From Phycisphaerae bacterium (GTDB lineage Bacteria > Planctomycetota > Phycisphaerae > Sedimentisphaerales > Anaerobacaceae): a DNA stretch of 64,000 nucleotides. A program made the translations under genes and the position numbers. The notes under the pieces are model-generated. The model had not been told where the DNA came from and searched no databases. It saw only the letters and a program-made list of their open reading frames with translations. Position 1 is the first letter of the stretch, and every line of letters starts with the position of its first letter. The DNA is taken from NCBI GenBank assembly GCA_017993835.1, contig JAGOLX010000012.1, positions 1 to 64,000 on the forward strand, in the 5' to 3' direction. This document shows, in pieces, positions 1 to 64,000 of the stretch.

Positions 1-315
1 GTGGGATCGGCCACATAGCTTCCGGGGCCATCCATGACCATATCTCCAAGAAACCGCTTTCTGGGAAATATCGTCCAACTGCGGCCTCGAAGCTGAGAAA
101 ATCCTCTGTAACAATGCTACAGTCTCGAAAAATCACACATACCCCTTGCGGGGCTCCAATTCATAGGATTTGTCGCTTGGGGCCAGCAGCATGAAAAAGG
201 AGGAAAAGACGGCAAGACAAGCTCTGTTCGAGCGACCGGTTCTTCCACCTCCATGCTGCTAGCCCAAAGCGGAAAATGCCCGCCCCGAAGGGGCGGTATC
301 CGGGTTACTGCTCTA

Positions 316-370
316 TGGCACCCCCGCCCTCGGGGGTGTCTTTCCCCAGCCGGGGGCGGCTGGGCTACAG
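316..370. repeat. Short double-hairpin repeat R1, forward copy
   Basis: The unit has two palindromes in a row: CACCCCCGCCCTCGGGGGTG, then a CCCCAGCC / GGCTGGG stem around a G/C-rich centre. It is preceded by TGGC and ends near GGGCTAC. The same unit recurs at 511-610, 1584-1643 (inverted), 55766-55943 and 61014-61380, so it is a dispersed element. Confidence 0.85.
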
Positions 371-510
371 GTTGTTTCCCCAGCTACGTCGCCATGGGAC
401 CGATCGAGCGAACAGGACCACCGCAGCCTTGGTACCGGTATAAGAGAGGCTTCCCCTGCGGGCCGAAACTGTGGTATTCTGGTGGCAAGACTTCGTCGCG
501 GGTCGTCGTC

Positions 511-610
511 TGTGGCACCTGTGGCACCCCCGCCCTCGGGGGTGTTCTTTCCCCAGCCGGGGGTGGCTGGGCTACATGTTGTTTCCCCAGCCCGGGGGCG
601 GCTGGGCCAC
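511..610. repeat. R1 repeat, extended copy with a second half-unit
   Basis: This copy holds the CACCCCCGCCCTCGGGGGTG palindrome, one AGCCGGGGGTGGCT stem and a second CCAGCCCGGGGGCGGCTGGG stem. It is preceded by two TGTGGCACC direct repeats. It lies directly upstream of the gene at 647. The longest open frame of that gene reads back through the repeat, which is one reason to reject an upstream start at 482. Confidence 0.85.
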
Positions 611-646
611 GACGGGACCAGGGACGAGCTGACGTGGGGGTCGCGT

Positions 647-1537
647 ATGTATGAACTACTGGTGAGAATCGAGACGCTTCTACTGCCCTTGAGCACGGTC
701 ATCCTGTTGGGCGTCGGCGTGACCCTGCTGCTCGTGGGTCTGGTGTTCTGGCTGGGCGGGTCGCGCTACAGCACGGTGATCGTCGGGCTGCTCGGCGCCG
801 CGGTCGGAGCGGTCGCCGGCCTGCTGGTCAGCCAGTGGCTAGGACTGCACCTGTGGTTGTGCATGATCGTGGGTGCCGCGGTCCTCGCGACGGCCTCCGT
901 CATGCTGCGCAACGTCCTGATTCTCGTGCTGGCGGTGGTGGTCATCGCGGCGGTCAGCGGCGCGGGGTACCTGGCGGTCCTGCTGGACCGCGTGGCGCCC
1001 GCCGATGTGGCCCAGCCGCCCTCGGCTGGGTTCGCCGCGCGGACCGAGTCTGGCTTCCTGATCCAGTCCTTCACGAACATGGACCCGAACACCCGGCTGA
1101 GGTACATCGAACAGTTGACCAAGGCCAATGAGGCGACCACGGAGCAGAACTTCCGCGACCGCGTCCGGGTCGTCCTTGACGACACGTGGACCGCGGTGGA
1201 GCCCCACGTGTGGAAGATCGGTCTGGCGGTCCTTGCCGGCGGGCTCGTCGCGATCTTCCTGGTCTGGCTGGTCAAGAAGGCGCTGATCGCGCTGGCCTAC
1301 AGCGTGGTCGGTGCCGCGACGGTCTTCCTCGGTTTGCAGGCCGCTCTGCTCGGGGCAAACATCAAGGCCATCTCCCTGATCGGCCCGCGTCCGTGGGCGC
1401 TGCCTGGGACGTTCGTGGGCATGACGGCGCTCGGGTGGCTCTGGCAACTCGTGATGTCCCGGCCGAAGCACGCCCGGCATGAGCGCGAACACCACCACGA
1501 GCATGCGCCCGAACACGAGCACGACCAGCACGGCTAG
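647..1537 (+). CDS. Polytopic membrane protein with His/Glu-rich C-terminal tail
   Basis: Predicted inner-membrane protein of 296 residues, function unknown. Hydrophobic segments lie near residues 12-34, 37-57, 60-80 and 84-108. A soluble loop of about 85 residues follows, then three more segments near 197-218, 220-245 and 258-278. The last 20 residues are almost all His, Glu, Asp and Arg (HEREHHHEHAPEHEHDQHG), a plausible cytoplasmic metal-binding tail, though that is inference. The frame is open back to 482, but the upstream part is repeat R1, so I chose the ATG at 647, which opens directly into a natural membrane-protein N-terminus. Residues 121-128 (VAQPPSAG) are encoded by a fragment of the same repeat. 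The gene is convergent with the GH106 gene. I do not recognise a named family. Confidence 0.75.
   Translation: MYELLVRIETLLLPLSTVILLGVGVTLLLVGLVFWLGGSRYSTVIVGLLGAAVGAVAGLLVSQWLGLHLWLCMIVGAAVLATASVMLRNVLILVLAVVVIAAVSGAGYLAVLLDRVAPADVAQPPSAGFAARTESGFLIQSFTNMDPNTRLRYIEQLTKANEATTEQNFRDRVRVVLDDTWTAVEPHVWKIGLAVLAGGLVAIFLVWLVKKALIALAYSVVGAATVFLGLQAALLGANIKAISLIGPRPWALPGTFVGMTALGWLWQLVMSRPKHARHEREHHHEHAPEHEHDQHG
1007..1030 (+). repeat. R1 half-unit inside a coding sequence
   Basis: GTGGCCCAGCCGCC followed by CTCGGCTGGG matches the half-unit tandemly repeated at 55766-55900 with one change. Here it lies in frame in the soluble loop of the membrane protein and encodes VAQPPSAG. Confidence 0.7.
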
Positions 1538-1583
1538 TGATAGCAGTGCGTCGCTCGTCGCTCGCCCAGACTCCCGATCCGCG

Positions 1584-1643
1584 ACGTGGCCCAGGCGCCC
1601 CCGCCTGGGGAAAGAACACCCCCGAGGGCGGGGGTGCCACAGG
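1584..1643. repeat. R1 repeat, inverted copy
   Basis: The unit runs in the opposite orientation (GTGGCCC..., CCTGGGGAAAG, then ACACCCCCGAGGGCGGGGGT). It lies between the convergent ends of the membrane-protein gene and the GH106 gene. The flank at about 1653-1671 (GGGACCAGGGACGAGCGACG) resembles the flank of the copy at 511-610 (near 613-627), so the repeat may travel with that extension. Confidence 0.8.
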
Positions 1644-1673
1644 CGAGCGACGAGGGACCAGGGACGAGCGACG

Positions 1674-4600
1674 CTACTCGCCTGCGGCCTGCTTGAGGAC
1701 GAAGGGCGTGAAGAGCCCGTAATCGACGGTGTGGTAGCTGCCGCCCGCGGGCGGGCCGGACTCGGGACCCTGCTGGAACATGCCGGGCCAGGCACTGCCC
1801 AGATTGGTTCCCGCGTGGTGCGGGCCGAGCGTGTTCTTCAGAGTCCCGATCACGCGGACCTCGATCGTGTTCGTCCCCCGCTGCAGGGCCCTCGTGACGT
1901 CGCACTGCCAGGGCCGCGAGACGATACAGCCCGCGGGCGTCCCGTTCACGAGGACCTCCGCGACGCTGCCGTACCACTGGTCCAGCTCGACGAGGAGCCG
2001 GCCCGCCGGGCGGGGGATCTCGAACGTGCGGCTGTACGAGACGCCGGTCGCGTAGAACGGATAACCCTGGGTCTTCCAGCTCCCCAGCGCGATCGCGGGT
2101 TTCGGCTCGCCGACGAGGACGAACCCGGAGTCGGCGGGTCTGAGCGTGAACGTCCCAAGGATGTACGCGGACTCCAGCTCATGGCAGATCGTGAAGGGCG
2201 ACGCCTGGATCGTCACCGTGTTCTCGCCGACCTGAGCGGCGCCGGCCAGATCGATCCTGCCGAACGACTTGTCCAGCCACCAACTGCCCTCGCGGGCGGA
2301 AACGGGCTTGCCGTTGCAGGTGATGTTGTACAGATCGGGTCGCTCGATCACGATGGCCAGTCGGGCGGGCACGCTGCCCTCGATGGTGAACCGGTATGTG
2401 GCCTCGAACCCGCTGTCCGCGGGAAACGTCTTCGTAATCAGCTCGTCCTTGAACTGGACGGAGGAGTCCCACGGATTGCGGGGCATGCCGTTCCTGGCGA
2501 AGGCGAACTGGTTGGCCTTGTAGAAGTACAGGCCTTTCTTCGTCTCGCCCCCGGCGGTGATGTCGACGTAGTCGAGGGTCAGGACGTTCTCCTCCAGCGG
2601 CGCGATGCGCAGGTCGTCCTTGGCTTCGATCACCGTGGCCTGTTGCGCCGGTTTCTTCTCGGTGGGCCGAGGCGCGCTGGACAGGAACAGCAGGAGACTG
2701 CCGCAGGGCGCCAGTTCGAAGGATGCGGCCACCCCGACGTCGGTCTTCTCGCAGGGATAGCCCAGGACCTTCGCTGTGTGCAGGTCCCACTGCGTGATGC
2801 CTCGGGCGGTCGAAGTGATCGTGCCGGTCGAAGGGGCCTCGATACTCGTATTGACCAGGAAGAGGAATTCGCCGTCGTCCACGACTCGGCGCTGGTGGAA
2901 CAGGATGCCTTGGTCGTCCTTGGCTCGCTCGATGGCAAATCCGCCCTTCGTCTCGGCCGCAATTGCCGCCGGGACTTGCGACACATCCACCGGCTTCCAT
3001 CCAGACTGCTTGGACAAGGCCTGGCCGCGATCCGAAGCGGACCCGTCGACTCTTGTGGGGGCGTCGCCGCAGCAGAGTACCCTGCCGCCTTGGCGGAGAT
3101 ATGCGGTCAGCAGGTCCATCGTGCGTTCGTTGAGGTTCTCCGTCCGCGGCGGCAGCACGACGAGATCGTAGGAACACTTTCCGACCTTCAGGCTTGCGCC
3201 GTCGGTCGAGCCGTGGTGGGCGAGGATGTCCTCGCAGCCGAGATCGTATTCGACCTGTGCGCGGTCCAGAGCCACGAGCATTTGCTGGAAGCCGTTGCCG
3301 ATTTCATTTACCGCGGCGTCGCCCTGGTACATCCACGCGGTGGTCGTCGGCTCGAGGATGAGCACGCGATTCACCTGCCGGCCCTGGGACAGGATCATCG
3401 AGAGCCTTGTGAAGTACTCGGCCATCACGTGGTAACTTCTCCACCAGGGCTCGTGATAGGAGAACGACTGCGGATGGTCGCGTTTGCGAGCCCCGCGGAT
3501 CGTGATGTAGGAGAGGTGCTCGTCGAGCGTGTTGACGCCCAGGACGAAGAGCCAGTCGCCGATCCGCTTCATGTCCTCGAATCGCAGGTCCCAGCCGCCG
3601 GCGCCGTAGGCCTCGCACAGGGTCCGCTCGCGCCCGAGCTGGTTGGCGACGCTGGCCAGCTCCTTGACCGTTCGGGCGTTGCCGAACTGGGCGTGGACGC
3701 CCTCGTTGTACTGGTTCATCAGGTTGTCGATCGCGGGTCTCTGGTGCCATGCGTACATCGCCATGTTGTCGGGCGCCATGAGGCAGTTCGGCCATTCATG
3801 CTCCCAGTAATGTCCCGTGAACTCGAGGCCGTGCTTGTCGCAGTAGTCGTAGATCGGCTTGGCCCACCGCTCGATGAACAGATCGAGCAGGACCTGGAGG
3901 TAGTTGTGACGGACCCGCCTCCAGTCGCCGACCGGGCGGACGAGACTGGGCAGATTGTCGATGAGGTCATAGCCCCAGCGGCTGCGAAACACGTCCGCGA
4001 GGTCCGGCGCCCAAGGCAGGCCGCCCGCGGGGGACAGGTGCGGCTCGTCCGTGAAGACGCCCGGCACACGCTTGCCGAATTGGTCTCCGATGTTCCGCGT
4101 GTATGCGCCCATCGTGATTGCGAGGAACTTCTCCGTGACGCCCTGGGTCAGCAGGTTGACGTAGAACTTGCCGCCGTACCAGCCGGAAGTGCCCGCCCAG
4201 CGGAGGGAGGCGACCAGGTACTTGCCCTGAGCCAGTTCCTGACCGGCCTTGGCCTGCGCGATCACGTTCTCGTAGCCGTCGCCCGTCGGTCGGAAGACCG
4301 CGACGCAGTCCTTATCGACCTTGATGGGCGCGTCCCGCTCGTCGATGCCCAGGCCCATGCCGCGGGACTGGGGCATCGCATCGGGCACGAAGCCGCCTGC
4401 GAAACCGGATGGATACGAGTTCTCGTCGTAGATCCAGACATTCATATCGAGCCGCTCGGCCTCTCGCAGGGCGATCTTCCAGAGCTTGAACCACTCGTCG
4501 GAGAGGTACGGCGTCATCAGGCCGGGACGCGGATGCACGAAGACCTGGCGGACCTTCTGCCCTGCGAGGTCGCGGAGCGTATCGACGATCTGCTGCTCGG

Positions 4601-4799
4601 TGAGCCGGTCGTTCCAGACCCACAGCGGCGCGGAGGCATACTGTCGCGGCGGCTCGGCAAACGAGTTCCGGAGTTTCACCGAGTCCACCGCCCGGGCGGG
4701 CGCCGCCAGACCCAGGCAGCAGGCGAGTGCGAACGTGGAGATTCGAGCCAGCAGGCCGAGCGGCAGGACGGTCGATGTTGACGCGGCGTGGCGGATCAT
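1674..4799 (-). CDS. Secreted GH106-type alpha-L-rhamnosidase
   Basis: Likely removes terminal alpha-L-rhamnose from plant or algal polysaccharides outside the cytoplasm. The protein has 1041 residues, as is usual for GH106. A signal peptide covers residues 1-37, ending APARA. The N-terminal part carries family-like motifs: PLWVWN (about 58-63), VHPRPGLMTPYLS (about 87-99) and IYDENSYPSGFAGG (about 122-135). A long (beta/alpha)-type catalytic region follows, then beta-sandwich modules in the last 300 residues. The start at 4799 is supported by GAGGTG about 6 bases upstream. A sigma70-like promoter lies at 4848-4876. The rhamnose mutarotase and transporter genes at 42-45 kb fit the same substrate, although they are far away. 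The family call is from motif recall; catalytic residues were not assigned. Confidence 0.82.
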   Translation of the reverse strand: MIRHAASTSTVLPLGLLARISTFALACCLGLAAPARAVDSVKLRNSFAEPPRQYASAPLWVWNDRLTEQQIVDTLRDLAGQKVRQVFVHPRPGLMTPYLSDEWFKLWKIALREAERLDMNVWIYDENSYPSGFAGGFVPDAMPQSRGMGLGIDERDAPIKVDKDCVAVFRPTGDGYENVIAQAKAGQELAQGKYLVASLRWAGTSGWYGGKFYVNLLTQGVTEKFLAITMGAYTRNIGDQFGKRVPGVFTDEPHLSPAGGLPWAPDLADVFRSRWGYDLIDNLPSLVRPVGDWRRVRHNYLQVLLDLFIERWAKPIYDYCDKHGLEFTGHYWEHEWPNCLMAPDNMAMYAWHQRPAIDNLMNQYNEGVHAQFGNARTVKELASVANQLGRERTLCEAYGAGGWDLRFEDMKRIGDWLFVLGVNTLDEHLSYITIRGARKRDHPQSFSYHEPWWRSYHVMAEYFTRLSMILSQGRQVNRVLILEPTTTAWMYQGDAAVNEIGNGFQQMLVALDRAQVEYDLGCEDILAHHGSTDGASLKVGKCSYDLVVLPPRTENLNERTMDLLTAYLRQGGRVLCCGDAPTRVDGSASDRGQALSKQSGWKPVDVSQVPAAIAAETKGGFAIERAKDDQGILFHQRRVVDDGEFLFLVNTSIEAPSTGTITSTARGITQWDLHTAKVLGYPCEKTDVGVAASFELAPCGSLLLFLSSAPRPTEKKPAQQATVIEAKDDLRIAPLEENVLTLDYVDITAGGETKKGLYFYKANQFAFARNGMPRNPWDSSVQFKDELITKTFPADSGFEATYRFTIEGSVPARLAIVIERPDLYNITCNGKPVSAREGSWWLDKSFGRIDLAGAAQVGENTVTIQASPFTICHELESAYILGTFTLRPADSGFVLVGEPKPAIALGSWKTQGYPFYATGVSYSRTFEIPRPAGRLLVELDQWYGSVAEVLVNGTPAGCIVSRPWQCDVTRALQRGTNTIEVRVIGTLKNTLGPHHAGTNLGSAWPGMFQQGPESGPPAGGSYHTVDYGLFTPFVLKQAAGE

Positions 4800-4847
4800 A
4801 GGGAATCACCTCAAATCCATGGTTAGCAAGTTCGTAGCAACACGGCC

Positions 4848-4876
4848 ATCATAAACCAGCGGCGGGGCTTCTACAA
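4848..4876 (-). promoter_or_regulatory. Sigma70-like promoter of the GH106 gene
   Basis: On the minus strand, TTGTAG (4871-4876) is followed after exactly 17 bases by TATGAT (4848-4853), about 50 bases before the start codon. The match is four of six and five of six to consensus. Confidence 0.5.
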
Positions 4877-4949
4877 CAGAAGTCCGTCCGTTCAGTTGCA
4901 TCGGGTGCATGTCCGTTGTTGCATGCGTGCGATGGAGGCCCCTGGCCTG

Positions 4950-4974
4950 TCATTCCCGCGCAAGCGGGAATCCA
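4950..4974. repeat. Single half of the ATTCCCGCG...CGGGAAT repeat (R3)
   Basis: The stem ATTCCCGC-GCAA-GCGGGAAT lies in the divergent gap between the GH106 and sigma-factor genes. The complete, two-armed form is at 12334-12418. This element type (ATTCCC, spacer, GGGAAT) is widespread in bacteria. Confidence 0.75.
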
Positions 4975-5066
4975 TTCTCCCGGTCACGCCGAGCCCCGTC
5001 TTTTTCGAGGATTTCCGTCACCTAGGCGTGTAACATGGGAACTCGACGCGCAATTGTAGCTGCGCC

Positions 5067-5645
5067 ATGGTCGCGATTATGGCAAAACCCGTTGAACAAA
5101 CAGGTTATGACGATCTGGTAGTCCTGGCGAAGAGCCAGACGGCCGCCCTCGGGCGGCTCTACGACTTGTATTACGACCGGATCTTGCGGTTCTGCGTGCA
5201 TCGGCTGTTCAATCGCTCGACCGCGGAGGATGTGACCTCGTCGGTCTTTCTGACCGTCGCGCGGAGCATGTCCCGGTTCGAGGGTCGGACCGAGCAGGAT
5301 TTCCGCAGTTGGGTCTACACCATTGCGGCCAACCAGGCGAACGCCCATATCCGCAAGACGATCCGTCGACAGCGGCTCCTGGGAAACGCCGTGGCGCAGC
5401 GCCGAGCCCGCGAGCAGGACTCGGACGAGTGGTCCAGTCTGGACTGGCCGACCTTGTATGCGGCGATCCAGCAGCTCAAGCCGGAGCATCAGACCATCCT
5501 GACGCTGAGGTTCTTCGAGAACATGGACTACGACGACATCGCCAGGGTGGTGGGTGCACGACCTGCGACGATTCGCGTGATGCTGCACCGGATTCTCCGC
5601 CGGCTCCAGAAGGTCCTGGGCGGGAATCCGGGTGGAGAAGAGTAG
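5067..5645 (+). CDS. ECF-type RNA polymerase sigma factor
   Basis: Directs RNA polymerase to a small regulon, probably held inactive by the membrane protein encoded directly downstream. The 192-residue protein has the two ECF domains. Sigma region 2 lies at about 26-108 (DLYYDRILRFCVHRLFN, then AEDVTSSVFLTVAR and DFRSWVYTIAANQANAHIRK). Sigma region 4 lies at about 132-185 (LKPEHQTILTLRFFENMDYDDIARVVG, a helix-turn-helix). Two in-frame ATGs exist, 5067 and 5079; neither has a clear ribosome-binding site, so the start may be four residues shorter. The next gene begins at the base after its stop codon, so the two are very likely co-translated. Confidence 0.88.
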   Translation: MVAIMAKPVEQTGYDDLVVLAKSQTAALGRLYDLYYDRILRFCVHRLFNRSTAEDVTSSVFLTVARSMSRFEGRTEQDFRSWVYTIAANQANAHIRKTIRRQRLLGNAVAQRRAREQDSDEWSSLDWPTLYAAIQQLKPEHQTILTLRFFENMDYDDIARVVGARPATIRVMLHRILRRLQKVLGGNPGGEE

Positions 5646-7235
5646 ATGTTCGAGAACGAGCGTGATTTCCGAAAACTCGTTGCCGGGATCGAGACGAACG
5701 ATGAGCCGAATGCCGCCCACCGTGAGCGGCTCCGTCGCCAGATGCTCCAGACGTTCGAGCAGGCGAGCGCCGGTCGTGTGCCCGTGAGGACATCCCGTGA
5801 CATGGGCATCCCCCGATCTGGTCGGGGGCAGGCTTTGCCCGCGATTCTGAATCATGGGCGGGACGCCCATGCTACGCGGAAGCTGGCTGTCGCAGCGGCG
5901 GTTCTCCTCGGCGCCTCGGCGGCGATCTGGATCTGGGTCGGTTCTGCCGGCGGGACGGGATTCGACCGCGTCCTCGCGGCCACCGAGAACGCGCCCTGGC
6001 TGCTGGCAGTCGCCAGACGCTACGCCAAAGACGACGTGCAAACCGAGCAGCACTGGTGCGACCTGGCAGCCCGGAAGACCTATGTCCTCGCGGAGGACGG
6101 CGCCGTTGTCGGATATGACTACGGGACGGGCCAGATGAAGGTCAGCTACAACCCCCGTCTGAAGACTGTCATGGTTTCCGACCTGCCCAGAACCGGCCCC
6201 TTCGGCGCTGCGGCCGCGTACAATTTCGTCCAGGCGTTTGGGGTCTTTGCGTCGAGGGAAGACGCGGAGGTGGAGAAGTCCACCTCGGAACAGGATGGTC
6301 GGACCCTGCGGGCATACGCGGTCGAGACGACCGATCCAGCCTTGAGCATCGACGGCCAAGACGTCGCGGGATTGAGAATGACGGTCTTCGCCGATCCCAA
6401 GACGAAGCGGATCGTCGCGGCGGGCATGGAGTACCGCGGTTCGGCGGGCGATGTGCTGGCCCGCGAGGATTGGGTCGTGAGCTACCCGCAGGCAGGTCCC
6501 GCGAGCGTCTACGATGTCGGGGTTCCCAGGACGGCCCGCGTGTCCGACATGAGACAGGGGTATCGGGGCACGCCGGGCAATGAACCCGCGCCGATCTCGA
6601 CGCCGGCGCCGACGAGCGGCTTTCGACTCGAACCGCTGAGGATCGAGCTGCCGAAACGGATGTTCGCGGGCACGCCGCAGGATGGACGCACGCCGCATCT
6701 GGAGAAGCCGCGCGCGGCCCCGCGACCAGCCTTCCTGGCTCCGGCGGGAACGGTCAACGTCGCACGCGGCAAACCGGTCTCGTCGAGCGATGCTGAGCCG
6801 CTCATCGGCAGTCTGGACCTGATCACCGACGGCGACAAGGACGCGACCGAGGACAACGTCGTCGAGCTAGGTCCCAGGCCGCAGCATATCACTATTGATT
6901 TGCTGGAACCCTGCGAGATCTACGCCGTCGTCGTCTGGCACCAGCACCGCTGGCCTCGCGTCTACTACGATGTGCTGGTCCAGGTGAGCGACGACCCGGC
7001 CTTCAAGACCGGTGTCCGAACGGTCTTCAACAACGATGCCGACGACTCGCTCGGGCTCGGCGCCGGTCGGGACCTGCACTACACCGAGACCTACGAGGGC
7101 AAGCTCCTCGACGGCAAGAGCACTCGCGGTCGCTACGTCCGCTGCTACAGCAACGGCAACACGCACGACGAACTGAATCACTATATCGAAGTCGAAGTGT
7201 ACGGCCGGCCCGTGAGATCGATCGAGGGCAACTGA
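5646..7235 (+). CDS. Membrane anti-sigma-like protein with C-terminal discoidin-like domain
   Basis: Position and layout suggest the partner of the sigma factor at 5067. A charged N-terminal region (1-75) is followed by one membrane segment (about 79-97, LAVAAAVLLGASAAIWIWVG). An outside region follows that resembles a lipoprotein-carrier-like sensor (about 105-285). After a Pro-rich linker, an F5/8 type C-like sugar-binding domain covers about 370-525, starting at NVARGKPVSSSDAEP and ending EVEVYGRP. This would let an outside ligand control a sigma factor (inference). No zinc-finger HxxxCxxC motif is visible. Residues 52-79 are encoded by a dispersed repeat (5799-5880), inserted in frame just before the membrane segment. 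GGAG lies upstream of the ATG, and the start abuts the previous stop. Confidence 0.75.
   Translation: MFENERDFRKLVAGIETNDEPNAAHRERLRRQMLQTFEQASAGRVPVRTSRDMGIPRSGRGQALPAILNHGRDAHATRKLAVAAAVLLGASAAIWIWVGSAGGTGFDRVLAATENAPWLLAVARRYAKDDVQTEQHWCDLAARKTYVLAEDGAVVGYDYGTGQMKVSYNPRLKTVMVSDLPRTGPFGAAAAYNFVQAFGVFASREDAEVEKSTSEQDGRTLRAYAVETTDPALSIDGQDVAGLRMTVFADPKTKRIVAAGMEYRGSAGDVLAREDWVVSYPQAGPASVYDVGVPRTARVSDMRQGYRGTPGNEPAPISTPAPTSGFRLEPLRIELPKRMFAGTPQDGRTPHLEKPRAAPRPAFLAPAGTVNVARGKPVSSSDAEPLIGSLDLITDGDKDATEDNVVELGPRPQHITIDLLEPCEIYAVVVWHQHRWPRVYYDVLVQVSDDPAFKTGVRTVFNNDADDSLGLGAGRDLHYTETYEGKLLDGKSTRGRYVRCYSNGNTHDELNHYIEVEVYGRPVRSIEGN
5799..5880. repeat. Palindromic repeat R2 (peptide signature NHGRDAHATR) inside a gene
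   Basis: The ends are inverted: ACATGGGCATCCC at the left and GGGACGCCCATGC at the right. The inner parts hold two further hairpins (CCCCGATCTGGTCGGGG and GGCTTTGCC). Its forward translation includes NHGRDAHATR and its reverse translation MGVPPM, which I recognise as signatures of a repeat common in Planctomycetes and related phyla. It sits in frame within the anti-sigma-like gene. Confidence 0.8.
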
Positions 7236-7346
7236 GCCTCGGGCTCCCGCGCGAATACGCACAGCAGGGTCACATACAGGGCGGACGCACTGCGCCCGCA
7301 CGGTCCGCAGCAGGTTCTTTGGGACCAACATTTGGAGGGTTTCATC

Positions 7347-8075
7347 ATGATGTCCAGACACATTACACGAGACGTGCCCATCGCGATTGTTGCGGGACTG
7401 TTCATCCTGACCGTGTGGCATTGGCCAGCGCCGCAGGATACGGCTGGTACACCGGCCAACGCGGGCATGGACTCGGCGGGCCTCGTGCCGGTCGTCGTCG
7501 AGCTGCCGAAGCCCGTCTTCCTCGGAACGAATGAGGACTGCCGGGCCCCGAACACCAAGCCGGTGCAGACGGAGCCCAGTCGCCCCTTCCTCGCCCCAAG
7601 GGGGACAACGAATGTCGCCCTGGGCAAACCGGTGTCGTCCAGCGACGCGGAGCCTGTCATCGGGGAGTGGGAGATGATCACCGATGGCGACAAGGAGGGC
7701 GCCGACGGCAGCTACGTCGAGCTGGGCCCATCCGTGCAGCACGTCACAGTGGACTTGCAGGGGGAGCACGAGATCTACGGCGTGCGGCTGTGGCACTTTC
7801 ACAAGCAGCCGCGGGTGTATTTCGATGTGGTCGTCCAGATCGGCGGCGACCCGGATCTCGTCGAGGGTGTCACGACGATCTTCAATAACGACACCGACAA
7901 CTCCCTGGGCCTGGGCATTGGCGCGGACACGCACTACGTTGATACCCACTTCGGCGAGCTGTTCGACGCGCGGGGCATTCGCGGTCGTTGCGTTCGGCTC
8001 TATAGCAATGGCAGCACCGCCAGCGACCTGAACCACTATATCGAGGTGGAGGTCTATGGCCGCCCTGTGAATTGA
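7347..8075 (+). CDS. Exported discoidin-like protein, duplicate of the anti-sigma C-terminal domain
   Basis: A 242-residue protein with an N-terminal hydrophobic segment (about 10-27, IAIVAGLFILTVWHW) and one F5/8 type C-like domain (about 90-240). The domain closely matches the last 160 residues of the preceding gene. Shared blocks include GKPVSSSDAEP, ITDGDK, FNND.D.SLGLG and LNHYIEVEVYGRP, so it arose by tandem duplication. The linker before the domain is also shared (ELPK..F.GT). GGAGGG at 7334-7339 fixes the ATG at 7347; an earlier TTG at 7332 overlaps this site. It may bind the same ligand as its neighbour, or titrate it, but this is inference. Confidence 0.75.
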   Translation: MMSRHITRDVPIAIVAGLFILTVWHWPAPQDTAGTPANAGMDSAGLVPVVVELPKPVFLGTNEDCRAPNTKPVQTEPSRPFLAPRGTTNVALGKPVSSSDAEPVIGEWEMITDGDKEGADGSYVELGPSVQHVTVDLQGEHEIYGVRLWHFHKQPRVYFDVVVQIGGDPDLVEGVTTIFNNDTDNSLGLGIGADTHYVDTHFGELFDARGIRGRCVRLYSNGSTASDLNHYIEVEVYGRPVN

Positions 8076-8221
8076 CGATCTGGGTCAAGGATGAGATGAA
8101 AGCGGATTTGCATCCATTGCCTGGATGCTCAAGCTGACGCGGGGCAATCTTCTCCGTTCCCGCCGGCCGGGCGGAGCGGTTCGGCTGCACCCTCACCTGC
8201 AATCGCGCCGAGGGACGGCGA

Positions 8222-8662
8222 TCACTTGATGAAACGGAAGATCAACCCGTGGGGATAACGATAGTGATAGCCGTCATTAACCTTGAGCATGGCGATGACA
8301 GTGAACACGATATCCGCGAGACCCACCAGCGGCAGCAGGACAATCCCGATGCACACGAACCAGAGCAGGCCCGCCACGATGGCGTAGATGAACATCGTGA
8401 TCTGAAAATTCAACGCTTCCTTGCCCTGTTCATCGACAAAGGGGTATTGATCCTTCTTGATCAGCCAGATCACCAGAGGTCCCAGAATGAACGCGATGCC
8501 AGCCGTGGCGAATCCGGCGAGCCCGGCCAAGTGGGCGAACATGGCCCACATGCGTGCGTCCCTGTTCGATTCCTGGTCCGCGGGCGCGGTCGGGCCCTGG
8601 GGTCCTCCGACATTGGCGTAAGGGTTCTGCGGCGTCTCCGGAAGATCGTTCAGGTTTGCCAT
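8222..8662 (-). CDS. DUF4870-type small membrane protein
   Basis: A 146-residue membrane protein of the DUF4870 (Tic20-like) group; no precise function is known. A polar N-terminus (1-35) is followed by hydrophobic helices near 44-67, 85-108 and 110-135. Family-like blocks are MWAMFAHLAGLAG, FVDEQGKEALNFQIT and YHYRYPHGLIFRFIK at the C-terminus. The ATG at 8662 is preceded by GGAG at a good distance; a GTG three codons upstream overlaps that site and is less likely. A strong promoter-like pair lies at 8726-8754. The gene lies close behind the beta-helix gene on the same strand but appears to have its own promoter. Confidence 0.85.
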   Translation of the reverse strand: MANLNDLPETPQNPYANVGGPQGPTAPADQESNRDARMWAMFAHLAGLAGFATAGIAFILGPLVIWLIKKDQYPFVDEQGKEALNFQITMFIYAIVAGLLWFVCIGIVLLPLVGLADIVFTVIAMLKVNDGYHYRYPHGLIFRFIK

Positions 8663-8725
8663 GTGTTCCACTCCGTTTACCGATGCAATTCACTCACGTG
8701 CTGCACAGCCGATCCATGTCGCGGC

Positions 8726-8754
8726 ATTATGGCGTCGGCGCAGCCCGCGGTCAA
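8726..8754 (-). promoter_or_regulatory. Sigma70-like promoter of the DUF4870 gene
   Basis: On the minus strand, TTGACC (8749-8754), 17 bases, then CATAAT (8726-8731): five of six matches in both boxes. The start codon follows 63 bases downstream. Confidence 0.6.
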
Positions 8755-8783
8755 GAAGAACCCTACGGGACCCGTGGGCGTTG

Positions 8784-10724
8784 TCATTGCGGTCGCGGCC
8801 CGGCATCGCTCACGTCGATTGGCTCAATGCCCAATTCCCGCGCAGGCGACTCGGGGGCGAACCGGACTTCACCCTGCTCGTACGCAGCCAGCATGGGGTC
8901 CGTTTGGAGATTCGTACTGTCCGGCTCCAGGAAATAGGTCCCCGTCCGGTTGTATTGATCCAGCTTGCGGCATTCGACCTTGCCCTGGCCGCTGAAGAAC
9001 AGGTTGCCCACAGCCGTCGTGATCCCTTCATAGTTGTCGATCGTGATCCTTCCCTGGGCGTAGAGGACGTTCTTCTCGAACACATAACCGGAGGAGCGCG
9101 GGAATGTGATCTGCATGTCCCCATCGCTCACAAAGACGTTGTTGCGGATCGTGTTGTTCTTCGCCATGTGGTTGTGGGAGGGACGGGCGACGTTGATCGA
9201 GAGGTTCTTCTCTACGATACAGCCCTCGCACTGTTCGTCGAGGTAGTAGGCGGAGGCGCCGTAGCCGCCGGTATCGACGATGTCGTAGATGAAATTGTCC
9301 CGCAGGACGAGACCCTTGCCGCCGAAGCAGTAGATGCCGGCGCCGTCGTGGAGTTCTTGCATGGCGTGATGGATGCGGTTGCCTTCGATGACGTTGTTCT
9401 GCCCGCCGCAGGTGACCGCGGAGTAGGGCGTGCGATAGACGTGGTTGTGAACGACGCCGCAATCCCTGCCGCCCCCCGTCAGGGCGATCGCGCTGGGGTA
9501 GGTCAGGCCGACGTCGTGGACCTCGTTGTCCGCGATCCGGATGCCATCGCCCTGGAACCGGATGCCGCAGGCGCCGACGTGATGAGCGTGGCATCGCTCG
9601 ACGCGGAGGTTCGAGCCGGAGACCGCAATGGCTTGCCCACAAGCGTTGACGATCTCGATGCCGGTGAACGTGCAATCGCGCGCCGATACCGCGTTCAGAA
9701 CTCCGAGAAAGTGCCCTGCGCCGAAGCCGCCTGCTCTGAGCGGAGTCGTCGTTGCGCAGAGCGTCAGACCTCGGATGGTGATGTTCCTTATGGGATTGTC
9801 CCGCCCCCCTACGAGCGAAATGATGGACTCGACTGTCGGCGCGATGACGCGGGCTCTGCCCATGTCCTCCCCTGGCAGGGGCCGATAGACGACCTTACCC
9901 CGCGTACGGTCCAGATACCACTGGCCTGGTTGCGTCATGCCCTCCCGCACGTTCCAGACGACGTACTTCTTGACGCCGAACGCGCCCGGCGGATGGCCCG
10001 ATGGCGTGGAGAACGTGAGGGTATGCGAGGTCGGGTCATTGGCCGAGACACCCACGAGCGATTCATCCCACATGTGATAGACCGTGATCTCGACGTTGCG
10101 GATGTCCAGCCAGGGACCCAGGTCCTCGGGTTTGTACTTCATCGAGGTCAGTTCCTCGGTCGTGGGCTTGCGTTTCCAGCCGCCGCCTGTCGTGGACATC
10201 CAGGGCACGTCGAAAACGCTGGTGTGCTCAAAGAATCCCGTCTCGGGAAGGCGAGCCGGTGGGCAGTACCGCCCGTTGACGATCAGAGCCCGGAAATCCC
10301 ATGTGCCCTCCTTGACGCCGGGCAGCGAGACCGCGTACAGTCCGTCCCCGTCCGATTCCCAACCGGACAGCTCCCGGCCGCCGTACAGACAGACCCTGGC
10401 GCCGGCCGCCGTCTCGATCGTGAGGCCGTTGTCTTGCTGAGAGAGGATCACCGTCTCACCGAGAAAATACTCTCCTGCCTGGATCAGAATCGTTCTTGCC
10501 CGGCTCGTTCCTATCTGCCGCGCAGCCCGGCAGGCGGCATGAAGCGTCGCGAACGGGCCGTCCGTCCCGCTCGCATCAGGCCGGGCCAGCCGGCCGGACC
10601 ATGCGTCGTTGCCGTTCGGCGCGACGTGCAGCATGAGGGCTATCGTATCGTCCGCCGCCACGGTTGCGCCGCCGAATAGAAAAGCTGTGACGATCAGACC
10701 CAAGATACCGGAAACCGCTTTCAT
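8784..10724 (-). CDS. Exported right-handed parallel beta-helix protein
   Basis: A 646-residue exported protein of the beta-helix (pectate-lyase-like) superfamily, probably acting on a polysaccharide. A signal peptide (1-24) is followed by LHVAPNGNDAWSG (about 31-43), the usual opening of this group. The middle part is a beta-sandwich-like insert. From about 290 onward there are regular coils with NxI/NxV ladders such as NITIRGLTL, NNVIEGNRIHH and NNTIRNNVFVSDG. The frame is open to 10988, but the ATG at 10724 starts a clean signal peptide and has GGAG eight bases upstream, so the longer start is rejected. The substrate cannot be told from sequence. Confidence 0.82.
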   Translation of the reverse strand: MKAVSGILGLIVTAFLFGGATVAADDTIALMLHVAPNGNDAWSGRLARPDASGTDGPFATLHAACRAARQIGTSRARTILIQAGEYFLGETVILSQQDNGLTIETAAGARVCLYGGRELSGWESDGDGLYAVSLPGVKEGTWDFRALIVNGRYCPPARLPETGFFEHTSVFDVPWMSTTGGGWKRKPTTEELTSMKYKPEDLGPWLDIRNVEITVYHMWDESLVGVSANDPTSHTLTFSTPSGHPPGAFGVKKYVVWNVREGMTQPGQWYLDRTRGKVVYRPLPGEDMGRARVIAPTVESIISLVGGRDNPIRNITIRGLTLCATTTPLRAGGFGAGHFLGVLNAVSARDCTFTGIEIVNACGQAIAVSGSNLRVERCHAHHVGACGIRFQGDGIRIADNEVHDVGLTYPSAIALTGGGRDCGVVHNHVYRTPYSAVTCGGQNNVIEGNRIHHAMQELHDGAGIYCFGGKGLVLRDNFIYDIVDTGGYGASAYYLDEQCEGCIVEKNLSINVARPSHNHMAKNNTIRNNVFVSDGDMQITFPRSSGYVFEKNVLYAQGRITIDNYEGITTAVGNLFFSGQGKVECRKLDQYNRTGTYFLEPDSTNLQTDPMLAAYEQGEVRFAPESPARELGIEPIDVSDAGPRPQ

Positions 10725-10890
10725 ACGCTGCTCCAATCGTGGACGATCCATTGCCGTCGTGCTGAGAACAGGGCCCCATTCTACCGCACCGGGCCACGCC
10801 TGCGAAAGCTCTTCGGCCCGCACCCGGCGCACGCTCCCGCCGGAATCCACAAACCGCGGCCCCCGGCCATCCGTACACAGGCGTGACGTA

Positions 10891-10920
10891 TTGCCGCAGA
10901 CACGGGATCGCCCGTATACT
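10891..10920 (+). promoter_or_regulatory. Sigma70-like promoter of the ZIP transporter gene
   Basis: TTGCCG (10891-10896), an 18-base spacer, then TATACT (10915-10920), followed by GTGG. The start codon is 31 bases further on. The same TATACTGTGG string forms the -10 region of the promoter at 16850-16878. Confidence 0.6.
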
Positions 10921-10951
10921 GTGGCAGCACAGTCGCTGCGTGGGATTGGAT

Positions 10952-11731
10952 ATGGACGGATCGGCAAACGTAGGTATCGCGTTGACACTGACCCTGCTGG
11001 CGGGTTTGTCCACCGGCATCGGCAGCGCGATTGCCTATTTCATCAAACACCCCAAGGTCATTTACCTGTCGTTTTCGCTGGGCCTGTCCGCGGGCGTGAT
11101 GATCTACGTCTCCTTTATGGAGTTATTGCCCAAGGCGGTCGAGTTGGTGGGCAATGGCCTGGGCGTGCTGTTCTTCTTCATTGGGATCGGGTTCATCGCG
11201 TTGGTCGACCTGCTGGTGCCGGAGCCGGAGAACCCACACAACTACGAGGGTCTGGACAGGCCGGAATCGCCCGACGCCGGGCATCACCTCATGCGAGCAG
11301 GTGTGCTGACCGCCTTGGCCATCGGCATTCACAACCTGCCAGAGGGTTTGGCGACCTTTGCTGCGGCCTTGAGTGACGCGCACTTGGGCGTCTTCATCGC
11401 CATTGCCATCGCGATCCACAACATCCCCGAGGGGATTGCCGTCTCCGTGCCGATCTTCTATGCCACTGGGAACAAGAACAAGGCGTTTCTCTATTCCTTC
11501 GTCTCCGGGCTCTCCGAGCCGGTCGGCGCCCTGATCGGTTTTCTGGTTCTGATGCCGTTCCTCAAGCCGGCGGTGCTGGCCGGGACGCTGGCCTTCGTGG
11601 CGGGCATCATGATCTACATCTCGCTCGACGAGCTGCTGCCCATGGCCCATCGCTATGGCCACGGCCACCTCGTCATCTCCGGCGTCGTCCTCGGCATGCT
11701 CATCATGGCGTTGAGCCTGATGATGCTCTGA
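10952..11731 (+). CDS. zupT: ZupT-like ZIP family metal transporter
   Basis: Imports zinc and possibly other divalent metals across the inner membrane. The 259-residue length matches bacterial ZupT proteins (about 257). About eight hydrophobic helices are visible. The two signature metal-site motifs are present in consecutive helices: IHNLPEG (about 127-133) and IHNIPEG (about 156-162). EPVGA follows near 189 in the next helix. The His-poor loop near 90-110 (PENPHNYEGLDRPESPDAGHH) matches the variable cytoplasmic loop of the family. I chose the ATG at 10952 because the extra residues from 10883 overlap the promoter and would precede the first helix. It is convergent with the STAS gene, with nine bases between stops. 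Confidence 0.9.
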   Translation: MDGSANVGIALTLTLLAGLSTGIGSAIAYFIKHPKVIYLSFSLGLSAGVMIYVSFMELLPKAVELVGNGLGVLFFFIGIGFIALVDLLVPEPENPHNYEGLDRPESPDAGHHLMRAGVLTALAIGIHNLPEGLATFAAALSDAHLGVFIAIAIAIHNIPEGIAVSVPIFYATGNKNKAFLYSFVSGLSEPVGALIGFLVLMPFLKPAVLAGTLAFVAGIMIYISLDELLPMAHRYGHGHLVISGVVLGMLIMALSLMML

Positions 11732-11740
11732 GCCGGCAAG

Positions 11741-12076
11741 TCACTGCCCGTCGCGAACGATGTCGAAGACCTTCACCAACTGTGTGATCTCGAAGACCTT
11801 CTGAATCTTCGGGTCCAGATTGAACAACTGGAGACGGCCGCCCGCATCGAGGACCCGCTTGTGGACTTTGACCAGCAGACCCAGGAACGCCGACGACATG
11901 AACTTGACCTTGAGGAAGTTCAGGACGAGTCGCTTGTCCTGGTTGTCGCGTATGACGGGCAACAGGGCTCGCTCCAGCTTGCGGATCTGCTGGTCCTCCA
12001 GAATGGTCTCATCCTCGAAGGTCACGATGGTGACATCCGTGCCGCGCTCGACTACGATCTTCTCTTTCGACTCCAT
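11741..12076 (-). CDS. STAS-domain anti-sigma factor antagonist
   Basis: A 111-residue single-domain protein of the SpoIIAA/RsbV type. Such proteins bind an anti-sigma kinase when unphosphorylated and so release a sigma factor. The family site is visible in FMSSAFLGLLVKVHK (about 59-73), where the serine before AFLG is the expected phosphorylation site. The edge strands VTIVTFED and KRLVLNFLKVKF, and the closing GGRLQLFNLDPKIQKVFEIT, also fit. GAGGT lies five bases before the ATG. No anti-sigma kinase of the SpoIIAB type is seen nearby, so its partner is elsewhere. Confidence 0.9.
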   Translation of the reverse strand: MESKEKIVVERGTDVTIVTFEDETILEDQQIRKLERALLPVIRDNQDKRLVLNFLKVKFMSSAFLGLLVKVHKRVLDAGGRLQLFNLDPKIQKVFEITQLVKVFDIVRDGQ

Positions 12077-12333
12077 AGCTACCTCAGGGCTGCCCGCAGG
12101 GCAGGGTCAGTCCGGCAAGTCCGCGGGGCCGACTGGGCCCGCAGGAGGGGGTCCCCGGCATGACGATCCACCGCAGGGGCCCCGGCCTTATCGGGCATAT
12201 TCTATGCGCCCGCACGAGCTTCGCGAACAAAAAAACCGTGGACAAAATCACGCCGGATACGCCTGCGCCTTCTGGCAGGTCTACGCGATACGGGTTTGTC
12301 AGCATCCATAGACTGTGCCCATCCCCCTCGGAT

Positions 12334-12418
12334 TGTCATTCCCGCGAACGCGGGAATCCACATCCCGGGATATCTGCCATCCCATGATTCCTGGATTCCC
12401 GCTTGCGCGGGCATGACA
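12334..12418. repeat. Complete two-armed R3 repeat
   Basis: The left arm (TGTCATTCCCGCG, then CGCGGGAATCCA) and the right arm (TGGATTCCCGC, then GCGGGCATGACA) are inverted copies of each other, and each arm is itself a hairpin. Translations give RERGNP, AQAGIQ and WIPAFAGMT, which I recognise as the signature of a repeat found in very many bacterial genomes. A single arm occurs at 4950-4974. Confidence 0.88.
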
Positions 12419-12469
12419 AAATCTGCACAACGCCTCGCCGCAAACAGGGATGCTGCCGGCGTCTGTCCC

Positions 12470-12520
12470 CGGCTCAGGTCCTTCACTTTGCTCAGGACGA
12501 CGGAGTTGCGCTCAATCATC
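12470..12520. repeat. Probable dispersed repeat fragment (SEAKDL type)
   Basis: The reverse translation reads VVLSKVKDLS and the forward translation VLHFAQDD. These resemble a second common dispersed element whose translations contain VILSEAKDL and FASLRMT. Only a partial unit is visible. Confidence 0.4.
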
Positions 12521-12538
12521 GCTCGGCGCGATTGCAGT

Positions 12539-12566
12539 TTGCATTGTCCCTTGCCTGGGCTACAAT
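12539..12566 (+). promoter_or_regulatory. Sigma70-like promoter of the second beta-helix gene
   Basis: TTGCAT (12539-12544), a 16-base spacer, then TACAAT (12561-12566), giving a leader of about 90 bases before the ATG at 12666. It lies just downstream of the repeat cluster. Confidence 0.45.
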
Positions 12567-12665
12567 GCGGCCGAGGGTCGAACGCAGCGGCCGTCCAGTC
12601 CGCGAGGAACCCATGAAGATGCGTCGGAGGCGGTCTTGCTTCGGCTCTGGTTGAAAGGCACTACG

Positions 12666-14015
12666 ATGCAGCGGCAGAATATGAGCGTCTCAAGAGTATC
12701 TCTGGCGATGGTGATTCTCTGTCTGGTCGGGATGTGCATTCCGAGCGGTGGACAGACCCCCGCGGGGGGACAGGCCGTGACTGCCACCAATCGCCCGATG
12801 CGAAACAAACAGACCCTGGTCCTGACGGTCGGTCAGAAAGAGGGCGACTTGCAGGGCTCCGACGACAAGGTCATCCAGGCAGGCATCGACTACCTGCACC
12901 GCCTGGGCGGTGGGACGCTTCGTGTCGGGCCGGGGGTGTACGAGCTGCGAAACGCCATCTATCTGCGCCCCCATGTCACCCTGTGCGGCTCGGGTGAGAC
13001 GACCGTCCTGAGAAAGGGCGCCAGCGTCGTCGCGAAGCTCTCCAGGGATTCGGACTGGTACGAGTACGGCGTCGCGGTGAGCGAGGCCGCCGGCTTCGCG
13101 CCGGGCGACGGCGTCATGCTCCGATCGAGCACCGGTCCCGGCGCCTGGCAGTACGAGGTCCTGCGGGCGACGATCACCGCGATCGAGGGGAACATCCTGT
13201 TCCTGAGCCGGATGACCGAGGAGAACTTCTGGACGGAGACGGACGCGACGGCCGCCACCGTCTTTCCGATCCTCACCGCCGAGGACGTCGACGACGTGCG
13301 GATCGAAGACCTCGTCCTCGACGGCAATCGCGACCACAACGAGCACATCAACGGCAACTTCGCCGGCGCGGTCTTCATCCAGAGCTGCAACCGCTGGCAA
13401 TTCCGCAACGTGATCGCCAGGAGCTACAACGGCGACGGCTTCAGCTTCCAGGTCTGCGACGACATTCAGTTCGAGCGCTGCCAGTCCCTGAACAACGCCG
13501 ACCTCGGGTTCCATCCAGGCAGCGGCTCGCAGCGACCGGTCTTCCGCAATTGCGAATCCAGGGGCAACAGCCAGGGCATCTTCTTCTGCTGGGGCGTCTC
13601 CGATGGCCTCGTGGAGGACTGCACCCTCTCGGAGAACACCAACTACGGGATCAGCATCGGCCACCGCGACACGGACAACACCGTCCGCAGTTGCACCATC
13701 GAGCGAAACGGCGAGGTCGGCATCCTCTTTCGCAGCGAGGCCGGTGACTTCCGCTGCGGCCACCGCAACCAGATCGAGAGCTGTGCGATCCGCGACACCG
13801 GCGCGGGCAAGCCGGGGATCGGGATCGACATTCAGGGACAGACCGAGGACATCACGATCCGCGACACGCGGATCGAGAACGCATCCGGCGGCAACCAGAA
13901 AGTGGGCATTCGCATCGGCGCCCAGGCCGCCCGGATCTCGCTCCAGGGCAACACCTATGAGGGCTGTCCCACCAGCGTCGAGGACTTGCGATCCGCGGAG
14001 AACAAGTCGCGCTGA
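12666..14015 (+). CDS. Exported right-handed beta-helix protein
   Basis: A 449-residue exported beta-helix protein, possibly a polysaccharide lyase or glycosidase. The signal peptide covers about 1-30. The opening domain contains DDKVIQAGIDYLHRLGGGTLRVGPGVY (about 66-92), the alpha/beta start typical of pectate-lyase-3-like proteins. Regular coils follow from about 200, including VRIEDLVLDGNRDH, CESRGNSQGIFFCWG, CTLSENTNYGIS and CTIERNGEVGI, a pattern like the C/N ladder of beta-helix proteins. The frame is open from 12450, but that part is repeat DNA, so I use the ATG at 12666, or possibly the one at 12681. The ribosome-binding site is weak (AAAGG). Substrate unknown. Confidence 0.8.
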   Translation: MQRQNMSVSRVSLAMVILCLVGMCIPSGGQTPAGGQAVTATNRPMRNKQTLVLTVGQKEGDLQGSDDKVIQAGIDYLHRLGGGTLRVGPGVYELRNAIYLRPHVTLCGSGETTVLRKGASVVAKLSRDSDWYEYGVAVSEAAGFAPGDGVMLRSSTGPGAWQYEVLRATITAIEGNILFLSRMTEENFWTETDATAATVFPILTAEDVDDVRIEDLVLDGNRDHNEHINGNFAGAVFIQSCNRWQFRNVIARSYNGDGFSFQVCDDIQFERCQSLNNADLGFHPGSGSQRPVFRNCESRGNSQGIFFCWGVSDGLVEDCTLSENTNYGISIGHRDTDNTVRSCTIERNGEVGILFRSEAGDFRCGHRNQIESCAIRDTGAGKPGIGIDIQGQTEDITIRDTRIENASGGNQKVGIRIGAQAARISLQGNTYEGCPTSVEDLRSAENKSR

Positions 14016-14131
14016 CACCAAACGGACGAGGGTCTCATCTCTATGATTGGCTCGGTCCGGCCCCTGCTGCATCTCCGAATCGAGTTCGTCCCTCGTGGCA
14101 AAGGGACTGCGGAACGAGCGGCAGCGGTAGG

Positions 14132-14148
14132 GTGTGCTGTGCACACCG
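14132..14148. repeat. GGTGTGC-TGT-GCACACC hairpin
   Basis: A perfect 7-bp stem with a 3-base loop in a gap of about 250 bases that holds no gene. Similar hairpins occur at 15702-15718 (GGTGGGC-ACA-GCCCACC), and a decayed one at about 50583-50600, all preceded by GT-rich flanks. Confidence 0.5.
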
Positions 14149-14268
14149 TCTTGCTGGCGGATCGCTCGCGGTCCCCGCGAACGGCCGTGCTACACTTCGT
14201 CTATCAATGCGCCTCCCCCTGGATTGCGTCGTCTTCTCGGCGAGTAGCCGCAAACGGTGTGGGGGAAA

Positions 14269-15549
14269 TCACGCAGGGCGTCCTCCACTCGGCGTCGGGC
14301 CTATCCACTCCCAGACGAGCGACAGCCCGGCACCCACGATCAGTCCGAACGCCAATCCCAACAAGAGGATGTTCCTCATCTGCAGAGAAGACGCAACACC
14401 CGGCGTGGCCCACTCCAAGACGTGGATTCTCGCAGACAGCCTCCTAAGATCCAAGCCGCTCATCTTCTCCAGCAGCGACTTGCAGCGTCCTTCGAGCATG
14501 TCACATTCCGCACGGAGAAGTTCGCGCCGCGCTGCGAGCGCAGTGGCATCTGGGAGCTTGGCAAGTTCATCCTCGCACGACCTCGCGAGCTTCTGTTCTC
14601 TCGCTGTTGCATCCTCGCAGAGAGTCTCGGCAAGGGCAATATGCCTCCGCACAGCCTCCTTATCGGATTCCACAGTTCTTCTGACGATATGACTGCCCGT
14701 CTCCTGCCGAGAAGCAATCTGAGATCCTCCGTTGGGCTCCGCAGCCGCAAGCTCGGCTCGTATCCCGGTCAGGGCTTCTCCAAAGAGTTCCCATTCGCTG
14801 TCATCCAGACTCAGCTCGTGCCTCAAGACGTACCTGCGACAGCCATTCGGATCCGATTCGAGCATTCTGAGCGCGGCGCAGTAAGAGTTCCACTCGATGA
14901 CGCGCAGGCTGGCGGCGGTGAGCTGTCCTTTCAGATCATCCAGCGTCTTCGACATTGGCGTGCCCCGGGCGTATTCCAGCACCGCCGGATTCCTCCGTTC
15001 GAAATCCCCCATTTCCTGGCGTTTCTTCCACAAAGCCGCCATGGTAGTCTCCAAGCGGACACAGAGAGTCCTTGTCATGTCCTGCCTGTTTGACTCTTGC
15101 CAACGGCTATAACGGCAATAAGCTCGCGCCACGGCGTTGACGATCACAGCAGCCATGTTGGGGTCCTGGGACGACGCCGAGACATTGATGATGTCGTCTC
15201 TGCCGACAGTTGCCGAGAGGGTGCGAACCACATCGCGCAAACGACTTCCAGCCTGTGAGGCACCGATCCTCACCACATTGGGGTCCTGCAGCGCTTGCTG
15301 GACGATGACTCGACTGGTCAATATAGCGGCCTGCTGCTGAAGGATATTGGAGTAAACAAGTACATCCGAGGGCTGGTCTGAGGCGTGAGGGTGAGGGTAA
15401 GGGTTCTCGACGAACAGTCGCGCTGTGCCTGTGTACGTCCGTCCGATAGTCCGAACATACAGATAAGGCACGCCGACTCCAATGACTGTCGAGAGCAGCA
15501 TCAACAACCGCCCCCGCCACATAGCACGTAGTAGACCGAGTCTGCTCAT
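14269..15549 (-). CDS. Wzz-like polysaccharide co-polymerase
   Basis: Probably controls chain length of an exported polysaccharide, with both ends anchored in the inner membrane. The 426-residue protein has an N-terminal membrane helix (about 12-33) and a second helix near 390-412. Between them is a periplasmic region with a Wzz-like start (YTGTARLFVENP) and a long helical, charged stretch (about 155-375) predicted to form coiled coil. No Walker motifs are present, so it lacks the tyrosine-kinase half found in Wzc-type proteins. No polymerase, flippase or glycosyltransferase gene lies nearby, so it is an orphan here. The start at 15549 has only a weak GTGAG upstream. The gene is convergent with the beta-helix gene. 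Confidence 0.75.
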   Translation of the reverse strand: MSRLGLLRAMWRGRLLMLLSTVIGVGVPYLYVRTIGRTYTGTARLFVENPYPHPHASDQPSDVLVYSNILQQQAAILTSRVIVQQALQDPNVVRIGASQAGSRLRDVVRTLSATVGRDDIINVSASSQDPNMAAVIVNAVARAYCRYSRWQESNRQDMTRTLCVRLETTMAALWKKRQEMGDFERRNPAVLEYARGTPMSKTLDDLKGQLTAASLRVIEWNSYCAALRMLESDPNGCRRYVLRHELSLDDSEWELFGEALTGIRAELAAAEPNGGSQIASRQETGSHIVRRTVESDKEAVRRHIALAETLCEDATAREQKLARSCEDELAKLPDATALAARRELLRAECDMLEGRCKSLLEKMSGLDLRRLSARIHVLEWATPGVASSLQMRNILLLGLAFGLIVGAGLSLVWEWIGPTPSGGRPA

Positions 15550-16337
15550 TTCTCACGCTCGCAACACCAAGCTGAGTTCAACTACCATCATCACATTCCG
15601 GGTCCCGTGTGTCCAGGGAATTCTGACTGGCGGGAAGATACGTTCTCACGGAAGGGAATTCCGCGGGTATTCTGCTGTTTGCACGTTCACGTGACCGCCG
15701 TGGTGGGCACAGCCCACCCTGCCACGGCAGGGCAAGGAATGAGCGAATGCACCTTGTCGGCCAGTTCCATGTGGATCGGTTGGGCGCTGAACCGGGGGCG
15801 ACCGAGATCCCCCCGCGAACCTCCCAGCCGGCGTGCGAGACGGCGCTTGATCTTCTGCAGACGGTTCCTTGTCCTGTGGTTCACTCGAGATCTTCCTTGC
15901 TCAACGCGAACGGACTATCGTATTCATCGAAGACGCAAACGCCTCCCGGCTTCCCTCGCCGACCTGCCCGATATCATCGCGTGCTTGTCAAGCGGCAGGC
16001 AAGTGTTCGCCGAGTAGTGCCACACAGCAAGTCTGTGAAGACACTCGCGCTCGGATAGTATTTGCACCATACGCGGATTCTCCGGGCCATTATCAGAGCC
16101 TCCTTTCCGGCTCATCCGGTTGTCGCGTACTTGCTGATCCAGGAATCTCGCCGTCAGGATCGAACGCTACAGTCGCAAGGACAAGCCGTTGCGGTGGCAC
16201 ATCGACAATCTGTCCGTTCACCCAGAATCGTGCCCTTTTTCTGGATTCCCCGATGGCTCTGCGCAATGCCGCCTCTGCGATTGCGTATCGATGGTCAGAA
16301 GGCACAAGGAAACCAAACAGGAATAGGAGGTGGCAAC
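15550..16337. other. Long gap without a supported gene
   Basis: Several overlapping open frames of 100-185 codons exist on both strands (for example 15607-16017 and 15869-16423). None has a ribosome-binding site, a recognisable fold or a hydrophobic pattern. A perfect hairpin GGTGGGC-ACA-GCCCACC lies at 15702-15718. The rest looks featureless. Confidence 0.55.
15702..15718. repeat. GGTGGGC-ACA-GCCCACC hairpin
   Basis: A perfect 7-bp stem with an ACA loop, followed by CTGCCACGGCAGGG, which can form a second small hairpin. It is related in layout to the hairpin at 14132-14148. Confidence 0.5.
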
Positions 16338-16817
16338 ATGGCGTGCATCGTGGTTACTTCTGGTCCGTGTCGGGGCGACCGATACCCTCTCGGGCACAGG
16401 ACGAACGTCATCGGCCGGGCTGAATCGCTCCCGATTCAGGTCCTCGACGACCGGGTCTCGCGAAAACACCTGCAGATCCGTTTCGACTCCGCGACAGGCC
16501 GCTACCTGGCCCTCGATATGAATAGCAGAAATGGTGTGTTCATCAATGGCGTCAGACTCGCTGCCGCGACTTCACTCCGAGATCGGGACCGAATTCGTCT
16601 GGGTGGGACCGTCCTGCTGTTCGCTCAGAGCGATTCCGACGAGGACACCATGGTATGGCACCGCTTCAAGAAGGCAGGAGAACACCAACGGCCCACGCAC
16701 TTCGACCTGAGCGTCGAGGGCCGGCCGGCAGAGCCGCCTGTCTTCGCGAGCCGAAGCCGTCCTCTGCGAGATCTCGCGCTCATCCGGGACGGATCCGGGG
16801 TAGTGTATTGTCTCTGA
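16338..16817 (+). CDS. FHA-domain protein
   Basis: A 159-residue protein with one forkhead-associated domain, which reads phosphothreonine marks made by Ser/Thr kinases. Family features are visible in order: VIGRAES (about 25-31), VSRKHLQI (about 41-48), and LDMNSRNGVFINGVRL (about 60-75), followed by L.DRDRIRLG. These give the expected GR, S..H and N loop residues. The C-terminal 60 residues are unordered. AGGAGGTGG eight bases upstream fixes the ATG at 16338 and rejects the longer frame from 16062. It sits upstream of a cluster with a Ser/Thr kinase (23036), a plausible but unproven partner. Confidence 0.88.
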   Translation: MACIVVTSGPCRGDRYPLGHRTNVIGRAESLPIQVLDDRVSRKHLQIRFDSATGRYLALDMNSRNGVFINGVRLAAATSLRDRDRIRLGGTVLLFAQSDSDEDTMVWHRFKKAGEHQRPTHFDLSVEGRPAEPPVFASRSRPLRDLALIRDGSGVVYCL

Positions 16818-16849
16818 CCGAAATCTCATATGGGAGCATAGGGTTTCCG

Positions 16850-16878
16850 TTGCGAAAACCCGCCGGCTCGCTTATACT
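16850..16878 (+). promoter_or_regulatory. Sigma70-like promoter of the LRR/sigma/kinase cluster
   Basis: TTGCGA (16850-16855), exactly 17 bases, then TATACT (16873-16878), with GTGG after it as in the promoter at 10891-10920. The leader to the ATG at 17007 is about 120 bases. Confidence 0.65.
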
Positions 16879-17006
16879 GTGGGTGCCAGGCGCACGGAGG
16901 ATCTTCTCAGTCTTGGCTGGATTCACACAGATCGTCTACGGAGGAAGAATTGTCCGGGGGGATATGCCCGGCCCCATGAGCGGCCTGGCGAGAAAGGAGC
17001 GAAACG

Positions 17007-20000
17007 ATGACGCGGTATTGTGTGGTCGCGATTGTGTCGTGCCTCACTTGTCTGTCTGTTGCCTCTGCCCAGACGGTCAACATTCCAGACGCCAACCTCC
17101 GCCAGGCCATCCTCGAGACTCTGGGCATGCCCGCCGGAGCAACGATCACTCAGGATGACATGCTCCGGCTGGAGACCCTGGGTGTCTTCTCGAAGGGCGT
17201 CTGCAACCTGTCGGGCATTGAGTACGCGAAGAACCTCCGTTGGCTCTGGCTATACGAAAACGAGATCAGCAACATTGGTCCTTTGAGTGAGTTGACCAGT
17301 CTCACACAGCTCTGCCTTACAATGAACCAGATCTCCGACGTTACACCCTTAGCCGGTCTAACGGGACTTACAGAACTGCATCTCGCGAGGAATCAGGTAT
17401 CTGACATTTCTCCTCTTGGAGGGATGATGGACTTGAGACTGCTGTATTTGGACAACAACCGCATCGCCGACATCTCGTCTCTGCACGGAAAGAACCAGAT
17501 GGAGAAGCTCAGCCTTTGGAACAACGGTGTGTCTGACATCTCGCCACTCTCTGGCATGACCGGCGTGACCTCGCTCTGGCTTGCAAGCAACCAAGTGAGT
17601 GATATCTCCGGATTGGCAGGGATGACCAACCTCGCGGAGCTTTCTCTGGGCGACAACCCAATCAGTGACCTGACCCCACTGGCAGAGCTGACAAGCATCA
17701 CGAGCTTGAGCCTGCGAAACAACGGCCTGACCGAAATCGGCTTCCTGGCGAACCTGCATGACCTTCTCGTGTTGGATCTGGCAAACAACCAAGAAATCAC
17801 AGATATCTCAGTGGTGGCCGGCATGCCCCAACTGCAGAACCTGAACCTGTACTGGAATCACGTCTCCGACCTGTCACCTCTGATGGGTCTGACGAACCTG
17901 CAGTGGACGGATGTGAGGAGCAACCCTCTCGGTGCCGACGCGTACCAAGTCTACATTCCCCAGATCCTGGCGAACAATCCGGGGATCGAGCTGTTGTACG
18001 ATCCTCCAGCGGCGCGGACTCTCAGGGTATCCGCCACGACGGGAGGCGCGGTTGTGAAGCCGGGCGAAGGGACATTCGAGTATACACAGGGGACAGTGAC
18101 CACGATCGAGGCGTCCTCGACTCGCGGGTATCAGTTCGCCGGCTGGACCGGTTCGGCGGTCAATCTGGGCAAGGTGGCGGACCCTTCCGCCGCCAGGACA
18201 ACGGTGGTCGTGGACGGCAATTACTCGTTGGTCGCAAACTTCAAGACAGCGAAGGACTCCTGGACCATCGCCTACTCCGAAGACTCTGAAGGCGAGATCG
18301 GGCCCGAGTGGTCGCACACGACCACTGACATCACGCCTGTCGGCGAGCGCCAGTTCCTCGGCCAATTCGGCAACGACACCGTGACCTTGACCTTGGAGAA
18401 CCTCCCGCCTCACTCGGGCATCAAAGTCACATTCGATCTGTTCATTGTGAGGACCTGGGACGGATACCGTGCCACCACGTACGGTCCCGACATCTGGTCT
18501 CTACACGTCGATGGCCAGAGGATGATCTGCACGACCTTCGACAATCACCACCTGCCGGAGTTTGATCCTGGTTCACCCACGTCCGCGCACAGGCAGTCAT
18601 ATCCAGGGGAATATCCCGGGGGCAACTTTGCGCCGCAGACCGGTGCTAAGGAAGCGAACGTTCTTGGTTACATATGCGGTTGGACAGTCCCCACCACAGC
18701 GGACGCAGTGTATGAGCTGGAGTCCATGCTCCCCCATTGGGATTCCTCTCTGCGCGTGGATTTCGATGCATCCGGACTCGAGGCTATGGAGAACGAGAGC
18801 TGGGGCCTGGACAACGTGCGCATCGAATTGACCGGCGATGGAGAGGCGGAAGGCCCCGTGTTCTTCCGCGATCCCCAGCTCAAGGCGTGCGTGGAGGCGC
18901 ATCTGGGCGTGACAGACCCGACGCCGACGGATATGCTGAACCTGACGGAACTGACCTGCACAGGGAGCGGGATCTTCGACCTCACGGGTCTGGAGTATGC
19001 CTTCAATCTGACCTATCTCGATCTGAGCGGCAATCAGATCACAGACCTCTCCCCGCTGCTGGGGTTGACGTCATTGCGGGTGCTGAACCTCGCGGGCAAT
19101 CCGCTGGATGCCGACGCTTATTCCACGTACTTGTCCTTGCTGAGGGCCCTGAATCTCGGCCTGGAGCTCACGCATGACATTCCTCTGATCGCTTGGTCGC
19201 CGGAACCGGTGAATGGAGCCGTCGGTGTGGTTTCCCGCATCCTCCACTGGAAGGCGGGTCGGACCGCGGCTTCTCATGACCTGTACTTCAGCCGTAGCTC
19301 AACCATTAGCTCGCGTGCCTTGGTTGGACGGCTCACGACCACGGAATACGCCATTTCCTCCAGTCTGCTCCCCGGAGCGACGTACTACTGGCGGGTGGAC
19401 GAGGTAGAGGCCGACGGCACGACCCTACACGAGGGTCCGGTGTGGAGCTTCACGGCGGCCGACCCAAGGACTCTGACGGTCTCTGCGCTGCCGGGCGGGT
19501 CCGTCCTCACTCCCGGCGAGGGGCAATTCCAGATCGAGAAGGGAACGATCCTGACCGTCGAAGCGGCGCCCGCGGACGCAGGCTATGAGTTCCTGACGTG
19601 GTCGGGCACGGCGGTGGAGAACGGCAGGGTCGAAGACGTGAACGTTGCGACGACAAGGATCGTGGTTGACGCGAACTACACGCTGGAGGCGGTGTTTGTG
19701 GAGCGGGCGGCAGGACCTGTGCTGGGGTTCTCCGCCGGCGAGATCGAGGTGGATGATCCCAACCAGTTCTACTATCGCGTTGCGACGAACAACACGCCGG
19801 AGGCGACGTTCGTCGAGCGGGTGACCGGCGTCGAACCCGATCCCAATGGCATGGTTCGGATGCAGGTGGTCGAGGGTGAGCCCGCGCGGACGAAGGGCCG
19901 GTTTGGGCGATGCAGCGCCGCGCGGGTGCTGGTGCGGTTCGAGTATCTATTCGAAACGGCCGATGCGAGGGAAATCGTGGTGTACCTGTCGGATGTGCCG

Positions 20001-21641
20001 GACCTGCTGGACCACGACGATCCTTCGCGGCCGGAACACTACGTCGAGATCGGCCGGGTTCTTGCTCCGCCGGAGGGTTGTCCCGGCTCGTTCGGGAGCG
20101 GACGCTTCGGCGTCTTCGAGGAATGGGCGTTTGTCGAGGGTCTGGACCTGAGCAACGGGACTTGGGTGGAGTTGGAACTCGCGAGCGGCGCCATGCTGGC
20201 GGGGAGCCCCAAATCGATCCAGGGGAGCATCCGTCTGGTGTCCGGCGACCCTGACGGCTCGGCGGTGTTCGATTCCCTGAGCGTCCAAGTCCACTGCAGC
20301 GGGTACTGCCTGGACCTGAACTTCACAAAGACGGTGGATTCCCAGGACCTCCTGCTGGTGATGGCGGCGTGCGGCAGCACAGCGGAACTGGAGGAAGGCG
20401 GCGAGGGGAGCCGGTATTGCCTGGACGGGGTGTTCAGCCACGACGGCTACGTGGACGCACATGACATCTACTCGCTGATCTGGGCGTTGAGCGATCTGAC
20501 GCGGGTGGACTGTGGGAGTCTGTGCCGGGTGCCGCTGCCTTTGGTCAATACGAGTGGCGGGATCTCCGCCGGCGGATATCCCGCTGGATCATCTGTAGAA
20601 TCGGCGTCTGTGGGTCCCTGGCCGACGGACCTCTTGATCCTGTACAAGGGCACGCGGTCGGACCGCTACGGCCTGTTCGATGGCGAGGGGGCCTATGTGA
20701 GCGATTTCACTATGGCCGGTATGCCCACAGACAGCGCTGCAAAGGTCGTGCGGGGCGTGGCGGACGATGTGTACGTCATCAGCACGGAAGAGGGGGTCCT
20801 GGAGATCGCAGACCCGGTCCGGCGCGTCATTCCACCTGCCAAGGTCGCCTACAATTCCGCGATGGTGTACATCGGGATTCAGGGGCAGGGGTCGAGCAGC
20901 TTCGGCCGGCCGATCCTGGATGCGGCATTCGATGGGCAAGGCTATGCGCATGTCGTTCCGGTGGTGGTCGAGCCGGAGGATGGGGAGGCCTACGTCTGTG
21001 CAGCGCAACTGGAGGTGCAGGAGGGCGAGGACCCGCCGTACCGCGTGGTGAGACTGTACGACGATCCGGCGCCGGCCAATGACAACCGATACCGGGACTG
21101 CCTGCGGGAGATCGAAGTCGATAGCGCAGGCAACGTCTACGTCCTGAACGTGCACCGACTGAACGAGAGCTGTCTGCTGTGGAAGTACGGATCGGATGGG
21201 ACGCTGCTGGCGCGATTGAGCCTGCTGGCGCCGGGCAGTCCGGCGAAGGTGGCCGATCCGGCGGCCTTGCACGTTTCGCACGACGGCAAGACGTTATATC
21301 TGGTGTCGGGTCAGCAGGACCAGGCGCATCCGGGCAGTGTGCTATTGTACGGCCTGTCGACCACGGACCTCTCGCTGGTCCGGATGGCGTTGATCGAGGC
21401 CATGCCGCTGGCGACGTCGATCACGGAGGACCCGGCGACGGGTACGCTGTGGGTGACGGGCTTCCGCACGACGGAGGAAGCCGCAGCGTTCCCCTGGCTC
21501 CCGGCGAAGTTCACGCACACCGCGTTGCTGGCGAAGGTCCTGGCAGGGGTCAAGACAGCCGAAGCCACAGCCGCTACAGATCCAACCGCCGACGGGTCAA
21601 CGCTACCCGTATCGATCCTCTGGACGGGAGCTGTGCAATGA
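17007..21641 (+). CDS. Large secreted leucine-rich-repeat surface protein
   Basis: A 1544-residue exported modular protein, probably a surface adhesin or sensor. In order: signal peptide (1-21, ending ASA); internalin-type LRRs of 22 residues (about 60-325, repeating L.L..N.ISDISPL..M..L); an InlB B-repeat-like module (about 334-408); a beta-sandwich region (417-610); a second short LRR block (about 618-725); a fibronectin-III-like module (728-818, YYWRVDEVEADG); a second B-repeat-like module (820-900); a dockerin-like segment (about 1098-1168, two D.N/D.Y..A.D loops); and a C-terminal propeller-like region (about 1200-1525). AAGGAG precedes the ATG. Its stop overlaps the next start (ATGA), so it is translated together with a sigma factor, an unusual pairing. 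Confidence 0.85.
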   Translation: MTRYCVVAIVSCLTCLSVASAQTVNIPDANLRQAILETLGMPAGATITQDDMLRLETLGVFSKGVCNLSGIEYAKNLRWLWLYENEISNIGPLSELTSLTQLCLTMNQISDVTPLAGLTGLTELHLARNQVSDISPLGGMMDLRLLYLDNNRIADISSLHGKNQMEKLSLWNNGVSDISPLSGMTGVTSLWLASNQVSDISGLAGMTNLAELSLGDNPISDLTPLAELTSITSLSLRNNGLTEIGFLANLHDLLVLDLANNQEITDISVVAGMPQLQNLNLYWNHVSDLSPLMGLTNLQWTDVRSNPLGADAYQVYIPQILANNPGIELLYDPPAARTLRVSATTGGAVVKPGEGTFEYTQGTVTTIEASSTRGYQFAGWTGSAVNLGKVADPSAARTTVVVDGNYSLVANFKTAKDSWTIAYSEDSEGEIGPEWSHTTTDITPVGERQFLGQFGNDTVTLTLENLPPHSGIKVTFDLFIVRTWDGYRATTYGPDIWSLHVDGQRMICTTFDNHHLPEFDPGSPTSAHRQSYPGEYPGGNFAPQTGAKEANVLGYICGWTVPTTADAVYELESMLPHWDSSLRVDFDASGLEAMENESWGLDNVRIELTGDGEAEGPVFFRDPQLKACVEAHLGVTDPTPTDMLNLTELTCTGSGIFDLTGLEYAFNLTYLDLSGNQITDLSPLLGLTSLRVLNLAGNPLDADAYSTYLSLLRALNLGLELTHDIPLIAWSPEPVNGAVGVVSRILHWKAGRTAASHDLYFSRSSTISSRALVGRLTTTEYAISSSLLPGATYYWRVDEVEADGTTLHEGPVWSFTAADPRTLTVSALPGGSVLTPGEGQFQIEKGTILTVEAAPADAGYEFLTWSGTAVENGRVEDVNVATTRIVVDANYTLEAVFVERAAGPVLGFSAGEIEVDDPNQFYYRVATNNTPEATFVERVTGVEPDPNGMVRMQVVEGEPARTKGRFGRCSAARVLVRFEYLFETADAREIVVYLSDVPDLLDHDDPSRPEHYVEIGRVLAPPEGCPGSFGSGRFGVFEEWAFVEGLDLSNGTWVELELASGAMLAGSPKSIQGSIRLVSGDPDGSAVFDSLSVQVHCSGYCLDLNFTKTVDSQDLLLVMAACGSTAELEEGGEGSRYCLDGVFSHDGYVDAHDIYSLIWALSDLTRVDCGSLCRVPLPLVNTSGGISAGGYPAGSSVESASVGPWPTDLLILYKGTRSDRYGLFDGEGAYVSDFTMAGMPTDSAAKVVRGVADDVYVISTEEGVLEIADPVRRVIPPAKVAYNSAMVYIGIQGQGSSSFGRPILDAAFDGQGYAHVVPVVVEPEDGEAYVCAAQLEVQEGEDPPYRVVRLYDDPAPANDNRYRDCLREIEVDSAGNVYVLNVHRLNESCLLWKYGSDGTLLARLSLLAPGSPAKVADPAALHVSHDGKTLYLVSGQQDQAHPGSVLLYGLSTTDLSLVRMALIEAMPLATSITEDPATGTLWVTGFRTTEEAAAFPWLPAKFTHTALLAKVLAGVKTAEATAATDPTADGSTLPVSILWTGAVQ

Positions 21642-22393
21642 GAGGCTCGGACAGAACGAAGATCGGCGGTTCAAAGAGCACGTTTCTGGCCACGCAGTGG
21701 TCGCAGATCAACGCATTCGCAGGTTTGAATCCGGACGAGCAGCAGGCCATTCTGGCTGATCTGATGGCCGGCTACTGGAAGCCTGTCTACTGCTACCTGC
21801 GACGCAAGGGCCATGGCAATGAGGAAGCCAAGGACCTGACACAGGGCTTCTTCCAGGAGATTGTGATGGGCCGCCATCTGGTCGAGCAGGCGGACGAAGC
21901 CAAGGGGCGGTTCCGTACGCTGCTCCTGACAGCCCTGGATCGGTACGTCATCAGCATGCATCGACAGCAGACGGCAGCGAAACGCCGGCCTGCGATGAAG
22001 ATCTCTCTACCGGACGACGCCGACGACGCCCTCTCCGTCATGGCCCGAGACATGAGACCGGAAGAGGCATTCACCCATGCCTGGGCCTGTGACCTTATCC
22101 GGGAGGTCCTGGCGGAGGTCCAGAGCCGATGCACGCAGGATGACAAGCAGATCCATTGGCAATTGTTCTACCGGCGGATCGTGGAGCCGCTCCTCGCCAA
22201 CCAGGAAGCCCCGCCACTGAGTCAACTGTGCGAAGAGTACGGCGTGCCGACAGCCGTCAAGGCCGAGAACATGATCGTCACCGTGAGAAAACGGTTCCAG
22301 ACGGCGATGAAGGATCGGGTCCGACAATACGTTGCGTCCGAGGATGAGGTAGACCAGGAAATCCGCGATTTGATGGAAATCCTCTCCCGGTAG
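21638..22393 (+). CDS. Sigma-70 family (ECF-like) sigma factor, planctomycete type
   Basis: A 251-residue protein that I assign to the ECF-like sigma factors typical of Planctomycetes. The region-2-like part is YWKPVYCYLRRKGHGNEEAKDLTQGFFQEI (about 47-76), followed by KGRFRTLLLTALDRYVISMHRQ (about 89-110). A region-4-like helix-turn-helix is likely near 200-235 (LSQLCEEYGVPTAVKAENMIVTVRKRF). The spacing between domains is longer than in standard ECF factors. The ATG at 21638 overlaps the stop of the LRR gene, and GGGAG lies seven bases upstream. The kinase two genes downstream carries an anti-sigma-type zinc finger, so kinase and sigma factor may form one signalling unit. Confidence 0.78.
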   Translation: MRGSDRTKIGGSKSTFLATQWSQINAFAGLNPDEQQAILADLMAGYWKPVYCYLRRKGHGNEEAKDLTQGFFQEIVMGRHLVEQADEAKGRFRTLLLTALDRYVISMHRQQTAAKRRPAMKISLPDDADDALSVMARDMRPEEAFTHAWACDLIREVLAEVQSRCTQDDKQIHWQLFYRRIVEPLLANQEAPPLSQLCEEYGVPTAVKAENMIVTVRKRFQTAMKDRVRQYVASEDEVDQEIRDLMEILSR

Positions 22394-22443
22394 CGCAATG
22401 GCGCCTGCCATCCCGCGTACAGAATAGTAGAATAGGGTCTCCT

Positions 22444-23016
22444 ATGTGCGATCAGGACAAGACAACGAACCGAGGAAGGAGCCGGAGTTATCCCCCGCAG
22501 GGGCAATTCAGCACGCGTCTGGACCCACGGAACGCGGCCCGTCTTCTGGGCGTGGCGCTGGATGACAAGCACGCCGGAGGGGACGATTCGGATGAGATGA
22601 TGGGTGAGCTGCTCCAGGCTCATCTGGGGGCGATATGGAATCCTGAAACCGGGAAAGAGCCGCCATGGTCGAGACTTCTGCGCCCCCTGGCGCGCAAACG
22701 TGGGCCGAATTCCCGGCGGACGGTCGAAGGTTTGCTTCTGGACCCACGGACGGCGGTCGCGACGATCAAGGCGATCAGGGACCACGCAAAGAAACGAGCG
22801 GCGTCGGAGGATTCTGAACGGGAGCACGCCGCCTTGACCACGGTCTACTTCGCCGCTACCGCCAGTGCGCTGGTGTTCCACGATGTCAAGACGACGACGT
22901 ACTCGTACAAGTCGCTCGGGGACTCATTCGAGCGACTGATTCGCCAGACGTGGATGCCCGCGAACCTGGCGGATCTGTTTCGGAAAGCGATAGAAGTCTG
23001 TCAACGAAAAGCATGA
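22444..23016 (+). CDS. Uncharacterised protein between sigma factor and kinase
   Basis: A soluble 190-residue protein I do not recognise. It has no signal peptide or membrane segment. The N-terminal 30 residues are polar and probably disordered. A helical middle part (about 50-130) contains LLGVALDDKH and DPRTAVATIKAIRDHAKKRA. The C-terminal part (about 135-190) contains HAALTTVYFAATASALVFHD and SYKSLGDSFERLIRQTWMPANLADLFRKA. The tail could be a small helical domain that meets the kinase or sigma factor, but this is only a guess from position. It starts 50 bases after the sigma gene and ends 19 bases before the kinase gene. Confidence 0.75.
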   Translation: MCDQDKTTNRGRSRSYPPQGQFSTRLDPRNAARLLGVALDDKHAGGDDSDEMMGELLQAHLGAIWNPETGKEPPWSRLLRPLARKRGPNSRRTVEGLLLDPRTAVATIKAIRDHAKKRAASEDSEREHAALTTVYFAATASALVFHDVKTTTYSYKSLGDSFERLIRQTWMPANLADLFRKAIEVCQRKA

Positions 23017-23035
23017 TGATTCTGGAGTCCGCAGC

Positions 23036-24598
23036 ATGGATCGGTGTCCAAGCCAGGAGATCATCGAGCGCTACGTTCGGCAGTTGTGTTCGCCCGATCT
23101 GGTGCAATCCGTTGAGGCTCACATAGCCCAGTGCGAACGGTGCGCACGCCGTGTCGAATCGGCACGTGCCGGCCCGTCGGACACGACGGACGGCCCTGGC
23201 GATCCCGGGAATGTCGCACCGCAAACCGCGGAAGCCCCGCCCGTCGCGAGTCCCCATGATGTGCCCACCCTGTCCATGCCGCAACCGTCGGAGGCTCGGT
23301 CGGGCGAGCGGGACCCGTCCTCCAACTCGTCAGCGACCTTTGAGGGTTATCAATTGCTCGAAGAACTGCCGCAGGGTGGCCAGGCGGTGGTCTACAAAGC
23401 GGTGCACAAGGCGACGAAGGCAAAGGTCGCTCTGAAGGTTCTCTTGCCGAGTCTGATAGGCTCGGCCAAGGCTCGCCAGTACTTCAAACAGGAGGTGGAA
23501 CTCGCGGCGAGCCTGAACCATCCGGGTATCGTCGCCATCCGGGACAGCGGGATCTCCCAGGGCCAGTACTACTTCAGCATGAACTACATCCACGGCCAGC
23601 CGCTCGATCGCTACGTGCAGTCCAGGGCCCTGTCGATCAGGGAGAAGCTGGTTCTGTTCGGCAAGATCTGCGACGCGATGGCCCACGCCCATCATCGCGG
23701 CGTCATCCATCGCGACCTCAAGCCATCCAACATCCTGGTGGATGAGCGAGGCGAGCCGCACATCCTGGATTTTGGCCTGGCCAAGACAGCCGCGAACCTC
23801 GGCACTGCCGGGGACGGCACTGTGATGCCGACGATCACGGGCCAGATCAAGGGGACCGTGGCATACATGTCGCCGGAACAAGCTGCAGGCCGATCCGACC
23901 TCGTGGATGTACGGACGGACGTATATTCGCTGGGCGTGATTCTCTATCAGATGTGTACGGGCAGACTGCCCTACGACGTGCTCGGCACGATCATCGAGGC
24001 CCTGCAGAACATCCAGTATGCAGAGCCTGCAAGACCGAGGCAGACGATCAGTCGATTCAATTCCGATGTCGAAGCGATCATCCTCAGATCCCTGGCAAAG
24101 GACCCCGACCACCGATACCAGTCGGCGGCCGAATTGAAACAGGACGTACAGCGCTGGCTCGACGGCCTGCCCATCGTCGCCAAGTCGATCAGCTCGATCT
24201 ACCTGCTTCGCAAGATCGTCGCGCGGCATCGGTACACCGCCGCGGTCGTCACACTGGTGCTGGTGATTCTGTGCAGTTCGGCCTGTATCAGCTTCTTCAT
24301 GTACAGGAGAGCCGAGCAAGCCCACAGCGATGCCCGGAAGACCGCGGCACAAGCGCTGAAGATGGCACAGGAGCAACAGGCCATAGCACAACAGGCCGCC
24401 CGTTTCATCGCCGACATCATGTCGCGAGACAAGCAGCAGACGAATGGTCCGGCGGCTTCGTTTGATCTGTATGGGCCATACCGGATCGAGGACCTCCTGG
24501 GAAGGAGCACGGTGGCCCCGGACACCCAGCCCGCTGAGCGATCGGGCACGAGCGACGACCGGCCCAAGCCGTCCGAATCGGCACACGGAGACGAATGA
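23036..24598 (+). CDS. Membrane Ser/Thr protein kinase with N-terminal zinc finger
   Basis: A 520-residue eukaryotic-type kinase. Residues 4-40 form a zf-HC2-like anti-sigma zinc finger (CPSQEIIERY, then HIAQCERC). The kinase domain covers about 103-375: nucleotide loop QGGQAVVY, catalytic lysine in VALKVL, HRDLKPSN (about 224-231), DFGLAK (about 245-250) and GTVAYMSPEQ. All expected catalytic residues are present. One membrane helix follows (about 398-424), then an Ala/Gln-rich coiled coil (about 425-465). A kinase fused to an anti-sigma-type finger, two genes after a sigma factor, suggests direct sigma control (inference). The stop overlaps an ATG at 24595. Confidence 0.92.
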   Translation: MDRCPSQEIIERYVRQLCSPDLVQSVEAHIAQCERCARRVESARAGPSDTTDGPGDPGNVAPQTAEAPPVASPHDVPTLSMPQPSEARSGERDPSSNSSATFEGYQLLEELPQGGQAVVYKAVHKATKAKVALKVLLPSLIGSAKARQYFKQEVELAASLNHPGIVAIRDSGISQGQYYFSMNYIHGQPLDRYVQSRALSIREKLVLFGKICDAMAHAHHRGVIHRDLKPSNILVDERGEPHILDFGLAKTAANLGTAGDGTVMPTITGQIKGTVAYMSPEQAAGRSDLVDVRTDVYSLGVILYQMCTGRLPYDVLGTIIEALQNIQYAEPARPRQTISRFNSDVEAIILRSLAKDPDHRYQSAAELKQDVQRWLDGLPIVAKSISSIYLLRKIVARHRYTAAVVTLVLVILCSSACISFFMYRRAEQAHSDARKTAAQALKMAQEQQAIAQQAARFIADIMSRDKQQTNGPAASFDLYGPYRIEDLLGRSTVAPDTQPAERSGTSDDRPKPSESAHGDE

Positions 24599-24621
24599 GC
24601 AGCCAATGGAGAGAGCACGAT

Positions 24622-25434
24622 ATGAAACGCCGTCCAACAACGATATCGAGAGGAAGGGGTGACGGGGGTTTCACGCTGATCGAATTGCTCGTTGTCCTGG
24701 CAATCATCTCGTTGCTGATTGCCGTTCTTCTGCCTTCTCTGGGCCGGGTCCGATCCCGCGCCCGGCTGATTCGCTGCGGCAGTAATCTCAGATCGCTGGC
24801 CACGGCCTGGATCGCCTACCTGAACGATCATCAGGGTCGCTTTTATGAAGCAGCCAATGCAAACGTCAACTACGGCGGATGGCGGGGTCTGAAAGACGAG
24901 AAGGGCTGGTGGCCTCGTCCGCTGAATCCCTGGGTGGGCCTACCCGATCCAAATGGGGTCACCGAACACACCGCGGCCGTGTTCCATTGCCCTGCGGATC
25001 GTGGCGGTATTCCGGATAGCTACTTCCTTGAAAAGGTATACCGGGCTCACGGGACGAGCTACCTGACCAACCCTTTCCTCATCGGGCCCGGTGTTTGCAG
25101 GCCCTACAGCGATCGTACGAAAGAGCTGGATCTCGCGATTGCAGCGAGGCTGCCCCATCTCAACATGACCCGAGTGGCGAGCCACTCCCGCTTGGTGCTA
25201 ATCGGGGACTACGGATGGGTGAACCAATGGGACCCTGGGCCGTTTCTCTATCCGCAATGGAAGGAGCGAGCGGAATGGCACGGATCGGCGGACCATCATA
25301 GCGTCGCATTCCTTGACGGCCACGCGGCGTTCATAGAAATCAAGAAGGGGATATACGTCACTTCGGAGTATTGTGTGCTGCCGTTCCAGGACCTCTATTC
25401 CCTTGCGATGCAGGTCCAGGGCCCGGCTGAATAG
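24622..25434 (+). CDS. Pseudopilin-like protein with H-X9-DG-type ending
   Basis: A 270-residue protein with a type IV prepilin leader: GG before FTLIELLVVLAIISLLIAVLL (about 15-36), cleaved before Phe, with Glu5 in place. A globular part follows, then the H...FLDGHA block (about 230-245) typical of the planctomycete pseudopilin-like families. The ATG at 24622 has GGAGAG eight bases upstream. A second ATG at 24595 overlaps the kinase stop, so translational coupling is possible with either start. The 3' end is closely copied by a fragment at 50807-50866. What it assembles into is unknown; other type II secretion genes are absent from the window. Confidence 0.85.
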   Translation: MKRRPTTISRGRGDGGFTLIELLVVLAIISLLIAVLLPSLGRVRSRARLIRCGSNLRSLATAWIAYLNDHQGRFYEAANANVNYGGWRGLKDEKGWWPRPLNPWVGLPDPNGVTEHTAAVFHCPADRGGIPDSYFLEKVYRAHGTSYLTNPFLIGPGVCRPYSDRTKELDLAIAARLPHLNMTRVASHSRLVLIGDYGWVNQWDPGPFLYPQWKERAEWHGSADHHSVAFLDGHAAFIEIKKGIYVTSEYCVLPFQDLYSLAMQVQGPAE

Positions 25435-25972
25435 GTGCAGTAGTGGTGCTCGGGTGAAGGGGTCTATCTCGTCTTGACCGGCGAAGAGAGAACCATGGCT
25501 CTGGGACACATGATGGCTGCGACCCCCACGCGTCGCCCACAGTGATTCGGTATGCTTGTTCCAGTCTCTCATGGAGGTTGTGATCCCAGTTGGGAATGGC
25601 ACCGTAACCAATTGCGGAGACAGAACTTGCGTGCTGCGTGATGACTGAAGACCTGTGTGTCGGCGGTTCAGGGTGGTCTCATTGGCACTTGGCAAATACA
25701 CGAGGATTCATCCTGGTAATCGAGGCCCGGATCTGATATACTTGAACTGGATTCTCGATGCCGGAGCATGACAACGGAACGGACGCCGGCAACGGTGAGG
25801 TTCTCGCTGGCAGGTTGACCGAACGCTCCTTTGCCGGGAGACGGGTATGGTCAGAGCAAGGGTCCGCCGCGCCCCGGGCCAGCACCCCCGTCGGTTTCGA
25901 AGAGCGTTTGCGGCAGATTCGGCCTATGCAGAGCGGTCCTTCGACCGCCCGACAGGTACAGGAGGACACGCG
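25435..25972. other. Gap without a confident gene
   Basis: A TATACT box at 25737-25742 may be part of a promoter for the next gene, but its -35 partner (TGGTAA at 17 bases) is poor. A 72-codon open frame at 25758-25976 overlaps the next start codon as ATGA, but it lacks a ribosome-binding site and any recognisable fold, so I do not call it. Confidence 0.5.
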
Positions 25973-28606
25973 ATGAGCTGGAATCACATTCTACCCAAGT
26001 CCGTGACAACCCATATTGTCATCATTATCTGTCTGGCCGGCAACACGTTGGCGCAGACGACGGTCTATGTCGACGGTTCGGTTGCCGCCACGGGGAACGG
26101 CGCCCAGGCTGCTCCGTTCAAGACGATCGCCGAGGCGCTGGCGCGCACGGACGCGAGTCTCACCATCCGGGTCGCCGGCGGCACGTACGTCAATGAGCCG
26201 AACAACATGGCTGTCCGCAGCGGCCAGACGCTCATCGGCGGCTATGACAGTTCTTTCACCACCTCCGATCCCGCAACGACTCCGACCGTTATCGACATGG
26301 CGCGGCTCTACCGGGACCAGAATGGCGCGTTCAGCATGAACGGCGCCTCGGACTGGACTCTGATGAACGTGGTCATCCAGAACTCGTCGACCGGCGAACA
26401 TGGTGACACGGAAAATGGCGGCGCCCTGTACATTCGAAACGGAAGCCGGGGCACTCTCCGCGGCGTCACGTTCTACAATTGCACCGCGAGATTCGAAGGC
26501 GGCTACGAGACCGGCACGGCCCGTGACGGCGGCGCGTTGTGCATCCGGGACGATTCGACGGTCGTCATCGAGGATTGTGTTTTCGACAGTTGCAGCGCGG
26601 TTGGGAGCGGCGGCGCCATGAGGATACGGAGCGCCAGGGGGGCCGGCAATAACGTGAAGATCCACCGCTGTCTGTTCACCCGGTGCGGCTCCCGGAACGG
26701 CGCGTCGGTCATCGACGATGCCGATGGCGCCAGTCAGATGGAGATTGTCAATTGCGTCTTCGCCCACAATGGGGTGGATGTGGTCACCGCCGCCGGAACC
26801 TACCCCAGCAACTTTGAACTCAGAGTCGCGGACAAGCGGACCCTCATCTACAATTGCACGTTCGTCGGCAGCAACAACCCGGACGGATTCCTGATTAGCG
26901 TCGGGAACAGCGCCGATGCCGCCGCAACAAAGGAGATCGTGAACTGCATCTTCGCCAGTAACACCATCGCAAGCGACGGCGCCGCTTTCGCCCTCTTCAA
27001 CTATGGAACCGACTACGATGATGTCACGGTGCTTGAGAACAACCTGTTCTTCTCCAACTCGGGTCTGGAGCCGCTCGATCCCGCCGGCGCCGCCATCCTC
27101 GGCGTCAACGGCAACACCGCGGGCGATCCGCTGTTCGCAGACGCGGCCAATGGCGATTACCATCTTATGCCAGGTTCGCCGGGCGAGGATGCCGGCCGGA
27201 CCGTGGCGATTGTCCCTGGCGACTTCGCCGGGACGGGCCGTCCAGTCGGTTCCGCTTATGATATCGGCGCGTTCGAAGGCCAAATGAGTCCTCCTTCCTA
27301 CTGTGTGGAGGGTGTTGTGGCCACAGCCTCCAGTTCGTTGAGCGCCGGCTCGGGGCCGGAGAGGACGGTGGATGGGTCGGGTCTCAATGCCTCGGACCAG
27401 CATGACACCTTGTCTACGAACATGTGGGTGAGCAAGGCCGGCCAAGAGCCGCCGGTCTGGATTCAGTATGAGTTCGACAGGGTCTACAAGCTGGATCAGA
27501 TGTGGGTCTGGAATTCAAACAGCGAGCTTGAGTGGTTCGTTCTGGGTTGGGGTGTGAAGACCGCGACGATCGAATACTCCACGGATGGCTTCGCGTGGAT
27601 GGCGCTGGCGGATGTCCCTGAATTCGCCCAGGCTCCTGGAACCGCCGACTACACGTGCAACACCACGGTGGATTTCAACGGTGTTGCCGCCAGGTTCGTG
27701 CGGATCACCTGCACCAGCACGTGGGGAGGCGGGAGCCAGTGCAGTCTGAGCGAGGTGCGGTTCTCCTACTTCCCCGTCGTGGCTCAGGACCCCCGTCCGG
27801 CCGATGGGTCAGTGGACGTGTCTCCCGATGCGACTCTGAGCTGGACAGCGGGACGAGAGGCAGCTTCGCACGAGGTCTATCTCGGCACCGATTTGCAGGC
27901 GGTGACCGACGGCACGACTCCCGTCAACGTGGTGAGCGAGGCGACGTACGCACCGGACCTGCAGCCGGACACGACCTACTACTGGAAGGTGGACGAGGTC
28001 AACGAGGCTGAGAAACCCAGCGTCTGGAGCGGTCCGGTCTGGAGCTTCTCCACCTCGCAGTATCTGGTCGTCGATGATTTTGAGAGCTACGGCCAACTCT
28101 CGCCGAGACAAGTCTTCCAGACCTGGTTCGATTCGCTCGGCTTCCTGCCCGACGAGTTCTTCCCCGACGGCCAGAACGGCAACGGCACAGGCGCAATCGT
28201 CGGCTACGATCCGGGACTCGGCTCCATCATGGAGTATACCCTCGTGCACAGCGGCCATCGGTCCATGCCTTTGTCCTATGACGGGCTTTCCGAGACCACG
28301 CGGACCTTCGAGCCGGCGCGGGACTGGACGCGGGGCGGCGTCAAGGCGCTGGTCCTGTTCTTCTGCGGCACAGCAACCAATGGACCTGCTGAACTCTATG
28401 CGAAGATCAACAATACAAAGGTCTCATACAAAGGCAGCATCAACGACCTGGCCTCAACAGAGTGGATGCAGTGGAACATCGACCTGCCGTCGAGCGCCGG
28501 CCTTGGAGCCGTCAAGAGCCTGACGATCGGAGTCTCTGCCGGTCAGGGTACTCTCTTCATCGACGACATTCGACTGTATCGTTCCGCCCCCGCGGTCGGC
28601 CCCTGA
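25973..28606 (+). CDS. Large exported beta-helix protein with discoidin, Fn3-like and C-terminal sugar-binding-like modules
   Basis: An 877-residue secreted protein. Signal peptide 1-28. A DUF1565-type opening (TVYVDGSVAATGNGAQAAPF, about 30-49) begins a parallel beta-helix to about 440. The coils repeat V.NC.F and GGA.RI. An F5/8 type C-like module follows (about 447-600, ATASSSLSAGSGPERTVDGS), then a fibronectin-III-like module (about 605-695, YYWKVDEVNEAEKPS). The C-terminal jelly-roll-like module (about 700-875, YLVVDDFESYG, ending FIDDIRLYRS) resembles those on planctomycete glycosidases. AGGAGG seven bases upstream fixes the ATG. The make-up suggests binding or cleavage of a polysaccharide; no catalytic residues were assigned. 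Confidence 0.83.
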   Translation: MSWNHILPKSVTTHIVIIICLAGNTLAQTTVYVDGSVAATGNGAQAAPFKTIAEALARTDASLTIRVAGGTYVNEPNNMAVRSGQTLIGGYDSSFTTSDPATTPTVIDMARLYRDQNGAFSMNGASDWTLMNVVIQNSSTGEHGDTENGGALYIRNGSRGTLRGVTFYNCTARFEGGYETGTARDGGALCIRDDSTVVIEDCVFDSCSAVGSGGAMRIRSARGAGNNVKIHRCLFTRCGSRNGASVIDDADGASQMEIVNCVFAHNGVDVVTAAGTYPSNFELRVADKRTLIYNCTFVGSNNPDGFLISVGNSADAAATKEIVNCIFASNTIASDGAAFALFNYGTDYDDVTVLENNLFFSNSGLEPLDPAGAAILGVNGNTAGDPLFADAANGDYHLMPGSPGEDAGRTVAIVPGDFAGTGRPVGSAYDIGAFEGQMSPPSYCVEGVVATASSSLSAGSGPERTVDGSGLNASDQHDTLSTNMWVSKAGQEPPVWIQYEFDRVYKLDQMWVWNSNSELEWFVLGWGVKTATIEYSTDGFAWMALADVPEFAQAPGTADYTCNTTVDFNGVAARFVRITCTSTWGGGSQCSLSEVRFSYFPVVAQDPRPADGSVDVSPDATLSWTAGREAASHEVYLGTDLQAVTDGTTPVNVVSEATYAPDLQPDTTYYWKVDEVNEAEKPSVWSGPVWSFSTSQYLVVDDFESYGQLSPRQVFQTWFDSLGFLPDEFFPDGQNGNGTGAIVGYDPGLGSIMEYTLVHSGHRSMPLSYDGLSETTRTFEPARDWTRGGVKALVLFFCGTATNGPAELYAKINNTKVSYKGSINDLASTEWMQWNIDLPSSAGLGAVKSLTIGVSAGQGTLFIDDIRLYRSAPAVGP

Positions 28607-28697
28607 CGCACCACATTTTTCACCCAGGACCGGCTTTTCGTAGTACAAGGACCGAGGTCTTTCGTCTATAGATGTGACGAAACGGAAGTCCTTTGTG

Positions 28698-29282
28698 ATG
28701 AGCGAATGCACAGTAACTACTGCGACTGAACGCACCGGTCCTCCGCTGCCGCAGGCCGACAACCTGATGGCGGTCGTGTCCCACTACCAGGGCCCACTCC
28801 TGCGGTACGTGGGCCGGATGCTGGGCAACGCCGCCGATCCTGGGGGACCCGAGGACATCGTGCAGGAGACGTTCATCCGCCTGCACAAACAGGTCTGCGC
28901 CCACGGGCCGGGCAGTATCGAGCACCTCACGACCTGGCTGTTCCGCGTCGCCCACAATCTGGCTCTCGACGTACTCCGCAAACGGATGCGCCAAGGCGCA
29001 GCCCAGGTCCCGGCGGACCCTGCCCTCATCGCCCAGGAACGAGCCCACGAGATGGACGCCCTCGGCGAGATGATGCGTCAGGAGGCCCGTCAGGTGGTCC
29101 TTCGCGAGTTGAACCAGCTAGACGACCTGTATCGGCACGTCGTGCTTCTCAAAGTCGTTCAGGGCATGTCGCTCCGACAGGTGGCCGAGGTGATCGGGGT
29201 GTCGCTGTCCACCGTCAACTACCGGCTCAACCAGGGCCTCAGCACTCTGGCCCAACGCCTGCGAAACGCAGGGGTGGTGTGA
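28698..29282 (+). CDS. ECF-type RNA polymerase sigma factor
   Basis: A 194-residue ECF sigma factor. Region 2 lies at about 22-98 (VSHYQGPLLRYVGRMLGN, PEDIVQETFIRLHKQV, LTTWLFRVAHNLALDVLRK). Region 4 lies at about 132-185 (LNQLDDLYRHVVLLKVVQGMSLRQVAEVIGVS, helix-turn-helix). A GTG at 28674 would add eight residues, but the ATG at 28698 has GGAAG eight bases upstream and fits better. The stop codon lies one base before the start of the von Willebrand gene, whose N-terminal cytoplasmic part looks anti-sigma-like, so the two probably regulate each other. Confidence 0.9.
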   Translation: MSECTVTTATERTGPPLPQADNLMAVVSHYQGPLLRYVGRMLGNAADPGGPEDIVQETFIRLHKQVCAHGPGSIEHLTTWLFRVAHNLALDVLRKRMRQGAAQVPADPALIAQERAHEMDALGEMMRQEARQVVLRELNQLDDLYRHVVLLKVVQGMSLRQVAEVIGVSLSTVNYRLNQGLSTLAQRLRNAGVV

Positions 29283-29283
29283 T

Positions 29284-32133
29284 ATGAACCGAGACCAAGC
29301 AGAGAAACTGTTGGCCGCACTAGTCTTCGACGACCTCGATGAGTCGTCCAAGGCCGAGCTTCTGACCTATCTCCAGACCGACGACGACCTGCGGGACCGC
29401 CTGGCGGACATGCGGATGGCCACCAAGCTGACCTGCGACGCCGTCAACGATGGGCCGGACCCGGTCCTGGCGGAACGCCGACTCAAGAAGCTCAGACAAC
29501 TCGCCGGAGTCCGCGGGAGCGAACTACGGATCTCCATCCGCCGCAGCATCTTAGCCGCTGCGGCGGTCTTGGTGGTCGGCGTGGTGCTGATAGGTCTGCT
29601 GATTCCCAGTCTGAACAAAGTGCGGCATCGGGAATACCGAGTAGGCTCCACGTCGGTCGCGAGTGACGAATCGGCTGCGGCGGTTGCGCATAATACCAGA
29701 GCGGCGGCTCCACAGAGAACTCCTGCGGTGCGCGGCAATCCACAGGTTCCCCTCGGCGGATCGCAGTATGCAACGCGGTCCAGGAGGAGTGGAGGCATGG
29801 CAGGGGGGGCGTCTGAGCCAATGAACGGTCCTGCCTATGGCCGCGGCATCGCGGGCGGGATCACGAATGGAACCGTGATCTCTCGCAGCGATGCCGATGG
29901 CGAACCCCCGAGCGATGGCGTCTTGGCGTTGTCGGAGATGGCTGCTGAACCATCTGAGCAGCCGCCCTCGGGAACGCCTGTGACCGATGGGAGGTGGGCC
30001 CGTGCTGGGGATGCCTATCGGGCAGTGCCGCTGACAAGTCTGGGCAAGAAGACGGCCGAACTGGAGCAGGAGAGCGAACTCCGCACAGGGCAAGTCCAGG
30101 CGGGACTGCGAGGGCAGGTATGGGGAGACACTGGTGCGGATGAGGCGGTCAAGATGCTCATAACGGCTGGCGATCTGCGCGTTGACGCCCGCGAAGGGGA
30201 GAAGACCCCGTATGGGCTTGTCACGAGCGGAGAGGGGCTTGTGCCTCCTTCAGGCCCGACATCGTCGTCATCCCGTGTCAGCGGTCCCGCCTCAGACCGC
30301 CTTGAGGAAAAGCCGAGATCTACGAGCGCGGCGCCGGAGAACTACTCCAGGCAGATCGTGTCCTATGAGTACTCGGGTGCCGTCACACCCGGCGCACCGC
30401 CTGTGACTACGCCCGCGCCGGTTCCGGCTCAGCCCGCTCCGACCAGCGACGAAAAGGGTGACATGGATCTCAGTCTCCTCAGCGGTTGGGCGAGAGCGGA
30501 TGGGCGCGTGCCGGCTCTGGGCGACACGCCGACCCTTGGCCGTTTGGTCGAGATCGAGCAACAGGCCGACGAGGACTCGGGTGCTCTGTGGAGTTACGAA
30601 GACAGTGCCAGGAAGAAGCAGGCGGAGAATACACCTCTGATCGCGGCCAAATCAGATCAGCTTGTCATTGCAGATCGCGCAGAATCGCTGGTCCTGGAGG
30701 ACATGCCGGGACTGGACACCGCCCTTCCGTCGTTCCAATCGCGGTTCAGGGTGACGCCCGTGAATCCGTGGGTCATGACGCAGCGCGACGCTCAATCGAC
30801 GTTCGCCCTGGACGTGGATACCGCGTCCTATGCTCTGTGTAGGCGGTACATTCGCAGCGGATTCCTGCCGCCGATCGGTGCGGTCCGCATGGAGGAGTTC
30901 ATCAACGCGTTCGACTACGCCTATCCGCAGCGGGATGGTGCGACCTTCTCGGTGTATGCGGAAGGCGCCCCCTCGCCCTTCGCTCCAGCGGGCCAGGACT
31001 TGACGCTCCTGAAGGTCGCGGTGAAAGCGAGGACGGTGGGTCGGGACCAGCGACGAACCGCCCATATCGTTTTCGTCGTGGATGCCTCGGCTTCGATGGG
31101 CCAGCCGGACCGGCTGCCTCTGGTGCAATCGGCTCTGAATCTCCTGGTGGACAAGCTCGACGATGCCGACCGGATCTCCTTAGTTACCTGTGCCGATGAC
31201 GCAAGGCTGCACCTGGAGGCCGTCCCTGCCAAGGAGAAGGAGACAATCCGGCAGACCATCGACGCTATTCAGCCGGCCGGACGGACGAATCTCCTGGCGG
31301 GCTTGAAGGTCGGGTACGACTTGGCGAGAAGGGCCTTCGTCGCAGGCCGGATCAACCAGGTGGTGTTGTGCTCGGATGGAGTCGCCAACGTCGGCCGGAC
31401 CGAGGCGGACGATGTGCTCGCGGAAGTGGCACAGGACCGCCAACAGGGGATCACGCTCACGTGCGTGGGGGTCGGATACGGCGCATACAACGATGCCTTC
31501 CTGGAAGCGATGGCGGATCGCGGTGACGGACGATACGTCTTCCTCGATTCTTCCGACGACGCTCGCGAGACCCTCGTCGGCCAACTGGCCGCGACGCTGC
31601 AAACCGTCGCAAAGGACGCGCGAATCCAGGTGCAGTTCGATCCTACCCGTGTCCGGCGATACCGCCTGATCGGGTACGAGAACCGGGACATCGAGGATCG
31701 GCGCTTCCGCGACGACACGGTGGATGCCGGCGAGGTCGGATCAGGCCAGTGCTCGACCGCCTTATACGAGATGGAACTGATGGACTCCGCTGCGGGCGAG
31801 TTCGGCAGCGATCTGGGCGCGGTCTTCGTCCGCTATCGAAACAGCGAGACCGGACAGATCGAGGAGATCTCCAGACCGTTGGCGGGTTCCCTGATCCGAC
31901 GTCGAACGGTCGAAGAGGACCCTCGCTTCTTCCTGGCCGCGGGCGCAGCGCGGTTTGCGGAATGGCTTCGCCGGTCCGAACACGCGCGGGACGCGTCGTT
32001 GCAGCAGATTCAGGATGTCCTGGATCGCGTTCGTGGCGCCCTGCCGCTGGATCAGAGTGTGCGGGACCTCGCGGCCCTAGTGCATCAGGCCGAGAATCTG
32101 CCGAGGGCGACGCAGACGCAGCCCCAGCCCTGA
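29284..32133 (+). CDS. Membrane von Willebrand factor A protein with anti-sigma-like N-terminus
   Basis: A 949-residue protein. A helical cytoplasmic part (1-80: LLAALVFDDLDES, LQTDDDLRDRLADMRMATKL) resembles anti-sigma N-termini, though no zinc-finger motif is present. One membrane helix follows (about 86-106), then a long low-complexity linker. A YfbK-like module covers about 489-935: the VWF_A-type part (NPWVMTQRDAQSTFALDVDTAS), the VWA domain with a complete MIDAS (DASAS at 600-604, the Thr in AGRTNL, the Asp in CSDG), and a C-terminal DUF3520-like part. The MIDAS implies Mg-dependent ligand binding outside the membrane (family knowledge). A sensor/anti-sigma role for the upstream ECF factor is inferred from the layout and the one-base spacing. 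Confidence 0.85.
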   Translation: MNRDQAEKLLAALVFDDLDESSKAELLTYLQTDDDLRDRLADMRMATKLTCDAVNDGPDPVLAERRLKKLRQLAGVRGSELRISIRRSILAAAAVLVVGVVLIGLLIPSLNKVRHREYRVGSTSVASDESAAAVAHNTRAAAPQRTPAVRGNPQVPLGGSQYATRSRRSGGMAGGASEPMNGPAYGRGIAGGITNGTVISRSDADGEPPSDGVLALSEMAAEPSEQPPSGTPVTDGRWARAGDAYRAVPLTSLGKKTAELEQESELRTGQVQAGLRGQVWGDTGADEAVKMLITAGDLRVDAREGEKTPYGLVTSGEGLVPPSGPTSSSSRVSGPASDRLEEKPRSTSAAPENYSRQIVSYEYSGAVTPGAPPVTTPAPVPAQPAPTSDEKGDMDLSLLSGWARADGRVPALGDTPTLGRLVEIEQQADEDSGALWSYEDSARKKQAENTPLIAAKSDQLVIADRAESLVLEDMPGLDTALPSFQSRFRVTPVNPWVMTQRDAQSTFALDVDTASYALCRRYIRSGFLPPIGAVRMEEFINAFDYAYPQRDGATFSVYAEGAPSPFAPAGQDLTLLKVAVKARTVGRDQRRTAHIVFVVDASASMGQPDRLPLVQSALNLLVDKLDDADRISLVTCADDARLHLEAVPAKEKETIRQTIDAIQPAGRTNLLAGLKVGYDLARRAFVAGRINQVVLCSDGVANVGRTEADDVLAEVAQDRQQGITLTCVGVGYGAYNDAFLEAMADRGDGRYVFLDSSDDARETLVGQLAATLQTVAKDARIQVQFDPTRVRRYRLIGYENRDIEDRRFRDDTVDAGEVGSGQCSTALYEMELMDSAAGEFGSDLGAVFVRYRNSETGQIEEISRPLAGSLIRRRTVEEDPRFFLAAGAARFAEWLRRSEHARDASLQQIQDVLDRVRGALPLDQSVRDLAALVHQAENLPRATQTQPQP

Positions 32134-32158
32134 ACGGCCGACTGGATGCGAAGCTCGT

Positions 32159-32288
32159 TTGTAGTGGGCCCGTAAGGGCATATCTTCTGCACGAGAGATT
32201 TGCAGATAACGCCTTACGGCGTCACTACGAACACGGGGGCCCGGTGCGGTCGAACCAGGCCCGATTTTACAGGGGTTTTACACCCCTG
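32159..32288. repeat. GTAGTG...CACTAC inverted repeat plus adjoining hairpin
   Basis: A long imperfect palindrome has arms GTAGTG, CCGTAAGG at the left and CCTTACGG, CACTAC at the right (about 32161-32228). A second, perfect 7-bp hairpin CAGGGGT / ACCCCTG follows at 32270-32288. There is no T-run, so it is more likely a dispersed element than a terminator. It fills the gap between the VWA gene and the giant membrane-protein gene. Confidence 0.55.
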
Positions 32289-32369
32289 CGGCCTCGGCTC
32301 GCTGTACTATTTGGATAGAGACGCTTTGGTTTGTGACAAATCGTCCGCGATCTTGGAAAGGGTACGACT

Positions 32370-35300
32370 GTGCGGAACAAGGTGCGAGTCTGTCTGATGG
32401 CTTGGGTGGTTGCGACGGCGGGCATGGGTGCGGAGCCGCAGGCGGCGCCGTCCGTAGACCTTTCCGACAGCGTGGAGATCGACGAGGTTCAGCTTACGTG
32501 CCGGATCGACGGTTCCCAGTTGGACGTGACCGTCGCGTTCGAGGCCCGCACAAAGCAGGCGAATCGCACGATCCTCCTGGTTCGCGGCGACGCGGTCCTG
32601 GAGAAGCTCGAACCGGCCATGACGAGCGGGCAACTCGACTATGATCCGAACGACAGGGTGTATCGCGTCGCCTGGTCGGGATCGGGCAGACACGCGGTAG
32701 CCGCGACGTTCGTCGCCCGCGGGACCGAGGACCCGAACAGCCCCTGGCGTCAAGCGAGCCTCGAAGTGCCCGGCGGGCGACTGCGCCGGATTCGCCTGCT
32801 CAGCAGTCAACCCGATCTCGAAGTCGAACTGCCCGGCGCCGTGCGGGTGCAGCGCCGGATCGAAGGCGGCCAGTTGGTGATGGAGGCCCTGCTCGGTCCG
32901 CGCAGTCCGCTGCAGATTCGATGGAAGCCGCAGGTGCAGTTGGCCGACGCCAGGCTCGTGCTCTCCAGCCAGGCGAATACGATTGTGGACGTGCGCGCGG
33001 GACTTGTGCAAGTCGACACCCTGTTCGACTTCCAGATCGCGCAGGGCAAGCTCGAAACGCTGACCTTTAACGTCCCCGCCGACTTGAGCATCACCGCGGT
33101 GCGAGGCCCCTCCATTCGCACCTGGACACTCGGCGAGCCGGCGGACGGGGTCCGGGCCCTCCGCGTGGAATTGAGCCGCCAGCAGGATCGAGAGTATCGT
33201 CTGCAGATTCTCGCAGAACGCGCGATCGGCAGCCTGCCGGCCACCGTCCCGATCCCGACCATCGAGCCGACCGGCGACCTCCGCGCCGGCGGTCATCTGG
33301 CTGTCGGGACCAACAGCGCCCTGCAGTTGGTCGTGCAGGAGTCGTCGGGCCTGACCCAGATCGATGCTGCCGTCTTTCCGCACGTCCAGGCACAGGACGC
33401 CCCTGCCAGGACCATCCCGCAGGGCAAAGCGTTCTTCTACACCTATGCCGGCAGCCGATACCGCCTGGCTCTTCTGGTGGACGCCATCGTGCCGACGTAC
33501 GAGGTGGCCGGACGGGTGATCGCGCGCGTCAAGGAGGACGATCTGGTCGTCGATGCGGAGCTAGAGCTCGACATCCGCGATGCGCCGCTGCGTCAGTTGG
33601 AGATCGCGGCGCCCGCTTCCCTGGTGGTTGCGGCGGTGGACGGCAACCAAGTGAGCGACTATCACCTGCCCGAGGGCCCCTCGACCGGCCAGCAGACCTC
33701 GGTCCGCGTGGTCTTCAAGGAACCCGTGGCCGGACGGACTCTGCTCCACCTTCGGATGGAGCTGGGACGCGGCCCGCTCGACGAGCGGCAGGAGATCCCT
33801 TCGCTTCGCGTGATTGGAGCCAAGACGCAGCGGGGTTACGTCGTGGTCGCAGCGGAGACCGGCATCGAGATCGAGCAGCCGCAGATCGGCAATCTCAGCG
33901 AGGTCCACACCGCGTCCGTTCCGCTCCGCGTCCCCGGCGCGCAGTACGCGTACCGCTTTCGCGACGTGGATTGGACACTTGGACTGATGGCCCGGCGTAG
34001 ACCCGCGGAGGTCCGCGCCGAGGTCTTCCACCTCCAGTCGGTGGGCGAGGCCCTCGCCTACGGGTCCGCGACGGTCAACTACATCATCACCGGCTCGCCT
34101 ATCGACGAGCTGAAGTTCCGCCTGCCCGAGAGCTTCGAGAACGTCGAGTTCGTCGGGCGGGACGTGCGACGATGGGACCACCAGGGCGACACCTGGACAG
34201 TCAAGCTCAATCAGAAGGTCCTCGGCGACTACTGCCTTGCGGCGACCTATACGCAGCGGCACGCCCCCGACCGGCCGATCCTGCTCGGCGCCCTCCATTG
34301 CCTCGGCGTCCAGACGCAGACCGGCTACGTCGTGGTGACCAGCCACCTCGATCTGAAGCTGCAGTTGCAGGAGCCGGCCCCCCTGCTGACCATCGCGATG
34401 GACGAGATGCCGGGTGACTATCGCCTGCTCACGAGCAGTCCGATCCTGGCGGTCTACAAGTACATCGCAGAGCCCCATTCGGCGACGCTGACCATCGAGC
34501 CCTACCAGCGAAGCGAGCTGCTGCCCGTGGTCGTCGATATCGCAGATCTTCAAACGACGCTCGCGATCCGTCCGGACGGTCGGATCGAATCGGTGACGAC
34601 GGTTCGATACAAGGTCAAGAACACGACCGGGCAGTTCCTCGCGTTGCAGATGCCTGCGGATGCGCGGGTCTGGGCGGTGTCGCAGGTCGAATCGTCGCCG
34701 GGCGGCGCGGAACAGTCGGTCCGTCTGGCGGTTTCGCATGACCAGGCCAGTGGAAGACTGCTGGTCCCGCTGCGCCGGCAGGCCAACCCCAACGATCCCG
34801 CAACCGTCCTCCTGGAGTATGGACAGGCACACCCGGCCGGAACGTGGTGGAAACGCACCGTCGATCTGGCGGCGCCGAGTTGCACCGTTCCCATCGCCTA
34901 TGCGGGTTGGCGGATCGTCGTGCCCGATCGATGGGCCATCTCCCCCGCCGGCGGGAACATGGAAGCGCTTCCCCGTCCACAGGGGCGAATGGGCTTGGCG
35001 GGCTGGATCGACCGGCTCGTTCCGTCGTGGGAAAGAGGCATCCGCCGGGCCCTGGCGGACGATGCGCTGACGGTGTTCCTCGCGGCGGCGGCGATCCTCG
35101 TGATCGTCTGCGCAATCGTGAGGCGCCGGCACGTGCCCGACCTCGTCGTCCTGGCTCTGCTGGTCGTGCTCGTGTGGGTCGGCGCAAAGGCCTGGATGGC
35201 GGAAATGGCTCCCGTCCCCGCGATGACATCGCTGAGCTATGCCCAGGCGGTCAGCGCCGATCCCGACGATGCTTTTCGCGTCAGCACGCAATTGGTTCCC

Positions 35301-38300
35301 GCCTGGCGTCAGACATTGCGTATCTCGGACATGGCGGCAGTAGCCATCGTGCTGGTCGTGACCGGGATACTGGCCTGGAGATTCCGGCGACTGCACAGGG
35401 CAGCCCTGGCGGCAATCGTCGCGGCGTCAATCTACATGGCCGCTCAGATTCCGGCTGCGTGGCCTGTGCTCAAGGCTCTGGCCACGTGGGGGTTGCCGGC
35501 GATGGCTGCGGCCTGGTTCGCGTATCGAGCGTGGCGGAGGCGACCGGCCGCCCTCGCACGCGTCGTCCCTGTTGCGTCGGTCCTATTGATGGTCTGCCTG
35601 GCAAGCGGCTGTTCCCAGCTCGGATCCGCGCGCAGACCCGTCGCGGCCGGCTCGCTGGTCGAGCGCGTCCAATGCTCGCTCACAGCGGGCACGGACAACA
35701 TGGAGATCAAATATCGTCTGCGAGTCCGCGCAGACCGATCCTGGAGGTTCCCTCTCGTCGAGGAATCGGCGGTCCTCGTTTCCTCTGTCAAACCCGATGC
35801 GCATGTGAGTCTGGCGACCGAGAACGGCCGGCACATCGTCCGCGTGCAGGAGGCGGGTCTGTATGACGTGGAGGCCGACTTCCTGGCGGCTCTGCCCCCC
35901 GCGGGCCAGGACCAGCAGCGACGGTTCGAGCTGGCTCTGCCCGTCGCCCTGACCAATCGCGTCGACCTCGTCATTCCCGACGTCAACGTGTCGGTCGAAG
36001 CACCGCAGGCGGTCTGGCTGACGACCAGCCAGGCGGACGGGCAGACCCGCGTGGAGGCCATGTTCACGCCGGGCCAACCCGCCGTGTTTGCGTGGCGCCC
36101 TCTGGAGCGACAGGCGGCGCGCGAGGAAGTCCGCTTCTACGCAAGGGACTTCGCCCTCGCGGCAATCAGTCCGGGACTGTTGCAGGTCTTCCATGAGATC
36201 CGCCTTCAGATCGCACAGGGCCAGGTAGACCGGCTGGCTCTTGAAGTCGGCCCGGGCCAGACAGTGACCTCCGTCAACGGGTCGTGGATCGGCGCCTGGC
36301 GGTTCGACCCGACCGGCCACGGCCTGGAGGTCCGCCTGACCCAGCCGGTGACGGGTTCCTATACGATGACCGTGACGACTCAGTCGGTCAGTGCCGCGGC
36401 GCCATATGAGGTGCGCCTGGAGCCGCTGGTTGTCGGTCAGGCCCTGGATCAGCACAGCGTGGTCGGCGTCGCGGCGGAACCGTCCGTGTACCTGGTCGTG
36501 GACCAACATCCGACGCCCATGAATCTCGCGGACTATGTCAGCGAGGTGGGCAGCATCGCGAAGGCGGTTCCCGGCCTCGGTGTCGAGCAGATCAGTCACG
36601 CCTTCCGCTTCGAGTCCCCGAGCGGCACCGTGACCGGTCGCGTGCAGGCGGTCCAGAGCGAGGTGCGAAGCCAGGAGACGGCGCGATTCAACGTCGAAGA
36701 CGACCGGCTCGTGTACAACAGCCAGTGGGGAATCGAGATCGCCAAGGCCGGCCGGTTCGACGTGGACCTGCTGATGCCTGCGGGTTTCGATATCGACGCA
36801 CTCGAAGCCCAGGAGGTCAGCCACTGGGACGAGTCCACGGAGGCAGGCCAGCGCCGCGTGCGGGTGCACTTCAAGCACCGATTGACGGGCGTCGTGCAAC
36901 TGAAACTGGCGTTGAGCCAGGCGGTGGCCGAGGTCCCAGACCGCCTGACGGCGCCCCGCGTGACCGTTGTGGGCGGGATCAAGCACACCGGCTGCCTGGT
37001 TGTCGGCTCGGAACAGGGAGTGCGGCTGTCCGTTGCGTCTCGTCAGGGCGTCAGCGAGGTGAATCCCGCCGAACTGGGCCATGCGGCCCAGGGACTTTTG
37101 GCGTTCCAGTTCCTCAGGCCGGACTGGCAAATCCAGTTGCAGACGGAACTGATCCAGGCGAGGATCACGGTCCAGAGCCTTCACATCGCCCGAGTGACGG
37201 ATGGTCTCGTTCGGCACCAGCACGCCCTTCGCTATCGATTGTACCACGCCGGAACCAAGGCCTTTTCGCTGGTTCTGCCCACGGAGGCCCTCGGCGTGAC
37301 CATCACAGGTCCCGGCATCGCACGGCGCGAGCAGCTCAGTCCAGGGCAATGGCGAATCGAGCTGGCGGACAAGGTGTACGACCAGCCCTATCTCATGAAC
37401 GTGAACTACGAGACCCGCTACGACCCGACCGACGGCAATGTCCCGCTGGTTCCCGTCCGCTGCCAGGATGCGGATCTCCAGCAGGGCTACGTCGCGGTGT
37501 TCGCCACCGAGCGCGTGGAGCTGGCGGCCGATTCGACGGACGCCACACTGCGCTCCGCAGACGCGCGCAGCATCCCCGAGTACTTCGGCGCGGGGGATCT
37601 CTCCGGCGCCGCGATGTGCTATCGCAGCATATCGGCCCAGTATGCTCTGACCGTGCAGGCGAGACGCCATGCCGCCGCTGGCCAGATCGGTGCGGAAGTC
37701 CTCCGGACCGACCTGGTTTCTGTGGTCACCGCCGCCGGGCAGACGATCAACCGCGTGATCCTGACGCTCCGCGTGGAGGGGCAGCGTCATTTGCAGACGA
37801 TTCTGCCCGAGGGGGCAGCCATCTGGTCCCTGACCGTGGACGGTCAGGCGGTGCAACCGTCTCTTCGGGCAGGCGCGGACGGGCGCACATCGCTGCTCGT
37901 GCCGCTGCCGCAGCAGACTTCGGACGACGTGCGAGTGGACATGGTCTACGTCGCCGATCTGCCTTCGGCGGGAGCCGGCGCCCGGCCCGCCGACTGGTCC
38001 GGCCGTCACAGCCTGCAGGGTCCGCGATTCGATCTGCCGCTCAAGAACATCACGTGGCAGGTCTATATGCCTCAGGGCTTCGCCTATGGCGACTTCGACG
38101 GGACCTTGACCATCGACCAGCGGGTCGCCAGGGCAGGGCATGTCTCGCGCTACGATATGCAGGCCTATCAGCAGCAGATTCTGACGATCAATCGACAGAA
38201 CGAGATGGTCGCCCAGCAGCAGCAGACGCTCGCCCAGGAACTGAAGCAGAAAGGCGAACAAGGCGCTGCCCGCCAGGCGCTGACCAAGGGATACAATTTC

Positions 38301-38921
38301 TCGATCGGCAATACCGCCCTGAACGAGGATATCCGTGTGGATCTCGACAATCTCGTGCGACAGCAGGCGAAGGTGGGATTGATCAATGCCAGGGGCCGTC
38401 TGCGACGCCAGAGCGGAGCGGCGCCGGAAGGCCAGGTCGCCAACGTGCTCCCATCGGACGCCCCGGTCCTGAGCCAGCAGCAGGTCGAGCGAATCGAGAA
38501 CTCCCTGGGACAGGCGGACAATGAAAACCTGGAGTTGATTACCCGCCGGATCATCCAGACCCAGGCGGCCGCAGAGACCTCGGTGTCGCAGATCCAGGTG
38601 ACCATGCCGGCCTGCGGGCAGGTGCTTCGATTCGACAGCCCCTTGCAGGTGGAACCCACAGCGGAGATGGCAATCAGCTTCACGGCCAGGCCGAAGCAGT
38701 TGGCCAAGGTCGATCCGAGCCTCTGGTACGGACTGGGCCTGTTTGCGATTCTGCTGGCGTGCAGCTTCATGCTCAGCCGAATGCACGGCCCGTGGGTTCG
38801 GCTCTGCGCGGCTTTGACGCCCGTCGCCCGGTCCGTTCCCCCGGTGACGCCTGTGGGAGCTGAGAAGCCAGCCAACGATGACGACCAGAATCGCCAGGTT
38901 TCTACAGAGGACCTGCTGTGA
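32370..38921 (+). CDS. Giant membrane protein with duplicated extracytoplasmic halves
   Basis: A 2183-residue protein of unknown function, strongly beta-rich. Signal peptide 1-20 from a GTG start with GGAAAGG upstream. Half one (about 30-880) is extracytoplasmic. It is followed by about six membrane helices (890-1080), the last ending in a lipobox-like LASGC with Cys1081. Half two (1085-1920) resembles half one: around 490-650 and 1535-1700 both read W-x-L, ...FxLP-E, W...L and Y.....Y-x-T-R in the same order. A Gln-rich coiled coil (1930-1970) and a last membrane helix (about 2118-2138) close it. It looks like a fusion of a membrane protein and a lipoprotein that share an ancestor. It follows the ECF/VWA pair by 236 bases and overlaps the convergent GH38 gene by 20 bases. 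Confidence 0.8.
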   Translation: MRNKVRVCLMAWVVATAGMGAEPQAAPSVDLSDSVEIDEVQLTCRIDGSQLDVTVAFEARTKQANRTILLVRGDAVLEKLEPAMTSGQLDYDPNDRVYRVAWSGSGRHAVAATFVARGTEDPNSPWRQASLEVPGGRLRRIRLLSSQPDLEVELPGAVRVQRRIEGGQLVMEALLGPRSPLQIRWKPQVQLADARLVLSSQANTIVDVRAGLVQVDTLFDFQIAQGKLETLTFNVPADLSITAVRGPSIRTWTLGEPADGVRALRVELSRQQDREYRLQILAERAIGSLPATVPIPTIEPTGDLRAGGHLAVGTNSALQLVVQESSGLTQIDAAVFPHVQAQDAPARTIPQGKAFFYTYAGSRYRLALLVDAIVPTYEVAGRVIARVKEDDLVVDAELELDIRDAPLRQLEIAAPASLVVAAVDGNQVSDYHLPEGPSTGQQTSVRVVFKEPVAGRTLLHLRMELGRGPLDERQEIPSLRVIGAKTQRGYVVVAAETGIEIEQPQIGNLSEVHTASVPLRVPGAQYAYRFRDVDWTLGLMARRRPAEVRAEVFHLQSVGEALAYGSATVNYIITGSPIDELKFRLPESFENVEFVGRDVRRWDHQGDTWTVKLNQKVLGDYCLAATYTQRHAPDRPILLGALHCLGVQTQTGYVVVTSHLDLKLQLQEPAPLLTIAMDEMPGDYRLLTSSPILAVYKYIAEPHSATLTIEPYQRSELLPVVVDIADLQTTLAIRPDGRIESVTTVRYKVKNTTGQFLALQMPADARVWAVSQVESSPGGAEQSVRLAVSHDQASGRLLVPLRRQANPNDPATVLLEYGQAHPAGTWWKRTVDLAAPSCTVPIAYAGWRIVVPDRWAISPAGGNMEALPRPQGRMGLAGWIDRLVPSWERGIRRALADDALTVFLAAAAILVIVCAIVRRRHVPDLVVLALLVVLVWVGAKAWMAEMAPVPAMTSLSYAQAVSADPDDAFRVSTQLVPAWRQTLRISDMAAVAIVLVVTGILAWRFRRLHRAALAAIVAASIYMAAQIPAAWPVLKALATWGLPAMAAAWFAYRAWRRRPAALARVVPVASVLLMVCLASGCSQLGSARRPVAAGSLVERVQCSLTAGTDNMEIKYRLRVRADRSWRFPLVEESAVLVSSVKPDAHVSLATENGRHIVRVQEAGLYDVEADFLAALPPAGQDQQRRFELALPVALTNRVDLVIPDVNVSVEAPQAVWLTTSQADGQTRVEAMFTPGQPAVFAWRPLERQAAREEVRFYARDFALAAISPGLLQVFHEIRLQIAQGQVDRLALEVGPGQTVTSVNGSWIGAWRFDPTGHGLEVRLTQPVTGSYTMTVTTQSVSAAAPYEVRLEPLVVGQALDQHSVVGVAAEPSVYLVVDQHPTPMNLADYVSEVGSIAKAVPGLGVEQISHAFRFESPSGTVTGRVQAVQSEVRSQETARFNVEDDRLVYNSQWGIEIAKAGRFDVDLLMPAGFDIDALEAQEVSHWDESTEAGQRRVRVHFKHRLTGVVQLKLALSQAVAEVPDRLTAPRVTVVGGIKHTGCLVVGSEQGVRLSVASRQGVSEVNPAELGHAAQGLLAFQFLRPDWQIQLQTELIQARITVQSLHIARVTDGLVRHQHALRYRLYHAGTKAFSLVLPTEALGVTITGPGIARREQLSPGQWRIELADKVYDQPYLMNVNYETRYDPTDGNVPLVPVRCQDADLQQGYVAVFATERVELAADSTDATLRSADARSIPEYFGAGDLSGAAMCYRSISAQYALTVQARRHAAAGQIGAEVLRTDLVSVVTAAGQTINRVILTLRVEGQRHLQTILPEGAAIWSLTVDGQAVQPSLRAGADGRTSLLVPLPQQTSDDVRVDMVYVADLPSAGAGARPADWSGRHSLQGPRFDLPLKNITWQVYMPQGFAYGDFDGTLTIDQRVARAGHVSRYDMQAYQQQILTINRQNEMVAQQQQTLAQELKQKGEQGAARQALTKGYNFSIGNTALNEDIRVDLDNLVRQQAKVGLINARGRLRRQSGAAPEGQVANVLPSDAPVLSQQQVERIENSLGQADNENLELITRRIIQTQAAAETSVSQIQVTMPACGQVLRFDSPLQVEPTAEMAISFTARPKQLAKVDPSLWYGLGLFAILLACSFMLSRMHGPWVRLCAALTPVARSVPPVTPVGAEKPANDDDQNRQVSTEDLL

Positions 38922-41913
38922 TCGGTTCGAACAGCAGGAATTCCCAGATGGTCGGGCCATCGCTCGCCTTGAGAACGTTCAGGCGGACCTTCCGCACCTG
39001 GACTGGTGCGAATTTCAGCTCCAGGCCCGGGCCGATCTTGCCGCCGCGGGCGAAGGTCTCCCATCGGCCGTCGCGGTCCGCCTGTAACTCGAATTCCTCG
39101 ACGCGATCATAAGCCTCGCTGAGCCAGGCCCGGTCGATCGTGCATGTTCGCCCGAGGTCCACCTCCAACCAGGCCTGCTGAAGTCCAGCGTCGGAGGCCC
39201 AGCGGGTCTGCGGGTCGCCATCAAAGGCCAGTTCCGCCCGGCAATCGTCTTGATTCCGATACACGTTCGAGGCGATGGCCTGCTTGCCCCTGGCTACGGA
39301 TTTCGCCGCGTCCGCAGGTAATCGCGGAGTCCCGTCCTCCTGGTCGCCGGCCGGGGGATGGCCTTTCTCATCGAGTTTCGTATTGAGCGTCACGAGCTTG
39401 GCGCGGGGCACGAGCGAATCCCACTTCGTCAGCGGCTGGATGTCCGCTACGGCCAAGTCGGTATCGAATCGCAACGTCACGATCTGTTGTGGTCGCACGC
39501 GGAATCGGTAGGTCGGTCCACCCTCCAGAGGCTCCCGCCGGTCGCCCGTCAGATCGGTAATCGCGGCTTTGCGGTGCGGCACGTTCAGCGTGACTTCGGC
39601 CGTCCCGGCTGCGCCCAGGCACTCGGACAAGCGCACTTCGATTTCGCTCCCTTCCCGACGCATGGCCTCGACGATCACGTTGTCGGAGGTCTGCAGGAAG
39701 GATTCGGCCGACGCCTCGGCGGAATGGGGAATCACAATCGGAGGGTTGTTGAATTCCCAAGCCATCTGCGGGATGCGCGCCTCGTTCCAGTCGCCATCGT
39801 GGGCGACGAGGGCGAAGGAGAAGCTCTGTCGGCCCCGGCCGCTGAGCCAGGCATTCGGGTAACCCATATAGATCTCCTGCGTGTCCAGGAGAAACAGCAC
39901 GGGGGTTCGACCGGTGAGCTCCCGACCGGGCAGGCCGCGATCGAGAATAGCCACGCCGCCTTGTTCGGACTGGTAGTGCGACCAGCGGATCGCCGGAACG
40001 ATGCCATCGCCAAATCCGGCCAGGCTCGGGTCCTTTCTCTCCCACGCTGCGTGGGAAAAGCCATAGGGGATGCCGCGTCGGGTTTCTTGCACGGCCTGGG
40101 CCAGAGGGAACTCCGCCAGGACGATGGTCTTGTCCGGGACATCATTCAATTCCACGTCGAAGTCGATCCGCAGAGAGTCCTTGTAGAAATGGATCGTCTG
40201 CCGAACGACGCTGCCGAGGAGCAAGGAATCTGTGTTCACGACAGTGGCCAACGGACCCTCGGTCACGTGGATGCGGGACTTGGCCTGCGACGAATCGGCC
40301 AGGCGCTTTCGCTGGTCGCGTCGCGGCGTGCTGTGGAAATCGCCTGCCTGCTCGGCCACGAGCGACACCGGACCTGTCAGGATCTCGCGACCGGAGGACT
40401 TGAGCGTCAGACTGCACAAGGCGCCGCTGTTCGGATCGACTCTCGCGCGGTAGTGAACCGTTTCGATCACCGTCGGCAGGTCGATCGTCCGCGGCGCGGA
40501 GGCTGCCTGGCTCGAAGTGGCCAGCGTGAGGATACCCGTCGAAGGCAAGGGAACCTGGCACAGGATCTGCCCTTCTCCCCCGGCCTGGCAAGTCACACCC
40601 GCCGGGCTCATGCCCGCAGGCAGGCTGATTCGCACAGGATCGGTCCTCGGCCAGTTCAGCGGATTGAACAGAGCTACACATGGGCCCTGTCCGACCATGT
40701 GCTCGAGAGCTGCGTGCGTTGCGCCGGCGGAAACCTTCTCCACCGACTCGAAGCGGTCACGGACGTCCCATGACTTCTCATGCTCGAAGACCATCCCGCC
40801 GGCGGCGCCCCAGAGCGTGTTGCGGTCCATGTTCAGGAGCATCTGGAGCCAGGCGTGGTAGAGGGGCTGAACGGGATACTCGAACCTGCCGTCGCGACTG
40901 GCGATCGTCGCCAGCATCTCGGCGGCCTGTAATCCCTGTTCCGCCCGACGGTACCACTGCTTGACCTTGGGGCATTCAATCCAGAACGACGTCCAGCTCA
41001 TCCTGGCGCCGCTTCGGCTGACGGGCAGTTCGATTCGGCCCGATTGGATGGCGGGAAGAATCGCGTCCACGTAGCGACCCAGGCCGGTGAAGTGCATTGC
41101 TGTCTGCGGGGCGACCTGTCTCCACTGTCCCAGAAACGCCGACGGATAGTCCGCACAGGCCGGCGCGAGAGAGTAGTCCCCGGCGCCGCCCAGCACGAGG
41201 ACCGGCGCACCGTGCGGCGTCCCGGCAGCTCGGGCTTTCACGTCGTCAAGCAGCTCCGCGAGCGTCTTGGGGTCCAGCGGCGTCGGCGAGCGGAACACGG
41301 GATCCCAATCGGCATAGTGGCCGGGCGAGATCGCCGGACATCGCGAGCCGTCCGGGGCCTGGAGCCAGTGGATGGATTTGCCGCTGGGGTTATCTCGCGT
41401 ATAGACCATCGCGTCGAGGCCGAGACCCGATGTGATCTGCGCCATCTGCTCGTGCACGCCGGTCACGTCGATGGCCCAGACGAAATGAGGACGGACCCCG
41501 AAGATCGCCTGCTGCCAGCGCAGACCTTCCGCGCCCATCTTGACGAGGGCTTCGCCGCCCGAGAGATTGATCGTCGGTTCGAGAAAGAACGCATTGACCA
41601 ACTCCACGCGGCCCTCGCGAATCCGCTGCTTGAGCTCCGCCACCCGGTCCGGGTGGAAATTGAGGATGGCGATCATTGTGTTGCATTCGGAGAGCGCGAA
41701 AGCGTAGTTCGGGTCGTCCCGCACGCGGTCGAGGTGGTCGAGGTAGCTGTTGGCGCAGTAGTTGCGCTCGGTGGACCAGTCCGTGAGCCAGCCGCAGCTT
41801 GCAGGGTGGAAGTTGGGGACGACAAAGACTTCCGCCGGCGCGTCCGGTTGAGCTGCCCAGGCGGCGCCGGCCAACACGAATAAGACAAAGGATGTCAGGG
41901 TTCTTGTTGTCAT
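38902..41913 (-). CDS. Exported GH38-type glycosidase with C-terminal discoidin domain
   Basis: A 1003-residue protein that I assign to the GH38 alpha-mannosidase-like group with moderate confidence. Signal peptide 1-20. The N-terminal domain (about 28-300) has NFHPASCGWLTDW, ELVNAFFLEPTINLSGGEALV and VWAIDVTGVHEQM; the Asp in the last block sits where the GH38 nucleophile is expected, though the usual DPFGHS context is changed. A helical part and C-terminal beta-sandwiches follow (to about 850), then an F5/8 type C domain (about 865-1000: AFDGDPQTRWASD, WLEVDLG, KVRLNVLKASD). GGAG lies eight bases before the ATG. It follows the rhamnose mutarotase gene by 57 bases and is probably in its operon. 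Confidence 0.78.
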   Translation of the reverse strand: MTTRTLTSFVLFVLAGAAWAAQPDAPAEVFVVPNFHPASCGWLTDWSTERNYCANSYLDHLDRVRDDPNYAFALSECNTMIAILNFHPDRVAELKQRIREGRVELVNAFFLEPTINLSGGEALVKMGAEGLRWQQAIFGVRPHFVWAIDVTGVHEQMAQITSGLGLDAMVYTRDNPSGKSIHWLQAPDGSRCPAISPGHYADWDPVFRSPTPLDPKTLAELLDDVKARAAGTPHGAPVLVLGGAGDYSLAPACADYPSAFLGQWRQVAPQTAMHFTGLGRYVDAILPAIQSGRIELPVSRSGARMSWTSFWIECPKVKQWYRRAEQGLQAAEMLATIASRDGRFEYPVQPLYHAWLQMLLNMDRNTLWGAAGGMVFEHEKSWDVRDRFESVEKVSAGATHAALEHMVGQGPCVALFNPLNWPRTDPVRISLPAGMSPAGVTCQAGGEGQILCQVPLPSTGILTLATSSQAASAPRTIDLPTVIETVHYRARVDPNSGALCSLTLKSSGREILTGPVSLVAEQAGDFHSTPRRDQRKRLADSSQAKSRIHVTEGPLATVVNTDSLLLGSVVRQTIHFYKDSLRIDFDVELNDVPDKTIVLAEFPLAQAVQETRRGIPYGFSHAAWERKDPSLAGFGDGIVPAIRWSHYQSEQGGVAILDRGLPGRELTGRTPVLFLLDTQEIYMGYPNAWLSGRGRQSFSFALVAHDGDWNEARIPQMAWEFNNPPIVIPHSAEASAESFLQTSDNVIVEAMRREGSEIEVRLSECLGAAGTAEVTLNVPHRKAAITDLTGDRREPLEGGPTYRFRVRPQQIVTLRFDTDLAVADIQPLTKWDSLVPRAKLVTLNTKLDEKGHPPAGDQEDGTPRLPADAAKSVARGKQAIASNVYRNQDDCRAELAFDGDPQTRWASDAGLQQAWLEVDLGRTCTIDRAWLSEAYDRVEEFELQADRDGRWETFARGGKIGPGLELKFAPVQVRKVRLNVLKASDGPTIWEFLLFEPITAGPL

Positions 41914-41970
41914 GCCTGCTTCTCCACTCGCAGAATCCGTTTCCTCGCGTCCCTCGAATCCGGCGGACCG

Positions 41971-42309
41971 CTAATCGAGGTGAAACACCTCGTCCATGCT
42001 CGCCCACCACTCGCCCTCGGCGCGGTCGGGCAGGGGCTCCTGGCAGGGCATGCAGACCTTCCACCACTGCTGTGTCGTGGGGTCCGCCGCCATCCTGGCC
42101 ATGTCTGCGGCGAAATCGTCGCCGACGTATTCGAAGTAGCTGAAGAGATAGTGGTTCCCATCCGGCAGCCGGCGAAGGTAGATCGAGTAGTTCCGAATCC
42201 GGCACTCTGTGATCTTCCTGAGCACATCGGGCCAGACCGCCGCGTGCAGTCTCTTGTACTCCGCGAGCCGATCCGCTCTCACGCCGATCACCGTTCCGTA
42301 CCGCTTCAT
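41971..42309 (-). CDS. rhaM: L-rhamnose mutarotase
   Basis: Interconverts the alpha and beta anomers of L-rhamnose, feeding rhamnose catabolism in the cytoplasm. The 112-residue length is close to RhaM (about 104). Family motifs are visible: YKRLHAAVWPDV (about 18-29), IRNYSIYLR (about 38-46), LFSYFEYVGDDF (about 54-65) and WWKVCMPCQEPLP (about 83-95). AGGAGA precedes the ATG. It is divergent from the URO-D/RhaT pair and upstream of the GH38 gene, which strengthens the sugar-locus reading. Confidence 0.9.
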   Translation of the reverse strand: MKRYGTVIGVRADRLAEYKRLHAAVWPDVLRKITECRIRNYSIYLRRLPDGNHYLFSYFEYVGDDFAADMARMAADPTTQQWWKVCMPCQEPLPDRAEGEWWASMDEVFHLD

Positions 42310-42487
42310 AGTGCGAATCTCCTATCTCTTATACGCAGGTGGCAACATTATGGCAGGATCGTCGGGATTGCGATAGTCGATTTTGCGCCTGGGCCATTCG
42401 AGTCGCTGACCGCGAGTCTTGTGGGAGGCGGACCGGTATGCTACTCTATCGACGGTCGAAGGCGACCATTAAGGAGAGATCTGTGTT

Positions 42488-43654
42488 ATGAGTACGCAAC
42501 GACCTGCATCGACGCTGGTCAAGCTCGAACGCATGCGGAAGACCCTGCGACATGAGGAGCCGGACCGCGTCCCGGTGAGCGACTTCTTCTGGGGAGGTTT
42601 TTTGGAGCGTTGGCGACGGGAGCTCGATCTGCCGCCGGAAACCGATCCCTATCGCTATTACGATCTCGACTGGATCGTGACAATCCCCAACATGGACCCG
42701 CACATCAAATCCTTCGAGATCATTCGGCAGGACCGCAGCGAGGTGTGGGTCAAGACCGGATTCGAGACGGTCCTTCGAAAGCGTCTCGATCTGCCCATGC
42801 CGGAGCAGATGTCGTGGGACACCGACAGCATCGAGAAGCTCGAAGCCTTCGAGTTCGACGACCCTCGTGATCGCCGGCGGTTCTTTGACGCCGGGGACAA
42901 TCAAATCGCCGGCGTCGGCGACGCTTTCCAGCGGGACAGTCCGCCGTGGGTGGAAACAGTCAAGAGTCTCTGGGCCGACTTCCCCGTCTTCGGCAGCATG
43001 ATCGAGGTTAACGAGTGCCTTACGCGTCTGATCGGCCAGGAGAACACGCTGCTCTGGATGGGACTGTATCCGGAACGCCTGGGCGCCTGCATCAACCGCA
43101 TCGGGGAATTCTATCTGTCGTGCTGCAAGGCTGCGATCGAGGCGGCTGCAGGATATCTTGACGGCTTCGTGATCTGGGGGGACGTCGCCTACCGCAACAG
43201 TCTGTTCTTCTCGCCGAGCTACTGGCGAGAGTACTTCAAGCCGTGGGTGAAGGCGATGGTCGAGCATTGCCATGCCCACGGCCTGCCTGTGATCTACCAT
43301 GGCTGCGGGAACGTGAGCGCCATCTTCGAAGATTACATCGAGATCGGGATCGATGCCTACAATCCGCTGGAGGTCAAAGCGGGCATGGACGTCGTGGATC
43401 TTCGCCGCAGGTATGGCCACCGCATCGGTTTCTGCGGCAATCTCGACGTTCAGAAGTGGGAACGCGGCGACCGTGAGGAGATCCGCGGCGAGGTACTCCA
43501 AAAGCTCCACGCCGCCCGGGGCGGAGGGCTGATCCTCCAGTCGGATCATTCCGTCACCAGCAGCGTTTCCGGGCGGACGTACGACTACATCGTCAGGCTG
43601 ATTCGAGAACATGGGACTTATCCGCTGGACTTGGGTGAATCCCAAGCCATGTGA
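42488..43654 (+). CDS. Uroporphyrinogen decarboxylase (URO-D) superfamily protein
   Basis: A 388-residue cytoplasmic protein of the URO-D/cobalamin-dependent methyltransferase superfamily. It is not a true HemE: the N-terminal block is KTLRHEEPDRVPVSDFFWGG rather than the HemE substrate motif. The (beta/alpha)8-like blocks include DGFVIWGDVAYRNSLFFSP (about 220-238), VIYHGCGNVS and IDAYNPLEVKAGMD. Members of this group are common in planctomycete and verrucomicrobial sugar loci, with no settled role. AAGGAGAG lies upstream of the ATG. The transporter gene starts 28 bases downstream, so they are probably one operon. Confidence 0.85.
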   Translation: MSTQRPASTLVKLERMRKTLRHEEPDRVPVSDFFWGGFLERWRRELDLPPETDPYRYYDLDWIVTIPNMDPHIKSFEIIRQDRSEVWVKTGFETVLRKRLDLPMPEQMSWDTDSIEKLEAFEFDDPRDRRRFFDAGDNQIAGVGDAFQRDSPPWVETVKSLWADFPVFGSMIEVNECLTRLIGQENTLLWMGLYPERLGACINRIGEFYLSCCKAAIEAAAGYLDGFVIWGDVAYRNSLFFSPSYWREYFKPWVKAMVEHCHAHGLPVIYHGCGNVSAIFEDYIEIGIDAYNPLEVKAGMDVVDLRRRYGHRIGFCGNLDVQKWERGDREEIRGEVLQKLHAARGGGLILQSDHSVTSSVSGRTYDYIVRLIREHGTYPLDLGESQAM

Positions 43655-43682
43655 AGGATTCGGAACAGATCGAGGAGACTCT

Positions 43683-44738
43683 ATGACTGAGGTTGGCGTC
43701 AATCCCGTCTTGGGGACATTCCTGCATGCGATCGGAGCCTTCTCCGCGGCTCTGTGTTACACCCCTCAGCAGAAGTTGCGGGGCTGGTCCTGGCAGACCT
43801 ACTGGCTGGCACAGGCGTCAGTCTGTTGGGTCTTTCTGCCGATCCTCGTGGCCTGGCTGACGATTCCAGACCTCGCGGCGGTTCTGCGGGCTGCGCCGCG
43901 CAACGCGATGTGGTGGACTTTTGCCTTGGGTGTGATCTATGGCATCGGCGGTACCGCGTTCGGTATGGCGATTCGCTATGTCGGCTACTCGCTCACCTAT
44001 GGCATCTCGATCGGCATCTCATGCGTCCTTGGAACTCTGACGGGGCCCATTCTCGAGCGAACGCTCGTGAGCACCATGGGGAAGCCCGGTGCCGGATGGG
44101 TGATGAGCGGGGTCTTCGTCGGCTTGTTGGGAACGCTGCTGTGCGGGGTGGCGGGCCGGCTCAAGGAAGCAGAGCTGCAACAAGGCACTGGCGATCCGCC
44201 ATTTGTCTTGGGCAAGGGCCTGCTCTTGTGTGGGATTGCCGGAGTCTTCTCTGCCTTCTACGGCATCGCCGTGAACCACACGGGCGCTCCCATTGCCAAG
44301 ACCGCAACGGATTTCGGGGCTGGCCACTGGCAGACCAATATCGTCTACATCTTCTCCAACACGGGCGCCTTCGTGACAACGTCCGCCTACTGTATCTATC
44401 TGGCCTGTTCGCAAGGGACATTTGGTGAATTCCGCCGGCCGAAGGATACGGCTGCCGGTGCGCTGCCGATCAACTACCTCATGGCCCTCTTGACGGGCTG
44501 CATGTGGTACGGGCAATTCCTGTTCTACGGCCTGGCCCACGTCCGTATGGGCGAATTCAAGTTCTCCAGTTGGGCGATCCACATGCTCATGTTGATCCTG
44601 TTCAGCTCCCTGGCAGGAATCGTTCTGCGGGAATGGCACGGCAGGAGTGCTCGAACGAAGGGGGTCCTGGTCACGGCACTGTTGATCCTGAGCGCCGCGG
44701 TCGTGGCTCTGACTTACGGCAACTTCCTGGGGCAGTAG
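43683..44738 (+). CDS. rhaT: RhaT-type L-rhamnose/proton symporter
   Basis: Probably brings L-rhamnose (or a related sugar) across the inner membrane. The 351 residues and ten hydrophobic helices match RhaT (344). Family-like blocks: GTFLHAIGAFSAALCYTPQQKLRGWSW at the start, then GVIYGIGGTAFGMAIRYVGYSLTYGISIGIS (about 80-110) and FYGLAHVRMGEFKFSSWAIHM near the end. GAGGAG precedes the ATG at 43683; the frame from 43611 lies inside the URO-D gene and is rejected. The divergent mutarotase gene supports the substrate call. Confidence 0.85.
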   Translation: MTEVGVNPVLGTFLHAIGAFSAALCYTPQQKLRGWSWQTYWLAQASVCWVFLPILVAWLTIPDLAAVLRAAPRNAMWWTFALGVIYGIGGTAFGMAIRYVGYSLTYGISIGISCVLGTLTGPILERTLVSTMGKPGAGWVMSGVFVGLLGTLLCGVAGRLKEAELQQGTGDPPFVLGKGLLLCGIAGVFSAFYGIAVNHTGAPIAKTATDFGAGHWQTNIVYIFSNTGAFVTTSAYCIYLACSQGTFGEFRRPKDTAAGALPINYLMALLTGCMWYGQFLFYGLAHVRMGEFKFSSWAIHMLMLILFSSLAGIVLREWHGRSARTKGVLVTALLILSAAVVALTYGNFLGQ

Positions 44739-44971
44739 CCGGCACAGGCGGTGGATACCGAGTTGTAGGCCACTCGGACGTTCACTTGTACACCGTCCGA
44801 AGGTCCGTGTGTCGCCGGTTCAGCACAGGTGTGAGGTTGTCGTCCCGTCTGCCTGAGGAGCGAGCGGGGGCCACGAGATGTGCCCCCACTCGGTTCGACA
44901 TCTGTCATGGCAAGGCTAGCTGGCTCTTGGGAAGCTTCTTGAAGCAGATGAACCCATTTGTCGTATTCCTT

Positions 44972-46969
44972 CTACTTGCCTGCTGGAGAAGATGTCTCGA
45001 TTGGCAACTCGGGACGCGCCGCCCACTCGCTCCAACTGCCGTCGTACCAGGACACGTTCGTGTACCCCAGCAACTGCGAGAGCACGACGAATGTCTGACT
45101 GGCCTGGTGGCCCGTGCGGCAGTGGACAATGACCCTGGCGTCTTTGCGCGGGATGAAAGCCTGATACGCTTCCTCCAATTCGGCAATCGGCTTGAGCGCC
45201 ATGTACGTGTCCATCTTGACCACATCTTCCGTGTACGGCCGATTCATAGCCCCCGGAATGTGTCCGGCCCGGGCCTCGTCCGATTTCTGGCCGCTGTAGT
45301 ACTCGGGTGGACGCACGTCCAAGATCACGGCGTTCTTACGCTCTACGGCCTCCAGAACCGTGATGTAGTCCACGGTGAACGCGTCCGTCTGACTCGCGAC
45401 GGGGTATGATGTCGCCGGAATGGAAGGCAGGTCCACGCCGACCGGTCTGTTCTCTGCGACCCATCTCTCATAGCCCCCGCTGAGGATGGCGTATGACGGA
45501 TGCCCCACGCGCTCCAGGGCCACTGCCACTAACGTGGCGTCGTGCACCTTGGCGCCTGGCACGAGGACGATGGTGCTCTGCGGCGTGATGCCCATGAGCG
45601 ACAAATGACGTGCCAACATGTCGGCGGGCAACAACTTGGATCCAACACCACCGACGTTGCCTCTGAGGTGTTCCACGTCCAGACGCAGGGAGCCGGGGAT
45701 GTGGCTGGTGTTGTATTCCGGCTGCGTCCGCAGATCGAGGATCACCAAACCCGGCTGCCCGATTTGGTTGGACAACCATTCAGTTTCCACCAGGCGAGAG
45801 AGTTCTTCCTCCACCGGTGGTTGCTGCGATTGCGCCGGACTCGTCGGCGCGGTCATGAAGTGCTGGCGCCACAGATTCACCCGGGCCGCTCCTGCAACCG
45901 TCAAGGGTTCAGAACGCAACGAGACCGGTTTGAGACAACGCTGAACGAATCCATCCAGTCCATCCGTCAGCATGTAGACGTTGTCGAACCCACTCCGCGC
46001 CAGAGAGTCTCTCGCTTGAGCAGGATGGGTCATGCCATTGGAATACAGCACGATCATCCCCTGGTCGCGATACGGCTGAAGGTAGCCATGCAGTTCGGAC
46101 ATGGGAACGTTCACCGCGCCGCGAATGTGAAAGCTCGCGTACTCCTCCGCCGGCCGAATGTCCACCAGCAGCAAGTCCTGCTCGCCGCGGACCAAACGAT
46201 CCGCCAGTTCTTCAGATTCGATGTGGTCGGCGGCCTGATCCACTTGTTGCAGAAGCTGTTGTTCGGTCGAACCTGCCATGACTGCTGCCGGGCGTGTTGC
46301 GCCGGATGGAGACACCGCCGTCCCCGCAGCCAGGGCCAGCAGGATCAGACTCACTGCCATCACGATGCCAGGTCGTATGCCGCTGGGGTTTCCACGCGCT
46401 TTCTCCACCCTCTCACAGACGGCAAAGAAGATCGCTCCGGCCATGACGAAGATGACCAGAAACGCCCCTTGAGATATGCCCAGGCTGTCGTAGACGAAAA
46501 GCACGCCGCGCTGACCAGCCGTGTACACGGACTCGACGAGGCCGTACGTCTCATTGAAGAGGATACTGCCGAGAACGGTCCCGCACAGGAAGATCAAGGC
46601 ATCCAGCTTGGCACAGGCGACTCCCGCCGCGGCAGTTCCCGGACACCAGCCGCCCATCACAAAGCCGACGCCGAATAGCAGCCCGCCGACGATTTGGGCG
46701 CCATAGACAGTGGGCAGGAGATACACGTCGTCAGCCTGCACAAGGCCGAAGAGCCGGGCGTAGACGAGACCTATTGCCGCCACCAGAACCGCGGTGAACA
46801 TCACCTTGATAACGGTCATGTCCCTGAAATAGAAGACCGCCGCGAGTTTGCGACTGCTGCCGAAGCCGGCCCGTTCGAGCACGAGGCCAAACAGGATGCC
46901 GATGACAAGGGCCGCCGCAAAGGCCTGGCTCGAATCAAGCGCGTCGAGCGAATAGAACGAGCTAATCAT
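44972..46969 (-). CDS. YeeE/YedE sulfur transporter fused to three rhodanese domains
   Basis: A 665-residue membrane protein that probably moves reduced sulfur compounds and handles the sulfur afterwards. Residues 1-240 carry about seven helices of the YeeE/YedE (TsuA-like) family with the conserved Cys motif GGWCPGT (about 106-112). Three rhodanese domains follow. The first (about 258-345) has SNGMTH where the Cys loop should be, and the second (about 395-500) has PGAKVHD; both lack the Cys and are probably inactive. The third (about 530-655) has HCRTGHQAS with Cys617 and looks active. The last two resemble the paired inactive/active domains of classical thiosulfate sulfurtransferases. It overlaps the small YeeE subunit by 8 bases. 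Confidence 0.87.
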   Translation of the reverse strand: MISSFYSLDALDSSQAFAAALVIGILFGLVLERAGFGSSRKLAAVFYFRDMTVIKVMFTAVLVAAIGLVYARLFGLVQADDVYLLPTVYGAQIVGGLLFGVGFVMGGWCPGTAAAGVACAKLDALIFLCGTVLGSILFNETYGLVESVYTAGQRGVLFVYDSLGISQGAFLVIFVMAGAIFFAVCERVEKARGNPSGIRPGIVMAVSLILLALAAGTAVSPSGATRPAAVMAGSTEQQLLQQVDQAADHIESEELADRLVRGEQDLLLVDIRPAEEYASFHIRGAVNVPMSELHGYLQPYRDQGMIVLYSNGMTHPAQARDSLARSGFDNVYMLTDGLDGFVQRCLKPVSLRSEPLTVAGAARVNLWRQHFMTAPTSPAQSQQPPVEEELSRLVETEWLSNQIGQPGLVILDLRTQPEYNTSHIPGSLRLDVEHLRGNVGGVGSKLLPADMLARHLSLMGITPQSTIVLVPGAKVHDATLVAVALERVGHPSYAILSGGYERWVAENRPVGVDLPSIPATSYPVASQTDAFTVDYITVLEAVERKNAVILDVRPPEYYSGQKSDEARAGHIPGAMNRPYTEDVVKMDTYMALKPIAELEEAYQAFIPRKDARVIVHCRTGHQASQTFVVLSQLLGYTNVSWYDGSWSEWAARPELPIETSSPAGK

Positions 46970-47483
46970 TCCATTGCCTCCTTACCAGATAGGCACATCC
47001 GTATCCGCCGACGAACACGCAGATCAGGAAGACGAAACTGCCTGTCATGAGCTGGGCCGAGCCGGTCAGGGCTTGTCCGGACGTGCAGCCGCTGGCGAGC
47101 CGACTGGCAAAACCCACAAGGATGCCGCCGACGAGGGCCAGGATCACACGGGCTCGAGCGGAGGCGCCCGCCGCACGTTCGAGCGATGGGCGGATTCGTC
47201 CGGCCAGAAGCGCGGAGAACAGCCCGCCGATGAAGATGCCCACGAACATGAAGACGAGGTAGTACCGCAGGGGCTGCGTGCCCCAACCGCCAAAGTACTC
47301 GCTGGCCAACGTGTGGCTCCGCAGAATGCACATCTCTGCGCCGGCCGCAATCCGGGCGATGCCCGCCGAGGCGCCGAGACCCGCACCGAGCACCAGAAAT
47401 GAAGCCAGCAAGACCAGGCCCAACAGGACCCCGGCCAGATAGGGGTTCATATAGCGATTCGGTCTGATGTCGTGGTCATCCAT
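46962..47483 (-). CDS. Small YeeE/YedE-type membrane subunit
   Basis: A 173-residue membrane protein of the YeeE/YedE family with four to five helices (about 13-40, 70-92, 108-128 and 140-165) and the conserved ASGCTSGQALTGSAQ block (about 130-144) with its Cys. Split two-subunit versions of this family are known; here the second subunit is the fusion at 44972. The start lies three bases after the stop of the metallo-beta-lactamase gene and the end overlaps the fusion gene, so all three are translated together. Confidence 0.87.
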   Translation of the reverse strand: MDDHDIRPNRYMNPYLAGVLLGLVLLASFLVLGAGLGASAGIARIAAGAEMCILRSHTLASEYFGGWGTQPLRYYLVFMFVGIFIGGLFSALLAGRIRPSLERAAGASARARVILALVGGILVGFASRLASGCTSGQALTGSAQLMTGSFVFLICVFVGGYGCAYLVRRQWND

Positions 47484-47486
47484 GGT

Positions 47487-49478
47487 TTAGCACCCCGCAC
47501 TTTTCTTGGTTGGTGGTGTCGGAACGGGCTTTGCCGGACCCGAGGGAACCGGCGCTGACGAAGGTGCTGCCCGAGGAGTCATAATCGCCGGGGCCGGAGC
47601 GGAGGGTGTCGGCGCCCCGAGTTGGGTCTGCGACCAGTAGGCATCCAGCCCACCAAAGACGGCCTTGATCTGCCGCTGAGTCTTCTGCGAGAGAATGCCC
47701 GCGACAGCCATGGCCAGCGATCCGTCGCGATCCACGATGATGAGGGGGCCGGCGCCGGTCAGCCAGGCCGGATTGCCGATCAGGTCGGCGATATCCACGT
47801 TCACCGCCCCAGGCAGGCTGTAGTCGGCGAACATCGTCGCCGGTCGGATGTCCACCAGATCGTAGGTGCCGGGCAGGTCCAGCATCAACCGGTTCAGCTC
47901 GGCTGCGCAGATTCGCTCCGGCAATGAAACCACCCGCCTGGGCACAGTCGCCACGGTGGTCTTGGTTTCCGCGCCGTATACTGGATAGCCGGCGGCGATC
48001 CACGCCTCGCTGCCTCCTGCCAGACTCGTGACCTTCGTGAACCCTTTCCGCTCCAGGACGCCGAGCGCCATCGTGGATCGGTAGGCGGAATTGCACACCG
48101 CCACCACCGGTTCGGTGGGGTTGAGCTTGCTCGACAAATCGCTCAGCTTGTTCAACGGCAGATTCAGGACGGTCCCGATCCGCAGGCCCATCCATTCATT
48201 CGGCAATCGCACATCGAGAATCAACGGCTCCGTCCCGGCCTGCATCGCAGCGTAGAGCTGTTGCGGCGGCATCAACTCATTCCTGTTGACCGCCAAGCTT
48301 GCCTTTTGCCAGTCGCTGAACAGTACGTACGGGCCCGTGTAGCCCACGCGGTGCAGGCGATGCAGGGCCTCTTTAAGGTCGTCTGTCTCGCCGCACAGCA
48401 CGACGTTGGAACTCCAGGGCACCATGATGCCGACCCAGGTCTCCATGCGACCGCGCAGGGCGATGTTCACCGAGTTGGGGATGTGCCCGGCGGCATAGTC
48501 CTTGGCGTCGCGGATGTCCACGACGTAGTACTTGCCCGAGTCAGTCAACTCCTGTCCCGGCGTCAACTTCGTCGTCAGAGGCTGATCCCAGTTGACCAGA
48601 TCCGGTCCCTTGCGATTCATCGCGGCATTGTGCCCGAAGTACTGCGGCGGTTCGCTCAGGTCCGACAGCACGGCCGTGACGAACTCGGACCTTGCCTTGT
48701 GCTGGAAATAGGGGTTGGAGGTACGCTCTTCCCCTATCGTGGAGTGAGGGCTGTCTCTCAGGTGAGCGCCGCAGAGTGAGCCAGCTCCATGGGCAGGGAA
48801 GACGAGGACGCTATCGGGCAACTTGGAGACTTTGTTCTGCCAGGTATCGAAAGCCATCCCCGCCAGAGCCGCCGCGGTTGTGCCCACTACGAGATCGGGC
48901 CGACCGACGCTGCCGACGAACAGGTAGTCGCCGGTCAGGATCAGTTCCGGCGTGTCCTTGCCCTTGGCGTAGACCAAACCGCTGGTCCCATCCACGACAT
49001 GACCGGGCGTGTCTATGGATTTAACCGTTGCCTGGCCAACCTGGATCGTCGTGCCCTCCTCCAGCGGCACGATCTTGTATTCCGCCTTGCTCTTGGCACT
49101 CTGGTAGATGGGGCACCCGGTCGCCTTGACCATCTCCATATGTCCTGCCACGAAGTCCGCATGGGAGTGCGTTAGATAGAGCCCGATGATCTTAAGGTTC
49201 TGCTGTTTGGCGGTGTCCAGGTACGCCTGAATGTCGCGGCCGGGATCGACCACGAGGGCCTGCCCATCGCTGACCACCATGTACGAATAGTGCGAAAGGA
49301 CCGGCAGGTTGAACTGGATCAGCTTGAGGCCTGGGTACTCGTACGTGTTCACGATTTGATAGCGGGCCGCGTCGTCGCCGTGAGTGGCGGACTCGGCATC
49401 CTGGACTGCCGCTGCCGACTGCCCGGCTGCGGTCACCAACAGCAGCGGCACGATCACACGGAGAACTGCATGCTTCAT
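47487..49478 (-). CDS. Exported metallo-beta-lactamase fold protein with three rhodanese domains (persulfide dioxygenase-like)
   Basis: A 663-residue protein, probably oxidising or trimming persulfides outside the cytoplasm. Signal peptide 1-24. The metallo-beta-lactamase domain (about 40-270) has THSHAD at 103-108 and H113, in the THxHADFVxGH form of MBL-rhodanese proteins, and later GDYLFVGSVGRPDL and FPAHGAGSLCG. Rhodanese domains lie near 315-405 (LCGE, Cys kept), 412-505 (VCNSAYRS, a good active loop) and 525-620 (VDRDGS, Cys replaced by Asp). A Pro/Ala-rich tail ends in SAGC. In the ETHE1 family the persulfide is glutathione-bound; the signal peptide here implies a different, extracytoplasmic substrate. 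It leads a three-gene sulfur operon. Confidence 0.85.
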   Translation of the reverse strand: MKHAVLRVIVPLLLVTAAGQSAAAVQDAESATHGDDAARYQIVNTYEYPGLKLIQFNLPVLSHYSYMVVSDGQALVVDPGRDIQAYLDTAKQQNLKIIGLYLTHSHADFVAGHMEMVKATGCPIYQSAKSKAEYKIVPLEEGTTIQVGQATVKSIDTPGHVVDGTSGLVYAKGKDTPELILTGDYLFVGSVGRPDLVVGTTAAALAGMAFDTWQNKVSKLPDSVLVFPAHGAGSLCGAHLRDSPHSTIGEERTSNPYFQHKARSEFVTAVLSDLSEPPQYFGHNAAMNRKGPDLVNWDQPLTTKLTPGQELTDSGKYYVVDIRDAKDYAAGHIPNSVNIALRGRMETWVGIMVPWSSNVVLCGETDDLKEALHRLHRVGYTGPYVLFSDWQKASLAVNRNELMPPQQLYAAMQAGTEPLILDVRLPNEWMGLRIGTVLNLPLNKLSDLSSKLNPTEPVVAVCNSAYRSTMALGVLERKGFTKVTSLAGGSEAWIAAGYPVYGAETKTTVATVPRRVVSLPERICAAELNRLMLDLPGTYDLVDIRPATMFADYSLPGAVNVDIADLIGNPAWLTGAGPLIIVDRDGSLAMAVAGILSQKTQRQIKAVFGGLDAYWSQTQLGAPTPSAPAPAIMTPRAAPSSAPVPSGPAKPVPTPPTKKSAGC

Positions 49479-50143
49479 CGCTGAATCTCCTTATTACGGG
49501 TTAGAACCTGGTGAAACTCGACGGGATGGAGGCTGGCTGTTTCGCAACACGCCCGGTGGGCGTCTTCTACCGGCGGTCAATCCGGAGAGAGGCTCTATGC
49601 GCCACTGCGGGCACCTCACGCCCCGCTGGATGCTGAGTGGGTTGACTGGCTGCATGCAGGGATCAACCTTGGCCTCGGACACAGTCACCTCGATTTCTCT
49701 TCGGAATCGCCACGGAAACTCAGTCTGACAATTACAGTTCGGGAGCTTCGCCTCTCAATACTCCAGCAGTCGGCTTCGGGTTCGTTGGCCGGGTCGCCAC
49801 AGACATCTAGTGTTCGATCCGTGGCGGCAACCCGTCCTCGCGCGTCTGACGGATGTGTTGAGGCCACACGGTCCTGTTGCCTTGCTTCCGCGCGATCGTA
49901 TACGCAGTCTCCGAGCTGGCGCGATAGTCTACGAGTGCTGTGGGAATAATATGGTATTATAATGTCGAGATTCTTTTCTGGAGGAAACGGTTTTCTTCAA
50001 CGGTCGGATGGTCCGCGTGGTACAATCTCTTTGCGATGATGTGTTGCGCAGAGCGTACGGCAACAACAGCGTTGTCTGGTCGTGAATCCGGGCTGCGCCT
50101 TGTGGGCTGTCAGATCATTCTTGGGGTAGTGAGGAGATCGGCA
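49479..50143. other. Intergenic region, no gene seen
   Basis: No supported gene. A TATAAT box lies at 49958-49963 in a short AT-rich patch, and TACAAT at 50021-50026. Either could serve the small gene at 50144, but neither has a good -35 at 16-18 bases. The rest is featureless to my eye. Confidence 0.5.
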
Positions 50144-50512
50144 ATGAAGAACGTGTCTAAGCTTTCCGTCGTGTTTCTTGTTGTTGGCTCTATCATGGGG
50201 TTGGCCTGGGCGAACAGCGCGGTCGACGGCGATGTCCCAGCCATCATGGTTTCCCCCAGCACCATTGTCCTGGCCAGGGTTTCTACCGTCACGGTCCACA
50301 CCAACATTCCCGCCGCCGATGTTGTGCGCGGGTCGCTCGCTCTCAATGGGGTTCCACCGACCAGCGTTTACGTTGATGATTGCGGGGATATCGTGGCCAA
50401 GTTCGCGGCGGCGAAGCTCGGCTTGACGCGCGGTGCGGCGACTTTGACGCTGTGTGGGGACTATGGCGCAGGCGGCAGTTTCAGCGCATCAGACAGCGTC
50501 ATAGTGAAATAG
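50144..50512 (+). CDS. Small exported protein of unknown function
   Basis: A 122-residue protein with a clear signal peptide (1-23, ending AWANS) and a mature part of about 95 residues rich in beta strands and Val/Thr. It resembles a single immunoglobulin-like or IPT-like module: PAIMVSPSTIVLARVSTVTV, then LTLCGDYGAGGSFSASDSV. GAGGAG seven bases before the ATG fixes the start; the frame from 49940 has no support upstream. Two Cys residues (about 80 and 108) could form a disulfide. It stands alone, and I do not recognise a family. Confidence 0.65.
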   Translation: MKNVSKLSVVFLVVGSIMGLAWANSAVDGDVPAIMVSPSTIVLARVSTVTVHTNIPAADVVRGSLALNGVPPTSVYVDDCGDIVAKFAAAKLGLTRGAATLTLCGDYGAGGSFSASDSVIVK

Positions 50513-50990
50513 TCGAGAGTCCCTTTTCATCTATCCACCCGATCCAGATGTGCCGATTCCCAGTCCGAGCGCTCGGTAGTAGGGTGTGCTGTGTACGTCG
50601 TCTTTCCTAAAGGAGACTCGCAAGCGACTGGTCTCCCAGGAGTCCAGCCATCACATCGTTGGCAGGACGAGGGCCGTCTGAGACCGGGTTGCCATCTGCC
50701 CCCGACCTGCCCCGACACAGGCCCGAGAGAAGGTTTCCCTGTTCCTGAGAGAGACGGGGTCGGAGCAGCACGATGTGCCGGGCCACTCTCTTCTCCAGTG
50801 CATCGCGTGCTGCCGTCTCGGGACGCCTACCCCCTTGCCGTGCAGGTCCACGGTCCGGCTGAATAGGTTCCTTTGTGCCTCTCAAAGCGAGGTAGAGACA
50901 CAGGCTTACGATCAGATGATACTCACGCTCCGCGGGACTGCCTTCCACTTGTCGTGAGGCGACGTCTTTATCCCGCCGCATCCATTGCTC
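50513..50990. other. Intergenic region with a pseudopilin gene remnant
   Basis: No intact gene. The open frames on both strands are short and overlap each other. A remnant of a pseudopilin 3' end is visible at 50807-50866, and a decayed GGTGTGC hairpin at about 50583-50600. The rest shows nothing I can name. Confidence 0.55.
50807..50866 (+). pseudogene. 3' fragment of a pseudopilin gene
   Basis: The frame reads VLPSRDAYPLAVQVHGPAE and then a TAG stop. The intact pseudopilin gene at 24622-25434 ends VLPFQDLYSLAMQVQGPAE and TAG, followed by the same GG. Most of the 60 bases are identical. Upstream the likeness is quickly lost, so this is a left-over end of a duplicated or transferred copy. 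Confidence 0.65.
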
Positions 50991-52412
50991 TTATGGGGCG
51001 GCGAGGCAGATGATTCTGCCCAGGTCCGTGCTGACGAACAACGAGCCTCCAGCGGCAGCCAGGCCGTATGCCCTGCCTTCGACCGATGCGGTCCAGGTCT
51101 CTTCGCCGGTTGCGGCCTCGTAGGCAGTCACCCTTCCCTCTCCCCCGGCAAAGAGGGTGTCGCCCGCCAGAATCAAGGTCAGGGGGCAATCGCTCGCCGT
51201 GCGCCAGACGAAGCACGCGGGCAGTTTCTCCTCGAGCGCGGAGATCTCCGCCTGAGCATTGGCAATCTCCGCGTCGAATTGCCGGCGCGGCAACTCCCCG
51301 GCGTCGCTCGGGAGCTTCTTCTTCTGCTCCTGCAATTGTTGTATGCGCCCTTTCCGGGTATTGACCTCGGTCTGGAGACCCACGTAACTGTCGCGGTCGA
51401 ATGCCTGGAGCCAGCCGTCAGCGTGCAAGTAAACGATGCCGCTGTGAATGACGATCGAAGTGGCCCCGGGGAACGTCACGAGCAGATCGTTCTTGTCGCC
51501 GCCGAAGAATCGCAATTCGCCGTCGGCACGATGGTTCTGGCCGTGTCCGTGGACGAATATCGAGTCCTCCGTCAGCAGTCCGAACACGCCGCCGAAGCCG
51601 GAACCGCCGAGGCTCTGCACCTTGTTGCCGCTGGCGCGATCGAAAACGAGCGGGATCTGGCGTCCCTGCGACAGGTAGAGTCTCGCGGCAGAGGCGAGCA
51701 TCGGACCCTGGGCCGTCATCTGTTCGTATTGCTTCCTGTAAAGACCCGGGCCGTCCGACGCTCCGGTCTGCGCGTCCAGAGCACAGAGGTAGGTCTTCTG
51801 CCAGGGCAGCAGCGACGCAGCGAAGTAGACTCTGGCGTCCTGCACAAGGACGCCGGTGCGACACGGCCAAAGCGACGTGAGTCTGCCATCGAGGGGGATC
51901 TGGGCTCCGCCGGGCGATACCTCGTGGCGCCAGACGATCTGGCCCGAGTCGCAGCGGACACAGTACACACACCCGTCATCGCAGCCGAAATAGAGCTTGC
52001 CGTCGTGGAAGGAGGGCGGCAGCCGGACGGGGCCGTTGGTGAAGACTACCCACTTCTCCCGGCCGCTGGCTGCGTCGAGGCCGTGAACTGCATTGTCGAT
52101 AGAACTGCCGAAGAAGACGCCCCCCTGGGCGACGGTCACATAGAACACGGGATCGAAGTCCCGCATGGACTTGAGGTTGATGAGGCCGGCGTACGAATCC
52201 CACTTGGCCGGGCCGCTCCAGGCAGTCCGCGGATAGTCATTGGGGACGTACTCCCATGCCTTTTGCAGGGGCAGTTGCAATTGCTCGCCCGTGACACCGC
52301 TTCGCCGATTGTCGTGCTGGTATGTGGGCCAATCTTCGGCCCGAGCCGCCGGCGATGCGATCGCCAGCAGGCACATCACGCCAAAGACGCTCACAGAGAC
52401 TCTCGATCCCAT
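50991..52412 (-). CDS. Exported PQQ-like beta-propeller with coiled-coil insertion (split first half)
   Basis: A 473-residue exported protein of the PQQ-like propeller superfamily; no PQQ site or enzyme activity can be claimed. Signal peptide 1-25, ending ARA, then DWPTYQHDNRRSGVTGE (about 27-43). Propeller blades follow (GLDAASGREKWVV, LYFGCDDGCVYCV, SLWPCRTGVLVQD). A charged helical hairpin of about 50 residues (344-394, QLQEQKKKLP, IANAQAEISALEEKL) interrupts the last blades, which resume at LILAGDTLFAGGEG. It matches residues 37-495 of the 1370-residue protein at 56893, including the helical insertion. It is the third gene after a pseudopilin and the second-half propeller, with a gap of 74 bases. 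Confidence 0.85.
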   Translation of the reverse strand: MGSRVSVSVFGVMCLLAIASPAARAEDWPTYQHDNRRSGVTGEQLQLPLQKAWEYVPNDYPRTAWSGPAKWDSYAGLINLKSMRDFDPVFYVTVAQGGVFFGSSIDNAVHGLDAASGREKWVVFTNGPVRLPPSFHDGKLYFGCDDGCVYCVRCDSGQIVWRHEVSPGGAQIPLDGRLTSLWPCRTGVLVQDARVYFAASLLPWQKTYLCALDAQTGASDGPGLYRKQYEQMTAQGPMLASAARLYLSQGRQIPLVFDRASGNKVQSLGGSGFGGVFGLLTEDSIFVHGHGQNHRADGELRFFGGDKNDLLVTFPGATSIVIHSGIVYLHADGWLQAFDRDSYVGLQTEVNTRKGRIQQLQEQKKKLPSDAGELPRRQFDAEIANAQAEISALEEKLPACFVWRTASDCPLTLILAGDTLFAGGEGRVTAYEAATGEETWTASVEGRAYGLAAAGGSLFVSTDLGRIICLAAP

Positions 52413-52486
52413 ATTGCCCTCACCTGTTGCCTATCTTCCATCGCGTCATCGTGCGCCAGCAGAGGCGGCTCGACGGCAACCCCATT

Positions 52487-54823
52487 TCATTGCAGCGGCG
52501 AGAACGCCAGTGAGGTCTCCAGCCAGTTGCCGCAACTGCAACCCCCGCCGCCTTCGGGCGACAGGACCATCCCCTCGCCGACAATCGTACTGAGCCAGCA
52601 GCTTGGGCGCAGATTCCGCCAGGTCGTGATGCTGCCGGTAGTGAAATCCCACATCGCGACGCATCGGGCTTGACCCCGGTGGACAAGGGCGTAGGTCGTC
52701 CCGCAATACGTGGCACAGCCCTCGCGCGGGCTCATCGAGGAGGTCACGCGCTGGCCCGTCCCGAGGTCATAGCCGCACGGCTCCAGAAAGACCCTGGCAG
52801 TCAGGACGACCGGGTGCTGCATATGAGCGCCGTGGTTGTCGCCGGACCACGCGTGCTCGGCGTGCCAGAGGAATGCACCGCTGTCCGGATTGAATCGATA
52901 CAAGTGGTACTTGCCCCCGCCGGACGAGGCGATCACGACGGAGTCGTCGGTGCAGGCGAGGTAAAACACGACGATTCCGTCGGCCGTGTCGATGGGCGTC
53001 TCCCAGATCGGCTCGCCTGTCCTCGCATCGAGGCATACGAGGTGCTGATCGGACCACAGCAGTGAGTCATTGAGCCGGCGCGTGGACGACTTCTGGACCT
53101 CCGGATTCCGGGACTCGACGAAGAAAACCCCTTGTTTCCCGACGGCGATCGTCGTATTGATCACCAGGCCGTTGCGTCGAGTCCACATCGGCCGGCCGGC
53201 TGTGACATCGTAGCAGAACAAGGCGTCGCTGCAGACCTTCTCTGTTCCGGCGCCGGAGGTTCTGTCATACCATGCGTCACCACCCCAGAAATCTGTGTAA
53301 CTTGTGTTCTTCTTGACCACGCTGCCGAAGAGCAGATCGTCTCTGCGGGCGACGTAGCCCCAGTCGTACTTCGTGCGGGTATAGCCCTTGGGCAGTTCGA
53401 CGACTCGCTGAAGAGCACCGTCGGAGTGTCCGATCACCCAGCAGTCTCCCTGGATCGCCACGTAAAGGGCGGTGTCATCGGTACACCAGTTGCTGGCATC
53501 TCGCGGCAGATTCACCCGCTGCATGGCTGGGACCTCCAGCGACCAGAGAATCGTCCCATTGTACGCGTCGATGGCCACCATGCGGTTCATACCTTGGTGG
53601 AACAGTTTGCCATTGGCGGCCAGGGGCGCCGGCATGCGGGGGTTTCGATCCATGCCGAAATCGGCGCCCGGCCTGCCCAGCCACTGCACCTGCATCTGAT
53701 CGGTGCGCGTGGCCCCGCCGAGGTCGTCGTGGCTGTTGGCTGTGTTCCCTGCATCGCCATACTGATGGGTCCATGAACCCCAACCCGGTGCCATGGGCTT
53801 GCTCACTACATAGAGTGTGCCGCCAGAGGTCTCTTGCTTGACGTAGCTGATTGACCCTGCGCCGAGCCACGCCTCCACGGCGGGCACACCCGTCTTCATC
53901 TCTGTTGGGCAGGACAGGATCGCCGCGCCTCCTCGCGGTCGCAGGAGGCGATACATCTCAGCAGGCGGTCCCACAAGCTGTCCTTCAACAAGCATGCGTT
54001 CCGAGACGATGAGATTTGCGAAGTTGCCTGGGTAGGGCACGTCCGCAAAGTTGTCCACCTGTTGCACCGCAATCCGCGTTCCGTAGACACCGGCCTGGTA
54101 GAGGCTGTTTCGCACCTGGGCAACGCGGCTGGCGTCATCATCGATTCCGATTACGGTCAGATCGCTGGCAGCGGCCAGTTCATAGGCCAGCACGCCGTCC
54201 GTGAGGCCCCAGACGAGACAGTAGCCCCTCGCCGCGTCGCTGCACTGGAGAATCTCCGCAGCGATGCTCCGCATTCGCTCCGCGTGTTCAGGGTCGCCTG
54301 CTATCGCGACCCCTGCCGGCAGCGGGCGAACGCTGTAGTTCATCGCTGTGTCCAGCTCGTAGGCATCGCCCTTGAGTTCCGTATCGCCCGACCGCTGGGT
54401 GATGCGGTATGCGTACACCCGGTTCGGTTGCAGGCCCTCGATCGTCAGCGCATGGTGTTTCTTGGGCTGCTCGTCTTGGAGCCGATTCTCCAGCAGGCCT
54501 TGATGGGCGCCCTGTAACAGGATGCTCGGCGAGTGCTTCGCCCCTGGTCCGGCCGGCCCGTAGTCCAGAATGGACGAGGTCTCGTCCTCGGTCCACCACG
54601 ACACGACCGCTTGGGACGGTGCGGTGTACTGAACGTACGGCCCGAGCACCACGTGTGTGAAGCCGGATGGAAGCCTGGTCTGCCCGAGCGATACGGTCGG
54701 GGCCAGCGGTCCCCACGCCCCTGCGAGGGCAAGAACGATCAATGCGGCGACAACCACGAGACGCCGTGGATGCTCCACGTTGGTCCTCATCGCGGCTGAC
54801 AACTCCCGGCCATGCATCATCAT
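52487..54823 (-). CDS. Exported Fn3-like / methyltransferase-like / beta-propeller protein (split second half)
   Basis: A 778-residue protein. A membrane or signal segment (about 22-46) is followed by a purple-acid-phosphatase-type fibronectin module (about 55-165: GPYVQYTAPSQAVVSWWTEDE). A degenerate SAM-methyltransferase-like Rossmann domain follows (about 195-320: ARGYCLVWGLTDGVLAYELA, the acidic strand end IGIDDDA, then LRPRGG). A PQQ-like propeller (about 350-765) starts SWTHQYGDAGNTANS and ends GGGCSCGNWLETSLAF. The glycine motif (GLTDG) is not the standard GxGxG, so SAM binding is doubtful. It corresponds to residues 500-1140 of the protein at 56893. GAGG precedes three consecutive ATGs (54823, 54820, 54817); the true start may be any of them. 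The gap to the pseudopilin gene is six bases. Confidence 0.8.
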   Translation of the reverse strand: MMMHGRELSAAMRTNVEHPRRLVVVAALIVLALAGAWGPLAPTVSLGQTRLPSGFTHVVLGPYVQYTAPSQAVVSWWTEDETSSILDYGPAGPGAKHSPSILLQGAHQGLLENRLQDEQPKKHHALTIEGLQPNRVYAYRITQRSGDTELKGDAYELDTAMNYSVRPLPAGVAIAGDPEHAERMRSIAAEILQCSDAARGYCLVWGLTDGVLAYELAAASDLTVIGIDDDASRVAQVRNSLYQAGVYGTRIAVQQVDNFADVPYPGNFANLIVSERMLVEGQLVGPPAEMYRLLRPRGGAAILSCPTEMKTGVPAVEAWLGAGSISYVKQETSGGTLYVVSKPMAPGWGSWTHQYGDAGNTANSHDDLGGATRTDQMQVQWLGRPGADFGMDRNPRMPAPLAANGKLFHQGMNRMVAIDAYNGTILWSLEVPAMQRVNLPRDASNWCTDDTALYVAIQGDCWVIGHSDGALQRVVELPKGYTRTKYDWGYVARRDDLLFGSVVKKNTSYTDFWGGDAWYDRTSGAGTEKVCSDALFCYDVTAGRPMWTRRNGLVINTTIAVGKQGVFFVESRNPEVQKSSTRRLNDSLLWSDQHLVCLDARTGEPIWETPIDTADGIVVFYLACTDDSVVIASSGGGKYHLYRFNPDSGAFLWHAEHAWSGDNHGAHMQHPVVLTARVFLEPCGYDLGTGQRVTSSMSPREGCATYCGTTYALVHRGQARCVAMWDFTTGSITTWRNLRPSCWLSTIVGEGMVLSPEGGGGCSCGNWLETSLAFSPLQ

Positions 54824-54829
54824 GCCACC

Positions 54830-55615
54830 TCAGCGATAACTTTCCTTGGGTTGCTTGTACGCGCGGCCGGTATGACCGTCGAGGTAGCAGATGTTGACGC
54901 CCCCGGCGTTCGCGCCGCCCTGGCGGCCATGCGGGAAGATCCCCCCTTTGCGGAAGAAATCGCAGACGACCCAGGTTTCCGCCGGCCGGGCGAGCGTGCA
55001 TTCCCGATACCGATTCGTCTGGTACGTTGTGTTGTTGGTCTTGCCCAGCCATTCCCGGTGCGTCTCGACGCCCGTGAGTGCGAGCTGTCGGGGCAGGAAC
55101 TGGGACGTGTCGCGCCAGGTGCCCCCTGCTGCTCCCGGCTTGTTCGTCCGGAAACTCCAGTAGATGTAGGTGATGTTGCCCGTCTGGCGGTTCTCCGGCG
55201 TATCGATCACCGAATCCGTGTCGCCGGCGGGCGTGCCGCCATTGGGATCGTTGGCGTTCTGTTCCAGGTAGCGAGCCTGGGGGCAGTAGAAGGCCTCCAT
55301 CAGGGCCCCATCCTGATACGCCCCGATCTTCTCCAGCAGGTCGCGGTGAGCATTGTGTTCCGTCGGCTCCAGGGGATAGCGGGTTCGCCTGTCCTCATTG
55401 GCATAGGCGACCAGGGCGAGGTTGACCTGCCGCAGATTGCTCAGGCATGCAGTCTCGTTGGCGTGGAACCGGACCTTGCCCAGCGCTGGCACCAGAATCG
55501 CCATGAGGATGCCGATGACGGCGATGACAACGAGCAATTCGATCAGAGTGAAGCCGGACCGAACGCGATCTTGTCTTCGCACCGTTCTGCCCTCCCACGG
55601 ATTCTCCAGCACCAT
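54830..55615 (-). CDS. Pseudopilin-like protein with H-X-DG ending
   Basis: A 261-residue protein with a prepilin leader (SG before FTLIELLVVIAVIGILMAIL, about 20-41) and Glu5. The globular part contains CLSNLRQVNLALVAYANEDR (about 58-77), AFYCPQARYLE and, near the end, the ICYLDGHTGRAYK block (about 240-252). AGGAAT lies upstream of the ATG at 55615. It heads the operon with the split propeller genes. The second pseudopilin of this window (24622) also ends a non-secretion operon, so such proteins may serve as surface anchors or scaffolds (inference). Confidence 0.85.
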   Translation of the reverse strand: MVLENPWEGRTVRRQDRVRSGFTLIELLVVIAVIGILMAILVPALGKVRFHANETACLSNLRQVNLALVAYANEDRRTRYPLEPTEHNAHRDLLEKIGAYQDGALMEAFYCPQARYLEQNANDPNGGTPAGDTDSVIDTPENRQTGNITYIYWSFRTNKPGAAGGTWRDTSQFLPRQLALTGVETHREWLGKTNNTTYQTNRYRECTLARPAETWVVCDFFRKGGIFPHGRQGGANAGGVNICYLDGHTGRAYKQPKESYR

Positions 55616-55765
55616 TCGGGATTCCTCGTATCGTTCGACTGATCGTGTTCCCGCGCACTGCTGCTCCTATGGTGCCAGAATTCCCTGTCCGACGCAATAC
55701 CTTTTACCTTATACCTTTGTTCCTCGGTCCCTGAGCATGGACACGGTCGCCAGGCCTGCGTACAA

Positions 55766-55943
55766 TGTGGCCCAGCCGCCCCCGGCTGGGGAAGGACATG
55801 TGGCCCAGCCGCCCCCGGCTGGGGAAGGACATGTAGCCCAGCCGCCCCCGGCTGGGGGAAGGACATGTAGCCCAGCCGCCCCCGGCTGGGGAAAGGACAT
55901 GTAGCTGGGGAAAGGACACCCCCGAGGGCGGGGGTGCCACAGG
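55766..55943. repeat. R1 half-units in tandem, closed by an inverted full palindrome
   Basis: Four tandem units of about 34 bases (TGGCCCAGCCGCCCCCGGCT, then GGGGAAGGACATG) lie head to tail, followed by a shortened unit and the ACACCCCCGAGGGCGGGGGT palindrome in inverse orientation. The units differ only at a few bases (TGTGGCCC or TGTAGCCC; one extra G or A), so the expansion is recent. The array fills the divergent gap between the pseudopilin and lipoprotein-methyltransferase genes. Confidence 0.9.
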
Positions 55944-56046
55944 GGTGCCGGATCCTCCGATGGGGGTGGTATCGGCTGCCCCGCGGACAGGTCCAGACGG
56001 TGTGTCGAAACGAAGCCAACTCAGTCCGATGGGATGGACAGCGACC

Positions 56047-56817
56047 ATGACGAAGCTCCTCCAAGATGCGAACGTGGGCCGATCTTGCCTGGCACTGGCA
56101 GTGTTGACCTTGGTCGTCGGATGCAAAGGCCCGAGTCTTCGCACCTCAGGCGACGACCAGCCAAAGGGGGCTCCCAGAGAGTACACACGAGAGGATGCCC
56201 TTCGTATGATCGGGGCGAGCGAAAAGCGTCTCGCGCCGGTGTACGGTCCTCTGGCGCACCAACTCGTGGAGGACCTGGGCCTTGCCGGCGAGACCGGGAT
56301 TGGGATTGACCTTGGCAGTGGGCCGGGGACGCTGATCATCGAATTGTGCCAGCGGACGAAGATGCACTGGGTCAATGCGGACATCAATCCGCACTTCTTC
56401 CCCTATTTCCTTCAACAGGCCCAGGAGCATGGCTATGGCGGCCGGGTCAGCGCGATCCAGGCCGACGCCCAAGCCCTGCCGTTTCGAGACAACTACGCGG
56501 ACGCGATCGTCTCGCGGGGCTCATTCTGGCTGTGGGACGACCAAGTCGCAGCGTTTCGGGAGATCCGACGTGTTCTCAAGCCGGGCGGCGTGGCCTATAT
56601 CGGGCGGGGTCTTTCTGCGAATCTCCCGCTGGAGGTGGCCGCAACCGTACGCGGCGGGCGAAGCGAGGGGCCGCAGTACGATGTCGCCGCGACCGCTGAG
56701 GAACTGCGCGCGATCATGAAGTCGCTCGGCATAAGGGACTATCGCATCATCCGGCCGAGACAGGACAACGAGGCCGGCTTGAACTACGGCGTCTGGGTGG
56801 AGTTTCGCAAGAAGTAG
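56047..56817 (+). CDS. Predicted lipoprotein with intact class I SAM-methyltransferase domain
   Basis: A 256-residue protein. The N-terminus reads as a lipoprotein signal: LALAVLTLVVGC with Cys near residue 25, then polar residues. The body is a class I methyltransferase fold: motif I GIDLGSGPG (about 79-87), the acidic strand end NADINP (about 104-109), QADAQALPF (about 137-145) and RRVLKPGGVAYIG (about 175-187). All SAM-binding features are present, which is odd for an exported protein because SAM is cytoplasmic. A start further downstream would remove the signal and give a cytosolic enzyme, but there is no good internal ATG. The ATG at 56029 is an alternative. The propeller gene starts 75 bases downstream, so the two are probably co-transcribed. 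Confidence 0.78.
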   Translation: MTKLLQDANVGRSCLALAVLTLVVGCKGPSLRTSGDDQPKGAPREYTREDALRMIGASEKRLAPVYGPLAHQLVEDLGLAGETGIGIDLGSGPGTLIIELCQRTKMHWVNADINPHFFPYFLQQAQEHGYGGRVSAIQADAQALPFRDNYADAIVSRGSFWLWDDQVAAFREIRRVLKPGGVAYIGRGLSANLPLEVAATVRGGRSEGPQYDVAATAEELRAIMKSLGIRDYRIIRPRQDNEAGLNYGVWVEFRKK

Positions 56818-56892
56818 CGACGAGCCGCGAGCGCGGGGGAACGCGGGTCGGTCTGCTGCCTTCGAGGAATAATTGCAAGGGAGGCAAATCAC

Positions 56893-59800
56893 ATGAGCCG
56901 ACAACTTCCAGCGATCCGGTTCCGAGTCAGGACAAGTTCCTTGTGGTTCGCCACAACGGTCCTGGGCTGCGCACTGACGCATTGTGTCCCCCAAGTGGCC
57001 GCCGACGATTGGCCGACGTATCGGTGTGATGCCGCGCGCAGCGGAGTAACCGGCGAGAGCCTGCCAGGCGATCTCTCGCTTCAGTGGACGTACACCCCCG
57101 CGCATCGGCCCAAGCCTGCCTGGCCTGCGCCGTCGGAGGAGATGCCTCGCATGCATGCCGACAATGCCTTCCATGTGGCACTGGCCGGCGGTCGTGCGTT
57201 TTTCGGGTCGTCCGTGACGGATGAAGTCTGTGCGATTGACATTGCCTCCGGAGATCTGTGCTGGAGCTTCTTCACGGAAGGCCCGGTTCGCTTCGCGCCG
57301 ACCGTTCGCGATGGTCGCGTCTATGCAGGGTCGGATGATGGCTACGTCTATTGCCTGAGCGCGACGGACGGATCGCTGATCTGGCGGCGCCGTCCGGGAC
57401 CGAGCGACGAGAAAGTCCTTGGCAACGGGCGGATGATCTCCCTCTGGCCGGTCCGCACGAGCGTGCTGGTGGATCGCGGCGTGGTCTACTGCGGCGCCGG
57501 GGTATTCCCTTATGAGGGCATCTACATCTGCGCTCTCAGCGCGGACGACGGCTCCGTCGTGTGGAAGAACGATACGATTGGCGACCGTGCCCACGAGCTG
57601 AGCTACGGCGGCATAACCTGCCACGGCTATCTGCTGGTCTCGGATGACGCATTGTATGTTCCCGCGGGTCGGGCGATGCCCGCCGCCTTCAGCCGACGGA
57701 CCGGGGAGTTCCTGTTCTGGGCCTCGCCCGGGGGCAAGCAAGGGGGCGCCTGGTCCCTCCTGCACGAGGACGAGTTGATTGCTGGCGTGGACCGCTCCGG
57801 AACCCCTCACAAGGTCGCGTACGATCCGAAGACCGGCCGGAGCAAAGGAGATGTCTTCGCCTGGTTCCCGGGATTGGATATGGTGATCCGCGGCAATTTC
57901 GCCTACGTTCTCACGCCCGCGGGTCTGTACGCCATCGACCGGAAGGTGCACGCAGATGCACTCGAGAAGGTCGGGGTTTCGACGAAGACGCGCGAAGAGC
58001 TTGGGAAGGAGCTTGTCCAACTCAGGGAAGGCATCGCCAAGGCCGATGCCGACGGACAGGCGAAGATCCGTCTGCGGATCGACGAAGTCACGCGCCTTGT
58101 CGCCGGACACCTTGCTGAGGAACAGCGACTCCAGAAATCCTGCTGCACATGGCATCTGCCCACCCTGCAATGCCGTTCCCTGATTCTAGCCGGCGACACG
58201 CTTTTCGTCGGCGGCTCGAACCAGGTCCTCGGAGTAGACGCTCGGGCAGGCACGAGAGTGTGGCAGGCAGGGATTGCGGGGAATGCCGTGGGTTTGGCTG
58301 CCGGCAGCGGCTCGCTGATTGTCAGTACCGAGGAAGGCAGCATACACGGTTTCGCAGCCGCTGCACGTGTCGCGCCGAAGGTGACCAGTGTCGCGCACGA
58401 TCCAAACGTCTTCCGCGATCACCCGAAGAGCGACCTGTACCACCACGCAGCTCGCCAGATCGTGGACCGGAGCAATATCGCGAAGGGCTACTGCCTCGTT
58501 CTGGACGGCAACACAGGCCAGCTTGCCTATGAGCTGAGCCGGATCACCGATCTGCAGATCATCGACCTTGTGGAAGAACCAAGCAAGGTCGATATCGCTC
58601 GGAAGAAACTGCTGTCGGTCGGGCTGCTGGGTGCGCGTGTGATTGTGGAGCCGTGGGATATCGATTCCCTGCCCCCTTACTTTGCCAACCTGGTCGTGTC
58701 CGACGACCTGTTGACGACCGGTGCGCGCGAGGCGACGCAGGGGCAAGTGGAACGCGTCTTGAGGCCGGGCGGTGGCACAGCCATCGCAGCCGTCCCAGAG
58801 GGCGCCAGCGGTCTTCAGTGGCGCACGTTCACACGCCCGCCGCTCGAAGGGGTGGCAGGGTGGACTCACCAGTACGGCAATCCTCAGAACACGGCCTGCT
58901 CCCCAGACAGCATGGCCAAAGGCCCGCTGGGCGTGCTCTGGTTCGGCGAGCCCGGCCCGTTGAGCATGGTGGAGAGACATGCCAGAGCGCAGAGTCCCGT
59001 CGCGATGGACGGCCGCCTGTTCGTCCAGGGAGAAGAACTGATCCTGGCGCTGGACGCCTACAATGGAACGTCCCTGTGGCAACGGCGGATTCCGGGTGCG
59101 GTGCGACCTCGGGTCGATGTGGATGGGGGGAACCTGGCTTTGGATCGAGATGCTCTTTATATCGCGGCCTACGACAAGTGCATCCGCCTCGATCCGGCCA
59201 CCGGTCGGACCGTTCGTGTGTACGACTTGCCCGGGGGCGGCAGCGGGAGTTATCGGTGGGGCTGCGTCTCGATCGATCGGAGCATTCTGTTCGGCACTCG
59301 GGCCAAACCTCTGAAGCAGCCCTATGCGACGGAACTGAAGGCCAAATACGCGGACCCCAATGACGACGTTGTCTGGGAGTACACGAGATCGAATGCCGAG
59401 TGGCTTCCCATGGCCAATTACCCGCTCTGGGAGAACTACAGTCCGGCCAAGGGCTCCGTGACCGACAGAATGATGACAGGCGACATGGTCTTTGCCCTCG
59501 ATCCGGACACTGGGAAGGTGCGCTGGACCCATCCGGGCAAGCGGATCGCAAATCTGACCCTGTCCCTCGGAGACGGGAAAGTCTTCTTCGCCGACAGCGC
59601 CATCACGGATGCCCAGGCAGGCCAGGCTCTTGATGAGCGGCGAACGCTGATACGGGACGGGGTGTACGAAGAGACGGAGGACATGAAGAAGGCCCAGGCC
59701 TATGAGTCGTCGGATACGAGGCTCGTCGTGGCGCTCGACGCCCAGAGCGGGGAGAAGCTGTGGGAACGGGTCGTCGATTTCACCGGCTGCTGCGGCGATG

Positions 59801-61005
59801 CCATGGGCTCGGCCTGCCAGGACGATGTCCTGCTGTTCTTCGGCTGCGTCGGCAATCACGACGCCTACCGTTTCAGGGAGAACCAGCTTGCGTACCGCCG
59901 GATTGTGGCCATGTCCGCATCGAGCGGCGCCATCCTGTGGTCGCGTCCGGTCAACTACCGCACGCGGCCCGTGGTCGTCGGCGACAGGATCATCATCGAG
60001 CCTCGAGCGTGCGACCTGCGCACGGGCAGGATTCTGGCTCGTGTCGATCCGATCTCGGACAAAGAGGTGCCCTGGGAGTTCCTTCGCCCGGGGCATACCT
60101 GCGCGATCACCAGCGCCTCCGCGAGCGCCCTGTTCTATCGTTCATCGAGCATCGCGATCTACGATCTGGCGCGCGACGCGGGCGTCGCCCTCTTCGGCGG
60201 CATTCGCCCCGGGTGCTGGATCAACATGATCCCAGCCAATGGTTTGGTGCTGGTCCCGGAAGCGAGCGTGGGCTGCACGTGCTCGTTCCCGCTTCGCGGT
60301 TCGTTTGCCCTGGTGAACAAGCCGCAACGAGCCCAGCCCTGGACGGTATTCATCAACCATACCGACCTGGACGCCAGGGGCCAGATGGTGCCGGGCACGT
60401 ATGGACGACCGGTCAAGCACCTCGCCATCAACTTTGGCGCGCCGGCGGATATGAAGGATGACGACGGCACATTGTGGCTTGCCTACCCCAATCCCAAGAC
60501 GGCGTACAGCCAGAACCATTTCGTCAACTACGGCATCAAGTTCGATCTGAAGGAGGATATCCTCAGAGGAATGGGGTATTTCTGCCGGGATTTCAAAGGG
60601 ATTGCCGTCATGGGGACGGAGAAACCCTGGCTCTTCACGTCCGGCTGTCTGGGTCTGCTCCGGTGCGAGATCCCGTTGCTCGATCACCAGGCGGGCGAGG
60701 TCCCGACCCTCTATACGGTCCGCCTCGGATTCCGAGCCGTCGAAGGCGACAGACCCGGTCAGCGCTTATTCGACATCAGACTGCAAGGCCAGACTGTTCT
60801 TGAAGCCTTCGATATCGCCCAGAGTGCCGGCGGCGCCGGCAAGGCCGTCATCCGGGACTTCACGGACATCGCGGTCGATGACAAGCTCGTCCTGGAGCTG
60901 GTCCCCAGGACCCAGACGCCCGGCGAGTCGGAGGCGCCCCTCATCAACTTCGTGGAGATCGTATGCTCGCACCGTCGGATTCCGGCGACCGCAAAAGGCA
61001 TGTGA
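56893..61005 (+). CDS. Exported fusion: propeller / methyltransferase-like / propeller / malectin-like
   Basis: A 1370-residue exported protein. Signal peptide about 1-37 (ending QVAADDWPTY). First PQQ-like propeller (38-495) with a charged helical insertion (about 355-420, EELGKELVQLREGIAKADAD). A degenerate Rossmann/methyltransferase-like domain (about 527-650: AKGYCLVLDGNTGQLAYEL, IIDLVEEPSKV, ERVLRPGGG). Second propeller (about 656-1125), starting GWTHQYGNPQNTACS. A CxC block VGCTCSFPLRGSFAL (about 1125-1140). A C-terminal malectin-like domain (about 1273-1365: LYTVRLGFRAVEGD, FDIRLQGQTVLEAFDIAQ, INFVEIV), a fold known to bind sugars. AAGGGAGG fixes the ATG. The two genes at 50991 and 52487 are a split, reordered version. 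Function unknown; sugar binding is inferred from the last domain. Confidence 0.83.
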   Translation: MSRQLPAIRFRVRTSSLWFATTVLGCALTHCVPQVAADDWPTYRCDAARSGVTGESLPGDLSLQWTYTPAHRPKPAWPAPSEEMPRMHADNAFHVALAGGRAFFGSSVTDEVCAIDIASGDLCWSFFTEGPVRFAPTVRDGRVYAGSDDGYVYCLSATDGSLIWRRRPGPSDEKVLGNGRMISLWPVRTSVLVDRGVVYCGAGVFPYEGIYICALSADDGSVVWKNDTIGDRAHELSYGGITCHGYLLVSDDALYVPAGRAMPAAFSRRTGEFLFWASPGGKQGGAWSLLHEDELIAGVDRSGTPHKVAYDPKTGRSKGDVFAWFPGLDMVIRGNFAYVLTPAGLYAIDRKVHADALEKVGVSTKTREELGKELVQLREGIAKADADGQAKIRLRIDEVTRLVAGHLAEEQRLQKSCCTWHLPTLQCRSLILAGDTLFVGGSNQVLGVDARAGTRVWQAGIAGNAVGLAAGSGSLIVSTEEGSIHGFAAAARVAPKVTSVAHDPNVFRDHPKSDLYHHAARQIVDRSNIAKGYCLVLDGNTGQLAYELSRITDLQIIDLVEEPSKVDIARKKLLSVGLLGARVIVEPWDIDSLPPYFANLVVSDDLLTTGAREATQGQVERVLRPGGGTAIAAVPEGASGLQWRTFTRPPLEGVAGWTHQYGNPQNTACSPDSMAKGPLGVLWFGEPGPLSMVERHARAQSPVAMDGRLFVQGEELILALDAYNGTSLWQRRIPGAVRPRVDVDGGNLALDRDALYIAAYDKCIRLDPATGRTVRVYDLPGGGSGSYRWGCVSIDRSILFGTRAKPLKQPYATELKAKYADPNDDVVWEYTRSNAEWLPMANYPLWENYSPAKGSVTDRMMTGDMVFALDPDTGKVRWTHPGKRIANLTLSLGDGKVFFADSAITDAQAGQALDERRTLIRDGVYEETEDMKKAQAYESSDTRLVVALDAQSGEKLWERVVDFTGCCGDAMGSACQDDVLLFFGCVGNHDAYRFRENQLAYRRIVAMSASSGAILWSRPVNYRTRPVVVGDRIIIEPRACDLRTGRILARVDPISDKEVPWEFLRPGHTCAITSASASALFYRSSSIAIYDLARDAGVALFGGIRPGCWINMIPANGLVLVPEASVGCTCSFPLRGSFALVNKPQRAQPWTVFINHTDLDARGQMVPGTYGRPVKHLAINFGAPADMKDDDGTLWLAYPNPKTAYSQNHFVNYGIKFDLKEDILRGMGYFCRDFKGIAVMGTEKPWLFTSGCLGLLRCEIPLLDHQAGEVPTLYTVRLGFRAVEGDRPGQRLFDIRLQGQTVLEAFDIAQSAGGAGKAVIRDFTDIAVDDKLVLELVPRTQTPGESEAPLINFVEIVCSHRRIPATAKGM

Positions 61006-61013
61006 AGGCCGCC

Positions 61014-61380
61014 TGTGGCACCCCTGTGGCACCTCTGTGGCACCCCTGTGGCACCCCCGCCCTCGGGGGTGTCCTTTCCCCAGCCGGGGGCGGCTGGGCC
61101 ACATGTCCTTTCCCCAGCCGGGGGCGGCTGGGCCACGTGTCCTTTCCCCAGCCGAGGGCGGCTGGGCTACATGGTCTTTCCCCAGCCGGGGGCGGCTGGG
61201 CTACACTTGTCCCCGTCACGGTCATTTGCCTGACTCTTGCGTTGACCTGTGGCACCCCCGCGGCACCCCCGCCCTCGGGGGTGTCCTTTCCCCAGCCGGG
61301 GGCGGCTGGGCTACACTGTGGCACCCCCGCCCTCGGGGGTGATTCCCGGGCCTCCTCGGCCGGGGGCGGCTGGGCCACGC
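61014..61380. repeat. R1 repeat array with a 12-bp tandem run at its start
   Basis: It begins with four tandem CTGTGGCACCC(C/T) units (61014-61058). Full R1 units follow, with four stem half-units up to about 61203. A unique patch of about 45 bases (61204-61248) separates these from two more full units (61249-61380). The last unit runs straight into the coding part of the next propeller gene. Confidence 0.88.
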
Positions 61381-61397
61381 ACGGGTGGGGACGGCCC

Positions 61398-64000
61398 GTG
61401 GACAGTCCCGGGCAAAGCACTGCCGATTGGCCGATGTGGCGATATGACGCGAGCCGCAGTGGGGCTTCGCCCGTCTCCCTGCCGCTCGACCTGCGTCTGC
61501 AATGGGTCCGGCAACTGCCGGCTCCCGCCCCCGCATGGCGCGAGGAGCAGTACAAACTGCAGTTCGACCGCTCGTACGAGCCGGTCGTTATGGGCCGGCA
61601 GATCTTTGTGCCCTCGATGGCCAGCGACAAGCTCGAGGCCTACGACACCGAGAGCGGCAAGCTGAACTGGCAGTTCTTCTGCGATGGTCCGATCCGTTTC
61701 GCGCCGATCGCATGGCACGGGCGCGTGTACTTCGCGAGCGATGACGGATGTCTCTACTGCCTCGCGGCCAGGAATGGCGCGCTGCTCTGGAAGTCCCGCC
61801 TGGCGCCGTCGGCCCGCAGAATCCTGGGCAACGGCCGGCTCATTTCCGCGTGGCCGGCGCGAGGGGGACCGGTGTTGCACGACGGCAGGATCTACTGTTC
61901 CGCCAGCATCTGGCCGTTCATGGGGGTGTTCATCTACGCGCTCGATGCCGTGACGGGCCAGGTGATCTGGGAAAACAGCGGCACTGGCTCGATCTACATT
62001 CTGCAGCAGCACAACAGCCCCGCCTTCGCGGGCGTGGCGCCGCAGGGATATCTCGCCACAGACGGGAACAAGCTCCTGGTGACCAGCCGAACCACGCCTG
62101 CGTGCTTTGACTGCGCGACCGGCGAGCTGTTGTACTACCCGCTGTCCGACCGCAGCTATGGCAAGCACGTCGGCGGATACGGCGCGTCCATCTGGAAGGA
62201 CTGGTACTTCAATAACGCGATGGCGTACAGGCTCTCCGACGGTTTGGCGCTCGGTCTCGTCTCGGCTGACGTCGTGGGCGGCGGTGCGATCATGGGATTA
62301 GCCGAGACCGGCGAGATCGTGAGCACCATGCCGACGGAAGAGCAGACGGTCGATCCCAAGGACAAGAAGACGAAGGTGCGTTTGTCCGCCCGGCCTGTCT
62401 GGAAGTTGCGACCGGAGCCGGCCCTGGATCGAATCCATATCCAAGCGGGCAGTCGGCTGTACGGAAGCAGCCGGGACGGCCTGATCGCGGCCGTCGAGCT
62501 ACCCGAGGGCGACAAGCAGGCCAGGATGATCTGGCGAGGCAAGGTTCAAGGGCGGGTGTGGAGCATGCTCGCGGGCGATGGGAAGCTCTTCGTGATTACG
62601 CAAGAGGGACAGTTGTACTGCTTCGGCGCCGGCCGAAGGGTCCCTGCCCGACACACGAGCAGCGTCCACGGTTTACCGGCGGCTTCGCGCAGCGATTCCA
62701 GACGTGTCCAGGAGATCCTCGCACAAGGTGTGGATGCGAAAGGGTATTGCCTGTGGTTGGGGATCGGCGATGGCCGCCTGCTCACGGAGGTCCTGCGTCA
62801 GTCCCAAATGCACGTGATCGTAATCGAGCCGGATGCCGGGAAGGTGGCCTCCTGGCGAAAGAAGTTGGATCTCGCGGGTCTCTATGGACCCCGAGTCTCC
62901 ATCCTGCACACAGATGCCGATTTCGCCGATCTGCCGCCGTACATCACGTCGCTGGTCGTGGTCGAGAATCGGGTGGCCGCCGGGCTTGATGCGACTGCAC
63001 GCCGCATGGAGGAAATGTGCGAATTGCTTCGACCCTACAACGGGGTGGCCTGGATCGCAGCGGACAAGGAGCAGCAGCCCGCGATATGCAGCCGGCTCGC
63101 CATTGCAGACCTCCCAGGCTTTGGAGTGGACACTTCCAGGGATGCTGTTGTCGTCCGGCGGACCGGACCCGTCCCCGGTTCCGCCGACTGGACGCACCAG
63201 TACGGCAACGTCGCCAACACCGTCTGCTCGAAGGACCGGCTCAGGCCTCCGCTGGGGATACTGTGGTTTGGGGAAGAATCGGGATTCGGAGACGTCCTGC
63301 CCAGGCACGGACATGGTCCGCCCGAGCAGATCGTTGGGGGAAGGCTGTTCATCCACGGAATCGATTCGCTCAGCGCGCGGGATGTCTACACAGGCCGGGT
63401 CCTGTGGAAGAAACCGCTCACTGCTTCCACCTTCGGCGTCTACTACGACGCGTCCTACAAGCATGACTTCCGCTACCTGGGCTACGGCCAGAACCATATT
63501 CCCGGCGCCAACGCCCGGGGCACGAACTTCGTCGTGACCACCGACCGGATCTACATCATCCAGGGCGACGAGTGTCACGTCCTCGACCCGGAAACCGGGC
63601 GGACCCTGCAGGCGTTCTCCTTGCCTTCTTCTGCTTCCTCGCAACGCTGGGCGTACCTCGGGGTCTGCGAGGACTACCTCATCGCAGGGGTGGACTTCGT
63701 CCGGTATTCGCCCTTGCTCAAGCCTCCCGGCGCGAAACCCGACGCTGCCGCGCCGTTCGTCGATTGGAGCGCCAGCAGGAGACTGGTCGTGATGAACCGC
63801 TACGATGGCAAGGTCCTGTGGAGTGTCGATGCGGACAATGGGTTCATCCACAATGGGATCGCCGCAGGGGGCGGCATGGTCTTCTGTCTCGACGCAGTGC
63901 CCCCCTACGTGAAGAGAAACGCGAAGCAGGACGCCAAGGTCAGTCAGGCGAGCCGGATCCTGGCGATGGACCTCAGCACCGGTCGGGTCGTCTGGGGCAA
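61398..64000 (+). CDS. Propeller / methyltransferase-like / propeller protein, cut by the window edge
   Basis: Third version of the architecture, open to the last base of the window. From the GTG at 61398 it starts ADWPMWRYDASRSGAS, matching the mature start of the protein at 56893. A first propeller follows (YCLAARNGALLWKS, ILGNGRLISAWPARGG). The methyltransferase-like domain (about 446-560: AKGYCLWLGIGDGRLL, VIVIEPDAGKV, LLRPYNG) has a more standard glycine motif (GIGDG). The second propeller begins DWTHQYGNVANTVCS. No signal peptide is present at this start; the frame is open upstream through the repeat array to a GTG at 61137 and includes a hydrophobic patch VTVICLTLALTC at 61215-61250. 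The true start is therefore uncertain. The helical insertion seen in the other two is not evident here. Confidence 0.78.
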   Translation, partial: MDSPGQSTADWPMWRYDASRSGASPVSLPLDLRLQWVRQLPAPAPAWREEQYKLQFDRSYEPVVMGRQIFVPSMASDKLEAYDTESGKLNWQFFCDGPIRFAPIAWHGRVYFASDDGCLYCLAARNGALLWKSRLAPSARRILGNGRLISAWPARGGPVLHDGRIYCSASIWPFMGVFIYALDAVTGQVIWENSGTGSIYILQQHNSPAFAGVAPQGYLATDGNKLLVTSRTTPACFDCATGELLYYPLSDRSYGKHVGGYGASIWKDWYFNNAMAYRLSDGLALGLVSADVVGGGAIMGLAETGEIVSTMPTEEQTVDPKDKKTKVRLSARPVWKLRPEPALDRIHIQAGSRLYGSSRDGLIAAVELPEGDKQARMIWRGKVQGRVWSMLAGDGKLFVITQEGQLYCFGAGRRVPARHTSSVHGLPAASRSDSRRVQEILAQGVDAKGYCLWLGIGDGRLLTEVLRQSQMHVIVIEPDAGKVASWRKKLDLAGLYGPRVSILHTDADFADLPPYITSLVVVENRVAAGLDATARRMEEMCELLRPYNGVAWIAADKEQQPAICSRLAIADLPGFGVDTSRDAVVVRRTGPVPGSADWTHQYGNVANTVCSKDRLRPPLGILWFGEESGFGDVLPRHGHGPPEQIVGGRLFIHGIDSLSARDVYTGRVLWKKPLTASTFGVYYDASYKHDFRYLGYGQNHIPGANARGTNFVVTTDRIYIIQGDECHVLDPETGRTLQAFSLPSSASSQRWAYLGVCEDYLIAGVDFVRYSPLLKPPGAKPDAAAPFVDWSASRRLVVMNRYDGKVLWSVDADNGFIHNGIAAGGGMVFCLDAVPPYVKRNAKQDAKVSQASRILAMDLSTGRVVWG

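Follow-up and report, generated by a model that had tools for sequence, protein, structure and literature searches.

SAM chemistry is commonly treated as cytoplasmic. Secreted mycobacterial methyltransferases, such as Rv1988, are SAM enzymes that leave the cytoplasm of their producer, and they are thought to act after entering host cells, with SAM provided by the host. Our literature search, which covered mostly papers available without subscription, found no relevant report of periplasmic or secreted bacterial SAM methyltransferases or of an exported family such as the one described below.

The structure closest to the protein described here (P0001), both by sequence (190 bits) and by fold (Foldseek E = 6.6e-21, 29% identity), is 3dlc. 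This entry is the crystal structure of MMP1179 of Methanococcus maripaludis and contains SAM (PMC5289526).

The methyltransferase gene and its surroundings

The window is a stretch of 64,000 nucleotides from a Phycisphaerae bacterium (contig JAGOLX010000012.1). P0001 is encoded by an open reading frame of this planctomycete, which starts with ATG at 56047 and runs through the stop codon to 56817 (256 aa). The features of the gene and its neighbours are as follows.

56047..56817, + strand: P0001, a predicted lipoprotein with a class I SAM-dependent methyltransferase domain (open reading frame, Methyltransf_11 match, gene carried by 22 of 89 family genomes)
56047..56124, + strand: predicted lipoprotein signal of type II, comprising residues 1-25 and the cysteine (Cys26) of the lipobox LVVGC (sequence, homologues, selection, signal peptidase II gene)
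56125..56187, + strand: predicted disordered tether, residues 27-47 (pLDDT <50 at residues 25-37; regular structure starts only at 48)
56188..56808, + strand: methyltransferase domain, residues 48-254 (AF2 pLDDT mostly >90; nearest fold 3dlc, E = 6.6e-21)
56893..61005, + strand: exported PQQ-like beta-propeller protein, 1370 aa, directly downstream of P0001 (PQQ_2, E = 3.2e-39)
58393..58842, + strand: decayed domain of methyltransferase fold within the propeller protein of 1370 aa (99.4% in hhalign with the intact family)
54830..55615, - strand: pseudopilin with an N-terminal methylation motif, divergent neighbour (N_methyl, E = 7.9e-9)
52487..54823, - strand: second propeller protein, 778 aa, on the divergent side (PQQ_2, E = 4e-10; weak Methyltransf_25 match)
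53894..54274, - strand: decayed domain of methyltransferase fold within the propeller protein of 778 aa (profile search and profile comparison)
50991..52412, - strand: PQQ-like propeller protein, 473 aa (PQQ_2, E = 4.7e-17)

The N-terminus of P0001, MTKLLQDANVGRSCLALAVLTLVVGC, is followed by a polar stretch beginning KGPS and then by the methyltransferase domain. It consists of a positive n-region, a hydrophobic core and a lipobox, LVVGC, at residues 22-26, which is the sequence definition of a bacterial lipoprotein; the sequence-only reading had correctly described a hydrophobic N-terminus ending in VVGC ahead of polar residues. When the codons of the gene were shuffled 20,000 times, an equally hydrophobic N-terminal 11-mer appeared in 0.17% of the shuffles, and such an 11-mer together with a lipobox appeared in none (0/20,000). 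The host genome possesses a signal peptidase II gene (Peptidase_A8, E = 5.4e-27, at G000:C93). Lipidation of P0001 at Cys26 is predicted. The AlphaFold model of P0001, built with 37 homologues, showed a helix at residues 12-23, disorder at 25-37 and a domain with pLDDT mostly >90 at 48-254, the layout of a tethered lipoprotein.

P0001 matched Pfam Methyltransf_11 with E = 1.8e-19 and 70.6 bits, above the cut-off of 21.2. The elements of a class I SAM site are present, namely D88, G90, G92 and G94 (56308-56328) and the acidic residues D112 and D140, and the clade motif SRG lies at 156-158. As judged from the sequence, P0001 therefore has the class I methyltransferase fold. DLGSGPG, NADINP, ADAQALPF and LKPGG, claimed earlier to be intact, are indeed so, at residues 88-94, 110-115, 139-146 and 177-181, respectively. 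The SAM-site and clade residues were invariant or nearly so among the 37 homologues. Across the exported rows of the wider alignment, G90, D112, D140, S156 and R157 were present in 60-61 of 61, and D88, G90, G92, G94, D112, D140, SRG, E172, R175, G186 and G188 were kept in nearly all. The same residues were kept in all four of the fusions to solute-binding proteins (SBP) that were tested. In some Armatimonadota members, position 92 or 94 is occupied by S or A.

The domains within the propeller proteins are related to P0001 and decayed, as had been claimed from the sequence: profile-profile comparison of the propeller-protein domain with the intact family gave a probability of 99.4 (E = 2.1e-21), and the SAM-site residues are replaced. 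In the copy within the 1370-aa protein, DLGSGPG has become VLDGNTG and SRG has become SDD. Since the SAM site is intact in the stand-alone protein and lost in the propeller copies, selection is likely to maintain a functional SAM-type pocket in the stand-alone protein.

Other features of the window were also recorded. A 21-bp imperfect palindrome, GCCCAGCCGCCCCCGGCTGGG, occurs in arrays that flank the methyltransferase/propeller block (55770-55890 and 61079-61311); the host genome contains 67 exact copies of it and none of the reversed control. A rhodanese-rich cluster at 44972-49478 encodes a rhodanese-repeat membrane protein, another membrane protein of 173 aa and a metallo-beta-lactamase that contains three rhodanese domains. 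Two TonB receptors of the host genome are located elsewhere, beside sensor-kinase-like genes and not near the P0001 locus.

Start codon and export signal

Close homologues of P0001 were found in 22 of the 89 genomes of the host's family, and all 22 bear an export signal, of which 17 have a lipobox and five are signal peptidase I-like. The lipoboxes of P0001 homologues end in GAGC, AAGC, VAGC, FAGC and similar sequences. On the tree, the lipobox and signal peptidase I types were swapped at least eight times while export was retained throughout, indicating that the conserved trait is export rather than the lipid. Export signals were also present in relatives recorded as Hydrogenedentota, Victivallales, Omnitrophota, Verrucomicrobia, Armatimonadota and Zipacnadia; these distant exported relatives are metagenome bins, and the records labelled Balneolales and Bacteroidales cluster with Armatimonadota, possibly through misbinning. 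The median N-terminal hydrophobicity was 2.86 for exported members, whose starts were picked by hand, and 1.44 for cytosolic relatives (p = 3e-12).

We considered whether the true protein begins at the internal Met53 and is cytosolic, the signal being an artefact of annotation. Met53 is conserved in most close homologues, and AGGA lies 10 bases ahead of it in the window gene, which is without a clear Shine-Dalgarno sequence at 56047, and ten bases ahead in one homologue (L003). However, Met53 is missing in several homologues and aligns with a helix position of the cytosolic 3dlc, so that its conservation is better explained as structural. Further, of 39 loci, 27 have a Shine-Dalgarno-like motif ahead of the signal-bearing start, compared with about 6 of the 27 internal start codons found, the window gene being among the exceptions. 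In twelve closely related pairs, pooled pN was 0.21 and pooled pS 0.47 over the signal and tether region, and dN/dS of the signal region was mostly 0.1-0.6 (with a value of 1.27 in one pair and saturation in another). The signal region of the P0001 homologues is therefore translated and under purifying selection. Homologues that start past the Cys were looked for as evidence against the signal being part of the protein, and the homologues instead retain the signal or switch its type; relatives are, in addition, fused to exported domains. A start at Met53 is accordingly extremely improbable, and we rejected a mis-annotated start on the basis of the homologue signals, the start-motif counts and the selection on the signal region.

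Side of the membrane, fusions and neighbouring genes

In nearly all exported members, the n-region ahead of the hydrophobic stretch is net positive. A conserved twin arginine was not found in the n-region; the window protein has GRS, and RR occurs in some homologues only. Tat export of a folded, SAM-loaded enzyme was rejected for this reason. Sec substrates cross the membrane unfolded. Given positive, Sec-like n-regions without a conserved twin arginine, P0001 should cross unfolded and would be unable to carry SAM along.

The cofactor problem would be solved if the N-terminus were an uncleaved anchor that holds the enzyme on the cytoplasmic face, where it would use cytoplasmic SAM at the membrane. 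None of our tool results supports this arrangement, which the earlier reading had offered as one of two options, and the positive n-region predicts the opposite orientation, with the N-terminus in and the domain out. Moreover, a lipobox or signal peptidase I site is conserved, some homologues have a cleavable signal peptide, and relatives are fused to periplasmic and outer-membrane domains. We consider the inner-face arrangement very unlikely. Of the two options, SAM or a SAM-like ligand outside the cytoplasm remains as the candidate.

In some exported relatives, the domain is fused to uptake domains. One open reading frame of 995 residues (L050) encodes a signal, the methyltransferase, CarboxypepD_reg, a TonB plug and a barrel, in this order. 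Six Armatimonadota proteins consist of a signal, an SBP_bac_11 domain, which is ModA-like, and the methyltransferase. A cassette on one strand (L172:5521-12055) contains a TonB receptor, two tandem SBP_bac_11-methyltransferase fusions and an LAT-type amino-acid permease. These fusion partners, the TonB receptor and the solute-binding domain, can work only outside the cytoplasm. The AlphaFold model of an SBP-methyltransferase fusion had a pLDDT of 44.5 from six sequences, and no use was made of it.

Three further architectures were seen at the loci of relatives. An exported ankyrin-repeat protein (L107, at L168:8691-10535) has the methyltransferase as its C-terminal domain, and an exported tandem methyltransferase (L102, at L165:9720-11033) has a first copy that is intact and a second that is partly decayed. 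At L063:3483-5753, a fusion of SBP_bac_11 with an Alginate_exp-type outer-membrane barrel lies a few genes ahead of an exported methyltransferase.

In L178 (Verrucomicrobia), L070 (Balneolales) and L175, the last from another family of the window organism's class, the gene immediately upstream of a stand-alone member encodes a TonB receptor, and an amino-acid permease gene adjoins members in L064, L171, L172, L181 and L182. Propeller proteins (13 of 48 loci; odds ratio 5.4, p = 6e-4) and pseudopilins (16 of 48; odds ratio 4.1, p = 1e-3) were enriched at a distance of up to two genes from the methyltransferase. TonB receptors (5 vs 0) and permeases (6 vs 0) were enriched at this distance as well, but the comparison is partly circular and biased in their favour, because some of their markers had been taken from these neighbourhoods. 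For solute-binding genes, the 48 loci gave no significant enrichment near the methyltransferase (p = 0.19); the solute-binding proteins that do neighbour relatives resemble ModA.

Two additional types of neighbour were noted. At L048:9904-11415, a zinc-finger anti-sigma-like protein with a PQQ-like propeller is encoded beside a 187-aa sigma-factor-like gene, upstream of a lipoprotein methyltransferase. An exported protein of 410-450 aa with the motif ACRYNVRE.GFVDL is encoded near the methyltransferase in L040, L041, L043, L035 and L049, and the copy tested had no Pfam match.

Possible role and relation to known methyltransferases

The analyses revealed a translated signal, conserved export, an intact SAM site and, in relatives, fusions to periplasmic and outer-membrane uptake domains. 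A conserved and intact exported enzyme of SAM type implies either that SAM reaches the periplasm, with SAM and a SAM transporter available outside the cytoplasm, or that the exported site has been reused for another ligand. Because the exported enzyme occurs in several lineages and is sometimes fused to or located beside uptake proteins, real chemistry or ligand binding in the envelope is probable.

We propose that P0001 would be synthesized as a prelipoprotein of Sec type, receive its lipid at Cys26 and stay attached outside the cytoplasmic membrane through a short flexible tether. The folded domain outside may bind SAM or a close nucleoside relative, and a ligand in periplasmic uptake or processing would probably be methylated, or at least held, by it. 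The propeller proteins with decayed copies would be likely partners or scaffolds, and a candidate for SAM/SAH exchange is the LAT-type permease encoded next to several relatives. Taken as a whole, this explanation, in which an exported MMP1179-like branch lipidated at Cys26 handles a ligand in the envelope together with propeller partners, appears to us somewhat probable; the uptake fusions and transporter neighbours that speak for it belong to relatives, not to the host genome's own locus.

As to the substrate and the cofactor supply of the exported methyltransferase, a more specific scheme may be considered, in which, in several phyla, a ligand of TonB-receptor/SBP uptake is methylated in the periplasm, SAM entering and SAH returning through an LAT-type inner-membrane exchanger. 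We hold this scheme only tentatively and regard it as rather doubtful. We judge it unlikely, to a slightly greater degree, that the domain is exported but non-catalytic and acts by binding a small ligand, nucleoside-like or other. We know of no SAM in the periplasm or elsewhere outside the cytoplasm, decayed relatives reside in the exported propellers next door, and fusions to solute-binding proteins and TonB receptors would suit ligand capture. However, the stand-alone proteins and SBP fusions of even distant lineages retain the SAM site and the SRG, APVY and YIG motifs, which the propeller copies do not, and binding alone would not obviously require all of these motifs.

P0001 scored below the curated cut-offs of all the known equivalog families compared (DVU_1556, CpaM, ArsM, UbiE and BioC). 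The best NCBIfam match was the DVU_1556 family (NF045667), with 46.3 bits over the SAM core against a curated score of 155; no export has been reported for that family. CpaM, the corrinoid protein-associated methyltransferase (NF043040), has the same core fold and matched with 26 bits against a cut-off of 180, and the arsenite methyltransferase ArsM (PRK11873) matched with 29.6 bits against 263. Plasmid records contained distant methyltransferases only. Unlike the secreted mycobacterial enzymes, the exported relatives of P0001 come from environmental lineages.

A quick maximum-likelihood tree was built from 107 domains. One of its branches (SH-aLRT 87, not starred) has all 61 exported rows of the stand-alone type on the same side, and the solute-binding-protein fusions were placed next to them. 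This is consistent with, but does not prove, a single origin of export. No export signal was seen in the archaeal relatives (L140-L159). MMP1179 differs from P0001 in being a cytosolic archaeal protein without a signal. The two proteins match over their full length in sequence and fold, and they have FAP(I/V)Y, D.GSGPG, SRGS.FFW.D and YIGGG in common; by its SRG and YIG/GG motifs and the full-length match to 3dlc, P0001 belongs to the MMP1179-like clade. On the most economical reading, P0001 belongs to a branch of these MMP1179-like class I methyltransferases that is exported and handles ligands in the envelope.
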